From a virus, in the IMG/VR virus record IMGVR_UViG_3300033553_000049, positions 1 through 44,874 of that record: 44,874 nucleotides of DNA. One strand, 5' to 3'. This document shows, in pieces, positions 1 through 44,874 of the stretch (positions within the stretch are counted from its first letter, which is position 1; each line of letters begins with the position of its first letter). The translations under genes and the position numbers were made by a program. The notes beneath the pieces are model-generated. The model saw only the letters and a program-made list of their open reading frames with translations, had not been told where the DNA came from and ran no database searches.

Positions 1-348
1 GGCGGGATCATCGGGCTGCTCGTCGCCTTCCTCAAGGAGCGCGAGAACCTCGGTCAGATACCCGATCCCACCCGAGAACCTCGGCCCGACGACCCCGGAC
101 CCGCGGCGCTGATCGCAGCAGCGACCAACGGCAACCCGCCGGTCCCCGTGCCCGTACCCGCTCCCGCTCCCGTCCCCGTGCCCGTACCCGTTCCCGTGCC
201 CGTACCCGTCCCCGTTTCCGTTTCCGTTTCCGTGCCCGTACCCGTTCCCGTGCCCGTGCCCGTACCCGTTCCCGTTCCCGTACCCGTACCCGTCCCCGCT
301 CCCGTTTCCGTTCCCGTTCCCGTTTACGACGCCGATAAAGTTATTTAG
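1..348 (+). CDS. Open 5'-partial frame with C-terminal Pro-Val repeat tail
   Basis: The frame is open from the first base, so any start lies outside the window. The first 15 or so residues are hydrophobic ([15 protein letters not shown]), followed by an acidic, proline-rich linker and then about 30 Pro-Val, Pro-Ala or Ser-Val dipeptides encoded by a hexamer repeat, ending in YDADKVI. I do not recognise a family. Bases 1-141 are clearly richer in GC than the rest, and the frame runs on the strand opposite to the neighbouring early operon, overlapping its last gene by 8 bp. The repeat alone would give an open frame in several phases, so this may be non-coding repeat DNA joined to an unrelated or chimeric contig end rather than a phage gene. 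Confidence 0.25.
142..321. repeat. Hexamer tandem array, 30 units of GTNCCC
   Basis: Thirty consecutive 6-bp units follow GTNCCC, with variants GCTCCC and GTTTCC, and run without a break. Read on the minus strand this is a run of GGG tracts separated by three bases, the classical spacing for G-quadruplexes. The last 20 bases of the window carry the same motif (CCCGTC repeated), so the array probably joins the two ends. It lies just beyond the last gene of the left early operon and upstream of the late region on a circular map. Confidence 0.9.
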
Positions 349-721
349 CTTTGGCATGGGGCGCACCTTCAAGGCTTGCGATTGCAACGTCGCTGCATGG
401 CGTGATTTCGATTGCCTCAAGCCATTGGGCTGGAACGGGCGGGGCGATATTGCTTTTGTCGTGCTTTACGCCGTACAATGCCACGCCTGACAGGCTAATC
501 GAATCAGCGGCCCACCATTGCCACATGCGCCGCGCCGAAGTCAAAATAACTTCATTGCCAGATTTTTCGGATAACGTGCCAAACCACACCCCTGCGGAAT
601 AGGTGCGGATAATGACCTTTTTACCAATCATGCCGTTAAGCCCTGGTGTGGATGTATTCCCGCCCCCAAAGAAGGCGGCCAGTTCCTTAGCTTGTCCGAT
701 AGTCAAATCGTTGATGTTCAT
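341..721 (-). CDS. DUF6948-like phage protein
   Basis: A 126-aa protein of unknown function. The central segment with KKVIIRTYSAGVWFGTL, followed by RRMWQWWAADSISLSGVALYGV, matches the conserved core that I know from DUF6948 proteins of tailed phages and prophages. No membrane segment or catalytic motif is visible. The start at 721 has a good ribosome binding site (GAGGAAA about 7 bases upstream). It is the last gene of the minus-strand early operon, and its stop lies about 20 bp from the hexamer array. The 151 bp upstream (722-872) hold no convincing gene. Confidence 0.75.
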   Translation of the reverse strand: MNINDLTIGQAKELAAFFGGGNTSTPGLNGMIGKKVIIRTYSAGVWFGTLSEKSGNEVILTSARRMWQWWAADSISLSGVALYGVKHDKSNIAPPVPAQWLEAIEITPCSDVAIASLEGAPHAKAK

Positions 722-872
722 GTCTGTTTCCTCTTTTTGTGGGTATTACCCCGTTATTGCCAGCGCGGGTTGCGAAATCTTCGTAGTCTTAGGTCATTTA
801 ATGAAACTCCAACAGGTCCAGGGCGTAGGCCAGGGCGAGGTCGTGGCGGCGTTGGCGTTTTTGCGCCAGTGT

Positions 873-1355
873 TCACTTTATGAGATCCAGCAAAAGCTGC
901 TCAAATTTAGGTTGGACCTTTGGGTCGGTGGTGGCGTAGGCGGTGGTGTAGGCGGCGATGTCGCACGGCGAGCTGATGGCGGCGTAGGCGGCGGCGATGG
1001 TGGCGTAGGCGGCGTTGGCGTAGGCGGCGTAGGCGGCGTCACGAGCTTTCATCCGAATAGATGGGTCCCTGGTCTCGAGATAACGTCGAACGATGTCAGG
1101 CATATTCCAGAGATGAGAAACCTGTAGGGCGAAGTCGCAAGCAAGTTTACGTATCTCTTGATCCCGATCTTGGAAGACTCGGAGACACCAAAGGGTGTCT
1201 TGCAAACCGTTCGACGCGAAGACCGTCGTTAACAGTAAAGGCTCGTCGTCAGGAGACACCTTGTTGAGGTGAGTCAGAAGTTTGATCCAACCACTCTGGC
1301 ATGGGCGGTGCTCCCGTATTTCATTCAAGGTTGTGGTGTAAGGTTTGTTGGACAT
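873..1355 (-). CDS. Phage 'immunity-like' protein with Ala-Tyr repeats
   Basis: A 160-aa protein. The N-terminal half, around YTTTLNEIREHRPCQSGW and the segment DEPLLLTTVFASNGLQD, belongs to a widespread, uncharacterised phage family whose members end in long alanine-rich helices (AWAAARAAAR-type repeats) and are sometimes labelled putative immunity proteins. Here the repeat is AYAAYANAAYATIAAAYAA. The frame stays open upstream to 1457, but I place the start at 1355. It is preceded by GAGGGATTGAG, by a promoter at 1389-1417, and by a leader nearly identical to that of the gene at 11379, so this gene has its own early promoter. No enzyme motif is seen. Confidence 0.6.
   Translation of the reverse strand: MSNKPYTTTLNEIREHRPCQSGWIKLLTHLNKVSPDDEPLLLTTVFASNGLQDTLWCLRVFQDRDQEIRKLACDFALQVSHLWNMPDIVRRYLETRDPSIRMKARDAAYAAYANAAYATIAAAYAAISSPCDIAAYTTAYATTDPKVQPKFEQLLLDLIK
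932..1040. repeat. Degenerate GTAGGCGGC repeat inside the Ala-Tyr repeat gene
   Basis: About ten imperfect copies of a 9-bp unit, GTAGGCGGC or close variants, encode on the minus strand the alternating Ala/Tyr segment of the 160-aa protein. The units are interrupted by short unrelated codons, including a Ser-Pro-Cys-Asp break. Such arrays commonly vary in copy number among related phages. Confidence 0.7.
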
Positions 1356-1388
1356 TTGCTCAATCCCTCTGTTTTGTTTCGATGCCCC

Positions 1389-1417
1389 ATAATGCCAAAT
1401 TGGTTTTGTTCCGTCAA
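1389..1417 (-). promoter_or_regulatory. Sigma70-type early promoter, copy 1
   Basis: On the minus strand TTGACG (-35) is separated by exactly 17 bases from CATTAT (-10). The downstream leader contains GCATCGAAACAAAAC and GAGGGATTGAG just before the start codon at 1355. The whole block recurs on the plus strand at 11318-11381, with the same spacer length and the same leader, which strongly supports function. Confidence 0.75.
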
Positions 1418-1443
1418 TAACTATTTTGCACGAATGCAAAGAT

Positions 1444-1770
1444 TTATTTCGGCGCATCCCCTGTAATAGCGGATTCGATCAGGGCGCTGTAAATGCGGCA
1501 TACCTCAGTGCGGTTTTCCGTCGGTTTCAGTATTGCGCCCGTCATTTCTTGCGTTGCCTCCCTTGGCACCACCACAATGCCGCGCTGTGCGAGACTATCC
1601 TCATAGGCCATGATAGCGAATAGGGCAGCCTTTTCATACAAACTCCAAGCTGAAACTGTTTCGTAAGGACTGTCAAACCCCTTTGGATATTGCGCGTCTG
1701 GGTTTGTACCCGGCGGCATATCAGCCGCGAAAATCGCCCGCGCTACAGCCTCAATATCCGCGTCAGTCAT
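1444..1770 (-). CDS. Hypothetical phage protein (108 aa)
   Basis: I do not assign a function. The N-terminus (MTDADIEAVARAIFAAD) and the motif YEKAALFAIMAYED resemble small acidic early proteins common in alphaproteobacterial phages. The protein looks soluble and mostly helical, with no cysteine cluster or membrane segment. The start at 1770 is supported by AGGAG 8 bases upstream. The stop at 1444 lies upstream of the promoter at 1389-1417, so this gene ends the upstream transcription unit and the next gene starts from its own promoter. About 80 bp separate it from the replication gene upstream, including a GCCCC/GGGGC inverted repeat near 1798-1819. Confidence 0.55.
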   Translation of the reverse strand: MTDADIEAVARAIFAADMPPGTNPDAQYPKGFDSPYETVSAWSLYEKAALFAIMAYEDSLAQRGIVVVPREATQEMTGAILKPTENRTEVCRIYSALIESAITGDAPK

Positions 1771-1849
1771 TTTCCGTATCTCCTAAATCCGTTTTAAGCC
1801 CCGTACAGCGCCTTGGGGCGGTTTTTGGTCCTGGGATAGCGCCTCATCC

Positions 1850-2479
1850 CTACTTGCCCATGCCTTGGCCTTGCCTTGGGCGGTGACGGGCGATTTCAAG
1901 CGCGTTCCGAAGTTCAAGCCGACCATTGGCGGTAAATTTCAATTCCTGTTCCACGGCATTAGCGCAAGGCCACCAACCGCCATCAAGCCGGGATAGGCCA
2001 GAAATTACCTTCATCGCCACGTCCCCAGGCCATTGCTGGAAAATCTCTAGGTAAGCGGCCTGCAAAGCCTCCTCGCTGTAGGTATCCTCCGCCCGGCGCT
2101 TGCACATCACCCGGGACTTAACCAAGGCTGGCACAAGAACATCACTGGGGGCCGGGGCCGTCGCGTTTACCAAAATCACATAAGCCGCCTCGGCTTTCGC
2201 ACCGTCCAATGGTATCGCGTCATAGCCGATGATGTTGAAATCACCGTCCCGCCGCGCGTTCGCGTTCAAGCAACCGTAGTCCAGCCCCAAGCACACCGCC
2301 AACTTGGTCTTGAGCGCCTCTGCCACCGTGCGCGGGTCCATTGCCGCCAGCTTGGCAGATGTCGTCATTCCATCGTTCACCGTTAAGCCATGTTGCAGGG
2401 TGCGGGATAAATTTCCGTTCGGTTCCGTTTGCCCGCCAATAGTCGGCATGTTGTCCAAGACCTCGGATAATTGTTTCAT
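1850..2479 (-). CDS. Putative helicase-loader / replication P-like protein
   Basis: A protein of up to 209 aa. The C-terminal half contains EEALQAAYLEIFQQWPGDVA followed by a WWPCANAVEQEL segment. This is a pattern I associate with proteins encoded directly downstream of O-like replication initiators, where a DnaC/P-type helicase loader is expected; no Walker motif is visible, so the role is inferred from position and pattern. The start is uncertain. ATG at 2479 has a fair Shine-Dalgarno (AAAGG) but gives a 239-bp overlap with the initiator gene; ATG at 2368 or 2341 shortens the overlap but lacks a good site. The conserved part begins near residue 45, so all starts preserve it. Confidence 0.45.
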   Translation of the reverse strand: MKQLSEVLDNMPTIGGQTEPNGNLSRTLQHGLTVNDGMTTSAKLAAMDPRTVAEALKTKLAVCLGLDYGCLNANARRDGDFNIIGYDAIPLDGAKAEAAYVILVNATAPAPSDVLVPALVKSRVMCKRRAEDTYSEEALQAAYLEIFQQWPGDVAMKVISGLSRLDGGWWPCANAVEQELKFTANGRLELRNALEIARHRPRQGQGMGK

Positions 2480-3002
2480 GGGGTACGCCTTTCTTTATCG
2501 CCTTCGTGTAGGCCTTGAATGCGTTCGGTTTAGCTTTTTTGTTTGGATACAAATTCCAAAAATTATCAAACTCACAAGTATATTCCTCTTCCATTCCTTT
2601 TCCCTTCCCTTCCCTTCCCTTCCCTTCCGTAACTGAGGCCTCACTGAATAATCCGTGATTATTCCATGAAATAGAAATAACCCTTATTTCACTTGGTGTT
2701 GGACGATTGACTACTTGATGATTTAGAAAATTAATGACGCGCCCATAAACACGGCCATCATCCGACTTCCCAAGTCTGATATAGCCTATGTTTGAAAGGT
2801 GCATGAGGCTTTCATGAATGCTCACTGAAAGATCACGGAGCGGGCAACATTCAGCACAAATCAATTTTTGGTTTGCGTTGAAATACCCTTCATCGTCGGC
2901 ATAATTTAGCAACGCCGCCGCAAGCATGTGCGTGTCGGGTGGCAATTCGCTCAACGCTTCATTTTTCCAAAAACCGGGCTTTATTGTACGAATACGCGCC
3001 AT
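2241..3002 (-). CDS. Replication initiator, lambda O / DnaD-like
   Basis: A 253-aa protein starting MARIRTIKPGFWKNEAL, the hallmark N-terminus of phage O-like replication initiators with a winged-helix domain at about residues 1-105. A low-complexity basic linker (EGKGREGKGKG, residues 126-136) follows. A C-terminal domain at about 143-215 carries FWNLYPNKKAK and the signature FIPHPATWLNGERWNDD, normally close to the end of such proteins. The last 38 residues, rich in Gly and Arg, look like tail sequence read in a second frame of the overlapping downstream gene. The start has GGGGGG upstream. By analogy with lambda, the origin may lie within the gene; the linker is encoded by a GGGAA repeat. 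Confidence 0.75.
   Translation of the reverse strand: MARIRTIKPGFWKNEALSELPPDTHMLAAALLNYADDEGYFNANQKLICAECCPLRDLSVSIHESLMHLSNIGYIRLGKSDDGRVYGRVINFLNHQVVNRPTPSEIRVISISWNNHGLFSEASVTEGKGREGKGKGMEEEYTCEFDNFWNLYPNKKAKPNAFKAYTKAIKKGVPHETIIRGLGQHADYWRANGTERKFIPHPATWLNGERWNDDICQAGGNGPAHGGRGAQDQVGGVLGAGLRLLERERAAGR
2602..2628 (-). repeat. GGGAA pentamer array inside the initiator gene; candidate origin element
   Basis: Five CCC runs spaced by TT occur on the plus strand. On the coding (minus) strand this is GGGAA repeated five times, which satisfies the G-quadruplex pattern with two-base loops and is strongly purine-biased. It encodes the Gly-Lys-rich linker between the two domains of the O-like protein. 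Lambdoid phages carry origin iterons at the equivalent place, so this is the best origin candidate in the window; that role is inference. Confidence 0.55.
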
Positions 3003-3064
3003 ATGGCAACCCCCCTAAAAATCATCCCCAAAAAGAAGCGGCGGGCCGGGGGATGAATAGCCGA

Positions 3065-3088
3065 CGCGGGGATCAACCGCGCTTTTTT
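3065..3088 (+). terminator. Rho-independent terminator-like hairpin reading rightward
   Basis: CGCGG pairs with CCGCG around a 7-base loop and is followed by CTTTTTT on the plus strand. It sits in the 187-bp gap (3003-3189) upstream of the initiator gene. All genes here read leftward, so the hairpin would stop antisense transcription entering the operon. Besides it and the GGGGGG ribosome site, the gap holds only a possible 20-codon minus-strand frame starting with three ATG codons. Confidence 0.45.
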
Positions 3089-3189
3089 CGCCGTGCGTAT
3101 TTATACCCTATTGCCGCTATCTGGTAAAGCCGATAAAATGGTTTTACAGTAGGCCATCATCATTTTAACGAGTGGATATGTTAATAAAA

Positions 3190-3411
3190 TCAGGTTCCGT
3201 TGACACGTTCGGCCCGCACCTCAGCCTTTGCCCATGCCCTCAATTCCTTGGTATTCATAATGCGGTTGCGTACCTTGTGAGTGCCGTCCGGGCGGGAATA
3301 TACCTTGTAGCCGCGCTTTCGGATGGCGACAATCATATCATGCGTTAGGCTTGGCTCTGCACGGTTAGGGTAGGTGTATGTTTTTCCGGCTGCGCTGACT
3401 ATTGTAATCAT
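3190..3411 (-). CDS. Hypothetical small phage protein (73 aa)
   Basis: The start at 3411 gives an ATGA overlap with the stop of the upstream GcrA-like gene, implying translational coupling; the frame is open further upstream but only as antisense of that gene's coding sequence. The product begins MITIVSAAGKTYTYPNR and is basic and soluble, with an alternating pattern compatible with a small alpha/beta fold (DMIVAIRKRGYKVYSRPDG). It ends in a Lys/Arg/Glu helix. I do not recognise the family. Co-translation with GcrA-like protein hints at a linked role but does not establish one. Confidence 0.55.
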   Translation of the reverse strand: MITIVSAAGKTYTYPNRAEPSLTHDMIVAIRKRGYKVYSRPDGTHKVRNRIMNTKELRAWAKAEVRAERVNGT

Positions 3412-4013
3412 TTCTCGAACCCCACAAAATTGAGTTTTTTCTTTGGCCGTGGCGTCCAGCATCGGGCGTGATGTTCCTGGCAATAGCTTGATCCGCGCTG
3501 TTTAGCGATACCGCAATGCGCCGCCTCAATCTCGGGAACGCTCATGCCGGGGACAATATGGCCTTCGATCCATTCGCACCCGCCAGGAACGCGCTGGGGA
3601 GCCGCTATAGCATCATCGGGGAAGTAATCTAGTATGCTCACCGCCTCGATAACAGGCACGATTGCAGGGGCCGTCTTAGCCGCCCTATGGCGAATGCTCT
3701 TGATAGGGGAGTTTACCGCCCTAGTCTTGCCAAGCCTGAAAAGACGCCCGATAACCTGATTTTTATTCAGGCCCATCATTGATGCAATCATTGACCGCGT
3801 TAGTCTTTGATCGTCGGCATAGCGCAAAAGCACCGCGTCCATTTCAGGCGTCCAAGTAACCTCATGCGCCGGGCGCACAACAATGCCGATTTGTTTTATG
3901 GCCTCAGATACGTTCCATGCTTGAATTCCGATTGTTTCAGCTATTTCTTTGAGGTTGCATCCCTCATTCCAGAGCCGCTTAATCTGCATTTTTCTTTGTT
4001 CAGATATTTTCAT
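3408..4013 (-). CDS. gcrA: GcrA-like cell-cycle transcription regulator
   Basis: A 201-aa protein with GcrA organisation. In alphaproteobacteria GcrA is a sigma70 partner that activates promoters carrying methylated GANTC sites. The N-terminal 40 residues hold one HTH (QRKMQIKRLWNEGCNLKEIA) and a second HTH follows at about 53-95 (WTPEMDAVLLRYADD, then NKNQVIGRLFRLGKT). The C-terminus carries the GcrA-type Cys/His cluster, CGIAKQRGSSYCQEHHARC. The duplicated N-terminal HTH is longer than the host protein's single one. A phage copy could redirect host promoters that depend on methylation, which is notable beside a DNA methylase gene two genes downstream. Family assignment is strong; the target is inference. 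Confidence 0.8.
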   Translation of the reverse strand: MKISEQRKMQIKRLWNEGCNLKEIAETIGIQAWNVSEAIKQIGIVVRPAHEVTWTPEMDAVLLRYADDQRLTRSMIASMMGLNKNQVIGRLFRLGKTRAVNSPIKSIRHRAAKTAPAIVPVIEAVSILDYFPDDAIAAPQRVPGGCEWIEGHIVPGMSVPEIEAAHCGIAKQRGSSYCQEHHARCWTPRPKKKLNFVGFEK

Positions 4014-4033
4014 TATTCCCCCAAAATTCAGAT

Positions 4034-4255
4034 TTAATCCTGATGCAATTGTCGGCTAAAAACCCGCCGCCATGCAAAAGACCTCACCCACGAAACCGCC
4101 GTATAAAGCGCCGTTATTCCAAGCGCGTCACCTCTTGATGTTTCAAAACCCCACACCATGGGCAATACAAAATAAGTCAGGCACCACGCCACTACCATGC
4201 CGGAGCCGATGTTTATCGTTGTTTCAATCGCGCTTTGCGTTGTGGTTTGCGTCAT
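4034..4255 (-). CDS. DUF7220-like small membrane protein
   Basis: A 73-aa protein with two predicted membrane helices: VAWCLTYFVLPMVWGF at about residues 22-37, and a second around ALGITALYTAVSWVRSFAWRR. The layout MTQTxxQSxxE, first helix, then LGITALYT followed by a basic tail, matches the small phage/prophage family DUF7220, of unknown function. The start codon overlaps the stop of the methyltransferase gene as ATGA (4252-4255), so the two are coupled. It is not near the lysis genes, and its early position argues against a holin. Confidence 0.65.
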   Translation of the reverse strand: MTQTTTQSAIETTINIGSGMVVAWCLTYFVLPMVWGFETSRGDALGITALYTAVSWVRSFAWRRVFSRQLHQD

Positions 4256-5217
4256 TTGAATTCAATCGCCAATTGATTAGCCACCTCTGGCAATTTTGCA
4301 AGTTCAAGGTTTTTGATTGATTGCCGGAAATAGCTTTTTTTCAGCTCTACCCCCATACCTTTTCGGCCTTGGCAAACCGCGCTATATACTTCGGATCCGA
4401 CACCCATAAATGGCGTGAAAACAGTTTCACCCGGAAGGCTTCGCAAAATGATGGTCCGGTCAATCACGTCCAACTGTAACGGGTGAACATGCTTTTCATC
4501 GTCAGGTTCTTTGCAATCCTGATAAGGCAAAACGCGGCCCATGTTAATATCGTCCCACACGCTCGAAGCTAGGCGTCGCCAAATCCAATGCGAGTATCTA
4601 TTCTCTTTTTGGTCGCCTTTCCACCCGCGATACTTCAGAATTTCGGCTGGCATTGGTTCTTCGCCGGGATAGTTTCCAAAAAAACCATTGGGATTTTGAA
4701 GCGGAAACGGATTTTTGCCACGCTTGCGAAAAATCAGCATGTAGTCAGCGCTGGCAACGCCAGCATAAGCCGCATCTTCCACAATCGTTTTATGGGCAAG
4801 ATTGTGCGTCATGGTGCGATTACGAACCCAAAGAGGTTCTTTCCAAATGGTATGACGGGCGATAAAATCGAACCCTAATTCCTTGTGAAGTCGAATTATG
4901 TCGCCGGGGAAATCAATCAAGTGACCCTTACCACTGTTATCCGTTGGAATATCAGTGCAATGAACGGCGGTAATTCGCCCCGGAATAGTAATTCTGTGAA
5001 GTTCACGAACGCAAAACCGATAATGTTCAAAGAACTCGTCATAATCTGCACTATTCGACATATCGCGGTCATCACTTGAATAGTTATACAGCCCCCCAAA
5101 CGGCGGGGAATAAACCGACAAATGGATTTTTTCGTCTGGCATTCCCCCCATGACTTCAATGCAGTCACCATTGTAAAGTGCATAATCGTCGGTAATAACT
5201 TGGTCGATCACAGCCAT
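4252..5217 (-). CDS. DNA amino-methyltransferase (N4-cytosine/N6-adenine type)
   Basis: A 321-aa SAM-dependent DNA methylase of the N6/N4 superfamily. The catalytic motif IV is SPPF at residues 37-40, near the N-terminus, and the SAM-binding motif I (FMGVGSE) lies near 270, which is the beta-class order. Motif X region residues (GVELKKSYF) follow. The length fits a stand-alone phage enzyme. No restriction endonuclease gene adjoins it. Its start overlaps the end of the SNF2-type helicase gene by 10 bp, a pairing that recurs in phages, so both may act on the same DNA. Likely roles are protection of phage DNA from host restriction or epigenetic control; recognition sequence unknown. Confidence 0.85.
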   Translation of the reverse strand: MAVIDQVITDDYALYNGDCIEVMGGMPDEKIHLSVYSPPFGGLYNYSSDDRDMSNSADYDEFFEHYRFCVRELHRITIPGRITAVHCTDIPTDNSGKGHLIDFPGDIIRLHKELGFDFIARHTIWKEPLWVRNRTMTHNLAHKTIVEDAAYAGVASADYMLIFRKRGKNPFPLQNPNGFFGNYPGEEPMPAEILKYRGWKGDQKENRYSHWIWRRLASSVWDDINMGRVLPYQDCKEPDDEKHVHPLQLDVIDRTIILRSLPGETVFTPFMGVGSEVYSAVCQGRKGMGVELKKSYFRQSIKNLELAKLPEVANQLAIEFK

Positions 5218-6569
5218 GACGGCATCCTTTCTTGGTTTGTGAAAACTTGTCCCTTTTGGATTGATTGCGCGTTGTCCATTTCGCGCACTAGATTTTTGAA
5301 CATTTCCCCGGCCTTCAAAGCCTTTGCGGATAAGTTATCCATCACTTTCCTTTCGCCTTCGGTCATGACAACGTCAACCGTCACGTCATTTTCTTGCCCG
5401 AACCTCCAACATCTGCGAATTGATTGATAATAGGCCTCATAAGAGTGGGACGGAAAATAGACAACCCTTGACGCATGTTGCCAATTCAAACCCCATGCCC
5501 CGATTTTAGGTTTAGTGACCATTACCCGCGCTTGGCCGGATGAAAACGCCTCAAACTTTTCTTCTTTTTTATCGTCGTTGTCTTTCCCTGAAACTTGAAC
5601 CGCGCCGGGTATCATCTTTTCTAAGAGATCCCCTTCTTCGTTTGCATGGCACCAAACCACAGCTGGGTCATCATGCGTAGCCAGTTCCGCAGCCCTTTCA
5701 CATCGTTCAATAATCGTACGCTTCCGCTCAGATCTCTGTTCAAAAAGATTTACAGCGGGAAGCGCAAATAGCATTCCATCTGGTGCCTTATTGACATCAA
5801 CTAAGTGAGTGGTTTCAATCAATTTTGGCAAATTGAATTTACCATCATCAAACCCAAGATCGGAAGGATTACGGCAAGCCCTAGCCCATGACGTAACCCA
5901 TTGCCAAAATGGTACCTCAGCATGGCCCTTAAACCGCCATTTCGGAGCCTCGCCATACATTCGCTTGGTGGCGCTATTGTTTTGGTCGTTCTTAAAAAAC
6001 CTATTTAGCATATCCATATGTCCGAGATACCCAAGGGCCTCAGAACTTGTACCCAATTCAATATAATCATTTGGGGCGGCTGTTGCCGTTGCCAATAAAC
6101 GAAACGGCATTTTTTTCATAAACCGCGTAATTTCATCACGACGAACGCCATCAAACGATTTAAGGATGCTGCTTTCATCACACGCGACAGCCCCAAAATC
6201 ATCCGGCGAAAATAAGTGTAGTTTTTCGTAATTTGTAATCGTTATCCGGCTGGACGGTTTTCCATCTTTTGACCTTGAACATTCAATCCCAAACTTCTCA
6301 CCCTCGGTAATCATTTGAGCCGCCACGGCAAGGGGCGTAAGCAACAAAACAGGTTTCCCGGTGTGGATTGCCATATTTTCGCACCACACCAATTCCATTA
6401 GCGTTTTGCCAAGTCCACAGTCTGCAAAGATAGCCGCACGGCCTTTTCGTACCGACCACTCGACTAAAAACTTTTGGAAATCGAATAGACTATCCGGCAT
6501 AAATGATGGATTGAACCCATGATTAGCCCCCACGTTTTCCCTATCGGACAAAAACTTCTGATAATTCAT
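5208..6569 (-). CDS. SNF2/DEAD-type helicase-like ATPase
   Basis: A 453-aa superfamily 2 ATPase with all core motifs: Walker A ADCGLGKT at 49-56, motif II CDES at 130-133 (in place of DEAD/DEAH), motif III LLATATAAPND at 158-168, GLNWQ at 360-364 and motif VI QSIRRCWRFGQ at 382-392. The compact size and the GLNWQ/Q-R-R-xx-R-xGQ motifs are SNF2-like, suggesting DNA translocation rather than strand unwinding. No nuclease domain is visible. It is translationally coupled (ATGA) to the MazE-like small gene upstream and overlaps the methylase downstream, so the three probably form one functional unit. Roles could be chromatin/host-protein displacement, origin remodelling or anti-restriction. Confidence 0.8.
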   Translation of the reverse strand: MNYQKFLSDRENVGANHGFNPSFMPDSLFDFQKFLVEWSVRKGRAAIFADCGLGKTLMELVWCENMAIHTGKPVLLLTPLAVAAQMITEGEKFGIECSRSKDGKPSSRITITNYEKLHLFSPDDFGAVACDESSILKSFDGVRRDEITRFMKKMPFRLLATATAAPNDYIELGTSSEALGYLGHMDMLNRFFKNDQNNSATKRMYGEAPKWRFKGHAEVPFWQWVTSWARACRNPSDLGFDDGKFNLPKLIETTHLVDVNKAPDGMLFALPAVNLFEQRSERKRTIIERCERAAELATHDDPAVVWCHANEEGDLLEKMIPGAVQVSGKDNDDKKEEKFEAFSSGQARVMVTKPKIGAWGLNWQHASRVVYFPSHSYEAYYQSIRRCWRFGQENDVTVDVVMTEGERKVMDNLSAKALKAGEMFKNLVREMDNAQSIQKGQVFTNQERMPSWL

Positions 6570-6718
6570 TCCCCCGCCTCCATAAGCGCCTTTGCCAGAG
6601 CGCGGATTTTAGCAACCGCGCCCAATGTGTTCGGTATCCATACCGTTATGGGCCGGAATCCCTTGGATAGCATACGCTCACGCCAGCCGCGCACACGTTC
6701 TGTTGTTGTCTTTGCCAT
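6566..6718 (-). CDS. MazE-like small protein (DUF3018-type)
   Basis: A 50-aa gene fitting exactly between its neighbours. Its ATG overlaps the upstream stop as TAATG at 6716-6720 and its TGA overlaps the helicase start as ATGA. The sequence begins MAKTTTERVRGWRERM and continues KGFRPITVWIPNT. The pattern of R-x-W/Y-R-E-R followed by GFRPxxxWxP resembles DUF3018 antitoxin-MazE-like proteins, which are small DNA-binding proteins usually paired with a MazF toxin. No MazF is encoded nearby. It may instead be an autoregulator or a DNA-binding partner of the helicase and methylase. Detected from the sequence despite its shortness because the overlaps are perfect on both sides. Confidence 0.6.
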   Translation of the reverse strand: MAKTTTERVRGWRERMLSKGFRPITVWIPNTLGAVAKIRALAKALMEAGE

Positions 6719-7392
6719 TATTGCCCCACCACTTTGCGGAAACGATCCGATCCAAACGCTCCGCGTGTGATATTTATGATTTCAGATAGGGTGTACGCAT
6801 CTTTCAATCCGCCCTGCTGCTTGATGAAAGCTTCCGTCCCCATCTGACACGCGCCCGTAACAACGCGGTACGCAGTTGCCCATTCGTATGGCGTTTTAAC
6901 CGTATCAATCGGCATGTTTTGGTATTGAGACAAATCACGGTCGGCGGTCTTATAGGCCAGATCTGACAAGGCAGCGCTTAATGTCTCGCCGTGTGCGTTG
7001 TGTTCATCTTTAGACACAACATACATATTCTCGCCGACGAGGTTACCATCCGTGAATTGTGCTTTGCGGCAGCTTCGGATTGTTATTCCATCGCGTGTTT
7101 TTTCCGACACCGTGACAGTGCCAATACCATCATAAACTTGGATGATATGACCAAACATTTCAGTGTTGTATGCAACGTGTCCAATTGTCACAAGCGCCGG
7201 GGCCGTGAACGCAGCGTTCTCGGACACATCGACGTAGCCGGACACCTCAGCCAGCGCCGGGAGCCTAACCACTTCCCCGCGAGGAATGGCCACAACTCCA
7301 TCAACATGCACAACGCCATCTTCAACGGTGAAGTGGACGCCGTTCTTTTTTAGCCAGTCGGTAGTTTTTTTAAGGTCGTTCGTGGTCATCAT
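6718..7392 (-). CDS. LRR-like repeat phage protein with conserved C-terminal domain
   Basis: A 224-aa protein. The N-terminal region (about 25-75) has short beta-strand repeats of the type LPALAEVSGYVDVSENAAFTAP, a reduced version of the leucine-rich-like repeats (LPxGLTVGGxLDLxGT) seen in larger relatives. The C-terminal half with EKTRDGITIRSCRKAQF, SKDEHNAHGETL and KTPYEWATAYRVVTGACQ is the conserved module I recognise across many temperate and lytic phages; its function is unknown. Here only about two or three repeats remain, fewer than usual. The stop overlaps the next gene as TAATG. A 53-bp gap separates it from the NinB-like gene. Confidence 0.65.
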   Translation of the reverse strand: MMTTNDLKKTTDWLKKNGVHFTVEDGVVHVDGVVAIPRGEVVRLPALAEVSGYVDVSENAAFTAPALVTIGHVAYNTEMFGHIIQVYDGIGTVTVSEKTRDGITIRSCRKAQFTDGNLVGENMYVVSKDEHNAHGETLSAALSDLAYKTADRDLSQYQNMPIDTVKTPYEWATAYRVVTGACQMGTEAFIKQQGGLKDAYTLSEIINITRGAFGSDRFRKVVGQ

Positions 7393-7445
7393 CTTTCCCC
7401 TTGTTTGGTTCCACTTGCCCGATTATGCACGTTATCCGCTAACGG

Positions 7446-7943
7446 TCAAGGGGCCTTCTTCCGGCCCATAGCAAGCTGATATTCGTCGTCCCCCGATGTT
7501 AGCTGTACGCCTTGCTCTGCAAAGTGACGCTGCACCCGGTCAAGGTAATCGCGGAATTGATCCACCTTCATTAGGCTGGTAACGGCCACGTCGATAGGCG
7601 CTTGCATGAGCCTGATTTTTTGCCCATAGGTGAGGGGCTTCAATGTGGCGTCATAGTCGGCGCTGAATGCGGGGTTTCCAGCCCGCAAAATAGGCACCCC
7701 GATTGTCAGCTTGCAATATGCCCGCCAGCCTTCGGCGGTATCGTCTGGCAACTGTTGGGCAATCTCTTTATACCAGCGAAATGAAAGCCGATTTTGCGCC
7801 GCGCTTCGATCATCCTTGAGAGGCTCAACCGTTACCGTCCAGGCCTTATCCATTGGCAGATTGTGGATAAATCCGACTACTGCGCTCCCGGTTGTCATTG
7901 CGCCAACATCGCCTAGGCCAAGGTGGAATGTGGTTTTAGTCAT
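7446..7943 (-). CDS. NinB/Orf-like recombination mediator (putative)
   Basis: A 165-aa protein containing WTVTVEPLKDDRSAAQNRLSF, then a helical segment ending in YCKLTIGVPILR. The DxRSxxQNRL..WY pattern with a later 'M.PIDVAVTSLM' segment matches phage NinB-like proteins, relatives of lambda Orf, which load recombinases by displacing SSB. The assignment is by pattern only. The neighbouring DUF1064 nuclease-like gene and HNH gene, and the Rad52-like protein and SSB of the other operon, fit a phage recombination set. Overlaps the upstream HNH gene by 8 bp. Confidence 0.5.
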   Translation of the reverse strand: MTKTTFHLGLGDVGAMTTGSAVVGFIHNLPMDKAWTVTVEPLKDDRSAAQNRLSFRWYKEIAQQLPDDTAEGWRAYCKLTIGVPILRAGNPAFSADYDATLKPLTYGQKIRLMQAPIDVAVTSLMKVDQFRDYLDRVQRHFAEQGVQLTSGDDEYQLAMGRKKAP

Positions 7944-8328
7944 GGTCCCTCAATCTTGTTTTTCCATCAAATCCGCGAGTGAGCGTCTTATCAAACCCGC
8001 GCGATTGAATTTTGCGCTTTGGCTTGGTAGGTTTTTCCCCGACCGGGGATGAATGTTTTTTGGCAAGCCGTTTCGTCTTGGCTATCTCGAATATGTCCGC
8101 CCCAAGGCGAAGTGCAGCCGTGCCGTGCGTCTTGAGCCTATGACATAGGGCATGGCAAGGGCCGATGTTGCTATCGTCGTCAGTGCCGCCCCTGGCTAGT
8201 GCATGGATATGGTCGTACTCGATCTTGTCCCCATGCACAAAGGCCACGCCACAACGCCAGCATTTACCTTCATGTGATAGAAGTATCCGCGCCTTTCGAT
8301 TTGGCGTCATGGCTTTGCGTTCGGTCAT
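7936..8328 (-). CDS. HNH endonuclease
   Basis: A 130-aa nuclease. It has a zinc-binding pair C23-x2-C26 (CWRC), the catalytic YDHIHALARGGTDD segment (H40) and a second pair C58-x3-C62 followed by H63 (CHALCH). The spacing is that of free-standing phage HNH nucleases. The start at 8328 is chosen because it creates an ATGA overlap with the upstream gene; seven more codons are open upstream. The C-terminal 50 residues are basic, with two near-repeats of RGFD(K/G)KT. Such enzymes nick or cut DNA and some assist terminase; here it lies in the early region, so replication/recombination or homing is also possible. Confidence 0.8.
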   Translation of the reverse strand: MTERKAMTPNRKARILLSHEGKCWRCGVAFVHGDKIEYDHIHALARGGTDDDSNIGPCHALCHRLKTHGTAALRLGADIFEIAKTKRLAKKHSSPVGEKPTKPKRKIQSRGFDKTLTRGFDGKTRLRDHD

Positions 8329-8516
8329 TTTGGGTCCTGATATTGCCAAACAGACACGGTGCCTTTCTTGGTGACGCGGTAATTTGTATGCAGCCCGTCA
8401 CCGCCATACCAGCCGCCAATGTGTCCGGGATTCCAGTCCGTATCTTGCATCGTTTTATTGCGGATTAAATTTATCGCCCGCACCGGGTCTATGACGTCAT
8501 TAAGGATTATTCGCAT
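8325..8516 (-). CDS. Hypothetical protein (63 aa)
   Basis: A small soluble protein coupled by an ATGA overlap to the HNH gene downstream and overlapping its upstream neighbour by 17 bp. It contains DVIDPVRAINLIRNKTM and a Gly/Trp-rich segment (GHIGGWYGGDGLHTNY) and ends YQDPK. I recognise no family. The tight packing on both sides supports that it is translated. Confidence 0.5.
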   Translation of the reverse strand: MRIILNDVIDPVRAINLIRNKTMQDTDWNPGHIGGWYGGDGLHTNYRVTKKGTVSVWQYQDPK

Positions 8517-8826
8517 TTGTTTCCCCCAATTCGATCCGCGTCTTTATGCTTAACGACGAAATAATTGCTCTTTGGTTTGCAATGTGCGCCTCAATAATCG
8601 GGCGGGCGAGTTCCCACGGAACATTGAATAGGCGCTGGGAATTTTTGCCAGATTGTACGCCAAGCTGTAGGCCACCAGCCCGACGGCCAAAACTGTCACA
8701 AATATCAGGCTGTTCGTATTTTTGCACTGCCTCTTCAATCTGCGCTAACAGGCCCTCGGCGGTATCAATCTCACGATAGGCAAACGCAATGTCTTTCGCT
8801 GTTACAAATTCGATATTGTTGCTCAT
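8500..8826 (-). CDS. Hypothetical protein (108 aa)
   Basis: The start at 8826 follows GAAAGGAAA. The protein begins MSNNIEFVTAKDIAFAYREID and has a helical N-terminus with an amphipathic segment (LLAQIEEAVQKYEQ). A mid-region FGRRAGGLQLGVQSG and a C-terminal helix rich in Ile/Arg follow. No known domain is recognised. A perfect inverted repeat at 8843-8861 lies just upstream of its ribosome binding site and could modulate its expression. Confidence 0.5.
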   Translation of the reverse strand: MSNNIEFVTAKDIAFAYREIDTAEGLLAQIEEAVQKYEQPDICDSFGRRAGGLQLGVQSGKNSQRLFNVPWELARPIIEAHIANQRAIISSLSIKTRIELGETNANNP

Positions 8827-8842
8827 TTGTTTTCCTTTCAGG

Positions 8843-8861
8843 TGTCAAGGATTGCTTGACA
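8843..8861. promoter_or_regulatory. Perfect inverted repeat upstream of the 108-aa gene
   Basis: TGTCAAG and CTTGACA are perfect 7-bp arms around a 5-base centre. The element lies between the stop of the 55-aa gene (8864) and the start at 8826. Its symmetry fits either an operator for a dimeric repressor or a small RNA hairpin. No T-run follows on the minus strand, so it is not a clear terminator. Confidence 0.45.
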
Positions 8862-8863
8862 TC

Positions 8864-9031
8864 TCAATCCATTAACCAGCCGCCAAGGCAACCCCGGCAA
8901 GTGCCGACGCGCTCGGCGGTTAAATATCCCCACGCGATCCGGCGCAGGCTTTCAGTGCTTGGCACTCGCATGGTTACAATTTCAAGCGCCTGTTTGTGCC
9001 ACGCTATGCGGGACTTTTCGATTGCGGTCAT
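8864..9031 (-). CDS. Small hypothetical protein with Cys pair (55 aa)
   Basis: A 55-aa frame starting ATG at 9031, with an excellent Shine-Dalgarno (GGAGGT) 8 bases upstream and only 3 bp from the stop of the DUF1064 gene. The sequence begins MTAIEKSRIAWHKQALEIVT and ends with GTCRGCLGGWLMD. The CxxC pair near the end suggests a metal site or disulfide but only two cysteines are present. I do not recognise the family. It fills an otherwise unexplained 208-bp gap, and its strong ribosome site makes translation likely. Confidence 0.6.
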   Translation of the reverse strand: MTAIEKSRIAWHKQALEIVTMRVPSTESLRRIAWGYLTAERVGTCRGCLGGWLMD

Positions 9032-9034
9032 TTC

Positions 9035-9349
9035 CTATACCTCCAAAATGTCGATACCAAACAAGGCTTTGACTAGCTTGGCCTTGATGCGATATACTGG
9101 CGTCTTAACGCCCTTTACGTCACAAATTACACGGTCCCCGGTGGCTACTTCGGTATATCCAAAGTCTGCAATGTAGGTGCAGATTTTAATGCCGTTTACC
9201 ACAATCGGGAACTTGGGCTGTAGGACTAAATCCGATATTTCCCCGCACCTCAGGCGGTCCTTAAGCACAAGGTAATGGTTCCCCTCTTTCGTGCTGGCAA
9301 AGCGGATACCCTCTATAGTGAGAGGCTTGGCGCGGTATTTATGCACCAT
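9035..9349 (-). CDS. DUF1064 phage nuclease-like protein
   Basis: A 104-aa protein matching the DUF1064 layout. It opens with HKYRAKPLTIEGIRFAST, followed by KEGNHYLVLKDRLRCGEISDL, then LQPKFPIV, and the core YIADFGYTE..DRVICDVKGVKTPVYRIKAKLV. The D-x(n)-DVKG pattern is that of a PD-(D/E)xK-type endonuclease fold related to VRR-NUC/RusA-like enzymes, with Asp and Glu/Lys in expected places. In phages this family is thought to act in recombination or resolution of branched DNA. It overlaps the upstream DUF551-like gene by 11 bp and is followed 3 bp later by the 55-aa gene. Confidence 0.75.
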   Translation of the reverse strand: MVHKYRAKPLTIEGIRFASTKEGNHYLVLKDRLRCGEISDLVLQPKFPIVVNGIKICTYIADFGYTEVATGDRVICDVKGVKTPVYRIKAKLVKALFGIDILEV

Positions 9350-9719
9350 TGGCGGCGTCCGCTGGCGGTGGGGGAAGTGGGAGCCAGTGGGTAGGTTCTA
9401 CACCTATTAGATTAGGCGTATATGATTGGCCGCTACATCCATCATATACCCATCCGTCCCATGCACTTTTAATACGGTCGCCTGTATTGGAGTTTACTGA
9501 AAATGACCAGCGTACATTTGCGTACCTCTTACCATTTGCAAAAACATCAATCTTGGTTCCGTCATCCGGTGCCGTATCAATAGGCTGCCATGTGGTTAGC
9601 GCACGAAGGCGCTCTATCTCGTCGGCAGCGTCTGATTTCAGTAATGCGTCACCATAGAGAACATCACCAACTTCCAATGCGCCCGCATCTAAACGCAACA
9701 ATTTTACAATGTCCGTCAT
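9339..9719 (-). CDS. DUF551-like phage protein
   Basis: A 126-aa protein whose C-terminal two thirds carry the DUF551 pattern: TTWQPIDTAPDDGTKIDVFA, an aromatic-rich middle (VRWSFSV, AWDGWVYDG), and the diagnostic end PTHWLPLPPPP. The family is widespread in phage early regions and has no known function. The N-terminal 40 residues form a separate short helical segment ending DEIERLRAL. The end overlaps the DUF1064 gene by 11 bp. Confidence 0.7.
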   Translation of the reverse strand: MTDIVKLLRLDAGALEVGDVLYGDALLKSDAADEIERLRALTTWQPIDTAPDDGTKIDVFANGKRYANVRWSFSVNSNTGDRIKSAWDGWVYDGCSGQSYTPNLIGVEPTHWLPLPPPPADAANGA

Positions 9720-9725
9720 TCAATC

Positions 9726-9908
9726 CTACCACTTCAGGTCTTTGATTTTCATGTTAAGATCGCCCAATGCGTCGAGCGTGGAGTAATCAATTGGGGCCGT
9801 GTCCCCACCAGCGGACCGGAAGCCCCCAAGCCAACAAATAACATCTGCAAGCGCATCACTGGTCCGCCGCGCCTCAGATGGAGGTATACTGATAATATTG
9901 TCAGTCAT
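9726..9908 (-). CDS. Hypothetical protein (60 aa)
   Basis: A small acidic protein beginning MTDNIISIPPSEARRTSD and ending DLNMKIKDLKW. Its start is coupled by an ATGA overlap (9905-9908) with the stop of the GapR-like gene, and the next gene begins 7 bp after its stop. No motif or membrane segment is recognised. Coupling with GapR-like protein suggests co-expression. Confidence 0.5.
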   Translation of the reverse strand: MTDNIISIPPSEARRTSDALADVICWLGGFRSAGGDTAPIDYSTLDALGDLNMKIKDLKW

Positions 9909-10213
9909 TGCCCCGCCCCCTTCATAGCTGCGTTGCCTAGTGGCGTGTCGGCAAGCTGGCCTAGCGCGTTGCGATATAGTTCAAGGATGGCCTCCTGCTC
10001 TTGACGGGCGGAAACGTCCATCTTGCGTTCGCGGATTATCATTTTCAGGATTTTCACGTCGAAGCCTGAGCCTTTGGCCTCCGAGAATACCTCCCGAATG
10101 TCGGCTTGCAGTGCCGCCTTTTCGGCTTCCAAACGCTCCACCCGTTCAATGAAAGACCGGATGCGGTCGCCAGCGATACCGCCGGAATTGTGGCCTATGT
10201 TAGTCATTGTCAT
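9905..10213 (-). CDS. GapR-like nucleoid-associated protein (DUF2312)
   Basis: A 102-aa protein with the DUF2312/GapR core: RIRSFIERVERLEAEKAAL, then DIREVFSEAKGSGFDVKILK, then IIRERKMD followed by EQEAILELY. In Caulobacter and relatives GapR is an essential alpha-helical dimer/tetramer that encircles overtwisted AT-rich DNA ahead of forks and aids topoisomerases. The core spans about residues 15-90. The start may be 10213 or the second ATG at 10207; both keep the motif. A phage copy could support replication of phage DNA or compete with host GapR. It overlaps the repeat-protein gene by 4 bp (ATGA). Confidence 0.85.
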   Translation of the reverse strand: MTMTNIGHNSGGIAGDRIRSFIERVERLEAEKAALQADIREVFSEAKGSGFDVKILKMIIRERKMDVSARQEQEAILELYRNALGQLADTPLGNAAMKGAGQ

Positions 10214-11046
10214 TTATACTCTTTCCACATAATCAATTTACCGCGATTGACGGTATACCAGATATTCGGCTTAACGCCATTTTCCCCGATTTTCCCGGTG
10301 ATAAACCCGCGGCATTCTCCTTCGTTATTATATTTTGCAAGCGAAAACATCGTTCCAGCGACCCCTTTAATTCTCGCCCCATTACCACACGCTGAAATAA
10401 CTGACGCCAAGCCAGTGCATTCATGACTGGTGTAGTCCCCGCTGCTGGCGTTCTGGGTGTGGTTCCCGCTGCTGGCGTTCTGGGTGTTGTGCCCGCTGCT
10501 GGCGTTCTTGGTGTTGTGCCCGCTGCTGGCGTTCTTGGTGTTGTCCCCGCTGCTGGCGTTCTGGGTGCTGTACCCGCTGCTGGCGTTCTGGGTGTAGTCC
10601 CCGCTGCTGGCGTTCTGGGTGTGGTCCCCGCTGCTGGCGTTCTGGGTGTTGTGCCCGCTGCTGGCGTTCTGGGTGTAGTGCCCGCTGCTGGCGTTCTGGG
10701 TGTGGTTCCCGCTTATTTTTCTTTCTTTCGTATGGTTAATTAGCCATCTAACGCAATCCTGTATAAAATCCCCTAGAGATAATTCAGCTTCAAAATGCAA
10801 AATAGACGATGCATTTTTGTCTGCTTCCCTTTTTATATATCCCGATTGCGTGACTTTCCCAAAACGATGACCCCCAGAGATATCATAAAATCCCCAGACA
10901 TCCATAGGATTATCACATGCATGAAACCCACTTCTACAGACATCAACGTCACCTGCATGCTTATAAGTTTTCCCAACTTCGTATTGGAACCCGAGACATT
11001 TAAGGTCTTTGTCAAACCCTTTGTATGCTACTATTTTTTTTGTCAT
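10210..11046 (-). CDS. DUF7666-like phage protein with 9-residue repeat domain
   Basis: A 278-aa protein. The N-terminal 110 residues (VAYKGFDKDLKCLGFQYEVG, then CRSGFHACDNPMDV) match a phage family I know as DUF7666. The middle (about 110-210) is a tandem repeat of nine residues, SG-x-x-T(Q/K)NAS, about ten complete copies, where the two x positions vary among H, D, N, Y and S. The C-terminus (GVKPNIWYTVNRGKL) is conserved in relatives, which carry similar Gly-Ala-Ser repeats of variable length. The repeat likely folds as a beta-helix or beta-solenoid. Function is unknown. It lies directly downstream of the Cro-like gene, so it is among the first left-early proteins. Confidence 0.65.
   Translation of the reverse strand: MTKKIVAYKGFDKDLKCLGFQYEVGKTYKHAGDVDVCRSGFHACDNPMDVWGFYDISGGHRFGKVTQSGYIKREADKNASSILHFEAELSLGDFIQDCVRWLINHTKERKISGNHTQNASSGHYTQNASSGHNTQNASSGDHTQNASSGDYTQNASSGYSTQNASSGDNTKNASSGHNTKNASSGHNTQNASSGNHTQNASSGDYTSHECTGLASVISACGNGARIKGVAGTMFSLAKYNNEGECRGFITGKIGENGVKPNIWYTVNRGKLIMWKEYK
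10429..10713. repeat. 27-bp tandem repeat, about ten and a half units
   Basis: On the plus strand each unit contains CCCGCTGCTGGCGTTC followed by a TKGGTG segment and a variable GTN region. Apart from five positions the copies are identical over ten units. The variable positions fall at the first base of one codon, the first and second bases of the next, and the first base of a Gln/Lys codon of the minus-strand gene. The near identity implies recent amplification or ongoing homogenisation. Confidence 0.9.
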
Positions 11047-11231
11047 TTACCCCAGTCCTCCATCTTGACCGCGCCAAACGTGGCCTTTTCGATCTTTCTC
11101 ATAATCGCAAGAGAAGGCGAATGTTCGCCCCGCAAAATGCGCGTGATTGTGGACGGCGCGACGCCAGCGTTTCGGGCTAGCGTTGACGGCCTTACTTTGT
11201 ATCTATTCAGCCATTTAATCAATTTTTTCAT
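11043..11231 (-). CDS. Cro/CI-type HTH repressor
   Basis: A 62-aa DNA-binding protein of the XRE family. The helix-turn-helix is at about residues 14-40: PSTLARNAGVAPSTITRILRG, with the recognition helix around STITRILRG. There is no dimerisation or cleavage domain, so it is Cro-like rather than a full CI. It is the first gene of the left operon and faces the right operon across a 147-bp control region, the classical location for a switch regulator of divergent early promoters. The stop overlaps the next start as ATGA. Which operators it binds is not evident. Confidence 0.8.
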   Translation of the reverse strand: MKKLIKWLNRYKVRPSTLARNAGVAPSTITRILRGEHSPSLAIMRKIEKATFGAVKMEDWGK

Positions 11232-11257
11232 GGTTGCCTCATATGTGTTGTGTCGTT

Positions 11258-11263
11258 ATTATA
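11258..11263 (-). promoter_or_regulatory. -10 element of the left early promoter
   Basis: TATAAT is present on the minus strand 27-32 bases upstream of the repressor start codon (11231). The -35 region is poor: GCGCCA at 17-bp spacing, or TTGCGC at 19 bp. The promoter may therefore need an activator or be deliberately weak relative to the rightward promoter at 11318. Confidence 0.5.
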
Positions 11264-11317
11264 TACAGGATAAAATGACGTGGCGCAAATCTTTTTTTGC
11301 CGTTACGCAAATAAATA

Positions 11318-11346
11318 TTGACGGGTTAAACGCCTTTTGGTACTTT
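11318..11346 (+). promoter_or_regulatory. Sigma70-type early promoter, copy 2 (rightward)
   Basis: TTGACG (-35) and TACTTT (-10) are separated by 17 bases. The leader GCATCGAAACAAAACGAGGG leads into the ribosome site and start at 11379. This is the second copy of the block found at 1353-1417 on the minus strand, with identical spacing. It drives the right early operon. Confidence 0.8.
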
Positions 11347-11378
11347 TGTGCATCGAAACAAAACGAGGGATTGAGAAA

Positions 11379-11768
11379 ATGTACGTCGATACGACAATCG
11401 ACTTTACCTATGAAATCTGCATTGCTGGCGAAACGATTACCGAAATTGAAGGCCGCGCCGATGTTGAGATTGATACAGATTATGCTTCAATCATGTTCGT
11501 TGATAACGAAAGTATCGAGTTTTTTGCTGGCACTGAGCGCGATCATCTTGGCAAAACCGTGGTGGACTTCAACGGCACGCCAAAATACCGCTATGTGCGC
11601 CCGGTAAAAGACGAACCGGAAGGCGTTGCATTGCAAAACAAGATTGCCGAATGGATTTGTGGCGACGGCGAAAAACGCATTATCAGCCGCATTGATATGT
11701 TTGAATTGATCGCGGACCACCTTCTTGCCAACGCCGAAAGCCGCCGTGATGCAAGGGACGAACGCTAA
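11379..11768 (+). CDS. Hypothetical early protein (129 aa)
   Basis: First gene of the rightward operon, directly behind the promoter at 11318-11346, with GAGGGATTGAG before the ATG. The frame is open further upstream but that would start inside the leader. The protein begins MYVDTTIDFTYEICIAGETIT and is acidic. Its N-terminal 60 residues are predominantly beta (EIEGRADVEIDTDYASIMF), resembling a small phage domain with alternating Glu/Ile strands. A C-terminal helix ends in a charged tail (SRRDARDER). No family is assigned. Its position as the very first right-early gene suggests a host-takeover or regulatory role. Confidence 0.6.
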   Translation: MYVDTTIDFTYEICIAGETITEIEGRADVEIDTDYASIMFVDNESIEFFAGTERDHLGKTVVDFNGTPKYRYVRPVKDEPEGVALQNKIAEWICGDGEKRIISRIDMFELIADHLLANAESRRDARDER

Positions 11769-11854
11769 TGATGCACATTATCGCATTTATCCGCCGTATT
11801 TTCCGCCGCCGCCGTGTGGTGCGGGTTATCTCTAACGTGAGGGGAATGGAATGA
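11768..11854 (+). CDS. Arginine-rich 28-aa peptide gene
   Basis: A 28-codon frame perfectly wedged between neighbours: its ATG overlaps the previous stop as TAATG, and its TGA overlaps the next start as ATGA. The peptide starts MMHIIAFIRRIFRRRRVVR and ends NVRGME. It is strongly basic and amphipathic, with a short hydrophobic N-terminus, so it could associate with membrane or nucleic acid. There is no homology I recognise. Perfect coupling on both sides supports translation, but it could simply be a re-initiation bridge to the next gene. Confidence 0.45.
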   Translation: MMHIIAFIRRIFRRRRVVRVISNVRGME

Positions 11855-12186
11855 GTGACACAAAACACACGCCATACATTCCATCTGAAATCAGCATTAC
11901 CAATTTCGGATCGGACGAAAGTGGCCACCATTATAAAGTACAGATCGGAACTATTGAGCGCACTTTTGCATATGCTTGGTGCCCGACAGGGTGCGATATT
12001 CGGAAAGATCAAACGCACTTGGTGGCTAATAAGATTGTCAAAGCGTGGAACTGCTACGACGATATGTTAGAGGCTCTGGAAATCGCCATGCATTCACTGA
12101 CTTACGGCGTCGAGGGTATCAACCGTGATGATAAGGATGACCTTGAGACAATCCGGGCCGTCATCGCCATCGCCAAGGGGGAATAA
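11851..12186 (+). CDS. Hypothetical phage protein (111 aa)
   Basis: A soluble protein starting MSDTKHTPYIPSEISITNFG. A GHHYKVQIG strand segment lies in the N-terminal half. The C-terminal helix with HLVANKIVKAWNCYDDMLEALE is typical of a small phage early protein family of unknown function, in which a conserved 'A..IV.AWN.YD.LLEAL' helix recurs. Preceded by GAGGGGAA. The stop overlaps the next start (TAATG). Confidence 0.55.
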   Translation: MSDTKHTPYIPSEISITNFGSDESGHHYKVQIGTIERTFAYAWCPTGCDIRKDQTHLVANKIVKAWNCYDDMLEALEIAMHSLTYGVEGINRDDKDDLETIRAVIAIAKGE

Positions 12187-12386
12187 TGCCACGTCTTGAC
12201 CAGATTGCTGAAACCGCCCGCCAAGAGCGTGGTTACGCCATAGAGTGCCGCGCCAAGGCAAACGCCGCCGCCCGCATGGGAAGAATGTTCAACGCCATTG
12301 AATGGGCGCATTGCGCGGATTTAGCAGAAATACACGCCGACGAATTGGATTTATTGGCAAAGGTAGAGGGGGAATACGCAAAATGA
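12186..12386 (+). CDS. Hypothetical helical protein (66 aa)
   Basis: A small Ala- and Glu-rich helical protein (IAETARQERGYAIECRAKANAAARMGR). It is coupled to both neighbours, by TAATG at its start and ATGA at its end. No domain is recognised. The regular charge pattern is compatible with a helical hairpin or short coiled coil. Confidence 0.5.
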   Translation: MPRLDQIAETARQERGYAIECRAKANAAARMGRMFNAIEWAHCADLAEIHADELDLLAKVEGEYAK

Positions 12387-12583
12387 CGGACTTTGCCGCC
12401 CGCATTGCAGAACTGGAAGCCAAGATCGCCCGCGCCCGTGGTCAACATGGGGAAGTGTTGCGCTTGGAGCGGATCCTATGCAAAACCCGCACCGAGCAAC
12501 TTAGGGCGGAAAATCAGGCCAAGCTAGACTTTGAAGCACAAGCGGTTTGGGAAAAATTAACAAACTTTGGAGTTAGGGCATGA
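12383..12583 (+). CDS. Hypothetical coiled-coil protein (66 aa)
   Basis: Start at 12383, giving an ATGA overlap with the preceding gene; an upstream extension of the frame lies inside that gene and is not needed. The product, MTDFAARIAELEAKIARARG onward, is a heptad-patterned helix with leucines at regular spacing and a basic middle. It ends in ATGA overlap with the Rad52-like gene. It may be an accessory to recombination; this is inference from position only. Confidence 0.5.
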   Translation: MTDFAARIAELEAKIARARGQHGEVLRLERILCKTRTEQLRAENQAKLDFEAQAVWEKLTNFGVRA

Positions 12584-13392
12584 CCAACAAAAAAACTCAG
12601 GAATTGGTGGAAACGACGGGGCTTGAACTGTTGCGCCTACCGTTCCCTGAAAAACTGATTAGCAAACTGCCAAAGCCGACGGCCAAAAAAGAGGATATGG
12701 AAAAACTGCCAAAGGCACCCTGCAACGTGTGCGGTGGATACCATGCGACATCGAAGATTATCCATTTGGATTATGTCGGCCATGCCGCATTGACGGACCG
12801 ATTACTTGACGTTGACCCACATTGGAATTGGGCACCATTGGCGCTAGGATCGGACGGTTTGCCATCAATCGACAAAGACGGCGGCATGTGGATCACGTTA
12901 ACCGTCTTGAATATGACCCGTTTGGGGTATGGTGATGCACAAGGTAAAACCGGTGCAAACGCCACCAAAGAGCGTATCGGTGACGCGCTGCGAAACGCGG
13001 CTATGCGCTTTGGGGCCGCGCTCGATCTTTGGAGCAAAGCAGATTTGCATGGTGATGATGATAAAGAACCTCAAGAGCCGGAAAATCCCACACCAAAACA
13101 GGAAACGCCCCCCGCTCCGGAAGCCCACACCATCACAAACGAGCAGTTGAAAGACGGCGCTGCAAAAATCATGGCCGAAATCAACGCCGCCCAAGATGAA
13201 AGCGCGATCAACGCAACGCTCAAAGAACACGCCGCAATGATTGCCGAAATCAAAGCCCGCGCTCCGAAATGGTGGCAACATCCTGAGAAAGGCACGGGTC
13301 TTTTGCCAGCCATGAATGCGAAGTTAGATAAAATCAACGCCTTTGAAAATGAACGCAACAGCGAAAACCCGTTTGACGGTGAGGGAGTATAG
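12580..13392 (+). CDS. Rad52-like single-strand annealing recombinase
   Basis: A 270-aa protein. Residues about 45-160 form the annealing core. Signature segments are IHLDYVGHAALTDRLLDVDPHW, GGMWITLTVLNMTRLGYGDA, and KERIGDALRNAAMRFGAALDLW. These match phage Rad52/ERF-superfamily annealing proteins. A CxxC (CNVC) precedes the core. The C-terminal 100 residues are a proline-rich linker (EPENPTPKQETPPAPE) plus a helical tail, often the part that contacts SSB. The neighbouring SSB and coiled-coil genes form a recombination cluster. It would anneal single-stranded ends during recombination-dependent replication. Confidence 0.8.
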   Translation: MTNKKTQELVETTGLELLRLPFPEKLISKLPKPTAKKEDMEKLPKAPCNVCGGYHATSKIIHLDYVGHAALTDRLLDVDPHWNWAPLALGSDGLPSIDKDGGMWITLTVLNMTRLGYGDAQGKTGANATKERIGDALRNAAMRFGAALDLWSKADLHGDDDKEPQEPENPTPKQETPPAPEAHTITNEQLKDGAAKIMAEINAAQDESAINATLKEHAAMIAEIKARAPKWWQHPEKGTGLLPAMNAKLDKINAFENERNSENPFDGEGV

Positions 13393-13396
13393 GGCA

Positions 13397-14125
13397 ATGG
13401 AAAAAAACCGCGCAGTAATCGGGGGGAATAACCCGCCGTCGCCTTTGGATGAATTAGTCCAAACGGTCTATTTGGTATTCGAGCAAGGCAAGCAATGGCT
13501 TGATGGCGAACCCGTCACAACAGAAGGCATGGCCGAAGGTGTGGCAACGCTCTTGGGCGAAGTCCGTAAGGCGACGAAACAAGTCGAAACCGCGCACAAG
13601 ACGGAAAAAGAGCCTTTCCTTGAAGGGGGCCGCGTCGTTGATGCAAAGAAAAACGCATTGATTGCCAGCCTGACTTTGGTGGAAAAGGCTTGCAAGGCCG
13701 CTTTATTGCCCTTCCAACAGGCCAAGAAAGCCGCCCAAGAGAAAGCAGAGGCCGAAGCAAGGGCGAAGGCAGAGGCCGCACGTATCGCCGCCGACGAGGC
13801 CCGTAAGGCCGCTAATGCCGACAACCTGGCAGAGCGGGAATCCGCGACGAAAGCAGCCGAGGAAGCGGAAAAACTCGAAGCCGCCGCCGCCAAGGCTCAC
13901 AAGGCAAGCACTACCACAAAGGGCAATACAGGCCGTGCCATCGGCTTGACGACGGTGTATAGTGCAGAGATTGAAGACCTGCAAAAAGCCGCCGCGTTTT
14001 ATTGGCGCAAGGGCAATCTCGATATTTTCCGGGATGCGATTTTTGCCCAGGCCAATAGGGACGTAAAGGCTGGAAAGCGCGACATTCCGGGGATCACTGT
14101 AATCACAAAGCAAGAGGTGCGCTAA
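13397..14125 (+). CDS. Long coiled-coil protein of the recombination cluster
   Basis: Start at ATG 13397; the upstream 18 codons overlap the Rad52-like gene and lack support. The 242-aa protein has a short globular N-terminus (VIGGNNPPSPLDELVQ), then a very long Ala/Glu/Lys coiled coil at about residues 60-175 (EKAEAEARAKAEAARIAAD), and a C-terminal domain (IEDLQKAAAFYWRKG, then ANRDVKAGKRDIPGI). The C-terminal segment and the IGxNNPP start recur in phage proteins encoded between annealing proteins and SSB. Function is unknown; a scaffolding or exonuclease-partner role is possible. It is not a tail protein by context. Confidence 0.55.
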   Translation: MEKNRAVIGGNNPPSPLDELVQTVYLVFEQGKQWLDGEPVTTEGMAEGVATLLGEVRKATKQVETAHKTEKEPFLEGGRVVDAKKNALIASLTLVEKACKAALLPFQQAKKAAQEKAEAEARAKAEAARIAADEARKAANADNLAERESATKAAEEAEKLEAAAAKAHKASTTTKGNTGRAIGLTTVYSAEIEDLQKAAAFYWRKGNLDIFRDAIFAQANRDVKAGKRDIPGITVITKQEVR

Positions 14126-14503
14126 ATGCTGCAACTGGTAATTTCAGGCCGTCTCGGGCGCGACGTTCAATTGCGCCGCACCCAAAACAATGACGCTGTG
14201 TTGAATTTCACCGTGGCCTCAGATGTTGGCTATGGCGACAAAAAATCAACCGTATGGGTTGATTGTACGGTATGGGGGAAACGCGCCGAAGCGTTGGAAC
14301 AATATCTGCACAAAGGCGACCCGGTAACGGTCATTGGTGAAGGCAATATCCGCACATGGGAAAAGGATGGTAAATCCGGGGCCGCTATGACGTGCCGTGT
14401 TTCCGAAATCGCCATGCAAGGCGGAAAGCGCCAAGACGCTGGCAACAGTTCCGGGGACAATGCGCCGGGTGGGGACGAACTGGATTCGGAAATTCCCTTT
14501 TAA
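14126..14503 (+). CDS. ssb: Single-stranded DNA-binding protein
   Basis: A 125-aa OB-fold protein. The N-terminal 105 residues carry the SSB pattern: SGRLGRDVQLR, then LNFTVASD, KSTVWVDCTVWGKRAEALEQY, and GDPVTVIGEGNIRTWEKDG. A short acidic tail ends DSEIPF, the conserved C-terminal tip that binds partner proteins. The linker is shorter than that of host SSB. It starts immediately after the coiled-coil gene stop (TAAATG) and would coat single strands for the annealing protein and replication. Confidence 0.92.
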   Translation: MLQLVISGRLGRDVQLRRTQNNDAVLNFTVASDVGYGDKKSTVWVDCTVWGKRAEALEQYLHKGDPVTVIGEGNIRTWEKDGKSGAAMTCRVSEIAMQGGKRQDAGNSSGDNAPGGDELDSEIPF

Positions 14504-14562
14504 CACATTATGCAAGTGGCTGTATAATCAATTAGAAACACGTTTCCAAAGGATTACACGCA

Positions 14563-14754
14563 ATGAAAAAATGCTTCAAGTGTGGAGAAACAAAGGAATT
14601 GTCCGAATTTTATAATCATCCACAAATGGCTGACGGAAAACTCGGGAAGTGCAAGTCTTGCTGTAAGAGCGACGTTAAAAGAAACAGAGAAGAAAAGATT
14701 GAGTATTTTATCGTGAATACGCCGCCAAAAGCTACCAAGACGACCCAAGGGTAA
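14563..14754 (+). CDS. HNH endonuclease, N-terminal part (frameshifted)
   Basis: The 63-aa frame begins [20 protein letters not shown], a zinc-ribbon start (CxxC, then CKSCC) typical of phage HNH proteins of about 165 aa. After KIEYF the frame continues as unrelated sequence and stops at 14754. In the adjacent frame the sequence continues [21 protein letters not shown], which is the expected continuation. A one-base loss in the T run at 14703-14711 would explain the break; a -1 ribosomal slip on TTTT would also restore the frame. Either the gene is broken or it is expressed by frameshifting. Confidence 0.55.
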
Positions 14755-15056
14755 TGGAGCGTATAAAGCGATACTCACAAACAGATGCATGTAAATCGTC
14801 TGTAAAAAAATCACGGATTAAATGGATACGAGACAATTCAGATAAACATGCTGTTCATATAATACTTGGGAACGCGGTAAAAAATGGGAAAATTACCAAA
14901 CCTGATGCATGTTCAATTTGTGGAAAGTCGGACTGCCGGATCATTGGACACCATGACGACTATACAAAACCGATTGATGTTGTTTGGTGCTGTGCAAAAT
15001 GCCATGCAAAAATACACAAGGATATCCGGCGTAATGGCGGAAGTGGGAAAGAATAA
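14754..15056 (+). CDS. HNH endonuclease, C-terminal part with active site
   Basis: The 100-aa frame starts at an internal ATG that overlaps the stop of the upstream part (TAATG), so re-initiation could make it on its own. It contains IILGNAVKNGKI, the zinc pair CSICGKSDC, the catalytic motif IIGHHDDYTKPIDVVWCC and the final CxxCH..IH. This is the whole HNH catalytic module; only the N-terminal ribbon is on the other fragment. The order and length of the two fragments reproduce one intact family member. Activity of the C-terminal half alone is possible but unproven. Confidence 0.65.
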   Translation: MERIKRYSQTDACKSSVKKSRIKWIRDNSDKHAVHIILGNAVKNGKITKPDACSICGKSDCRIIGHHDDYTKPIDVVWCCAKCHAKIHKDIRRNGGSGKE

Positions 15057-15061
15057 ATATC

Positions 15062-15859
15062 ATGGCAGCTAATAGCAAAATCGCTTGGACAGATCACACC
15101 TTCAACGCATGGGTAGGTTGTTCCAAGGTATCGCCGGGGTGTGATAACTGCTACGCCGAGGGCTGGGCAAAACGCGCTGGCAACCCTGAATTATGGATTG
15201 GCGAGCGCCGCCGCACGAAAACATGGAATGACCCGGTGAAATGGAACCGTGAAGCCGAAAAGACGGGCGTCATTCCGAGCGTGTTTTGCAACAGCTTGGG
15301 GGATGTATTCGATAATGAAATTCCCCAAGAATGGCGGGATGATTTGTTCGCTCTGATTAAGTCCACACCATTCCTGCGCTGGATCATTTTGACGAAGCGT
15401 ATCGGAAACGCTGCCAAGATGCTGCCAGCCGATTGGGGTGATGGCTATCCCAACGTCGCATTGCTAATTACGGTGGTTAATCAGGCCGAAGCCGACCGCG
15501 ATATTCCGAAGCTGTTGTACGTTCCGGCACTGTGGCGTGGTCTGTCCGTGGAGCCTCAGCTTGAGAACATATCGTTGCGGTGGGTTGGCGGCATGGCATA
15601 CCGTGGACTTACGGGGCGAGGCGTTGCATATCATCTTGACGCATTACGTCAACTCAATTGGGTAATTCAAGGCTGCGAGAGCGGCCCCAAGCGCCGCCCG
15701 TTTGAACTAGATTGGGCGCGGTCTATGCGCGATCAATGCTTAGAGGCTGGCGCGTCGTATTTTCTGAAACAAATGCCGAACCCGAACCATCGCGGCATCG
15801 TTGAAACGCCAGAACTTGACGGCAAGACATGGACGCAATCACCGTGGGGGATACCATGA
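15062..15859 (+). CDS. DUF5131 / phage Gp37-Gp68 family protein
   Basis: A 265-aa protein of the phage Gp37/Gp68 (DUF5131) family. The start SKIAWTDHTFNAWVGC is followed by C20-x6-C27-x2-C30 (with SPGCDNCYAE), a cysteine arrangement that could hold an iron-sulfur cluster, and the family is considered radical-SAM-like. Further conserved parts are FCNSLGDVFD, ILTKRIGN, and LSVEPQL near 165. ESGPKRRPF and SYFLKQMPN follow. The length is typical. The biochemical role is unknown; DNA or nucleotide modification has been proposed for such proteins and would fit beside MazG. It ends in an ATGA overlap with the small membrane gene. Confidence 0.8.
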   Translation: MAANSKIAWTDHTFNAWVGCSKVSPGCDNCYAEGWAKRAGNPELWIGERRRTKTWNDPVKWNREAEKTGVIPSVFCNSLGDVFDNEIPQEWRDDLFALIKSTPFLRWIILTKRIGNAAKMLPADWGDGYPNVALLITVVNQAEADRDIPKLLYVPALWRGLSVEPQLENISLRWVGGMAYRGLTGRGVAYHLDALRQLNWVIQGCESGPKRRPFELDWARSMRDQCLEAGASYFLKQMPNPNHRGIVETPELDGKTWTQSPWGIP

Positions 15860-15960
15860 CGCACACATTCGTATCAGTTTTATCGTTCCGCATGGCAGAA
15901 TGGGCAAGCTACGGCTTTGCCGTTGGCCTGGGGATTATCATAGGGAAACATTTCGGATGA
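15856..15960 (+). CDS. 34-aa single-span membrane peptide gene
   Basis: A 34-codon frame with ATGA overlaps at both ends (15856-15859 with DUF5131, 15957-15960 with the next gene). The product starts MTHTFVSVLSFRMAEWASYG and continues into FAVGLGIIIGKHFG, a glycine-rich hydrophobic segment long enough to cross a membrane. No homology is recognised. Double coupling supports expression. It might be a membrane-targeting or toxic early peptide; that is inference. Confidence 0.5.
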   Translation: MTHTFVSVLSFRMAEWASYGFAVGLGIIIGKHFG

Positions 15961-16190
15961 ACCGCACGATTGAACAATATAAGGAAATTACAGCAAATAG
16001 AATGTCGCTGTACGATCCATCCAGTGCGATTGATGACATTCTCACCCTCGCCGCGCTGTGCGAGGAATTGCGGGGGACAATGGACAAACTGGTAAAATCA
16101 GGGCGCGTTGGATCAAGCCCGATTGAGGCCCACAAAGCAAGATGTGATGCCATCGCCACCATCGCCAAAGCAAACGAGGTGCTGAAATGA
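15957..16190 (+). CDS. Hypothetical helical protein (77 aa)
   Basis: The start at 15957 overlaps the previous stop as ATGA; the longer frame upstream is only the antisense or alternate reading of the earlier genes. The product contains MNRTIEQYKEITANRMSLYD and a helical region LTLAALCEELRGTMDKLVKSG, then ends in an Ala-rich helix. It has no enzyme motif. It resembles small helical phage early proteins. Its own stop overlaps the MazG-like start by 4 bp. Confidence 0.5.
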   Translation: MNRTIEQYKEITANRMSLYDPSSAIDDILTLAALCEELRGTMDKLVKSGRVGSSPIEAHKARCDAIATIAKANEVLK

Positions 16191-16501
16191 TTAATACCCC
16201 CTTCAACAAATTGGATGATGCCGAAGCGGAGCGTCTCGCCTTACTCGCGGAGGAGTGCGGCGAAGTTGTGCAAGTGATTGGTAAGATTTTGCGTCATGGA
16301 TATGAGAGCCACCACCCGGACAACCCAATCGAGAGCAATCGCCACCTTTTGCACAACGAACTCGGCGATCTTAAATACGTGGTGAGCCGGATGATTGCCG
16401 AGGGTGACTTAGTTCGGTCCGTGATCGAAGAAGCCGCCGAGTACAAGGCCGAACGTGTTGAACAGTATTTGCACCACCAAAAACCGGAGGCGCTGAAATG
16501 A
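16187..16501 (+). CDS. MazG-like nucleotide pyrophosphohydrolase
   Basis: A 104-aa all-alpha NTP pyrophosphohydrolase. The metal-binding motif EECGE (E23, E26) and the second motif ELGDL (E58, D61) reproduce the ExxE-(12-28)-ExxD signature of the MazG superfamily. The segment GKILRHGYESHHPDN is typical of the phage branch. Such enzymes remove non-canonical or excess nucleotides, or lower alarmone levels, in infected cells. Single-domain length, coupled on both sides (ATGA overlaps). Confidence 0.8.
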   Translation: MINTPFNKLDDAEAERLALLAEECGEVVQVIGKILRHGYESHHPDNPIESNRHLLHNELGDLKYVVSRMIAEGDLVRSVIEEAAEYKAERVEQYLHHQKPEALK

Positions 16502-16932
16502 ACAACCCCTACACCATCGTTGAGCCTGAGCCCGAAGTGCAATGGGGGCCGATGCGGGTGAAGCCTAAGAATGGTACTGTTTATAACTATGTGGCCAACA
16601 CGGGGCATGTGCGCGGCATGCACTGGAACGGTTGTAGTTTCGACCTTGACAGGTTTCAGATTGGTAACATATTCGCCACCCAAGCCACCGCAATGCATGA
16701 AGTCGAACGCCGCAAAGTTATCCATGAACTGTGGTGCCAACCGGGGGCGCGTGGATGGTATAAAAACCAGTTAAATTGTGCACTGACGTTTGAAGCTGAT
16801 GAATGGTCTGCTGCTGAGTTTCATACTTGGCACGCCAATTTCTCAATGCCTTACTTTAATACACCAGCAGAAGTCCTTAATGCCATCAACACAATCGGCA
16901 TCGAGCGCCTTAGCCTGCCGCTGAAGGGGTGA
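16498..16932 (+). CDS. Hypothetical phage protein (144 aa)
   Basis: Coupled by ATGA to the MazG-like gene. The protein begins MNNPYTIVEPEPEVQWGPM and is rich in aromatic residues and histidine (VRGMHWNGCSF, WHANFSMPYFN). No known domain or catalytic motif is recognised. The mix of short beta strands and a terminal helix suggests a small globular enzyme or binding protein. Its function cannot be stated. Confidence 0.5.
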   Translation: MNNPYTIVEPEPEVQWGPMRVKPKNGTVYNYVANTGHVRGMHWNGCSFDLDRFQIGNIFATQATAMHEVERRKVIHELWCQPGARGWYKNQLNCALTFEADEWSAAEFHTWHANFSMPYFNTPAEVLNAINTIGIERLSLPLKG

Positions 16933-16938
16933 CGTGTG

Positions 16939-17139
16939 ATGACCCGCATTTGCGTTTCAATCGCCTGTAGAGAGGCGGAGAGGTTGGCGTATAAACGCGG
17001 GTATTATACGGGGTCTAGGAGGGCTGCCGGATCACTTGCCACGATTTATAATTGGGTAATGCGACATGGTAAAAAAGACGCCGTGATTGAGCAATTAACA
17101 AAAGAACTTGAAAAGGCTTTATCGGAGAATAAGGAATGA
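16939..17139 (+). CDS. Hypothetical basic protein (66 aa)
   Basis: ATG at 16939 with a GTG three bases upstream; GGGGTGA precedes it. The product, MTRICVSIACREAERLAYKRG onward, is basic and ends with a helical Lys/Glu segment (VIEQLTKELEKALSENKE). A YTGSRRAAGSLATIY turn lies in the middle. It may bind nucleic acid, but no family is recognised. Its stop overlaps the hydrolase start (ATGA). Confidence 0.45.
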   Translation: MTRICVSIACREAERLAYKRGYYTGSRRAAGSLATIYNWVMRHGKKDAVIEQLTKELEKALSENKE

Positions 17140-17600
17140 CCCCCATATCCCTAGCCGTCGCCACGGTCATATCGTCGCTGGCGCTTCCCTCAGCCGAATA
17201 TCAAGGACTACCGTCATTCGATGATGCAGTACTATTGGCAACAGTGGCATTCAACGAAATGGAGGGGCAATCCCCGACATGCAAGGGTATTGTCGTGCAA
17301 GCCGCGCTGAACCGTTACGCCATGATCGACGGCCCGTTGCGTGAGGTTACCCACCGCCCGTTCCAGTTTGCCACGCATAGGCCGGATGTTGACGCGGATA
17401 ACCCGATGGAAGCCACAGCCGCGTTGCAAGCCGCCGAAGCCGCCGTGTTCGTTTATTCCGGGCTGGTCAAGGTTCCGGCATGGGCGAGGGGTGTGACGCA
17501 CTTCCATGAAGGCCGTGTCACGCCGTCATCGTGGGGTCCGAACATCGTCAAGATCGGTTACGATTGCGGGCATACGTTCTATCAGGAGGTGGTGCGGTGA
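17136..17600 (+). CDS. SleB-like cell wall hydrolase
   Basis: A 154-aa protein matching the Hydrolase_2/SleB fold. The N-terminal MTPISLAVATVISSLALPSA is a plausible signal peptide or membrane anchor. The core begins LATVAFNEMEGQSP, whose glutamate corresponds to the catalytic acid of this family, followed by the QAALNRY and QFATHRP segments. A THFHEGRVTPSSW segment and a final GHTFYQ complete the pattern. The family cleaves glycan strands of peptidoglycan. It is encoded in the early plus-strand operon, far from expression of the late lysis genes but physically next to them, so it may aid lysis or remodel the wall. Confidence 0.75.
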   Translation: MTPISLAVATVISSLALPSAEYQGLPSFDDAVLLATVAFNEMEGQSPTCKGIVVQAALNRYAMIDGPLREVTHRPFQFATHRPDVDADNPMEATAALQAAEAAVFVYSGLVKVPAWARGVTHFHEGRVTPSSWGPNIVKIGYDCGHTFYQEVVR

Positions 17601-17926
17601 TGAGAGTTCTAGTGGCGTGTGAGTTTAGCGGCAGGGTGCGGGACGCTTTTATTCATCGAGGCCATGACGCTATGAGTTGCGATATACTCAAAACCGACGC
17701 CCCAGGTCCGCACTACAAAGGCGATGTGCGAGACATTATCGCTGATGAATGGGATTTGATGATTGCCCACCCGCCATGCACACATTTGGCAGTAAGCGGG
17801 GCGCGAAGCTACAGGCCCCCGGACTTCGGTTCGGGGGGTTTCTGTTTTAAGCGAACCCCTACCGTCGCACGTCTTGCACTTTACCAGCCTATCCCCGCCC
17901 GGCGGAGGTGGCTTCCAGCCCGTTGA
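17600..17926 (+). pseudogene. Truncated DNA methylase-like gene (5' remnant)
   Basis: The ATG at 17600 has a perfect AGGAGG site. The first 70 residues (MRVLVACEFSGRVRDAFI, then DWDLMIAHPPCTHLAVSGAR-type sequence) match phage proteins related to C5-cytosine methylases, with a PPC motif. Intact relatives run to about 200 aa or more. Here homology ends near 17812, exactly where a terminator hairpin begins, and the frame continues as unrelated sequence to 17926. The missing part includes most of the target-binding region. The remnant is probably a recombination scar at the junction of the early and late modules. Confidence 0.65.
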
Positions 17927-18385
17927 GCAATCCGGGCAAGGCTTAATGTTCGCCATTGAATAGCGCGCCTCAGCGTTGCGTCGTGTCACAAGGCCGGGAA
18001 GCACCTTGCCGCCCCCGTGGATCCAGCGCGTGAACTGATAAGCAGCATCGCCCCATTCCCCAGCGTTGACCTTGCGCCGCAACGTGGAAGCCGCAAACGC
18101 CCCGGTGCCGACATTGAACACAAACGATACCAGCGCCCCGTATTGTTCATCCGTCATATCCACAAGGGCGCGGGGGCAATTCTTAGCCACCGCCGTCGCG
18201 GCCTTAACCATATCGGCGCGTAAGTATGCCTCGCCAGCCGTTGCATCAATCTCAGGATGATCTTTAGCGCACACATGCCCATAGCCGATTGTGGGGTATC
18301 CGGCGGGGCAGATATAGACACGCGGGGAAAACCCCTCAAAGTGCTTTACAAGGTCCACCGCGCATTGTGGAATTTCACGTCCCAT
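17609..18385 (-). CDS. Endolysin, GH24 lysozyme
   Basis: A 258-aa lysozyme. Residues 10-145 form the GH24 domain: the catalytic set is E17 (KHFEGF), C26 (VYICPAG) and T32 (PTIGYGH), the E-C-T variant of the T4/P21-type E-D/C-T triad. ALVSFVFNVGTGAF and GLVTRRNAEARYS complete the fold. There is no signal-anchor, so export requires a holin. Residues 147-175 hold a zinc-ribbon-like CPDC..CKTC pair. The last 75 residues are read antisense through the terminator and the methylase remnant, which is most unlike an evolved domain. The gene overlaps the holin gene by 11 bp. Confidence 0.85.
   Translation of the reverse strand: MGREIPQCAVDLVKHFEGFSPRVYICPAGYPTIGYGHVCAKDHPEIDATAGEAYLRADMVKAATAVAKNCPRALVDMTDEQYGALVSFVFNVGTGAFAASTLRRKVNAGEWGDAAYQFTRWIHGGGKVLPGLVTRRNAEARYSMANIKPCPDCSTGWKPPPPGGDRLVKCKTCDGRGSLKTETPRTEVRGPVASRPAYCQMCAWRVGNHQIPFISDNVSHIAFVVRTWGVGFEYIATHSVMASMNKSVPHPAAKLTRH
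17816..17848 (+). terminator. Strong rho-independent terminator with UUCG tetraloop
   Basis: A 9-bp stem (CCCCCGGAC pairing with GTTCGGGGG, including one G-U) is capped by the stable TTCG tetraloop and followed by GTTTCTGTTTT on the plus strand. It ends the rightward early operon where it meets the convergent late operon. The endolysin frame on the other strand reads straight through the same bases. Confidence 0.85.
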
Positions 18386-18887
18386 TATTCTTGCGGATCA
18401 CGCGGTCGAGAAACCAGAAGTTCATGATACCAGCGAACAATGCCGCGTCATTGGGCGTCCAGGCGTCTTGCAGTGTTGCCACAACCGCGCCCATGTTATC
18501 CCATGCGACGATGATGCCTACCGCCAACGTCACCGTCTTAATGCCGCTGTAAAGCGCCAAATACCAATATGACGCGACGGGGCGGAATGACGAACTAAGC
18601 GCATCAACCCATTTAATCCCGGTAGGTGTGGCTTGCGCCTGTACGGCTCCGAGCAATGCGTCAAGCCCACCCTTATCCAGCACAATCTGACTTTCGACTT
18701 GCAGCTTTTGCAATCCCTGCTCATGCAAGGCTTTATCGCGTTCGATTTGAATACGCTGCATTTCAAGTTCATGCACACGCTCGGATTTACCGTTAAAGAA
18801 TTTCAGCACTTCCGGGGCAAGACGAAACAGGCCACCAAGCAGTCCGCCGAACAAACCCGATGACGCCAAACCGATTATTGTGTCCAT
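18375..18887 (-). CDS. 3TM-type holin-like membrane protein
   Basis: A 170-aa protein. An N-terminal Gly-rich hydrophobic segment (IIGLASSGLFGGLLGGLF) is followed by a helical charged stretch of about 50 residues (HELEMQRIQIERDK). Two further hydrophobic segments lie near 105-135 (SYWYLALYSGIKTVTLAVG) and 145-160. This matches the layout of 3TM-type phage holins (Holin_3TMs-like). Direct overlap with the endolysin gene supports a role in pore formation or holin control at lysis. A tail-assembly role is less likely. Confidence 0.65.
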   Translation of the reverse strand: MDTIIGLASSGLFGGLLGGLFRLAPEVLKFFNGKSERVHELEMQRIQIERDKALHEQGLQKLQVESQIVLDKGGLDALLGAVQAQATPTGIKWVDALSSSFRPVASYWYLALYSGIKTVTLAVGIIVAWDNMGAVVATLQDAWTPNDAALFAGIMNFWFLDRVIRKNNGT

Positions 18888-19223
18888 TTAATTACCCCCT
18901 TTTGTCCGTTCCACCCATTTAGCGACCAATGCCTCCATTCCGCGCGGCCCAAGCCATGCGACGATGGCAACAACCGCATGTTGACCCATTAACGGCAAGT
19001 CAAGGTATTGAGCAAGCCCGCTTCCAACCACACCGCAAAAAATCACGGTTGGCATTTCCCACAGCAATTCAGGGCTCCAAAACTTTCTATGGCCTAGCCG
19101 CACAAGATGATGGTGCGCCAATGCCCGCCCAATAATCGCAGTCAGCACAAGGCCAAATTGCCCGGTAATCAGGTGCTTGATTTCAGGCGACAATCCGTTT
19201 AAGTAAGGGAAATTATCAAACAT
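18888..19223 (-). CDS. LydA-like holin
   Basis: A 111-aa membrane protein with about three hydrophobic segments: HLITGQFGLVLTAIIGRAL, PTVIFCGVVGSGLA and HAVVAIVAWLGP. The end, GPRGMEALVAKWVERTK, is the characteristic tail of LydA/Phage_holin_3-type holins. It starts one base after the adjoining 3TM gene stop, so two holin-like proteins are encoded in tandem before the endolysin. One may be the holin and the other an antiholin or pinholin, as in other dual-holin phages. Confidence 0.7.
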   Translation of the reverse strand: MFDNFPYLNGLSPEIKHLITGQFGLVLTAIIGRALAHHHLVRLGHRKFWSPELLWEMPTVIFCGVVGSGLAQYLDLPLMGQHAVVAIVAWLGPRGMEALVAKWVERTKGGN

Positions 19224-19482
19224 AGCGCAATACCCAATTCAAGGATAATTCATCCCAATAATAATCAATTCCATCAACGGGGTATGGGACAGGCGGTTCC
19301 CATTGATATGTTACGGCATTTAGTGACCATGATGCAAACGGTTGAGGTGGAATGAATGCATCATTTGCAGCATCATAAAGGAAACCGCCATCCGCTGAAT
19401 TGTTGGCGGTGTACGAGCCTATCTTTATGAAGTCTGAAGGGGCGAAGATGTAGGCGATGTAAGTCTCGTGCGTGTTGGTCAA
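19216..19482 (-). CDS. Tail-fibre-type C-terminal domain, hybrid or remnant
   Basis: The 88-codon frame has no internal ATG and would need TTG at 19482, without a Shine-Dalgarno. The first 30 residues (THETYIAYIFAPSDF..GSYTANNSADGGF) resemble the C-terminal strand motif of the large fibre (compare KLSKHTGNGSADGPY in the gene at 19933). The rest (DAANDAFIPPQPFASWSLN, then PVPYPVDGIDYYWDE) matches a short domain found at the ends of proteins in marine podoviruses and myoviruses. The two pieces look joined by recombination. It may be translated by read-on from the upstream membrane gene, or it may be a non-functional relic. It overlaps the holin start by 8 bp. Confidence 0.4.
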   Translation of the reverse strand: MTNTHETYIAYIFAPSDFIKIGSYTANNSADGGFLYDAANDAFIPPQPFASWSLNAVTYQWEPPVPYPVDGIDYYWDELSLNWVLRYV

Positions 19483-19519
19483 TTAGTTGTTCGTTTGTCA
19501 TGGGAAATAAGACCCTTGT

Positions 19520-19936
19520 TTATAATATTGTTGTGACGATAATAGCGGGGATAATTAAACAAGCAGCAGTGGTCCCGCCAAGCCAATACTCACCGATGTT
19601 AGTCCAATCTTCACGGCCTCTTTCTGCCGCCCACACATAGCCATCACCGCAAGCGTAATACCGCTTAAGCGCAGGTGAAGGGTCTTCCATAGTGCCGAAC
19701 TGATGATTAACATTCAGCCACACGAAGCCGACCAACAAGCCGACTACAATCCCGATCTCAATGTGAGGGTAGAACATAATCGCCACGACAATGGCCTGAG
19801 CTACCTTAATAACAGGCTTAAGCAGAACTTCCCGTAGGCTATGCGTGCCAAGATACCGCCCTTGCAGACGACGAAGATAAGCCAGTGCAGGGATGGCTAC
19901 GACACAGGCTGCAAGTTGGATGTAAAGGTCGATCAT
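19520..19936 (-). CDS. Hypothetical membrane protein between fibre and holins
   Basis: Start at 19936, giving an ATGA overlap with the fibre stop; the longer frame reaches back into the fibre gene. The 138-aa product has an N-terminal segment MIDLYIQLAACVVAIPALAY, a second near residues 40-75 (IVVAIMFYPHIEIGIVVGLL), and a C-terminal hydrophobic end (TAACLIIPAIIVTTIL). The middle carries a soluble Trp/Tyr-rich stretch. It could be a spanin-like or superinfection-exclusion protein or part of lysis; no family is recognised. No lipobox is seen. Confidence 0.5.
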   Translation of the reverse strand: MIDLYIQLAACVVAIPALAYLRRLQGRYLGTHSLREVLLKPVIKVAQAIVVAIMFYPHIEIGIVVGLLVGFVWLNVNHQFGTMEDPSPALKRYYACGDGYVWAAERGREDWTNIGEYWLGGTTAACLIIPAIIVTTIL

Positions 19937-22041
19937 CGTGCAGGGTTCTCCGTTGGGCCTTGACTGTTTCCAACTTGTATGTTCATAAACACACTTCCGC
20001 TGGCGTTTATACTTACACCAGTTGTGCGAATTTTTCTCCCGCCTGATGTCCAATCCCATGCAGCAGTAGTACCACCAGCGTTGTCGTAATTCCAAATCAA
20101 ATACTGGTCTGCCGGGTTATCTGCGTCTAAAGCCGCAGAGTGAATAGTGTAGTAATTTGCTGTGCCAGTGATGATCTTACAAATGTCTAGGACAGGTGAT
20201 ATTCCAACATTTGTGTACGGCCCGTCGGCGCTACCATTTCCAGTATGTTTTGATAATTTCACCACATCCGTTTCCGCAAGAACGAGAACGTCATATGTGT
20301 CTGTTGGGGCAGCACTCTCAATTAAGAAAGTGTTGACGCCAAACGTGTTCACTCTTGTTGAGGCCGCTTGTACAGCGGTGCTGGTTAAGTCCAACAAGTT
20401 ACCCGCCGTTAAATCAGGGTGCCACATATAGACAGCCCCACCCGCACGCGGAAATAGAAGCACGGCATATCGACTAGCGTTTAAGCTATGCGTGACGGTT
20501 GTGTTTCCGCCTCCACTGGTATGGGATATTGCAGCCGCGTAAGTCCCGTATGTTGCATTGATACGGAACGCTGCACCTAACCAATTGTTTGTCCCTGCCA
20601 TTGCCCGAAGTGTTTGGTAGGTGCTGCCATAGGCAATGGTATGTTCGTTGCTTGCGTCATAGCTAAATACCCAAGACCAGCTTTCAATGCCAGGGAAGTT
20701 CTTGCGGAATGTTACCGTGGGATCAGCACCCCAGCCTTGTGCAGAGATTGCAGCTGCAAGCGTTGCATCAACATTCGCTTCCGTGTCGAACACTTGAGCG
20801 TGAACGTCTTTCCAATTCTTGATCGTCGGCACTGGCAAGTTGTCTGTGGATATGGATTTGAAGCCTGTTGGTGGGGTGTAGGTGAAGTCTGCGTCTGCTG
20901 TAATTAAGTTAGCCGTCATAGAACCATTGCCCAATGCGGCAAAATAAGGACCGCTAGTTAGACCTGTATACGCTGTACCCTGTGATACGTTATTCTTAAA
21001 AAACTCTAACGTCCCGGCATCAGCGTCAAAAGCAACACCAATAATATCTGTATTTGTATATGTTGCCCCATACGCCGTGCTTACTCCACCAGTGTATTTA
21101 TTTCCGTTTGAAAAATAATAACCCCATCCGTGAGTGTCCCCCCCTATATATGAGTTTAACGTAACATAGGTTACTCCATCAGCTATACCTACCATAGATG
21201 ATACGGGGTTGTGGACTTCCCAGTACCACTTACCAGAACTCATCAATTGTGTGCATCTCACGGAACTAGCGGTTGCTGTGATAGAAACAGATTTGTTACC
21301 ATTAGACAGTGTAACATTGGCGCTTTTGTCTAAAGGATTAAGCGTTGCATAAACATTCGTAGGCGTGGACGTGACTTGCGTGATGGTGCCGTTCACGGTC
21401 CAGTTGTTGCCGTTGCCGCTTGCGTCCGTGCCGAGCGCCCCACTGTTGGAGAAGTCTAAATAAAAACCGTTCGTGCCGTATGTGCCCGCGTAGCGTTTGG
21501 CTTTCCAGTTACCTGTTGCTGCGTCTGTTTCACCGAAGTCAGCCGGAGTTAATTCTTGCCCATCTACAAACCTAACTTCTGCAACATAACCATTAAAATA
21601 ATAACTCGCGCTACTTGTGTAACGCATAAGCGTATGAACAACAGCGGTATTGATATTAGTTATGTTTGGCGCACCAGAGAGCGTTTGCAGTTCCCCGTCA
21701 ACGTAGAGTTTGTTCAACGTCCCGTTGCCCGTTAACAGTATGTGGCTCATAGCTGTAGGATCGCGGAACACGGCTGTTGTCGTCTTATGTGTGCCGTCAT
21801 TTACAGAAAGTTTTTCATCTGAATAAAACAGTAAGACGTTACCATCAATTGCGTTGCTGAATAAAAATTGCACAGCCGCCGGGATAGAACACTTTTGCAC
21901 CCATAATGAAAAAGACCACGTATCACCGCCTGCGCTACCAAACGTGCGCGACAGATACCCCGTACTGCCATTGAACAGGGCGGCGTTGGCGATGTTGTAG
22001 CCAGCTAGGTTCCCAAACACATGACTACCAAAGAACGGCAT
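19933..22041 (-). CDS. Tail fibre / receptor-binding protein with LamG-like domains
   Basis: A 702-aa protein. Residues about 1-200 (FNGSTGYLSRTFGSAGGDTW, SFSLWVQKCS, YVAEVRFVDGQELTPADFG) form a concanavalin/LamG-like carbohydrate-binding domain. A SPRY-like segment follows (GKWYWEVHNP, IIGVAFDADAGTLEFFKNN). A C-terminal region with DVLVLAETDVVKLSKHTGNGSADGP matches the DUF7483-type end seen in phage fibres. No pectate-lyase repeat or chaperone domain is visible. It probably mediates host surface recognition. The gene follows a DUF4376 protein and a second, repeat-bearing appendage protein. Confidence 0.75.
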   Translation of the reverse strand: MPFFGSHVFGNLAGYNIANAALFNGSTGYLSRTFGSAGGDTWSFSLWVQKCSIPAAVQFLFSNAIDGNVLLFYSDEKLSVNDGTHKTTTAVFRDPTAMSHILLTGNGTLNKLYVDGELQTLSGAPNITNINTAVVHTLMRYTSSASYYFNGYVAEVRFVDGQELTPADFGETDAATGNWKAKRYAGTYGTNGFYLDFSNSGALGTDASGNGNNWTVNGTITQVTSTPTNVYATLNPLDKSANVTLSNGNKSVSITATASSVRCTQLMSSGKWYWEVHNPVSSMVGIADGVTYVTLNSYIGGDTHGWGYYFSNGNKYTGGVSTAYGATYTNTDIIGVAFDADAGTLEFFKNNVSQGTAYTGLTSGPYFAALGNGSMTANLITADADFTYTPPTGFKSISTDNLPVPTIKNWKDVHAQVFDTEANVDATLAAAISAQGWGADPTVTFRKNFPGIESWSWVFSYDASNEHTIAYGSTYQTLRAMAGTNNWLGAAFRINATYGTYAAAISHTSGGGNTTVTHSLNASRYAVLLFPRAGGAVYMWHPDLTAGNLLDLTSTAVQAASTRVNTFGVNTFLIESAAPTDTYDVLVLAETDVVKLSKHTGNGSADGPYTNVGISPVLDICKIITGTANYYTIHSAALDADNPADQYLIWNYDNAGGTTAAWDWTSGGRKIRTTGVSINASGSVFMNIQVGNSQGPTENPAR

Positions 22042-22042
22042 G

Positions 22043-22630
22043 TTAGCTCACCACATAATCAATGATGGATTGGGCATCCGTAAGAGCCTCCACCGCAACA
22101 ATGTGCACGGCCTCGGCGTCGTAGGCTGCCTGCACATGGGTACGAACTGCGTCTGCGATTGCAATTATTTGCATTGCGGTCAACTGCACAAACCCTGCTT
22201 CCGTCTTCCAATTGACGGTGTAGGTGTTATCCTCTTTGGCGACCGTGCGTGCTGCAAGATACTTGTTCTGGCTGTCCCGATCCGTGGACACGGGCATGCC
22301 CCCGACAGTCACACCACCTACTTCAAGGTTATAGCGCCACGCTGCGATCTCGGCCAGCTTCTGAGCCTTCAACGGGGCAACGTCCCGCAACGTGCCGACA
22401 TAAGTGCAAACGACCTCGCCGTTGACGACCTCACGGGTCAGCGTCACGTTGTAGACACGTTCGTCGGGCTTGGCGTTGGCGTACCGCTCGTCCATCAGAC
22501 CATGCTCAGTACACCATGCTGGGTCTTTGAAGCACTGGGCCGGGTAAGTAGGTCCGTTAGGGTCTGGACGCCACTCACGCACAGGTATAGAGGTCAGCAC
22601 GCCGTTAACTAATTTCCATTTATGCGCCAT
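22043..22630 (-). CDS. DUF4376 fibre-associated protein
   Basis: The start at 22630 (MAHKWKLVNGVLTSIP) avoids a long overlap with the upstream gene; the frame is open to 22780 but only as antisense-like sequence. The 195-aa product has an N-terminal segment with REWRPDPNGPTYPAQ and a C-terminal DUF4376 domain: KLAEIAAWRYNLEVGGVTV, STDRDSQNKYLAA, and the end MQIIAIADAVRTHVQAAYDA. DUF4376 occurs at fibre ends and in fibre-assembly partners. It probably caps or helps fold the fibre encoded next to it, 1 bp away. Confidence 0.7.
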   Translation of the reverse strand: MAHKWKLVNGVLTSIPVREWRPDPNGPTYPAQCFKDPAWCTEHGLMDERYANAKPDERVYNVTLTREVVNGEVVCTYVGTLRDVAPLKAQKLAEIAAWRYNLEVGGVTVGGMPVSTDRDSQNKYLAARTVAKEDNTYTVNWKTEAGFVQLTAMQIIAIADAVRTHVQAAYDAEAVHIVAVEALTDAQSIIDYVVS

Positions 22631-22631
22631 G

Positions 22632-24053
22632 TTACACCACCGTGGAGAATGAGAGTTCAACCGTGTCCGTGCCACCACCGTCGACGCGCACGTTATAGCT
22701 GATCGTGTGCCGACCAGTCGTGGAAATTGCTGTAGCCATCCCGTCAGGGGCGAGGCATTCGGCGCCGAGCGCAATCGCATAGTTCGTGGTGTTGTTCAAG
22801 TAAATGATACCTCCGAGACCCGCGAGCTCACCCGTAAAATCTAAAGTGTCGGCCCCAGAGGGAGTGTAAATAAAGTCTTGGGTCGTTCCGATAGCGAGCG
22901 TCCCGTCGGTGACTGTTGCCATACCCTTCCGTTGTGGGGCGCCCCATGTATTCACAGTGCTGAGCTTAGGGATCACCGCGCCAGTGGTGCCAATAGCAAC
23001 ACCGTTCTTGAGGACCTTCCCAGTTGTGCCATCAAACAGCGCTACGGCGTCGGCGGTGGCTGATGCCGGGCCTACAACGTCTCCAACACCATCGACCCCA
23101 TGAGGGGATACAGTGACCAGCACAATATCAGCCGCCGAGAATGTCCCGTTAGAGGCCACATGCGTAAGAGCTACTTCGGTCCATCCAGCATTATCGGTAA
23201 GCGACGCGATGGTATAAATGCCAAATACGGCACTGTTCCCCGCCTTACGCAAAACAAGCGTCCCGTGACTTCCGGCGTTGCCCGTATTATCCCAAGTCGT
23301 AACCCAAGCCGACACGTCAACCGCATCTGAATTTGCATCATCAACCGCGATTGAGGTGACGCTGGATAGGGTTGCGTTGTTTAACCTTACCTCGCCAGCG
23401 CCGGGGTCCGCCATTGTTGTAGACGCATCAAACGCCCAACCAGACACTTGTGCTGCCACAGATTGAACGTCAGCGCTTATCCCTGATACGGTCGTTACAT
23501 TTGCGCTTATTCCGGCGACAGTCGTGACGTTCGCGCTTACCCCGGCGACAGTCGTTACATTTGCACTTATCCCGGCAACGGTTCCGATTGTATTGGCACC
23601 CGTGAGATCATCAGCAACAGTCGTTACGTCTGCGCTAATCCCGGCCACGGTATCAAGGTCTACTGCAATAGCGGTATCAATAATCGTGGTTAATGCAAAT
23701 GCAAGGCTCGTCGTTCCGATTGTGATATCGTTCGCCGTTGTAATGTGCGCTTCCATACCAGTGTATGTTGATCCGGCATTGATTAGAACGCGGGTTCCTT
23801 GCACAACATCCCCGGACCCGTTAAAATCCTTTGCGCGGGACCATGCCGTGGATGCCACGTTATAAATGCCGTTTTCGCTGCCCGTGGTTTGGTTTTTAAC
23901 CAAGACACGATCATCGGCGACTACAGTGACGCCATCAATCGTTTGGAGGCCTGATAGCGTGATATTGGCGGTCGTTGCCACACGAACGGGCGCTTTTATC
24001 GCAACCGAAGTTGTGATGCCATTAATGCGATCTGCGTAAGTTGATCCGGTCAT
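22632..24053 (-). CDS. Tail appendage / fibre-shaft protein with decapeptide repeats
   Basis: A 473-aa structural protein. The N-terminus (KAPVRVATTANITLSGLQTI, then DGVTVVADDRVLVKNQ) is a common phage appendage module of beta strands. Residues about 140-205 contain a 10-residue repeat, TVAGISANVT, about five copies with Ile/Val exchange, likely forming a trimeric shaft. The C-terminal half includes ATVTDGTLAIGTTQDFIYTPSG and LGGIIYLNNTTNYA, resembling a head domain at the tip. It likely attaches the distal fibre or forms a spike. The repeat is encoded by 30-bp DNA units at roughly 23440-23610. Confidence 0.65.
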   Translation of the reverse strand: MTGSTYADRINGITTSVAIKAPVRVATTANITLSGLQTIDGVTVVADDRVLVKNQTTGSENGIYNVASTAWSRAKDFNGSGDVVQGTRVLINAGSTYTGMEAHITTANDITIGTTSLAFALTTIIDTAIAVDLDTVAGISADVTTVADDLTGANTIGTVAGISANVTTVAGVSANVTTVAGISANVTTVSGISADVQSVAAQVSGWAFDASTTMADPGAGEVRLNNATLSSVTSIAVDDANSDAVDVSAWVTTWDNTGNAGSHGTLVLRKAGNSAVFGIYTIASLTDNAGWTEVALTHVASNGTFSAADIVLVTVSPHGVDGVGDVVGPASATADAVALFDGTTGKVLKNGVAIGTTGAVIPKLSTVNTWGAPQRKGMATVTDGTLAIGTTQDFIYTPSGADTLDFTGELAGLGGIIYLNNTTNYAIALGAECLAPDGMATAISTTGRHTISYNVRVDGGGTDTVELSFSTVV

Positions 24054-24054
24054 T

Positions 24055-26574
24055 TTACCTCACACCCTCAAAGAGCCTGTTTCCACCGCCGCGCGGCATT
24101 GTTGACGACGGCGGGATATAGAATGTTTGATCGTTATCACGCTTAATTCTGCTTTCCATACGCTTCAAATATCCGGGGTTCATTATCTCTTGAAGTTGAT
24201 AGAAAATCAGGTAATCAAGACCCGCCTTAGTATAAAAGAGATTCGCGCCGGGAACCATTGATTTCGCTGACCAAGCTAACTTTGCAGCAGCGTCTAATGG
24301 TTCACCTTCGCGGGCAGTTGCAAACGCCCTCAAAATGTCGCTGGTCTTACCAATACCCGGACCCATGAGCGTTTCTAAACCACCCCCACCGAAGCGGTTA
24401 TATTGCCCCATGAGAAAGTCGCCATAGATACCTAACCCGCCGCCTTGAACCGCCGCAGCGCCAATAGTTGCCCAATTGGCCGCGCCGTCCTCAGTAGTAA
24501 GGGGTCGTGGCTCTTTCCCCGCAGCAAGCTGTTTTGCAGAGTTGGCAATATAACCGAGCGCGGTAGTCGCCAATATCATATGGACCATGCCCGGAACACC
24601 TCCGCGATACAGTTCACGCGCAACGTGTTTTCTAATATACGTGATCGGGAACATCTTGAACTGCATTATAAAGCGCACAGCCTCGCCCAATAGCGTTCCG
24701 GGTTGCGTTCCCCAAGTCACAATCGCACGTTCACCAGCACCGCCAAAGGTATTAACGGCTTGCAGTTCCTCGGAAAAGAACATCCTCAGATTTAGCTTTA
24801 AATCTTCACGCGCACGCGCAATAGACGTGGCACTGTCACCCTTGCCTAAGGTCTTGATAATATCATCCGAAAGGTCATCAACAGAATCCGGCATCATGTA
24901 GGCTCTATCGCCATCGACGCGCATATCGGTTTGGCGCAAGGCGTTCCACTGGGCATCACCAATGTCATAGCGTTTCAATGTGTTTTGCAGCAGCCCATCG
25001 AGTTGAGAAAACGGCTTATCGGCATTCCGTGCCAGATTGTGCGACATCATCAATCCCGCCCCGGTGGACTTGCTATCAGCCCACCACGACATGAAGTTGA
25101 TCTTGAAAAAGAAGTTCTGCATTTTGGCGACTTTGCCGGGAAGCGTATCGGTTGCGCTATGGATAGAGGCAATATCCCCCAGCATACCATGCATGCCCGC
25201 GCCCAAAAGGTCCGCAATCTCTCGCTTTTCACCACTGGAACGGCCTTTGATTAAATCACCAAAAGCGTTACCGTAGCCCTCGAAATAACCAATGCCATGA
25301 TGCCTGAGAACCGCAACCTTCAACGCATTGTCGGGGATAGACGAAAGCACCACACCGCCCAAAGACGACATATTGATTAGCGCCCGCGATACCGCGCCGA
25401 ACTTTGCCCAATTCGGGTTCCCGGGTATTCTTGCCTCACCCGTCAATTGCTCAAATTGAGCCTTAATCATGCGGCCCTTAAGCGCATCTGCCCCTGCCAT
25501 ATCGCCACGGTCCCGCGCACGTTCCCGCAACATATCCAAATCAGCATCGAACGCCGCTTGGGGATTTGTCCCCCATGCCTCCATAAGTGCGGAATTATCG
25601 GCAGCGCTATTCAGCCCATGAATGACGCTATCCACAATCCCACCCATGCCAAATTCTTTATTATATTCGTACCAATCTTTAGCAGACTTGAAGTGCAACA
25701 CGCGATTTTGAGATAGCTTCTTAGCCCGGTTCGACGGCCCCTTAAACCCTCCAAGCCAGCTATCGGCCCCCTTGGTTTTGTAATACACACCGGATGCCAA
25801 CTCAGAGCCGATACGGCGCAAGAAAGCATCGGGCTCATCGACACCATCAAAAGTCTTGGGGTCTAGTTTATCCTTGATCTTCGTTGCCCATGCGTCAATT
25901 CCCGCCTTGCGGATACGCAACATATCATGGCTTTGGCGCACGATATAACCTGGCGCACGGCCTATCCATGCCCCGGCGTTGTTCTGCATGGTGCGTGCCG
26001 CCTCTTGGTATTTGACGAAAATCCGCGCCGCGTCTTGGGCTTCTTTGCGCCCCGTCAATACAGGCGATTTCCCGGCGACTTCGGCCTCAGTAATCAGCCA
26101 CATATTATCAGCAATTTCGCGCTCAAACGGCTCGTTTTTCTTGCCCAAAATATCGAACAGATTAGCCGCCCTCAATTCCGCCGCCATCGGGCCAAGCAGT
26201 TCAGACCGCCGTGCAACCTGAGCAGCATTAACGGATTTGCCCAAGCCTTCGCCAACCTTTTCAGAGCCGACGTTAAACGCCTTAATTGCCTCGGCTTCAC
26301 GCCCAACAAACCGGGAATAGATATCTAAACGCTTCCGTTTTGCAATGACGTTTTTGAGCCTTGACCGTTTTTCGATCATCGCCGCGAACTTTTCCTCATC
26401 GGCTATGTTTTTGGCAATCTCAGCTAGTGCAAGCGCGTCATTCTCCAATGGGTTTACGGCCTTACGCTTTGCCAGCCGCTTGTCGATTTCGGAAACAATC
26501 GCCTCAATTTCATCGTCGGGAAACTCTTTGCCGACCGCTTCACGAATGGAGTTGATGCAATCTTGATATGCCAT
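24055..26574 (-). CDS. Internal virion (ejection) protein, large C-terminal type
   Basis: Start at 26574 (MAYQDCINSIREAVG), one base after the preceding stop; the product is 839 aa. It has an N-terminal helical region with KRKAVNPLENDALAL. A conserved C-terminal part carries TWGTQPGTLLGEAVRFIMQFKM-type sequence, LATTALGYIANSAKQLAAGK, GGGLGIYGDFLMG and a final FYIPPSSTMPRGGG. These are features I associate with podovirus internal core proteins analogous to T7 gp16, which are expelled into the cell and help form the DNA channel. No transglycosylase motif is evident. The hydrophobic C-terminal helices support membrane insertion. Confidence 0.65.
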   Translation of the reverse strand: MAYQDCINSIREAVGKEFPDDEIEAIVSEIDKRLAKRKAVNPLENDALALAEIAKNIADEEKFAAMIEKRSRLKNVIAKRKRLDIYSRFVGREAEAIKAFNVGSEKVGEGLGKSVNAAQVARRSELLGPMAAELRAANLFDILGKKNEPFEREIADNMWLITEAEVAGKSPVLTGRKEAQDAARIFVKYQEAARTMQNNAGAWIGRAPGYIVRQSHDMLRIRKAGIDAWATKIKDKLDPKTFDGVDEPDAFLRRIGSELASGVYYKTKGADSWLGGFKGPSNRAKKLSQNRVLHFKSAKDWYEYNKEFGMGGIVDSVIHGLNSAADNSALMEAWGTNPQAAFDADLDMLRERARDRGDMAGADALKGRMIKAQFEQLTGEARIPGNPNWAKFGAVSRALINMSSLGGVVLSSIPDNALKVAVLRHHGIGYFEGYGNAFGDLIKGRSSGEKREIADLLGAGMHGMLGDIASIHSATDTLPGKVAKMQNFFFKINFMSWWADSKSTGAGLMMSHNLARNADKPFSQLDGLLQNTLKRYDIGDAQWNALRQTDMRVDGDRAYMMPDSVDDLSDDIIKTLGKGDSATSIARAREDLKLNLRMFFSEELQAVNTFGGAGERAIVTWGTQPGTLLGEAVRFIMQFKMFPITYIRKHVARELYRGGVPGMVHMILATTALGYIANSAKQLAAGKEPRPLTTEDGAANWATIGAAAVQGGGLGIYGDFLMGQYNRFGGGGLETLMGPGIGKTSDILRAFATAREGEPLDAAAKLAWSAKSMVPGANLFYTKAGLDYLIFYQLQEIMNPGYLKRMESRIKRDNDQTFYIPPSSTMPRGGGNRLFEGVR

Positions 26575-26575
26575 G

Positions 26576-28231
26576 TTACGCCTTCCCCACACGGCACCGC
26601 GCCACGGCTTGCGCCGCTACTGCGAATTGGTCCGCAAAATTGCCCATGTCATCAGCTTCCTTAATAAATGCCGCCTCGCCTTCGTCCAAAGCCCCTACAA
26701 GAGCCTCAAAATCTGCGATCTCACTTTGCACCCTTGCCGCGTCTAAATCAACACTTGGCGCACGCGAAAGCATCTCGTCAATAGCCCTAACTTCCGGCGC
26801 TTCCCATGATTTAATTCCGGGCGCGTAGGCTTCTGAAAATTGCTTGTTAATCATAGCAACGGCGTCTTGTCGCTCTACCGCCGCGTTGGCAAGCGGAATG
26901 AACGGCGACACTGGCTCAACGCGCCCCGCAACCGCCGAAACTGGGGGGGCGTCTTGGAACTTAACAAGGTCAGGGCTTGCCTTGAATGCCGAAAGTTCTT
27001 TTTCGTTTAGGTTACGATCCGTTACGGTGAATTTTCTCTTGCCGTTTGCATCCTTAAACGGAACAGGGGAGCCAACATCGCCCGCAACACTGGCGATATA
27101 CTTTTGCGCTTGGCGCTCTGTGTTGAACGAACGGACGGAACCATCCGGCATACGAAGCGGTTGAACATCAACATTACGAACAATAGAAAAACCGCCATCT
27201 ATAGGAACGATATTAACGTCCCCACGGATTGATCCAGCTTCTTTTTGCGCCGCCCGCTCAGTGGCAAAAACGCGGACATCCCCGGCAGACGTTGGGATAG
27301 CAATTTGCGTCATTGATACTGTTGGCGCTTCCAATGTACGCGGGGGCGCGACGTCGCCAATCTGACCTAGCGTGCCATCAATCGTTCTCGCCATTGCAGG
27401 AGCATCAACCACGCCCGGAACAACATCGCCAGATTGCCTTAACACGCCTTCAATGCCAGTGCTTTCTGCCAAAGACGCACGCAATTGAGCCTCAACCGAT
27501 ACGGGCCTATCTTCAACAATGGACGCCACACTTTCACGCAATAAAGGCTCGTCCAGCTTTTTCGCTCGGATTGCATCACCTAAAGCGCCCAAGCCGGAAT
27601 GAAGCCCGCCGCCGAGTACCGTGCCAAAGGCAAGGTTTAACAGGCTATCGGTAGCAGTGTAATCGGCTTGGCGTTGTGTGGCAGCAGCATAGACAAACGG
27701 CTCCACTAAAGCCGCACCGACAAGACCCTCAGCAGCGCCTACCGCCGTCCTGATACCCGCACGGCCAGCCGCGCCGCCCGCCTTTTCCAGCATCACCGCA
27801 TAACGGGCAGGGCCAACAACGGGGATAAATGCAGACGCGATATTCAAGGGGTCAACCATCGAAACGGCCAAGCCGACGCCGAATTGAGCCGCGCTTAGAA
27901 GCCCGCCGCCCTGCGACCTCTGGAAAATATCGCGCCGGGCCAATTCTTCACGCTTAGATTTATTGTAATCCCGCGCATCGGTTTCTTGAACCGGGGCGTC
28001 AAACTGCAATTCTTTGTCGATACCGTACCGGGCGTTAGCTTCCTCGGGCGAAATGATCTTATCGGCTTCCCATGTTGGCAGCATTTGCCACAGCGACGGG
28101 ATAGGGTTTGTTGCCCATGCTTCCTCTGCCGTAGCGCCCAGCACATCGCCAAAAGATGATGGATACGCAAAACGGCCCAAAGCCCTAAGAGCCTTATTTT
28201 CCTCGATAGGATATGCCGGGAGGGTCTGCAT
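26576..28231 (-). CDS. Internal virion protein (551 aa)
   Basis: An Ala/Gly-rich protein starting MQTLPAYPIEENKALRALG. The N-terminal 100 residues carry SLWQMLPTWEADKIISPEEAN. A hydrophobic helical region spans about 110-210 (GLAVSMVDPLNIASAFIPVVG, GTVLGGGLHSGLGALGDAIR). The C-terminal half is Gln/Ala-rich with two similar segments (FATERAAQKEAGSIRGDVN and FNTERQAQKYIASVAGDV) that look like a short internal duplication. Its place between the other two ejection proteins suggests an analogue of T7 gp15. It overlaps the next upstream gene's end at one base (TAATG). Confidence 0.55.
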   Translation of the reverse strand: MQTLPAYPIEENKALRALGRFAYPSSFGDVLGATAEEAWATNPIPSLWQMLPTWEADKIISPEEANARYGIDKELQFDAPVQETDARDYNKSKREELARRDIFQRSQGGGLLSAAQFGVGLAVSMVDPLNIASAFIPVVGPARYAVMLEKAGGAAGRAGIRTAVGAAEGLVGAALVEPFVYAAATQRQADYTATDSLLNLAFGTVLGGGLHSGLGALGDAIRAKKLDEPLLRESVASIVEDRPVSVEAQLRASLAESTGIEGVLRQSGDVVPGVVDAPAMARTIDGTLGQIGDVAPPRTLEAPTVSMTQIAIPTSAGDVRVFATERAAQKEAGSIRGDVNIVPIDGGFSIVRNVDVQPLRMPDGSVRSFNTERQAQKYIASVAGDVGSPVPFKDANGKRKFTVTDRNLNEKELSAFKASPDLVKFQDAPPVSAVAGRVEPVSPFIPLANAAVERQDAVAMINKQFSEAYAPGIKSWEAPEVRAIDEMLSRAPSVDLDAARVQSEIADFEALVGALDEGEAAFIKEADDMGNFADQFAVAAQAVARCRVGKA

Positions 28232-30411
28232 TAACGCGCCCCCCTGTTTCTGGTATCCAAATCTTGGACGTTAATTAACCCAGGGCGGGAACGTTCCTTT
28301 TCCGCTAGGATGGATCGAGACATAAGCTCGACGCCACTCATTTCAGTGGGGTCGTCAATAGAGAACTGCACCATCATAAAATCACTATCCGGCTGGCTTG
28401 GGTCTCTAATGTAAACAGGCTGCCCAACCTCATCCAGTAGCGTAGCCTTTATCCCGTCCTGGTCCAAAACCCATGTACCATTGCGAACCGACTCAAGATG
28501 CTTGGCAGGGTCTATAAATTCGTTCGCGCCAATCGGGGCCAACATTTCAGGAGAAATCCGCGCCATCACGCGACGGCCTTTCATCTCGATGTTGTCAGCT
28601 TCGCCCTTTGGCACGTACATATTAAATCCAGCGGTTGCATTTTTAGTGCTAGGAATGTCCAAAATATCGAACCGCCCAACAAGCGCATTTACAGCCGATG
28701 CAGAGGCTTGGTCCGCCGACTGCCCCCTAGACGCATAATACATCGCTAACGTCTCACCCGCCCCGCGCATGGCCTGCACGTTGCTATCCGTTGCCCCGCG
28801 TCCAAGTTCAGCCCTAGACCACGCAGCTAGCCCACTCTCAACGCTTGTGCCGATTGCCTTTTTATCGGCATCGGGGATAATCGCACCAAGGTTTTTAGGC
28901 CCGACCTTAAGCGCCGCCGCCATATCCTTCCGCGCCACAATATCGGTATCGCTGTCCATCGCGCCCAATACTGCATAATCAGGGGGCAATCCGTCCTTTA
29001 CAAGGTCACGGTAAGCACTTCCCCAATATGGGCCGTACTGTTGTTGCAAGGTCATCAGGGTGTCTGCGGCTTGCTCGGCTTTATCCGGGGCCGAAAGGTC
29101 GGCAATCAACGCCTTCGACACGTTTACAGGCAAAACCCTACGGTTATACTCAGGAATGCCCATAGCATCTTGAGCCGCCAAGGTCTTAGATGAATAATCC
29201 TTTAATGTTTGCCCGCCTTCGCCAGAATTAGCCGCTTGCCAAGACGCCGAAATCTCAGGGATTTGCAGCACATAACCAGCCGGGTCATCAAAACGTTTCT
29301 TTTTGATTAAATCCACCATGCGGGCCGCGCCTTCATAGGCTTGCTGTTGGTCAGCAAACCCCATGGAACCGGGGGCCGGGGCCATGCGGTCCAGCCTTGC
29401 TTGCATTTCTTGTGGGTTGGCGAATTTCACACTGTCCGTAAAGTTAAATGTTTCACGTGAAACATCGTCTTGACGTTTTAATTCCGCATATTGTTGGGGA
29501 TCAAAGGCATTTTTTGCCCGATCCATAAAATCAGACAAGCCCTGCCCTGTCGATGCAAGGCTGGCGAAATGATCCCGTGCCATAGAACCAAGTTCCGCAC
29601 GCTCCATCGCGCCCATGCGCTTGACTTCGCTTTCCGCACGCTGAATAAGCATCATGCGTTTATCAGACGGGATGAAATCAACGAATGAATTTGACTGCCC
29701 AAAGCTAGCGCCTTCCGGCCCCTGTTTCATGCCGGAACGAAGCGCCCCTAATTGCTGGGCCGGGGTCATAAGCTCCACTTTGCCGATGGCGTAGCTCTCA
29801 GCAAAGGTGCGGTTTTGACGTTGCGCCTCTTGTTCGCTCAAATACCCCTTGGCGACGGCACCATCAATGGCCTGACGGGTGGCGGAAAGTACCGCTTGCG
29901 CTGTCTCAGGGTTTGACGCCATTAAAGCGGTTTCGCGGTTTTGATCCAATAGGTCGTTGATATGCGCCCGGCCAGCGTCACGCTCACGTTCAACCGCGAT
30001 GCCAGAAATACGCGCCGACCCTTGGGCAATGTCGGTATTGGTGTATTGTTCAAACAATGCCCGCGTTTGATTATTGCCAATTTCAGAGGAAAACTTGCCG
30101 CGCACATCATTCAAGCGCTTTTCATAGCGGTCCTTTGCCGTGGCATAATCTTGATCTTGGGCAAACTCAGCATCCGCCTTTGCTTTTTCCTTCAAAAACC
30201 GACTTTGCGCCGTGGCGTAGTCTAATTTATCAATGCGGGCAAGCTCACGATCAGCAAACTGCCCAAACTCCTGAGCAGATTGAGCAGATTGAAGCGCCCC
30301 CTGTTGAACCGCGCGTTGCGTTTCTCCGGGATTTCTTACGGATTGAATGGGCCGTTGGGGTCCGGCGACCTGCCGTTCTCCAAATGCCTCTGCGCCGGGA
30401 AGTTTTACCAT
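28231..30411 (-). CDS. Internal virion protein (726 aa), helical
   Basis: A 726-aa largely alpha-helical protein. Residues 30-110 are Gln/Ala/Lys-rich coiled coil (RAVQQGALQSAQSAQEFGQF; FLKEKAKADAEFAQDQDYAT). The middle contains RAGHINDL-like helices and QSNSFVDFIPSDKRMMLIQR. The C-terminal part includes VPKGEADNIEMKGRRVMARI and IRDPSQPDSDFMMVQFS. Length, helical nature and gene order after the gp14-like gene fit a podoviral ejection protein. No enzyme motif is clear. It ends in TAATG coupling to the next gene. Confidence 0.55.
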   Translation of the reverse strand: MVKLPGAEAFGERQVAGPQRPIQSVRNPGETQRAVQQGALQSAQSAQEFGQFADRELARIDKLDYATAQSRFLKEKAKADAEFAQDQDYATAKDRYEKRLNDVRGKFSSEIGNNQTRALFEQYTNTDIAQGSARISGIAVERERDAGRAHINDLLDQNRETALMASNPETAQAVLSATRQAIDGAVAKGYLSEQEAQRQNRTFAESYAIGKVELMTPAQQLGALRSGMKQGPEGASFGQSNSFVDFIPSDKRMMLIQRAESEVKRMGAMERAELGSMARDHFASLASTGQGLSDFMDRAKNAFDPQQYAELKRQDDVSRETFNFTDSVKFANPQEMQARLDRMAPAPGSMGFADQQQAYEGAARMVDLIKKKRFDDPAGYVLQIPEISASWQAANSGEGGQTLKDYSSKTLAAQDAMGIPEYNRRVLPVNVSKALIADLSAPDKAEQAADTLMTLQQQYGPYWGSAYRDLVKDGLPPDYAVLGAMDSDTDIVARKDMAAALKVGPKNLGAIIPDADKKAIGTSVESGLAAWSRAELGRGATDSNVQAMRGAGETLAMYYASRGQSADQASASAVNALVGRFDILDIPSTKNATAGFNMYVPKGEADNIEMKGRRVMARISPEMLAPIGANEFIDPAKHLESVRNGTWVLDQDGIKATLLDEVGQPVYIRDPSQPDSDFMMVQFSIDDPTEMSGVELMSRSILAEKERSRPGLINVQDLDTRNRGAR

Positions 30412-30998
30412 TATGTGAATGTCCCCGTGTATGGGTTTCCGGCTTCAACACGTGGTGCGTTCAATGTGCTTGAGCCTCCTTCGGGGTAATATTTCCCGTA
30501 AAGACTACCCGCCGATCCAGCACCGCCTAATAGCGTTCCAGCGGCTTGCATATACCCGGCACGTTCCCGCGCCTTTCCGGCCCGCATAGCCTCAGCGCCT
30601 TCAAAGCTGCTAAGATCGGCACCTTGCTCAAGTGACCGAGCGCGCTCCTCCCCGATATAAAGGTCTTGAAGCGCACGATATTCGCCCTCTTTTGCAATAT
30701 CACCAGATAGCGTGATGATGCCGGGATCAGTGGCACCGCCGCCAGATGCCGCCGCACGGGCCTGTAGCTGGCTCTGAATGAGCCTTTCCTGTTTCCGGGT
30801 AACTTGGAGCCTCTGCTGTGAAGCCGCACGCTCCTGCCCCGCCTTAACGCGCTGTTGCTGGGCTTCGTATTCCGCCGCCTGTTGACGGGCCGCGCCCTCT
30901 TGGGCAGCAGCCTTTGCCGCCGTGGCTTGCGCCGACGCTTGCATAATGGTGGAGCCAACGGACGCGGCGATCATGGCAATGCTCATCGGGTCTGCCAT
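30411..30998 (-). CDS. Internal core protein, T7 gp14-like
   Basis: A 195-aa protein with a hydrophobic N-terminus (MSIAMIAASVGSTIMQASAQ), then a long Ala/Gln/Arg-rich helix (AAQEGAARQQAAEYEAQQQR). A Gly/Ser-rich C-terminal stretch near ASGGGATDPGI and AAGTLLGGAGSAGS follows, ending NPYTGTFT. This size and composition are typical of the smallest ejection protein (gp14-like), which inserts in the outer membrane. It overlaps the upstream GNAT gene by 16 bp. Confidence 0.65.
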   Translation of the reverse strand: MADPMSIAMIAASVGSTIMQASAQATAAKAAAQEGAARQQAAEYEAQQQRVKAGQERAASQQRLQVTRKQERLIQSQLQARAAASGGGATDPGIITLSGDIAKEGEYRALQDLYIGEERARSLEQGADLSSFEGAEAMRAGKARERAGYMQAAGTLLGGAGSAGSLYGKYYPEGGSSTLNAPRVEAGNPYTGTFT

Positions 30999-31345
30999 TT
31001 GTACGTCCTCTCGCCAATGTGCTCAAATCCAAGCCGTTCCAACAAAGCGCACGATCCATCAAACTTTTCAGATGCAACGGCAAAACAGGTTTTGCCTTTA
31101 ACGATATTCATAATCTCTAAAGCGCCCCTCGCCAGCGTCATCGGGAACCTACGCATTTCTGGCCTAAATTCAGAAAACACAACGGGTACTTTCCCACAGT
31201 GCGACACAGGATAATATATACCACCTATGCCTAGAATTTCACCATTTAAATCAGCAACAACGGCGCGAAATGACCAGTTTTTTTGCACCCCATAGAATGC
31301 GTCAATATCGGCCTTCGTCGCTGGCCTAATCTTAGGGTGCGCCAT
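30983..31345 (-). CDS. GNAT-like acetyltransferase in the virion module
   Basis: Start at 31345 (MAHPKIRPATKADIDAFYG), a 14-bp overlap with the gp12-like gene; the frame upstream is antisense-like. The 120-aa protein has the GNAT pattern: N-terminal IRPATKADIDAF, a strand VVADLNGEILGIGGIYY, and a C-terminal CALLERLGFEHIGERTY motif typical of this fold. The acetyl-CoA loop (Q/RxxGxG/A) is not clear; RRFPMTLARGALEIM lies at its place, so activity is uncertain. GNAT-like genes at this position occur in other podoviruses and may modify a virion or host protein. Confidence 0.65.
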   Translation of the reverse strand: MAHPKIRPATKADIDAFYGVQKNWSFRAVVADLNGEILGIGGIYYPVSHCGKVPVVFSEFRPEMRRFPMTLARGALEIMNIVKGKTCFAVASEKFDGSCALLERLGFEHIGERTYKWQTR

Positions 31346-34043
31346 CGTCGGTATCCAATCCAATAACAGCCGCCAAAATGGTGGCAGGGCGCGGAGCGTA
31401 AGACTGTAAACACACCCGCGAGTTAATCTCGCTATCGCCCGCAAACGAAATCGGCGGGAAATCATAAGTCGTATAAACCGTGTCAATCGTTACAGCATTG
31501 CCGTTCACAACTTGCGGCAAGCTCTGCAATGCATCAAAGCTCTTCCCGTACTTAACACCTTTATGATGCATGTAGCGGCCAATAATCGCGATACTTGATA
31601 CCCGTTGGCGCTGCGAAAGCGAAGTCCCCAGCGCCGCGTCATAGGATAGTTTCGCGCTCTTGAACGATGCGGTATAGGCCAGCCCGACAACCCCCGTGGT
31701 AGCAACATAAGCGGCACCTCCATCGGTTAGGGTGATCTGACCAGATCCGTTTACCGTGAATGTGGCAATATCCCCGTTTGCATCATCAAGGCATTTCCCA
31801 TCGGCCCAAACCACAACCGTTTCACCGACCAAATGCGTCAAGCCAGTGACCGTCGCACTAGCCGGGGCGTTGGTGAATGTGATGAAACTGTCGGCTTGCT
31901 TATTCAGCGTTCCGCCAATGCACTCGCTTTCCTTTGCCCACTTTTCCAGATACCGAACAGTGCCAGCGGTTACAGTGCGCTTAACCACATAATAGACCTG
32001 ATCTTCAATGGTCCCCGGCATAACGAGAACGTCCTCAACTTCGTCACCAGTTGCCGTATCCACAAGCACCCACGCCACCACATTTTCGGCGCGGTCAAAA
32101 ACCAAAATTGCGACATCACCAGTTTCCAAAACACAATGAATGCGCGTGTCAGGCTTGCGCTGTACTGCAATCGCAGTTATTCCGCCTTCCAACAACTCCG
32201 GCGACATAACCGATAGATCCTCGGCCTTATAGTCCCCGTAGGCGGTATCAGGCGTAAGGCTATAAAGCCGTGTCGTGGATTTGTCGATAAACAGCCCTTG
32301 CGTATCAAACTTGATCGCAGCAATGGACGTTGAACCCTGCGTCGATGCGTCTTTAATGCTGAAATTTGTACTGGTCAAAGGCTCGTCGAATGCCGACGAC
32401 CGAACTGCCTTTTCCGACATATCGGTTCCAATCAACAATCGAAGCAATGGCAGCAGCCAGTTAATATGATCGACGGGGCCATCACCAATAGAACGGTTAA
32501 TCGGTGCACTATCACCCTCGACAAAATCATCAAAGCTATAAAATGCGTCGGATACAGACCCCCATAGCTTGTCCTTGCCCGTCCACCACAAACGCCCTTC
32601 ATAGAACGTAACGGCAGACGGATACCCAGCATAAGACGACCACGGGCTTTCCCACCACACATTCGTCGCAGTCGTGCCGCCGAGGTTCTTGAGAACTGCC
32701 GCCGAAACAGACGTGGCGCTCGAAAAAGCCGTAACCCGGCATACGCCAGTAATTGATCCAGCCGCGTATTCAATCAATAATTCAGCAGTTCCGCTTGTAA
32801 AATCGCCGGTATCTACCCCAATACGATAGTAAATCTCTTGGTTATCTAGGCCATCGTTATACGAAATTGAGGCGTTTGTCGTGTAAGTCGTGACATCAAC
32901 CCACGCCCCCGGCTCACCGATAGACCTTTGCAGCGTAACCGTGGCAGACCATGTGCCAGTTCTGGTAATGGTGAATGCGCGGCCCGTGCCAGTGCTTGAA
33001 ACTCGGATATAATCGGACCATTGGGCCTCTGCCGTAACATCAACCTCGACACGCTGCCCAACGCTTTCCAGCCTGTACAATTCGCCAACATCGCCAGACC
33101 TAAATGTAGCCTGGGAAGCCGTCAGAGTAATGTCGCCTGAAATCGCGCTCGGAGTGATCCTAACAGGCCCAGTGTTTTCCGCGCCAAAAGGCCCGTCCTT
33201 TGTTTCATAAACAGCAAATGACCATGAAGCATTATCGCGGCGCTCGATCTTTCTTTGGGAATACCCGTCACATGCCAAAAATACAACATCCCCGGATTGT
33301 GCAAAGCGTATCATGGATAAATCCGCCTCAACGTACGGGGTCGTCAGTTCCAGCGTTCCAGCCGCTTCAACCGTGATGCTATCCACCAGCGAAGCCGCCT
33401 GACTGCTATTGGAAACCTTTATATGGAAATTGCCCGTAGGGGTAAATGCCAGCGAGTGAGTGCCAGTGTCAAGTGTCGTTTCGGTAACATATTGCTCACC
33501 ACCCGCCGATGATCCGACACGGAATAAAACGGGGCCGCGATTGACCACAACACGGAGCGCGTGGACGATATTCTGATTTTCAGCCGCAACCGTCACCTCC
33601 TGAGTGCGTGCAGCGAAAGTAAACCCGCCCCCAATTAACGAGAGATAACCGCCCGTAAGCCATGCAGAAGTCGCCCCTGATTCGTCCGCATCGGTCCAGC
33701 TCGCAACATCGCTTGTAAATGTTCCATTTGTTACAGTAGTCGTGACGCTTGGACGCGTGATTAGGCTATCGCTAACCCTCACCCGCATCGTTAAATCCGT
33801 CATTTCGATGATCGCCAAATCATCAAAAGCGAAAACGAACGGCAACGGCTTCATCACATTATTGCCCTCAGTAGCCCCGATGTATTGCCAGCCAGGGCGC
33901 AACATCATGGAGCCAAGAAGGCGAGGCACATAGTTCGTCTGTGTTTCCGCACTTAACGCCGCCCGCTTAATATCTGAACGAGCAAACGCAAGCGGGGATA
34001 TGACGCCACGGTTGAAGGCAAGGAGAGGGACGTTGACGGCCAT
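31332..34043 (-). CDS. Tail tubular protein B (nozzle), T7 gp12-like
   Basis: A 903-aa beta-rich protein. The N-terminus LLAFNRGVISPLAFARSDIK, then AETQTNYVPRLLGSMMLRPG, is the signature of podoviral nozzle proteins. Further recognisable parts are YPSAVTFYEGRLWWTGK, WGSVSDAFYSFDDFVEGDSA, AFDEPLTSTNFSIKD and the late segment YLEKWAKESECIGG. The length is typical. It forms the distal tail tube below the gp11-like adaptor, whose gene is immediately upstream with no gap. Confidence 0.85.
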   Translation of the reverse strand: MAVNVPLLAFNRGVISPLAFARSDIKRAALSAETQTNYVPRLLGSMMLRPGWQYIGATEGNNVMKPLPFVFAFDDLAIIEMTDLTMRVRVSDSLITRPSVTTTVTNGTFTSDVASWTDADESGATSAWLTGGYLSLIGGGFTFAARTQEVTVAAENQNIVHALRVVVNRGPVLFRVGSSAGGEQYVTETTLDTGTHSLAFTPTGNFHIKVSNSSQAASLVDSITVEAAGTLELTTPYVEADLSMIRFAQSGDVVFLACDGYSQRKIERRDNASWSFAVYETKDGPFGAENTGPVRITPSAISGDITLTASQATFRSGDVGELYRLESVGQRVEVDVTAEAQWSDYIRVSSTGTGRAFTITRTGTWSATVTLQRSIGEPGAWVDVTTYTTNASISYNDGLDNQEIYYRIGVDTGDFTSGTAELLIEYAAGSITGVCRVTAFSSATSVSAAVLKNLGGTTATNVWWESPWSSYAGYPSAVTFYEGRLWWTGKDKLWGSVSDAFYSFDDFVEGDSAPINRSIGDGPVDHINWLLPLLRLLIGTDMSEKAVRSSAFDEPLTSTNFSIKDASTQGSTSIAAIKFDTQGLFIDKSTTRLYSLTPDTAYGDYKAEDLSVMSPELLEGGITAIAVQRKPDTRIHCVLETGDVAILVFDRAENVVAWVLVDTATGDEVEDVLVMPGTIEDQVYYVVKRTVTAGTVRYLEKWAKESECIGGTLNKQADSFITFTNAPASATVTGLTHLVGETVVVWADGKCLDDANGDIATFTVNGSGQITLTDGGAAYVATTGVVGLAYTASFKSAKLSYDAALGTSLSQRQRVSSIAIIGRYMHHKGVKYGKSFDALQSLPQVVNGNAVTIDTVYTTYDFPPISFAGDSEINSRVCLQSYAPRPATILAAVIGLDTDDGAP

Positions 34044-34679
34044 TTAGCGAGTGCGCCCCCTGCCACTGTATGAACGGCCACTACGCCGCGCCCCAGCCCA
34101 CCCGTTTTCAGGCATGAATTTGACGCCCTCGTTCATTGCATCTTTGGAAAGAGCATCTTTCTTGGCCTTGTTGTACGCCTTCTCAATTTCTGTACGCTTC
34201 ACATTGGCCTGTAAAATACGGTATCTGGCCTCGTTGGCTAAGTGCGCCTCAACGAATTTGACAAAGCTCTGCGGCCATTTCCCGTAATCATAACCATAGG
34301 ACGTGTCATTTGAGACGTAACGAATATACAGGGTGTCATTATCACAGAACCAGTAATCCGCCTCGTCTTTGTAAGAGCGATCCGTCAGAAGGCAATAGAA
34401 CCGATCGTCCGACGCCAGTGAAACGGTGCGCAGCCAATCGGTAGGCTTATCAAACGCCCGTTGGAAGCCGAAATCAGGCTCAACGCCCGTGTTGTATGAA
34501 GCCTCAACGGTGCGGATAGCAAAGTTCCAATACCCCGCCTCTAGGCAAGCATCCCGTGCGCCGTCACTCCAAATATCATCCAGCACATAACGCGGCTCAA
34601 CGTCCTCGGTCAAGGACGATAGCTTGCTCTGACCGAGGATGCGAAGCGCACCGTTATATAGGGTGAGTTGGCTTGCCAT
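34044..34679 (-). CDS. Tail tubular protein A (adaptor), T7 gp11-like
   Basis: A 211-aa helical protein starting MASQLTLYNGALRILGQSKL. Then SLTEDVEPRYVLDDIWSDG and CLEAGYWNFAIRTVEASYN are the motifs of the gp11/gp4-type head-tail adaptor. A WLRTVSLASDDRFY segment and a basic C-terminus (RRSGRSYSGRGRTR) follow. It forms the ring between the portal and the nozzle. It abuts the gp12-like gene exactly and lies 1 bp after the upstream structural gene. Confidence 0.85.
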   Translation of the reverse strand: MASQLTLYNGALRILGQSKLSSLTEDVEPRYVLDDIWSDGARDACLEAGYWNFAIRTVEASYNTGVEPDFGFQRAFDKPTDWLRTVSLASDDRFYCLLTDRSYKDEADYWFCDNDTLYIRYVSNDTSYGYDYGKWPQSFVKFVEAHLANEARYRILQANVKRTEIEKAYNKAKKDALSKDAMNEGVKFMPENGWAGARRSGRSYSGRGRTR

Positions 34680-34680
34680 G

Positions 34681-35106
34681 TTACGCTGCCAATGCTTTCA
34701 GGTGTTCCGCCATGTAAGATGCGGCCAATTGCTTGTCGGCAAAGCCGTCTTTCAGCACTTCCCCGGTTTTGGTGTTCACAACGCCGAACTTTGCGCTCGG
34801 GCCGCGCCATTTTACTTCGTGCGTGTCGGTAACAATGGCATCGACATCAACGGCATCAAGCTCGATGAATGAAAGCTGTTTGACCTTCACTTCGTTTTGC
34901 GCCGTGAAAATAACCATCAATTCCGCATACCATGCCCCATCCTCCGGCATGACTTCCAGCCGATCCAACGGCTTCAACAGACGCGCGACATGACGCCAGT
35001 ATGTCGGGTCAAGCATGGCTTCAATCTTGGTTCCGGCTTCCGGCGTAACCATGTGGATCGTGCGCTTGTATTCGGCGGGAACAATGCGATGTGCGTTAAT
35101 GCTCAT
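34681..35106 (-). CDS. Hypothetical virion-module protein (141 aa)
   Basis: Start ATG at 35106, preceded at 6 bases by GGAGG; an alternative TTG 12 bases upstream is weaker. The product, MSINAHRIVPAEYKRTIHMV, contains DPTYWRHVARLLKPLDRLEV and a strand-rich middle, then FGVVNTKTGEVLKDGFADK. It ends in a helix (LAASYMAEHLKALAA). It is conserved in position in similar podoviruses, between the capsid-decoration gene and the tail adaptor. A head-completion or connector role is plausible; no domain is certain. Confidence 0.5.
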   Translation of the reverse strand: MSINAHRIVPAEYKRTIHMVTPEAGTKIEAMLDPTYWRHVARLLKPLDRLEVMPEDGAWYAELMVIFTAQNEVKVKQLSFIELDAVDVDAIVTDTHEVKWRGPSAKFGVVNTKTGEVLKDGFADKQLAASYMAEHLKALAA

Positions 35107-35174
35107 GTGAGCCTCCAAAGAAAAGGGGCGGACACAACGGCCCGCCCCAAAGGTTAATGCTATTAACGACTGAA

Positions 35175-35465
35175 TTAGTCGCTATTGGTGGCAGACCCAA
35201 CAACGGTGCCGTCGCTCAAGTCAACAGCGCCAGGGTAAGTGCTGGAAACCGTTACGACCTTGTGCATGGTCAATGCAGTTGCAGTCGTGGTCGAGTCCTT
35301 ATGGTACACAATGTCGTTGACCTTCATGCCGAGAGCGCCGCCATTGGTGATGAACCCGGAAGCGTCAGCAGCAGCCGTAGCATCAGCCGAGGTATGGTAC
35401 CAAATGCGAGGCCCGGCAATCGCTTGAAGGATGCAAGACGGGGGAGCAGAAGTCGAATAAGCCAT
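35175..35465 (-). CDS. Small capsid-associated protein (decoration-like)
   Basis: A 96-aa beta-rich protein beginning MAYSTSAPPSCILQAIAGPR and followed by IWYHTSADATAAADASGF, GALGMKVNDIVYH and a Thr/Val-rich strand end. Proteins of this size and with this pattern sit just after the major capsid gene in related phages and are considered head-fibre or decoration proteins. The gene starts 15 bp after the capsid stop, with a GGAGG site, so strong translation is expected. Assignment is by context and pattern. Confidence 0.55.
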   Translation of the reverse strand: MAYSTSAPPSCILQAIAGPRIWYHTSADATAAADASGFITNGGALGMKVNDIVYHKDSTTTATALTMHKVVTVSSTYPGAVDLSDGTVVGSATNSD

Positions 35466-35480
35466 TTGTCAGGCCTCCTA

Positions 35481-36320
35481 TTAGCTAGCTGCGAAGCCAG
35501 AGCCGTCATGGACGACCTGAACTACGCCAGTGTTTTGCAACAGTTTGGAACCCATGTTAACCGACGCACGAGCGTAGGAATAACCCTGCTCTTCGTCATA
35601 GCCGACCGGGGTCTGTAAACCAGCTTTGTCAACGGCATGGCCGATGGCGTTACGATGGAAGAAGTAGCACTTCTCCGCCGACGTCGCCTTGCCCGTCAAG
35701 CGGGTGGACGTGATCCAGTTGAAGCCGCACCAGCGCAACATACGCATGGCCGGGCCTTCAAACGGCTTCATATCCACATAATCAGCCGAGGAAAATTCCT
35801 TGGTCTGCATCATGTAGGCGCGGAAAGCCGGGGTCACTACCGCAAACAGGTTTTCGGTGTCTTCAACGTCAACGTCGCTGTTGCCCAAGATAGCCAGAGC
35901 GTGCATACAGGTTTCAAGGCTTGCCGTGGTGGCCGCGCCCGTATCCTGAGTTGCAGTATCGAGCTGAGCGATAATGTCATCATCAATCTTGCGATTGAGA
36001 ACGGCCATCGTCGTTTGCTGCATGATCGCATTCTGGTCGCCCTGAGATGCGAAAATGTTGAAATCGGTCTTGCGTACTAGATCATGCCATTCCGCCAACG
36101 TGGCAGAGGTTTGGGTCAGATCGTCGGCGCGGGCCGGGATCAAACCGTTAACGCCACGGGTAACGGCAGAAGCGCCGCCGGAACCAGCAACCAAGAACGT
36201 GGCGGTGTTGCCCTTAATGACGCTTTCGGTCAGGACACAAGCACGCAGCTTGCTTTGAAGCTGTTCAAAGGACTGAACGAACTCCTGACGGTATTGAGTT
36301 TGAAATGCGGTATCAGACAT
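35481..36320 (-). CDS. Major capsid protein
   Basis: A 279-aa protein of HK97-fold type. N-terminal helix FQTQYRQEFVQSFEQLQSKL; then TATFLVAGSGGASAVTRGVN. A DLVRKTDFNIFASQGDQNAI segment and DDDIIAQLDTATQD spine-helix region follow, then the late motif YVDMKPFEGPAMRMLRWCGF. The C-terminal strand VGYDEEQGYSYARASVNMG is typical of podoviral capsid proteins of this group. It lies after the scaffold gene, with its own strong promoter at 36506-36534, which fits the need for high expression. Confidence 0.85.
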   Translation of the reverse strand: MSDTAFQTQYRQEFVQSFEQLQSKLRACVLTESVIKGNTATFLVAGSGGASAVTRGVNGLIPARADDLTQTSATLAEWHDLVRKTDFNIFASQGDQNAIMQQTTMAVLNRKIDDDIIAQLDTATQDTGAATTASLETCMHALAILGNSDVDVEDTENLFAVVTPAFRAYMMQTKEFSSADYVDMKPFEGPAMRMLRWCGFNWITSTRLTGKATSAEKCYFFHRNAIGHAVDKAGLQTPVGYDEEQGYSYARASVNMGSKLLQNTGVVQVVHDGSGFAAS

Positions 36321-36505
36321 AGCTAAAACTCCATCGTTTGCACAAAGTTAAGGAAGTGCGTACTTCGATGGGTTTCCCGTTGCGTCTGCCTTATCGCGGG
36401 TTGCCAGTAAACCGGGCCGCTATGGCTTTGCTTCGGTGCCTCGTTCGACGCGAATACGTGGTCTATTTGCGTCGGAGCCGCTTGCGCGGGTTGTCCGATG
36501 TTGCA

Positions 36506-36534
36506 AATAAACCACGCTGTGACATTTTTGTCAA
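36506..36534 (-). promoter_or_regulatory. Late promoter of the capsid gene
   Basis: On the minus strand TTGACA (perfect) is 17 bases from TTTATT, preceded by TGG as an extended -10. The transcript would enter the capsid gene after about 180 bases; this 218-bp gap (36321-36538) holds no other gene. The -35 lies in an inverted repeat TGACAaaaaTGTCA that could be an operator. The element resembles the promoter at 43895-43924. Confidence 0.75.
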
Positions 36535-36538
36535 CGCC

Positions 36539-37495
36539 TTATTTCTTGATCTTGTTCTCGATATCAATCAATTCACGATACCGCGCTTTCAGGTCTTTCG
36601 CCTTCGGGCCTTTCCAATAGTCCGAGGTGCGGACGGCCATCATCTTTTCAATTTCTTGCTTTTCCGAGACAAGGCTAGACAGAGCCGCCTGACCGCCGCC
36701 GGGTACAATCGTCGAAAGCGGGTTAGTTTCCTCTTGCAACTGCATAAACCAGCGCAAAACGCCCTCATTGTTCGCCAATGGCGTGCCGTCGCCTAAACGA
36801 GCGCCCGCGATCAAAGCGCCCACACCTTCCGGCGCGGTATTCATCCACTGGTTAAGAGCCGCCACCCGCTTACGGTACTCGGCAGGGCCAAACTCGGCGC
36901 GGAGACGGTCTTCGGTTTCAGCTCTGGTTTCATCGTCACGGATAGATTGAGCCGCCGCGCTTTCGTCTAAGCCATCGTAATAAGCCTCAAGCGCCGCTTT
37001 AACGGTTCCGTTATCGGCATTGATGCTGTGCATTCGCTTCAAGAAGCTATCGACGGCGGGCTTTTCGTTCTCACCAATGACAAGCCCATTTGAAAGGGTT
37101 GTATCGTATTTTCCCCACGTTTCAGGGATAGCATTCGATTTACGCCATTCGGCCTTTTCGTCATCGCTACCGTCAACCGGGAACGGGTCTTTCAACTGGC
37201 CGGATGAAATCTTCTTTTCCGCATTCCGCCATGCGTTGTGCATATCCTTCGGGCTTTTGAAGCGTTGGAGCCGCTTAAGCTCCTTTTCATCTTCGCCCGC
37301 CATTTCCTCGCGCCAGTTCTCGGGGAACGTGGCCGGGGTAGCAACGGGGACTTCCTCTCCGGGCTTAAAGAACTTCGGCTCTTCCCCACCTACGGGCGCG
37401 GGAGCGGTTTCGTTTGGGTTTGCCGCAACAATCGCGGCAGCGTTTACATCAACAGTCTCGGCGCTGTTTCCAGGTTGTCCGACTTGTTCGGTCAT
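36539..37495 (-). CDS. Capsid assembly scaffolding protein
   Basis: A 318-aa acidic protein. The N-terminal 60 residues are unstructured, Pro/Ala/Glu-rich (AAIVAANPNETAPAPVGGEE). FPENWREEMAGEDEKELKRL and FKSPKDMHNAWRNAEKKIS follow, a motif common to podovirus scaffolds. The C-terminal 100 residues are helical and end in basic residues (KDLKARYRELIDIENKIKK), the typical capsid-binding tail. Position just before the capsid gene and the disordered acidic start support the call. Confidence 0.8.
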   Translation of the reverse strand: MTEQVGQPGNSAETVDVNAAAIVAANPNETAPAPVGGEEPKFFKPGEEVPVATPATFPENWREEMAGEDEKELKRLQRFKSPKDMHNAWRNAEKKISSGQLKDPFPVDGSDDEKAEWRKSNAIPETWGKYDTTLSNGLVIGENEKPAVDSFLKRMHSINADNGTVKAALEAYYDGLDESAAAQSIRDDETRAETEDRLRAEFGPAEYRKRVAALNQWMNTAPEGVGALIAGARLGDGTPLANNEGVLRWFMQLQEETNPLSTIVPGGGQAALSSLVSEKQEIEKMMAVRTSDYWKGPKAKDLKARYRELIDIENKIKK

Positions 37496-37791
37496 TTGGG
37501 CTGTTCTCCTTGGATTTTTTTAAAGGTTTCAATGGGTAGATTTAAAATTCCGACGATCTTGCGTCCGACATAACGCTTGCCCTCAGCAAAGGCCGATGCG
37601 CGTTCGCTTTCAGGGTCAAAGGTCTGGTCATAGGTGCCGGAGACTTGCTCGATAATGAACTTCAAGGCCCGTTTTTGCTGGCCTTCGTTGGCGTTTCCCG
37701 CGCCTAATGCTTTCAGGGCTTGGGCGTCCCAAGTCGATACCGCTTCCGTCCCCATAGACCACGGGGCAGATTTACGCACTCTAGCCACCAT
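37492..37791 (-). CDS. Bbp19-like phage protein
   Basis: A 99-aa protein with the core ALKFIIEQVSGTYDQTFDPE, then ASAFAEGKRYVGRKIVGIL, which matches the small Bbp19-type family of podoviruses related to Bordetella phage BPP-1. The role is unknown; it is always next to the portal or scaffold gene. Both ends overlap neighbours (ATGA with the scaffold gene, and TAATG-like at the portal stop). Confidence 0.7.
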   Translation of the reverse strand: MVARVRKSAPWSMGTEAVSTWDAQALKALGAGNANEGQQKRALKFIIEQVSGTYDQTFDPESERASAFAEGKRYVGRKIVGILNLPIETFKKIQGEQPK

Positions 37792-39455
37792 TACATCATC
37801 CCCGAGTTAGTCATGGATTGCCCGGCATCGCCTACCTGTTTGGCAATTTCAGCACCCTGAGACACTTGGCTTAGGATGGCCTGTGCCTGTTTGGCCTGTG
37901 CCTCTGTGGCCCTGATTTGCTCCATTTGAGCTTCATCGCGCATCCATTCAGACGGGGTTCCAATACCATGCAGCGCATCACGCAGCGCAGCAGCAGCATC
38001 AACCATTTGAACTGCCGTAGGATCAAGCGGGGCCGCTTGCGCCATAAGCTCTTTGGCTTGCATGAACAGTTGGCCCTTGGAAGCCTCAGCAGCCGACCTC
38101 AACGGATTTTCAAACGAGAACTGAATATCCTTGCCCCTCAATATGTCGGGAATATCAGGCTGGCCGTTTGCGTCCATCGGGGCAAAAGCACCTTGGCGCA
38201 TTAAGATTTCAAACGTCACTTCGCACAATGCGCCGTTGTAATCAGATTCCATCGGCTCAAACAAAGGCAACGCGCCGCGCACGTATTGCTGAACCATTTG
38301 GCTCACTTCGTACGCCGTAACGTCACCCGTTCGCTGGGGGAGATTGATTTTATTCAGGAAAAACGCCTCTGCGATCAATGAGCGAAGATCGCGGGCCATT
38401 TCCATACCCAAGGGAATGCCTCTGCTATCGTGCGAAAGGGGGCGCAATACCTCGCCTAATCGCTCGTCGTAATCAGCGTCAACCGACGTAAACCCGCCAG
38501 GGTACACATTCAGATCGGATCGCAACGCCTCTTGCACGCCAATCATGGCAGGATTTACCGCCATTTCACCCGCCGTCAACAAGGTATAGGTCATCGCCTG
38601 GATCAACCGAGCATCGGGCATTGCAGCCACAACAGCCGGGGAATAGGCATACTGTGACCCGCTTACCGTCTGCCAGCGCGGGATAATGTAAGGATTAACC
38701 CACGAACCCTTCTCTTCCATGACGTGTTGGTTTTCAACGTCAATATGGATCGAGACATAGGGTTGAAGCCATTTTTTCTTTCCGGCGGGGGGATCATATT
38801 CATCTGACTTGACGATGATGTGGCGACAATTCACCTCTTGAAGCGGGGTCTTCGACAGTAATTCCGTCACCTTGGCATGGACCTTGCCGGGGAATATGCG
38901 CTTTGCAAGATCAACGGCGCTAGGCTTCCACTTCCGATGTACCGGGCATGTTTTGCCGTTGTACGTTTCGCCCCATACCACATCGCGCAAATGCCAGCAC
39001 CGATAGAGCATCGACATATTCAGGACATCAAATTCGGCAGAAATAACCGCATTGCCGAATGCCGCGTAGTCGTTGTCGCCCTCTTTGGTGGCGCGATTGA
39101 AACAAGCGTCACGGTCGTACATTGCCCGGCGCTGAATGCGGGTGAACTTTTCAAGGGCGCGGCGGGCTTCCTCGCTATCGCGTTCGACCTCCATCATCGT
39201 GCCGACCTTAAACCAATCCTTTTCAGACGGGCGCAACATGGCAGAAAACGTATTGCCAAGCTCTCGACGCGCCATAATTGGGTAGGACGTATCGAGGTTA
39301 TCCGCGAAGCTATCCCCCATTGTGCGCGTTACCGTAAAATCGGCACGTTCTGGGTAGAAGTTCTCGGCGCTTTCCTGCCAAAATGACATCAATGTGCTAC
39401 GCTTGGAAAAAAGCGCGTCACCTTGGGCAATCAGGTCTTTGATACGAGTGTCCAT
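37791..39455 (-). CDS. Portal (head-to-tail connecting) protein
   Basis: A 554-aa protein of the podovirus head-to-tail connecting family. Markers are the start DLIAQGDALFSKRSTLMSFW, then ENFYPERADFTVTRTMGDSF, GNTFSAMLRPSEKDWFKV and the later YVRGALPLFEPMESDYNGAL. A C-terminal helical tail rich in Ala and Gln (EAQAKQAQAILSQVSQGAEI) is the barrel or crown region. The dodecameric portal is the entry and exit channel for DNA. Length is normal for the family. Confidence 0.9.
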   Translation of the reverse strand: MDTRIKDLIAQGDALFSKRSTLMSFWQESAENFYPERADFTVTRTMGDSFADNLDTSYPIMARRELGNTFSAMLRPSEKDWFKVGTMMEVERDSEEARRALEKFTRIQRRAMYDRDACFNRATKEGDNDYAAFGNAVISAEFDVLNMSMLYRCWHLRDVVWGETYNGKTCPVHRKWKPSAVDLAKRIFPGKVHAKVTELLSKTPLQEVNCRHIIVKSDEYDPPAGKKKWLQPYVSIHIDVENQHVMEEKGSWVNPYIIPRWQTVSGSQYAYSPAVVAAMPDARLIQAMTYTLLTAGEMAVNPAMIGVQEALRSDLNVYPGGFTSVDADYDERLGEVLRPLSHDSRGIPLGMEMARDLRSLIAEAFFLNKINLPQRTGDVTAYEVSQMVQQYVRGALPLFEPMESDYNGALCEVTFEILMRQGAFAPMDANGQPDIPDILRGKDIQFSFENPLRSAAEASKGQLFMQAKELMAQAAPLDPTAVQMVDAAAALRDALHGIGTPSEWMRDEAQMEQIRATEAQAKQAQAILSQVSQGAEIAKQVGDAGQSMTNSGMM

Positions 39456-39460
39456 GTGGA

Positions 39461-39697
39461 TCAGCCCAACGTGTCAGACGAACCGCTATCGTAGCCCGTG
39501 AAGATTGTTGACGCCCGGCCTTGACGAGACGTTGCGGCCACTGTGGCGCGACGACGAGCGCGTTTAAGCGCCTCTTCATCAGCCTGCGGGGCCGGAGCCG
39601 TAGGCGGGGGAGCCGGGATAGCAGCAGGGGGAGCGACCTCGCCACCGCCAAGAATACCGCCCGCCACCTTACCAATTGCTGCTACTGCACCGCCCAT
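39461..39697 (-). CDS. Small Ala/Pro-rich virion-module protein (78 aa)
   Basis: The N-terminus GGAVAAIGKVAGGILGGG is a Gly/Ala-rich hydrophobic helix, followed by a Pro/Ala linker and a basic segment (ALKRARRRATVAATSRQG) ending in DSGSSDTLG. Such short proteins with a hydrophobic start lie between portal and terminase in many podoviruses. A minor virion role is likely, but no family function is known. It lies 1 bp after the terminase stop and 5 bp before the portal start. Confidence 0.55.
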   Translation of the reverse strand: MGGAVAAIGKVAGGILGGGEVAPPAAIPAPPPTAPAPQADEEALKRARRRATVAATSRQGRASTIFTGYDSGSSDTLG

Positions 39698-39698
39698 G

Positions 39699-41261
39699 TC
39701 ATCTACTCCTTAAATCGCGTTTTGTTACCGTGCGGGGCGCACGGCCGTTGGTTAATTTATGCGCCCGCTTCATCGCGGCCTTGTTGCCTTCGGATAATGT
39801 CATAACCACCACATCACCCTTACCGGGAGAGCGGCCTAGCAGCTTCCGAATTTCATCTTTTGGATTAAGCAAAATACCTTTTGCCGTGAGCTTCCATGTT
39901 GTCGCCGTCAAATCGGCAAGCAATTCGTTTCCCGGTGGCAATGCGATAGCCGAACCGCCCTCTTGGGTTGGGTCAAGCTCCTCTCGCAGCCGCCAATGCG
40001 CCTCAGCCCGCTTATTAGCAAATTGCAGAGTGCCATCCTTGGTTTTTGCGGTGCTATCCGCCGCGCCATTGAAGCCTGAATACGGAATGTCATTGTCTTT
40101 GAAACGCTCAATAACAGCCCCGGCATACCCGCCACCAACATCAACCACGATGGGGCAGCCATCACGCCGATGCTTGACTACCGACGCCCCGGTTAAAGAA
40201 CCGTCTGCCGTTCCCTTGCCTTCCATGGTTTCAATCTGTGCGTACCATCCGCCGTATCGACACACCAGTTCAGCAGCATCATTCCCGCCGCCAGCAGGAT
40301 CAAGCGCCATTGCCGTCATGGCGTTGCCTTTGTACCCGTCAGGCGTCCACCGCTCCTGTGCGGCCTGAACCCATGCCGTGGGGATAACCTGAAAGTCCCG
40401 GTCCTTAAGCCCTACGGTAAAATCGCCGTCACGATAGGCCCGGCGCAGTTCATCCGGCAAACTCGCCAACACAGAGGCGTAATTCGTTCGCGCCAGATCC
40501 GGGTTATCGGACAAACTGGACGGAATAAACGTCCTTGACCTCGCCAAGATCGGCTCAGGCTCACCGGGAATGATGTGCGGCCCCGGCCCATCCACCTCAG
40601 TATCGACACCCTCAATCGTCGTGTACCAGCGCAATTCCCCCGGCTTGGCGGGATTAGGGTGCTTAGGGTCAAGCCACGGACCCCAATAGCTGATTACCCA
40701 CCGCCCCTCGGCAGTCGTCGGCGGATTTGACGCGCCAACAACACGGCAGCGTTGGTTAGGGTCTACCGACCTGTTCCACCCATTGATAAATCTGTACTGG
40801 CTTCCGGTGAAATCTGTTAATTCATCGTACGCAATAAGGTCATGGGGATCGCCCTTAAACCTTTGCTTATCGTCTTCGTACTCGCACCCGTTGATGTCGA
40901 TTTGCCGACCGTCAGGAATCCGCCATGTGTGGTCTTGACCGTTGTAGCCATCCCTTGTGCCAAGGACATCGGCAATCATAGGGACAATCTTAGCCGCATC
41001 CCCCTTGATACGTCTCAGGATCAAGGCGCGCTTATGTTGTGTTAGCGCCAGCCCGATTGATAAAGCTGTCTTGCCGCCGCCAGCTTGCCCGCCAAAGAAT
41101 AATTCATCAGCTTCGGAGAAAAACGCATCCGTTTGCGGGCCTGGGTTTGGTATCCATGCAAGGTCTTTGGTCGCCTTGGCAGATTGTGCCAGCACCTCTT
41201 TCTTAGAGGCGTCCGGCATTGTCGAGAGCTTGGCGAGGATTTCATCTAGGGTTGATGCCAT
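39699..41261 (-). CDS. terL: Terminase large subunit
   Basis: A 520-aa packaging motor. ATPase domain: Walker A GGQAGGGKT at 57-65, Walker B LIAYDE at 142-147, and coupling motif SNPPT at 179-183. Nuclease domain: MALDPAGGGNDAAE with Asp near 321, and IVVDVGGGYAG with Asp near 374, the RNase-H-fold metal ligands. The length and order are typical of tailed-phage terminases. A C-terminal basic tail (RAHKLTNGRAPRTVTKRDL) may contact the portal. It is preceded by tandem hairpins that could attenuate transcription. Confidence 0.95.
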   Translation of the reverse strand: MASTLDEILAKLSTMPDASKKEVLAQSAKATKDLAWIPNPGPQTDAFFSEADELFFGGQAGGGKTALSIGLALTQHKRALILRRIKGDAAKIVPMIADVLGTRDGYNGQDHTWRIPDGRQIDINGCEYEDDKQRFKGDPHDLIAYDELTDFTGSQYRFINGWNRSVDPNQRCRVVGASNPPTTAEGRWVISYWGPWLDPKHPNPAKPGELRWYTTIEGVDTEVDGPGPHIIPGEPEPILARSRTFIPSSLSDNPDLARTNYASVLASLPDELRRAYRDGDFTVGLKDRDFQVIPTAWVQAAQERWTPDGYKGNAMTAMALDPAGGGNDAAELVCRYGGWYAQIETMEGKGTADGSLTGASVVKHRRDGCPIVVDVGGGYAGAVIERFKDNDIPYSGFNGAADSTAKTKDGTLQFANKRAEAHWRLREELDPTQEGGSAIALPPGNELLADLTATTWKLTAKGILLNPKDEIRKLLGRSPGKGDVVVMTLSEGNKAAMKRAHKLTNGRAPRTVTKRDLRSR

Positions 41262-41283
41262 ATCTAAGCCATGCTCCTATGGT

Positions 41284-41339
41284 AAAACCCGCATCTCTAC
41301 GGGTAAAATCCGGGGGCCAAGAAAAGCCTCAGCCCCCGG
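41284..41339 (-). terminator. Two tandem hairpins between the 225-aa gene and terL
   Basis: Reading leftward, CCGGGGGC pairs with GCCCCCGG (8 bp, loop about 14) and is followed by ATTTTACCC. A second stem, ACCCG with CGGGT, then carries TTTTACC behind it. The first is a credible but T-poor terminator; the pair may set the ratio between upstream genes and the packaging motor. The gap is only 87 bp and has no gene. Confidence 0.5.
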
Positions 41340-41348
41340 TTATGTGGA

Positions 41349-42026
41349 TCAGGTAAATGACCTAATAACGTATTCCAGGTCGTCAAGCGCCCCAGAAAGG
41401 TAGACCACCTCCCTGTTTAGCTCGTCGCGCTGCAGGCTTGCAGCAGATATTCTGCCCTCTAATTCCGCCTTGCGGACCGATAGCTTCTGCGCCATCGGAC
41501 TTGCCGCGTCATCACCATACACACGACGCTGAACATTTAGGTCCGATTGCTCTGGTATTGTGACCCTTATCCCGGCCATCTCTGCAACGTGCTTAAAAAA
41601 CAACACGCCGGGCCTCTGCGCCGCATATTCCGTGCTATCCGCCATATCCACGCCCCAAATGCCTATCTCAGACGGGCTGTCATCTATTGCATGGGCCATT
41701 AACCATGCGATTGACGACGAAAGGAAATCGTGCGGGTACTTAGCCTTATATTTGGCCATTGGGAATAACAAACTATTTGGCGCATCTTCATGCTCTTCAC
41801 GGAAAAAAACAGGACTGTCACTTATTGCGGCAAGGGCATCAAAGTAATCAGGGAATGAACCCTTGATAATGCTCAAAGCATGAAGCTCAAACCACGCGTC
41901 AAACCTAGGTATTAATCCAAAGTTTCCATGCGAACACGCCCAAATCGTCCAAGAACTGTCTCCAAACGGAGCCAAGTCCCTAGACGACGGGGCAGTGCCA
42001 ACAATTGCGATTTTCTTTTTGCTCAT
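41349..42026 (-). CDS. Hypothetical protein, Rossmann-like, near terminase (225 aa)
   Basis: The protein begins KIAIVGTAPSSRDLAPFGD, a nucleotide-binding-like start, followed by WTIWACSHGNFGLIPRFDAW. A mid-part has SSSIAWLMAHAIDDSPSEIG and IWGVDMADSTEY. The C-terminal 60 residues form a coiled coil (AELEGRISAASLQRDELNRE). Relatives sit next to terminase genes in other phages and some are compared with glycosyltransferase-like or motility-accessory proteins, but no activity is established. Seven bp separate it from the neighbouring structural gene. Confidence 0.5.
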   Translation of the reverse strand: MSKKKIAIVGTAPSSRDLAPFGDSSWTIWACSHGNFGLIPRFDAWFELHALSIIKGSFPDYFDALAAISDSPVFFREEHEDAPNSLLFPMAKYKAKYPHDFLSSSIAWLMAHAIDDSPSEIGIWGVDMADSTEYAAQRPGVLFFKHVAEMAGIRVTIPEQSDLNVQRRVYGDDAASPMAQKLSVRKAELEGRISAASLQRDELNREVVYLSGALDDLEYVIRSFT

Positions 42027-42033
42027 CGTTTTA

Positions 42034-42450
42034 TCAGGATGTGCTTAATGCTACAGATCCAACATTTGCGATAACCGCGTATGCCGTCGAAGACAACCCG
42101 ACCAGCGTAATCGTTTCAGCCTCCGCGTTCAGCGTTGCGATGTGGTTTGTGCCGTCAAATGTGCCGCTGGCAAGCGTTACGGTATGTACCGCACCTGTCA
42201 CCGTGGAACCAGCCGTACAGGTCAGCACCTTGTGTACTCCAGCAACAGGAGCAGCCATCGTATATGCCTTAGCTGCCCCCGTTGAATTTAGCGTCGTTAT
42301 ACCGTTGTTGCTGATGGTCGCAGACGTTGATCCTGCAGTAACCGTGGCGGCAGGGCTATACAACAAGTCATCGACCAAAAGCCGAGACGTTCCGTCATTA
42401 ATCAAGCCGAATCGCTTGCCGTGGATTGATGTAACATTTCCGTAAGACAT
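42034..42450 (-). CDS. Beta-rich structural protein (138 aa)
   Basis: A Thr/Ser/Ala-rich beta protein (TVTAGSTSATISNNGITTLN; AVHTVTLASGTFDGTNHIAT) that starts MSYGNVTSIHGKRFGLINDG. The composition is that of head-fibre or decoration proteins, and the GGAGA site upstream suggests strong expression. It lies in the packaging cluster, which is atypical for a decoration gene. No family name is assigned. Confidence 0.5.
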   Translation of the reverse strand: MSYGNVTSIHGKRFGLINDGTSRLLVDDLLYSPAATVTAGSTSATISNNGITTLNSTGAAKAYTMAAPVAGVHKVLTCTAGSTVTGAVHTVTLASGTFDGTNHIATLNAEAETITLVGLSSTAYAVIANVGSVALSTS

Positions 42451-42621
42451 TTCAAAGTCTCCTTATTGGTTGCTTTACATTGCTATTGGAGCGGCGGACG
42501 CGAAAGCGCAGTATCCACCCGCCCGCCGGGGATGGATATGACTGCCTAAAAAGGCCAGTTACAACCTTAAATGGGTATTGGCCCCGTGTTAAGGGCCATT
42601 TTAGAGAATGTTTTACAACCT
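42451..42621 (-). other. Gene-free gap with hairpins before the 138-aa structural gene
   Basis: The 171 bases hold, reading leftward, a GGCCC/GGGCC hairpin near 42588, two copies of AGGTTGTAA, a CTGGCC..AGGC stem and a GC-rich stem (GCGCTTTCGCG). There is no clear -35/-10 pair. The hairpins may stabilise or attenuate the message of the downstream structural gene. Confidence 0.4.
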
Positions 42622-43104
42622 TTAGGATACTGGAGACTTGCCAATCTCACTGAAAAACAGCGTGCCGTTGCATGTCAGCGCATCAGCCGGGGCCGTGATC
42701 CGCACCACAAGGCGCTGGCTTGGCTCCAAAATGATGTGTTCCGGCAGGTCTTCGTCCGACATAACGCTGTATCTATCCAGCACATGCCACACATCGGCCA
42801 ATAGGATAGCACCCGTGCCGTCTTGCGCGACGGTGGTGTTGTTGCGTTCGACCGTGGAAACCGCCGTAGCGTCGCTCGGAGCAAACAAATTGGTAGGCGT
42901 TACCGCCGCTCCGCCACTGCCAGAGGTCGTGTAGCCTCGTATTAGCTGGACCGATAGCAATTCATCAGCCGCATCCCCGGCATCGCTGTACTGGCCTAAA
43001 ATCAGCCCGTCGAAGCGAACCCTGGTGGACGCACCCGCCACAATCTCAAACACGTCCTGAGCAGCCGTAACCGCAATAGCCGAAAAAGTCGCAGAATAGT
43101 GCAT
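42622..43104 (-). CDS. Virion-module protein, beta-rich (160 aa)
   Basis: A protein beginning MHYSATFSAIAVTAAQDVFE, then IVAGASTRVRFDGLILGQYS, GAAVTPTNLFAPSDATAVST, and ending HIILEPSQRLVVRITAPADA. The pattern 'F..V.....A..Q.LFE..A......R......Q...' is that of small structural proteins found in many phages and metagenomic contigs, thought to be head-associated. It starts 4 bp after the small terminase stop. No further function can be given. Confidence 0.55.
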   Translation of the reverse strand: MHYSATFSAIAVTAAQDVFEIVAGASTRVRFDGLILGQYSDAGDAADELLSVQLIRGYTTSGSGGAAVTPTNLFAPSDATAVSTVERNNTTVAQDGTGAILLADVWHVLDRYSVMSDEDLPEHIILEPSQRLVVRITAPADALTCNGTLFFSEIGKSPVS

Positions 43105-43108
43105 GTTT

Positions 43109-43675
43109 TCAGTCCTCTACCTTGTTTGCCGCCGACGCCAGCAGGAAAGCAACCCGCCGCGCGGCCTCAATATCTGTTTCAACCTTAATCGCCCCGCCGT
43201 CTGGGCCTGAGAGCTCTTGCTTATCCGCCAGCCCCAAATCACGAGCGATGATGTTCGCGTTTAGTAGGTCCGCAGCCGCCCCCTCAAACTTCTGGGAGCG
43301 AATTACATTTTCAGCTTGCGCAATGACTTCAAACAAATCGGCGCGCTCTTGCCTCCAATTATGCCACGCCTGCACGCTAACATCCAAAAACAAACACAAC
43401 CCATGTATGGTCATAGCCCGCATACGTGCGGTTGGTTCATGGATAGCTCTGCCCATGTATGTGACGAGCTTGTCTTCCCAAAGCGGGGTAGCGTCTACCC
43501 ACTGGAAATACTCGCAACATGCGGCCCACAATGGTTCAGGACCAGCAAACTTTGGCTTAGGCCCGGCGCTTGAACGCATTTCCCAGAAGCGGTTTCCTGG
43601 CATAAACCGCCCGGTTTCCTCGCTCTTGACAGGCATAGATGTCCCGGTCTTTTCGGGCTTTGTCGCCTTTGCCAT
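43109..43675 (-). CDS. terS: Terminase small subunit, P22 gp3-like
   Basis: A 188-aa protein. A basic, disordered N-terminus ([20 protein letters not shown]) precedes [20 protein letters not shown], then [20 protein letters not shown] and the helix-turn-helix region [20 protein letters not shown]. The end [20 protein letters not shown] is the usual tail of this DNA-packaging protein family. It selects phage DNA for packaging together with TerL. It is the first clearly packaging-related gene of the late operon. Confidence 0.85.
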
Positions 43676-43747
43676 TGTAACTTACCCCGGTTTTGATTAT
43701 TGCGCTAAACGACAAAGCGTGAACATTAACGAACTTTTGCGGAACGC

Positions 43748-43814
43748 CTAGCTTTTTGCGCCGTCCGCCTCATTAACGGCCATACGCAAAGCCTCTTGAA
43801 AAGGTTTTGTTTGC
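43748..43814 (-). pseudogene. Possible short gene remnant upstream of terS
   Basis: Between two stop codons the minus strand reads QTKPFQEALRMAVNEADGAKS. The segment KPFxxALRM.....A resembles the N-terminus of a small protein frequently encoded near terminase genes in alphaproteobacterial phages (KPYRDALRMEL-type). Only about 20 residues remain, with no start and an early stop. It may be a decayed relic in the 256-bp gap 43676-43931, which otherwise holds the promoter at 43895. Confidence 0.2.
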
Positions 43815-43894
43815 TAACTGTCTATTATTGTTGGTTTTGCTCAAAAAGCGGCATAACGCGCTTGCATTTAAGCATAATTTTGGATTGTGGCAAA

Positions 43895-43924
43895 ATATTA
43901 CCATTAATGTGTCGAGAGTGTCAA
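43895..43924 (-). promoter_or_regulatory. Late promoter upstream of terS
   Basis: TTGACA (perfect) and TAATAT are separated by 18 bases on the minus strand, with TGG just upstream of the -10 as an extended element. A -10 context of TGGTAATATTTTGCCAC resembles TGGTTTATTTGCAAC at the capsid promoter. The -35 begins only 8 bp after the stop of the upstream gene, so it starts a new unit for terS and the late genes. Confidence 0.7.
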
Positions 43925-43931
43925 ATGCAAT

Positions 43932-44411
43932 CTATAGCTTGTAAAATCCAACCAATGATGAAAGCGCCCCGGCAATCAATGCCTTTGTCTCTGTGTTTGC
44001 GCGTCCGTTTGCCGCATTGATAGGCTCACCAAGGCCAACATGCGCCTCTAGCAATGCCCCTGCCCTTGTGCCTACATGTGCGAGTGCCAAAACTACGCTT
44101 GTTTGCGCGTTGCGCTTTACGCGCTCAATCTTGGCAGTATATTCGTCTGTGGCCTCAATTCCTCTAATAGCCCCATAAGACGATTGTGCGTACTTCGGAG
44201 CCAGCTTTGATTTGAAATAATCTGTTTCAAAACGATCCGCCGCGCCAAGTTCGCGCTCGTTTATTTCACGGTTTTTGAACATGCGCTCGATAAGCCCAAC
44301 GCGCCGTATTCTCTTGTCACCCGCCGTCATATTGGCATCTTCAATAACAAAAAGATGATTTTTCAACGTAAATTCAATACGGTAATCTTCCTTATGCGTT
44401 GGCTTGCCCAT
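43932..44411 (-). CDS. Hypothetical basic protein upstream of terS (159 aa)
   Basis: The start at 44411 has a very strong GGGGAGGT site. The N-terminal half (MGKPTHKEDYRIEFTLKNHL; IRRVGLIERMFKNREINERE) is charged, and the middle contains GAADRFETDYFKSKLAPKYA. The C-terminal 60 residues are Ala/Leu-rich and helical, ending ALSSLVGFYKL. The 'AADRFxxDY....L.PKY' plus later helical tail is reminiscent of alphaproteobacterial DUF6456-type regulators, but this is a weak comparison. It is followed by the late promoter, so it may be a regulator of the late switch. Confidence 0.45.
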   Translation of the reverse strand: MGKPTHKEDYRIEFTLKNHLFVIEDANMTAGDKRIRRVGLIERMFKNREINERELGAADRFETDYFKSKLAPKYAQSSYGAIRGIEATDEYTAKIERVKRNAQTSVVLALAHVGTRAGALLEAHVGLGEPINAANGRANTETKALIAGALSSLVGFYKL

Positions 44412-44874
44412 CTTTTTTACCTCCCCATAAAACAGGAAAGGCTATCGTCAGTTTAGTTCCCATGCTTAATTTTATCAAAACACAAACCCCTTTCCTTCGT
44501 TAGTATCGGCGGGCAGTCGTTCTAAGCGTCCATTCGCCAGACCTAGGCTAGTGAGAGGACAGGGAGGGAACCCGCCCTTGACGCCGCATGAGAGTTCCCC
44601 CTCGCCCGCCGATTGAATTGGTGTGTGAAGTGCGGCTATCGTTACCTGCAAGCCCAACCCGACACGCCAAATCCGTATCCCGTTGTTGCTATAAGACGGC
44701 AATTTACACGACGGGCAAACTCAGCCGAATAATTATGTGCGGGGCTTCCCACCCCAGCTTGTCCGGTCAGGTTGCAGCCCACCGGATATTTTGACATTCT
44801 CTCAAGTCGTCAAGTCTATTCTACCAAATCAGGCCGATATGGCAAGGGTATTTACCCGTCCCCGTCCCCGTCCC
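44412..44874. other. 463-bp non-coding right end with structured repeats
   Basis: No convincing gene is present; the open frames lack start support. Visible elements are a 10-bp inverted repeat (44505-44514 with 44604-44613), a hairpin GGGG..CCCC near 44737-44751, CCGGT..ACCGG near 44768-44790, a GACTTGAC direct repeat near 44805-44815, and terminal CCCGTC hexamers. It probably contains a control region for late genes and, with the hexamer array at 142-321, spans the joined genome end. Confidence 0.6.
44505..44613. ncRNA. Candidate structured RNA closed by a 10-bp stem
   Basis: ATCGGCGGGC and GCCCGCCGAT are perfect complements 89 bases apart. Inside, GGGAAC (44566-44571) pairs with GTTCCC (44594-44599), and GCGTC/GACGC pairs are also possible. 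The nested, GC-rich organisation is unlike the flanking sequence. The strand is unknown. I cannot match it to a known RNA family with certainty. Confidence 0.35.

Follow-up and report, generated by a model that had tools for sequence, protein, structure and literature searches.

The window, an entire virus record of 44,874 bases, carries a period-6 array at its left end (TRF score 199) and 3.3 copies of CCCGTC at its right end (Table 1). The pattern GTNCCCx4 occurs 12 times in the window and its reversed control pattern not at all, which places the array far above chance expectation. A sequence-only reading had described 30 uninterrupted GTNCCC units at 142-321. The 30-unit array is real but is not uninterrupted, as 23 of the 30 units fit strictly, three read GCTCCC and four GTTTCC. 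That reading suggested a DNA signal with selected G-runs and a varying fourth base; the array is instead coding. On the minus strand each unit is GGG-NAC, i.e., Gly-[Asn/Tyr/Asp/His] with a few Ser codons, and the varying base is no free spacer, as it opens the second codon of each Gly-X pair.

The gene upstream on the same strand is a clear member of the DUF6948 family (PF22253; E 1.5e-28, 99.1 bits against a Pfam cut-off of 27). The repeat frame overlaps the last 14 nt of this gene, its ATG lying 14 nt before the DUF6948 stop codon in the +1 frame, and the same start offset (-14) is found in L013-L017, L019, L020, L521, L522 and L525. From the comparisons set out below, the array very probably encodes a small low-complexity (Gly-X)n protein, here called GX, whose gene is paired with DUF6948; this confidence attaches to the gene and its pairing and does not extend to function. 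In the window protein X is Asn, Tyr, Asp, His or Ser, and in relatives it is mostly Ser, Tyr or Asp, and also Asn. GX itself has neither a fold nor a family of its own.

Table 1. Features of the window discussed in the text
Feature	Position	Strand	Details
Probable chimeric extension via repeat	1..141		GC, GC3, no relatives, absent from GX homologues
GX gene, 5' part	142..357	-	ATG 357-355, 11 residues, then 30 Gly-X units (translation)
Period-6 array	145..324		30 copies; full extent 142-324
DUF6948 (PF22253) gene	341..721	-	126 aa; predicted Sm/LSm-like barrel plus N-terminal helix
AAGGTG, Shine-Dalgarno-like site	364..369	-	6 nt before GX ATG
Gene with Ala/Tyr-rich repetitive tail	873..1457	-	
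GcrA-like domain gene	3408..4013	-	PF07750, E 5.7e-9
DUF7666 gene	10210..11046	-	PF24703; 27-bp tandem array 10429-10713
Non-coding stretch	44412..44851		between GX stop and start of DUF6456-like gene (43932-44411, -)
Inverted repeat	44505..44614		beside GX stop
GX gene, 3' end	44852..44874	-	GGG GAC GGG GAC GGG TAA (GDGDG stop); TAA 44854-44852
CCCGTC repeat, right end	44855..44874		3.3 copies

Because the GX frame opens at the left end and reaches its TAA at the right end, with an ending that resembles those of its relatives (most of which stop at the array end, in the GX frame), the two contig ends are most simply parts of one gene, inside which the assembly broke. Three earlier suggestions hold up here: the same repeat does lie at both ends, as two parts of one reading frame; the repeat explains the contig stop, the break falling within the GX gene; and the two ends belong together, since their joining would result in one minus-strand gene series that runs from DUF6948 through the GX stop to the DUF6456-like gene and TerS. 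The arrangement is most simply explained by a circular phage map, with the contig cut within the GX gene, which is therefore not readable end to end in the window. The joined ends agree with locus L218, where homologues of window genes 5208 and 4252 lie upstream of TerS and point the same way. A search of viral contigs found no relative for the right-end gene (43932-44411), and no RNA family at the junction matched Rfam. The inverted repeat beside the GX stop has a 10-bp closing stem (ATCGGCGGGC/GCCCGCCGAT) and a minus-strand folding energy of -50.4 kcal/mol (z -2.06; no Rfam match), and could be an unlisted RNA.

The first 141 bases require separate treatment. The minus frame is open across them and the assembly includes them in the contig, as would be expected if they encoded a genuine 47-residue non-repeat insert between two arrays of the GX gene. 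We consider this unlikely, because the insert occurs in no relative, because the GC content of the segment (70%, against 52% for the window) and its GC3 (0.81, against 0.45-0.64 for phage genes) are unlike those of every phage gene tested, and because an exact 28-nt repeat inside the array offers assemblers a possible crossing point. A short-peptide search found no relatives of the segment in viral or genome contigs, and nothing like it was present in the GX homologues examined. Bases 1-141 are thus probably a chimeric extension and not part of the phage gene.

The pairing of GX with DUF6948 was examined in both directions. Viral contigs searched for exact GTNCCCx6 matches yielded at least 120 stretches. 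Among the matches listed, many lie near contig ends, and on the G-rich strand the arrays usually start no more than tens of bases from the stop codon of a gene on that strand, nearly always a homologue of the window gene 341-721. In a scan of 66 sequences, namely the window gene and the 65 distinct ORFs of 70-260 aa that precede arrays among these matches, 41 matched DUF6948 directly in Pfam, and two more distant subgroups were joined to it by profile comparison (97.5% and 98.0% probability). The DUF6948 superfamily accordingly makes up 60/65 of the ORFs preceding GGGNAC arrays among the matches listed, against 1/243 control loci (CCCNTG arrays, 0/43; GANCCC arrays, 1/120; TerS hits, 0/80; Fisher p ~1e-56). 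In the reverse search, 29 DUF6948 loci were collected by protein similarity alone with arrays ignored, and in all 27 with downstream room DUF6948 is followed or overlapped by a G-rich repetitive ORF. It is nearly always (Gly-X)n; the repeat is of another kind in L040 and L041, and in L018 it is degenerate and only loosely Gly-X. Some of the loci counted are near-identical, e.g., L028-L030. A Pfam scan of 754 genomes (385 alphaproteobacterial and 369 gammaproteobacterial) yielded two DUF6948 genes, both alphaproteobacterial and both also with a G-rich ORF at this place; none was found in the 369 gammaproteobacterial genomes, in a search run without a positive control. The array itself gave no BLAST hit in phages or plasmids, probably through low-complexity filtering.

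Among the named records examined, seven of eight have a GX ORF, and MW202478 (L523) has a DUF6948-like gene without one. In Pectobacterium phage Sabo the GX ORF is already annotated (CDS0035, overlapping CDS0034), in Iodobacter phage PhiPLPE it is present and unannotated, and for Chlorobiaceae phage CV-1-33 the record annotates a Met-Ala frame in its place. The gene is often missed or mis-framed, and it breaks assemblies. The records with the pair span Alpha- and Gammaproteobacteria, Neisseria, Chlorobiaceae and Clostridia, with scores of phages among them. A fusion was seen in a Monoglobus plasmid record (NZ_OY725740; L528, 2770-3531), where a 253-aa protein that combines GX with a C-terminal non-repeat domain overlaps the DUF6948 gene. 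The pair also occurs, with no gene annotated at the site, in NZ_CP119142 (L526), a 2.17-Mb record labelled as a Neisseria gonorrhoeae plasmid; the label is probably wrong, since the record is chromosome-sized.

GTNCCC arrays are also common in Streptomyces, Myxococcota and Rhizobium (L242-L357), in every coding frame and in intergenic sequence. These general bacterial repeats were considered as relatives and rejected, because they occur in all frames, have another unit make-up and are accompanied by DUF6948 in 0/116 loci. They are a separate, unexplained repeat class.

What is conserved across the paired loci, as judged by comparing their sequences, is the reading frame: a start codon, a Shine-Dalgarno-like site, (Gly-X)n and a stop. 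Each of the 73 superfamily loci with an array has a start codon close to the DUF6948 stop, an ATG in 63 of them, and most of these starts lie between -16 and +10 nt of that stop. By a loose pattern, 48 of these 73 starts have a Shine-Dalgarno-like motif. The stop falls at the array end in 43 of 57 closed frames, and elsewhere in about a quarter. The residues are kept while the codons change, Gly being GGC in most relatives and GGT or GGG in others, and Ser being TCC, TCT, TCA or AGC in different phages. Within arrays, silent third positions vary at 3% and the two amino-acid-changing positions of the X codon at 29% and 32%. We infer that this variation reflects turnover of whole hexamer units from few founders, together with selection for mixed X. 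A diversity-generating retroelement was considered as the source of the N/Y/D/H/S variation and rejected, as only a few residues are used and not the full spread expected of adenine mutagenesis, and as no reverse transcriptase was noticed.

The same comparisons bear on three other readings of the array. According to the first, it is a G-quadruplex DNA or RNA element whose G-runs are selected, for example a terminus, packaging start, fork barrier or virion fold. GGGNAC runs are indeed quadruplex-capable, and the quadruplex-forming GGGNATC repeats of Xanthomonas and Nostoc are enriched intergenically, frequently no more than 50 bp from a stop codon (PMC4692102). The window array likewise is a G-run tandem repeat close after a stop codon; however, the Xanthomonas and Nostoc repeats are mostly intergenic and G-run based, whereas the window repeat is coding and its G-runs are dispensable. 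Only 2 of 25 scored homologous arrays use GGG, and the third base of the Gly codon is C in 22 of the 25. A downstream quadruplex motif of four runs of G3 or longer is kept in 4 of 35 DUF6948 loci. The G-runs are thus not selected, relatives having mostly GGC or GGT, and in the window they are a consequence of glycine being written GGG; it is the codons, the frame, the start and the stop that are conserved. Nothing in the sequence supports a terminus, packaging start or fork barrier, and we regard a quadruplex element as extremely improbable. More generally, hexamer arrays at contig ends are easily misread as DNA signals.

According to the second reading, the plus-strand frame 1-348 is a gene and the array encodes its (Val-Pro)n tail. 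Plus frame 1 is open for 115 codons, but every frame through the window repeat is open. The Val-Pro ORF has no homologue and collides with the end of the DUF6948 gene, and a Val-Pro reading would be lost on the opposite strand of GGC-type relatives. The probability of such a gene is close to nil. The third reading is that GX has no start of its own and extends the C-terminus of DUF6948 by ribosomal frameshifting, which would fit the +1 frame and overlap with the DUF6948 end found in 25 of 48 close relatives. It is very unlikely, given that relative frames 0, +1 and +2 all occur and that a GX start codon is always present, often with a Shine-Dalgarno-like site. A separate GX gene, with its own start, thus remains the preferred reading.

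The Pfam entry for DUF6948 gives a domain of unknown function and nothing more. The AlphaFold model of the window protein contains a confident barrel (pLDDT 90.2), and its best 50 PDB matches in Foldseek are all Sm/LSm chains or spliceosome entries holding them (probability 0.98-1.00), at E-values of 2e-3 to 1e-2 (best 2.2e-3), all above 0.001. A distant DUF6948 subfamily, folded separately into a likewise confident model, also matched mostly Sm/LSm structures, including 3by7, with a designed-cage entry on top. Viral matches at E <0.001 were three DUF6948 proteins plus two phage proteins that are uncharacterised. No PDB chain matched the A2 profile of DUF6948 at E <= 1. Since the Foldseek E-values exceed 0.001 and PDB sequence matches are absent, the Sm assignment rests on predicted structure. 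In 49 DUF6948 sequences G44 and G48 are invariant (cf. the Sm1-like AGVxxGxL), and no conserved D-x-x-x-N pocket was seen by eye. We predict that DUF6948 is an Sm/LSm-like barrel, as a claim about fold only. DUF6948 was also considered as a defence system and had no PADLOC match.

Other genes of the window have features of their own. The DUF7666 protein contains about ten 9-residue repeats, SSG[HDYN][YNHS]TQNA, encoded by a 27-bp tandem array, and the residues that vary in it form the same set as those varying in GX. The GcrA-like domain suggests an alphaproteobacterial host for the phage. The protein with the Ala/Tyr-rich tail (AAYAAYANAAYA) has a homologue (48%) in L013, a locus that also has DUF6948-GX.

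We propose a function for the pair by analogy. Sm-like DUF6948 and a detached low-complexity (G-[YSDN])n partner may constitute a translationally coupled two-gene module, whose products would be made in coupled amounts and act together. GX would then be a detached multivalent tail for an Sm-like nucleic-acid-binding ring, and the ring with GX might draw RNA or ssDNA together in early replication and recombination. Pooled neighbours of the loci include Sak4-like, RecT, ERF and Bet annealing proteins, RecE-type exonucleases, SSB and terminase, counted without a background rate. We put forward this joint action tentatively, as a possibility on the doubtful side. With similar reserve, the pair could be an unrecognised phage module in which an Sm-like protein and a rapidly diversifying (G-[YSDN])n protein form a nucleic-acid condensate or scaffold in infection.

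It is also possible, if rather doubtful, that GX acts independently of DUF6948, as a silk-like extracellular, virion or ice- or metal-binding protein, the linkage being merely operonic. (Gly-X)n resembles silk-type dipeptide repeats, and the DUF7666 protein is a second N/Y/D/H/S-variable repeat protein in the same phage. However, the overlap with a single Sm-like family, and a linkage to it that is nearly universal among distant phages, point to a joint role, and neither a signal peptide nor a virion neighbour of GX was evident by eye. Whichever function applies, a dipeptide-repeat gene is tightly linked to one family of predicted Sm-like proteins and is apparently unnamed so far; no description of the pairing or of an Sm-like fold for DUF6948 was found in the literature searched. 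The GX partner gene and the predicted fold are added here to what is recorded for the family, and the pairing provides a handle on DUF6948 and on whether phages use Sm-like proteins with low-complexity partners.

Finally, we note the parallels with known Sm-like systems. Eukaryotic SmD1 and SmD3 carry Gly-Arg tails. The 3by7 structure, a structural genomics entry presumably of phage or marine metagenome origin, is Sm-like and matches the fold of the second DUF6948 subfamily (Foldseek E 2.9e-3; TM 0.70 by target, chain E) at ~14% identity. The C-terminal tail of the Sm-like protein Hfq is amyloid-like and reshapes ssDNA, which has implications for replication and recombination (PMC10392684), and it is by analogy with this tail that a detached low-complexity partner is proposed. 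In yeast, the Q/N-rich tail of Lsm4 and Edc3 are reported to act jointly in P bodies and in mRNA stability (PMC5087693). As in Hfq, Lsm4 and SmD1/SmD3, an Sm-like barrel, here a predicted one, is associated with a low-complexity stretch. Unlike those proteins, DUF6948 has no profile match to known Sm sequences, and its low-complexity part is a separate overlapping gene that encodes (Gly-X)n with Tyr, Ser, Asp and Asn. If the proposal is true, DUF6948 and GX would be a phage counterpart, present in many phages, of Sm/LSm proteins with low-complexity tails.
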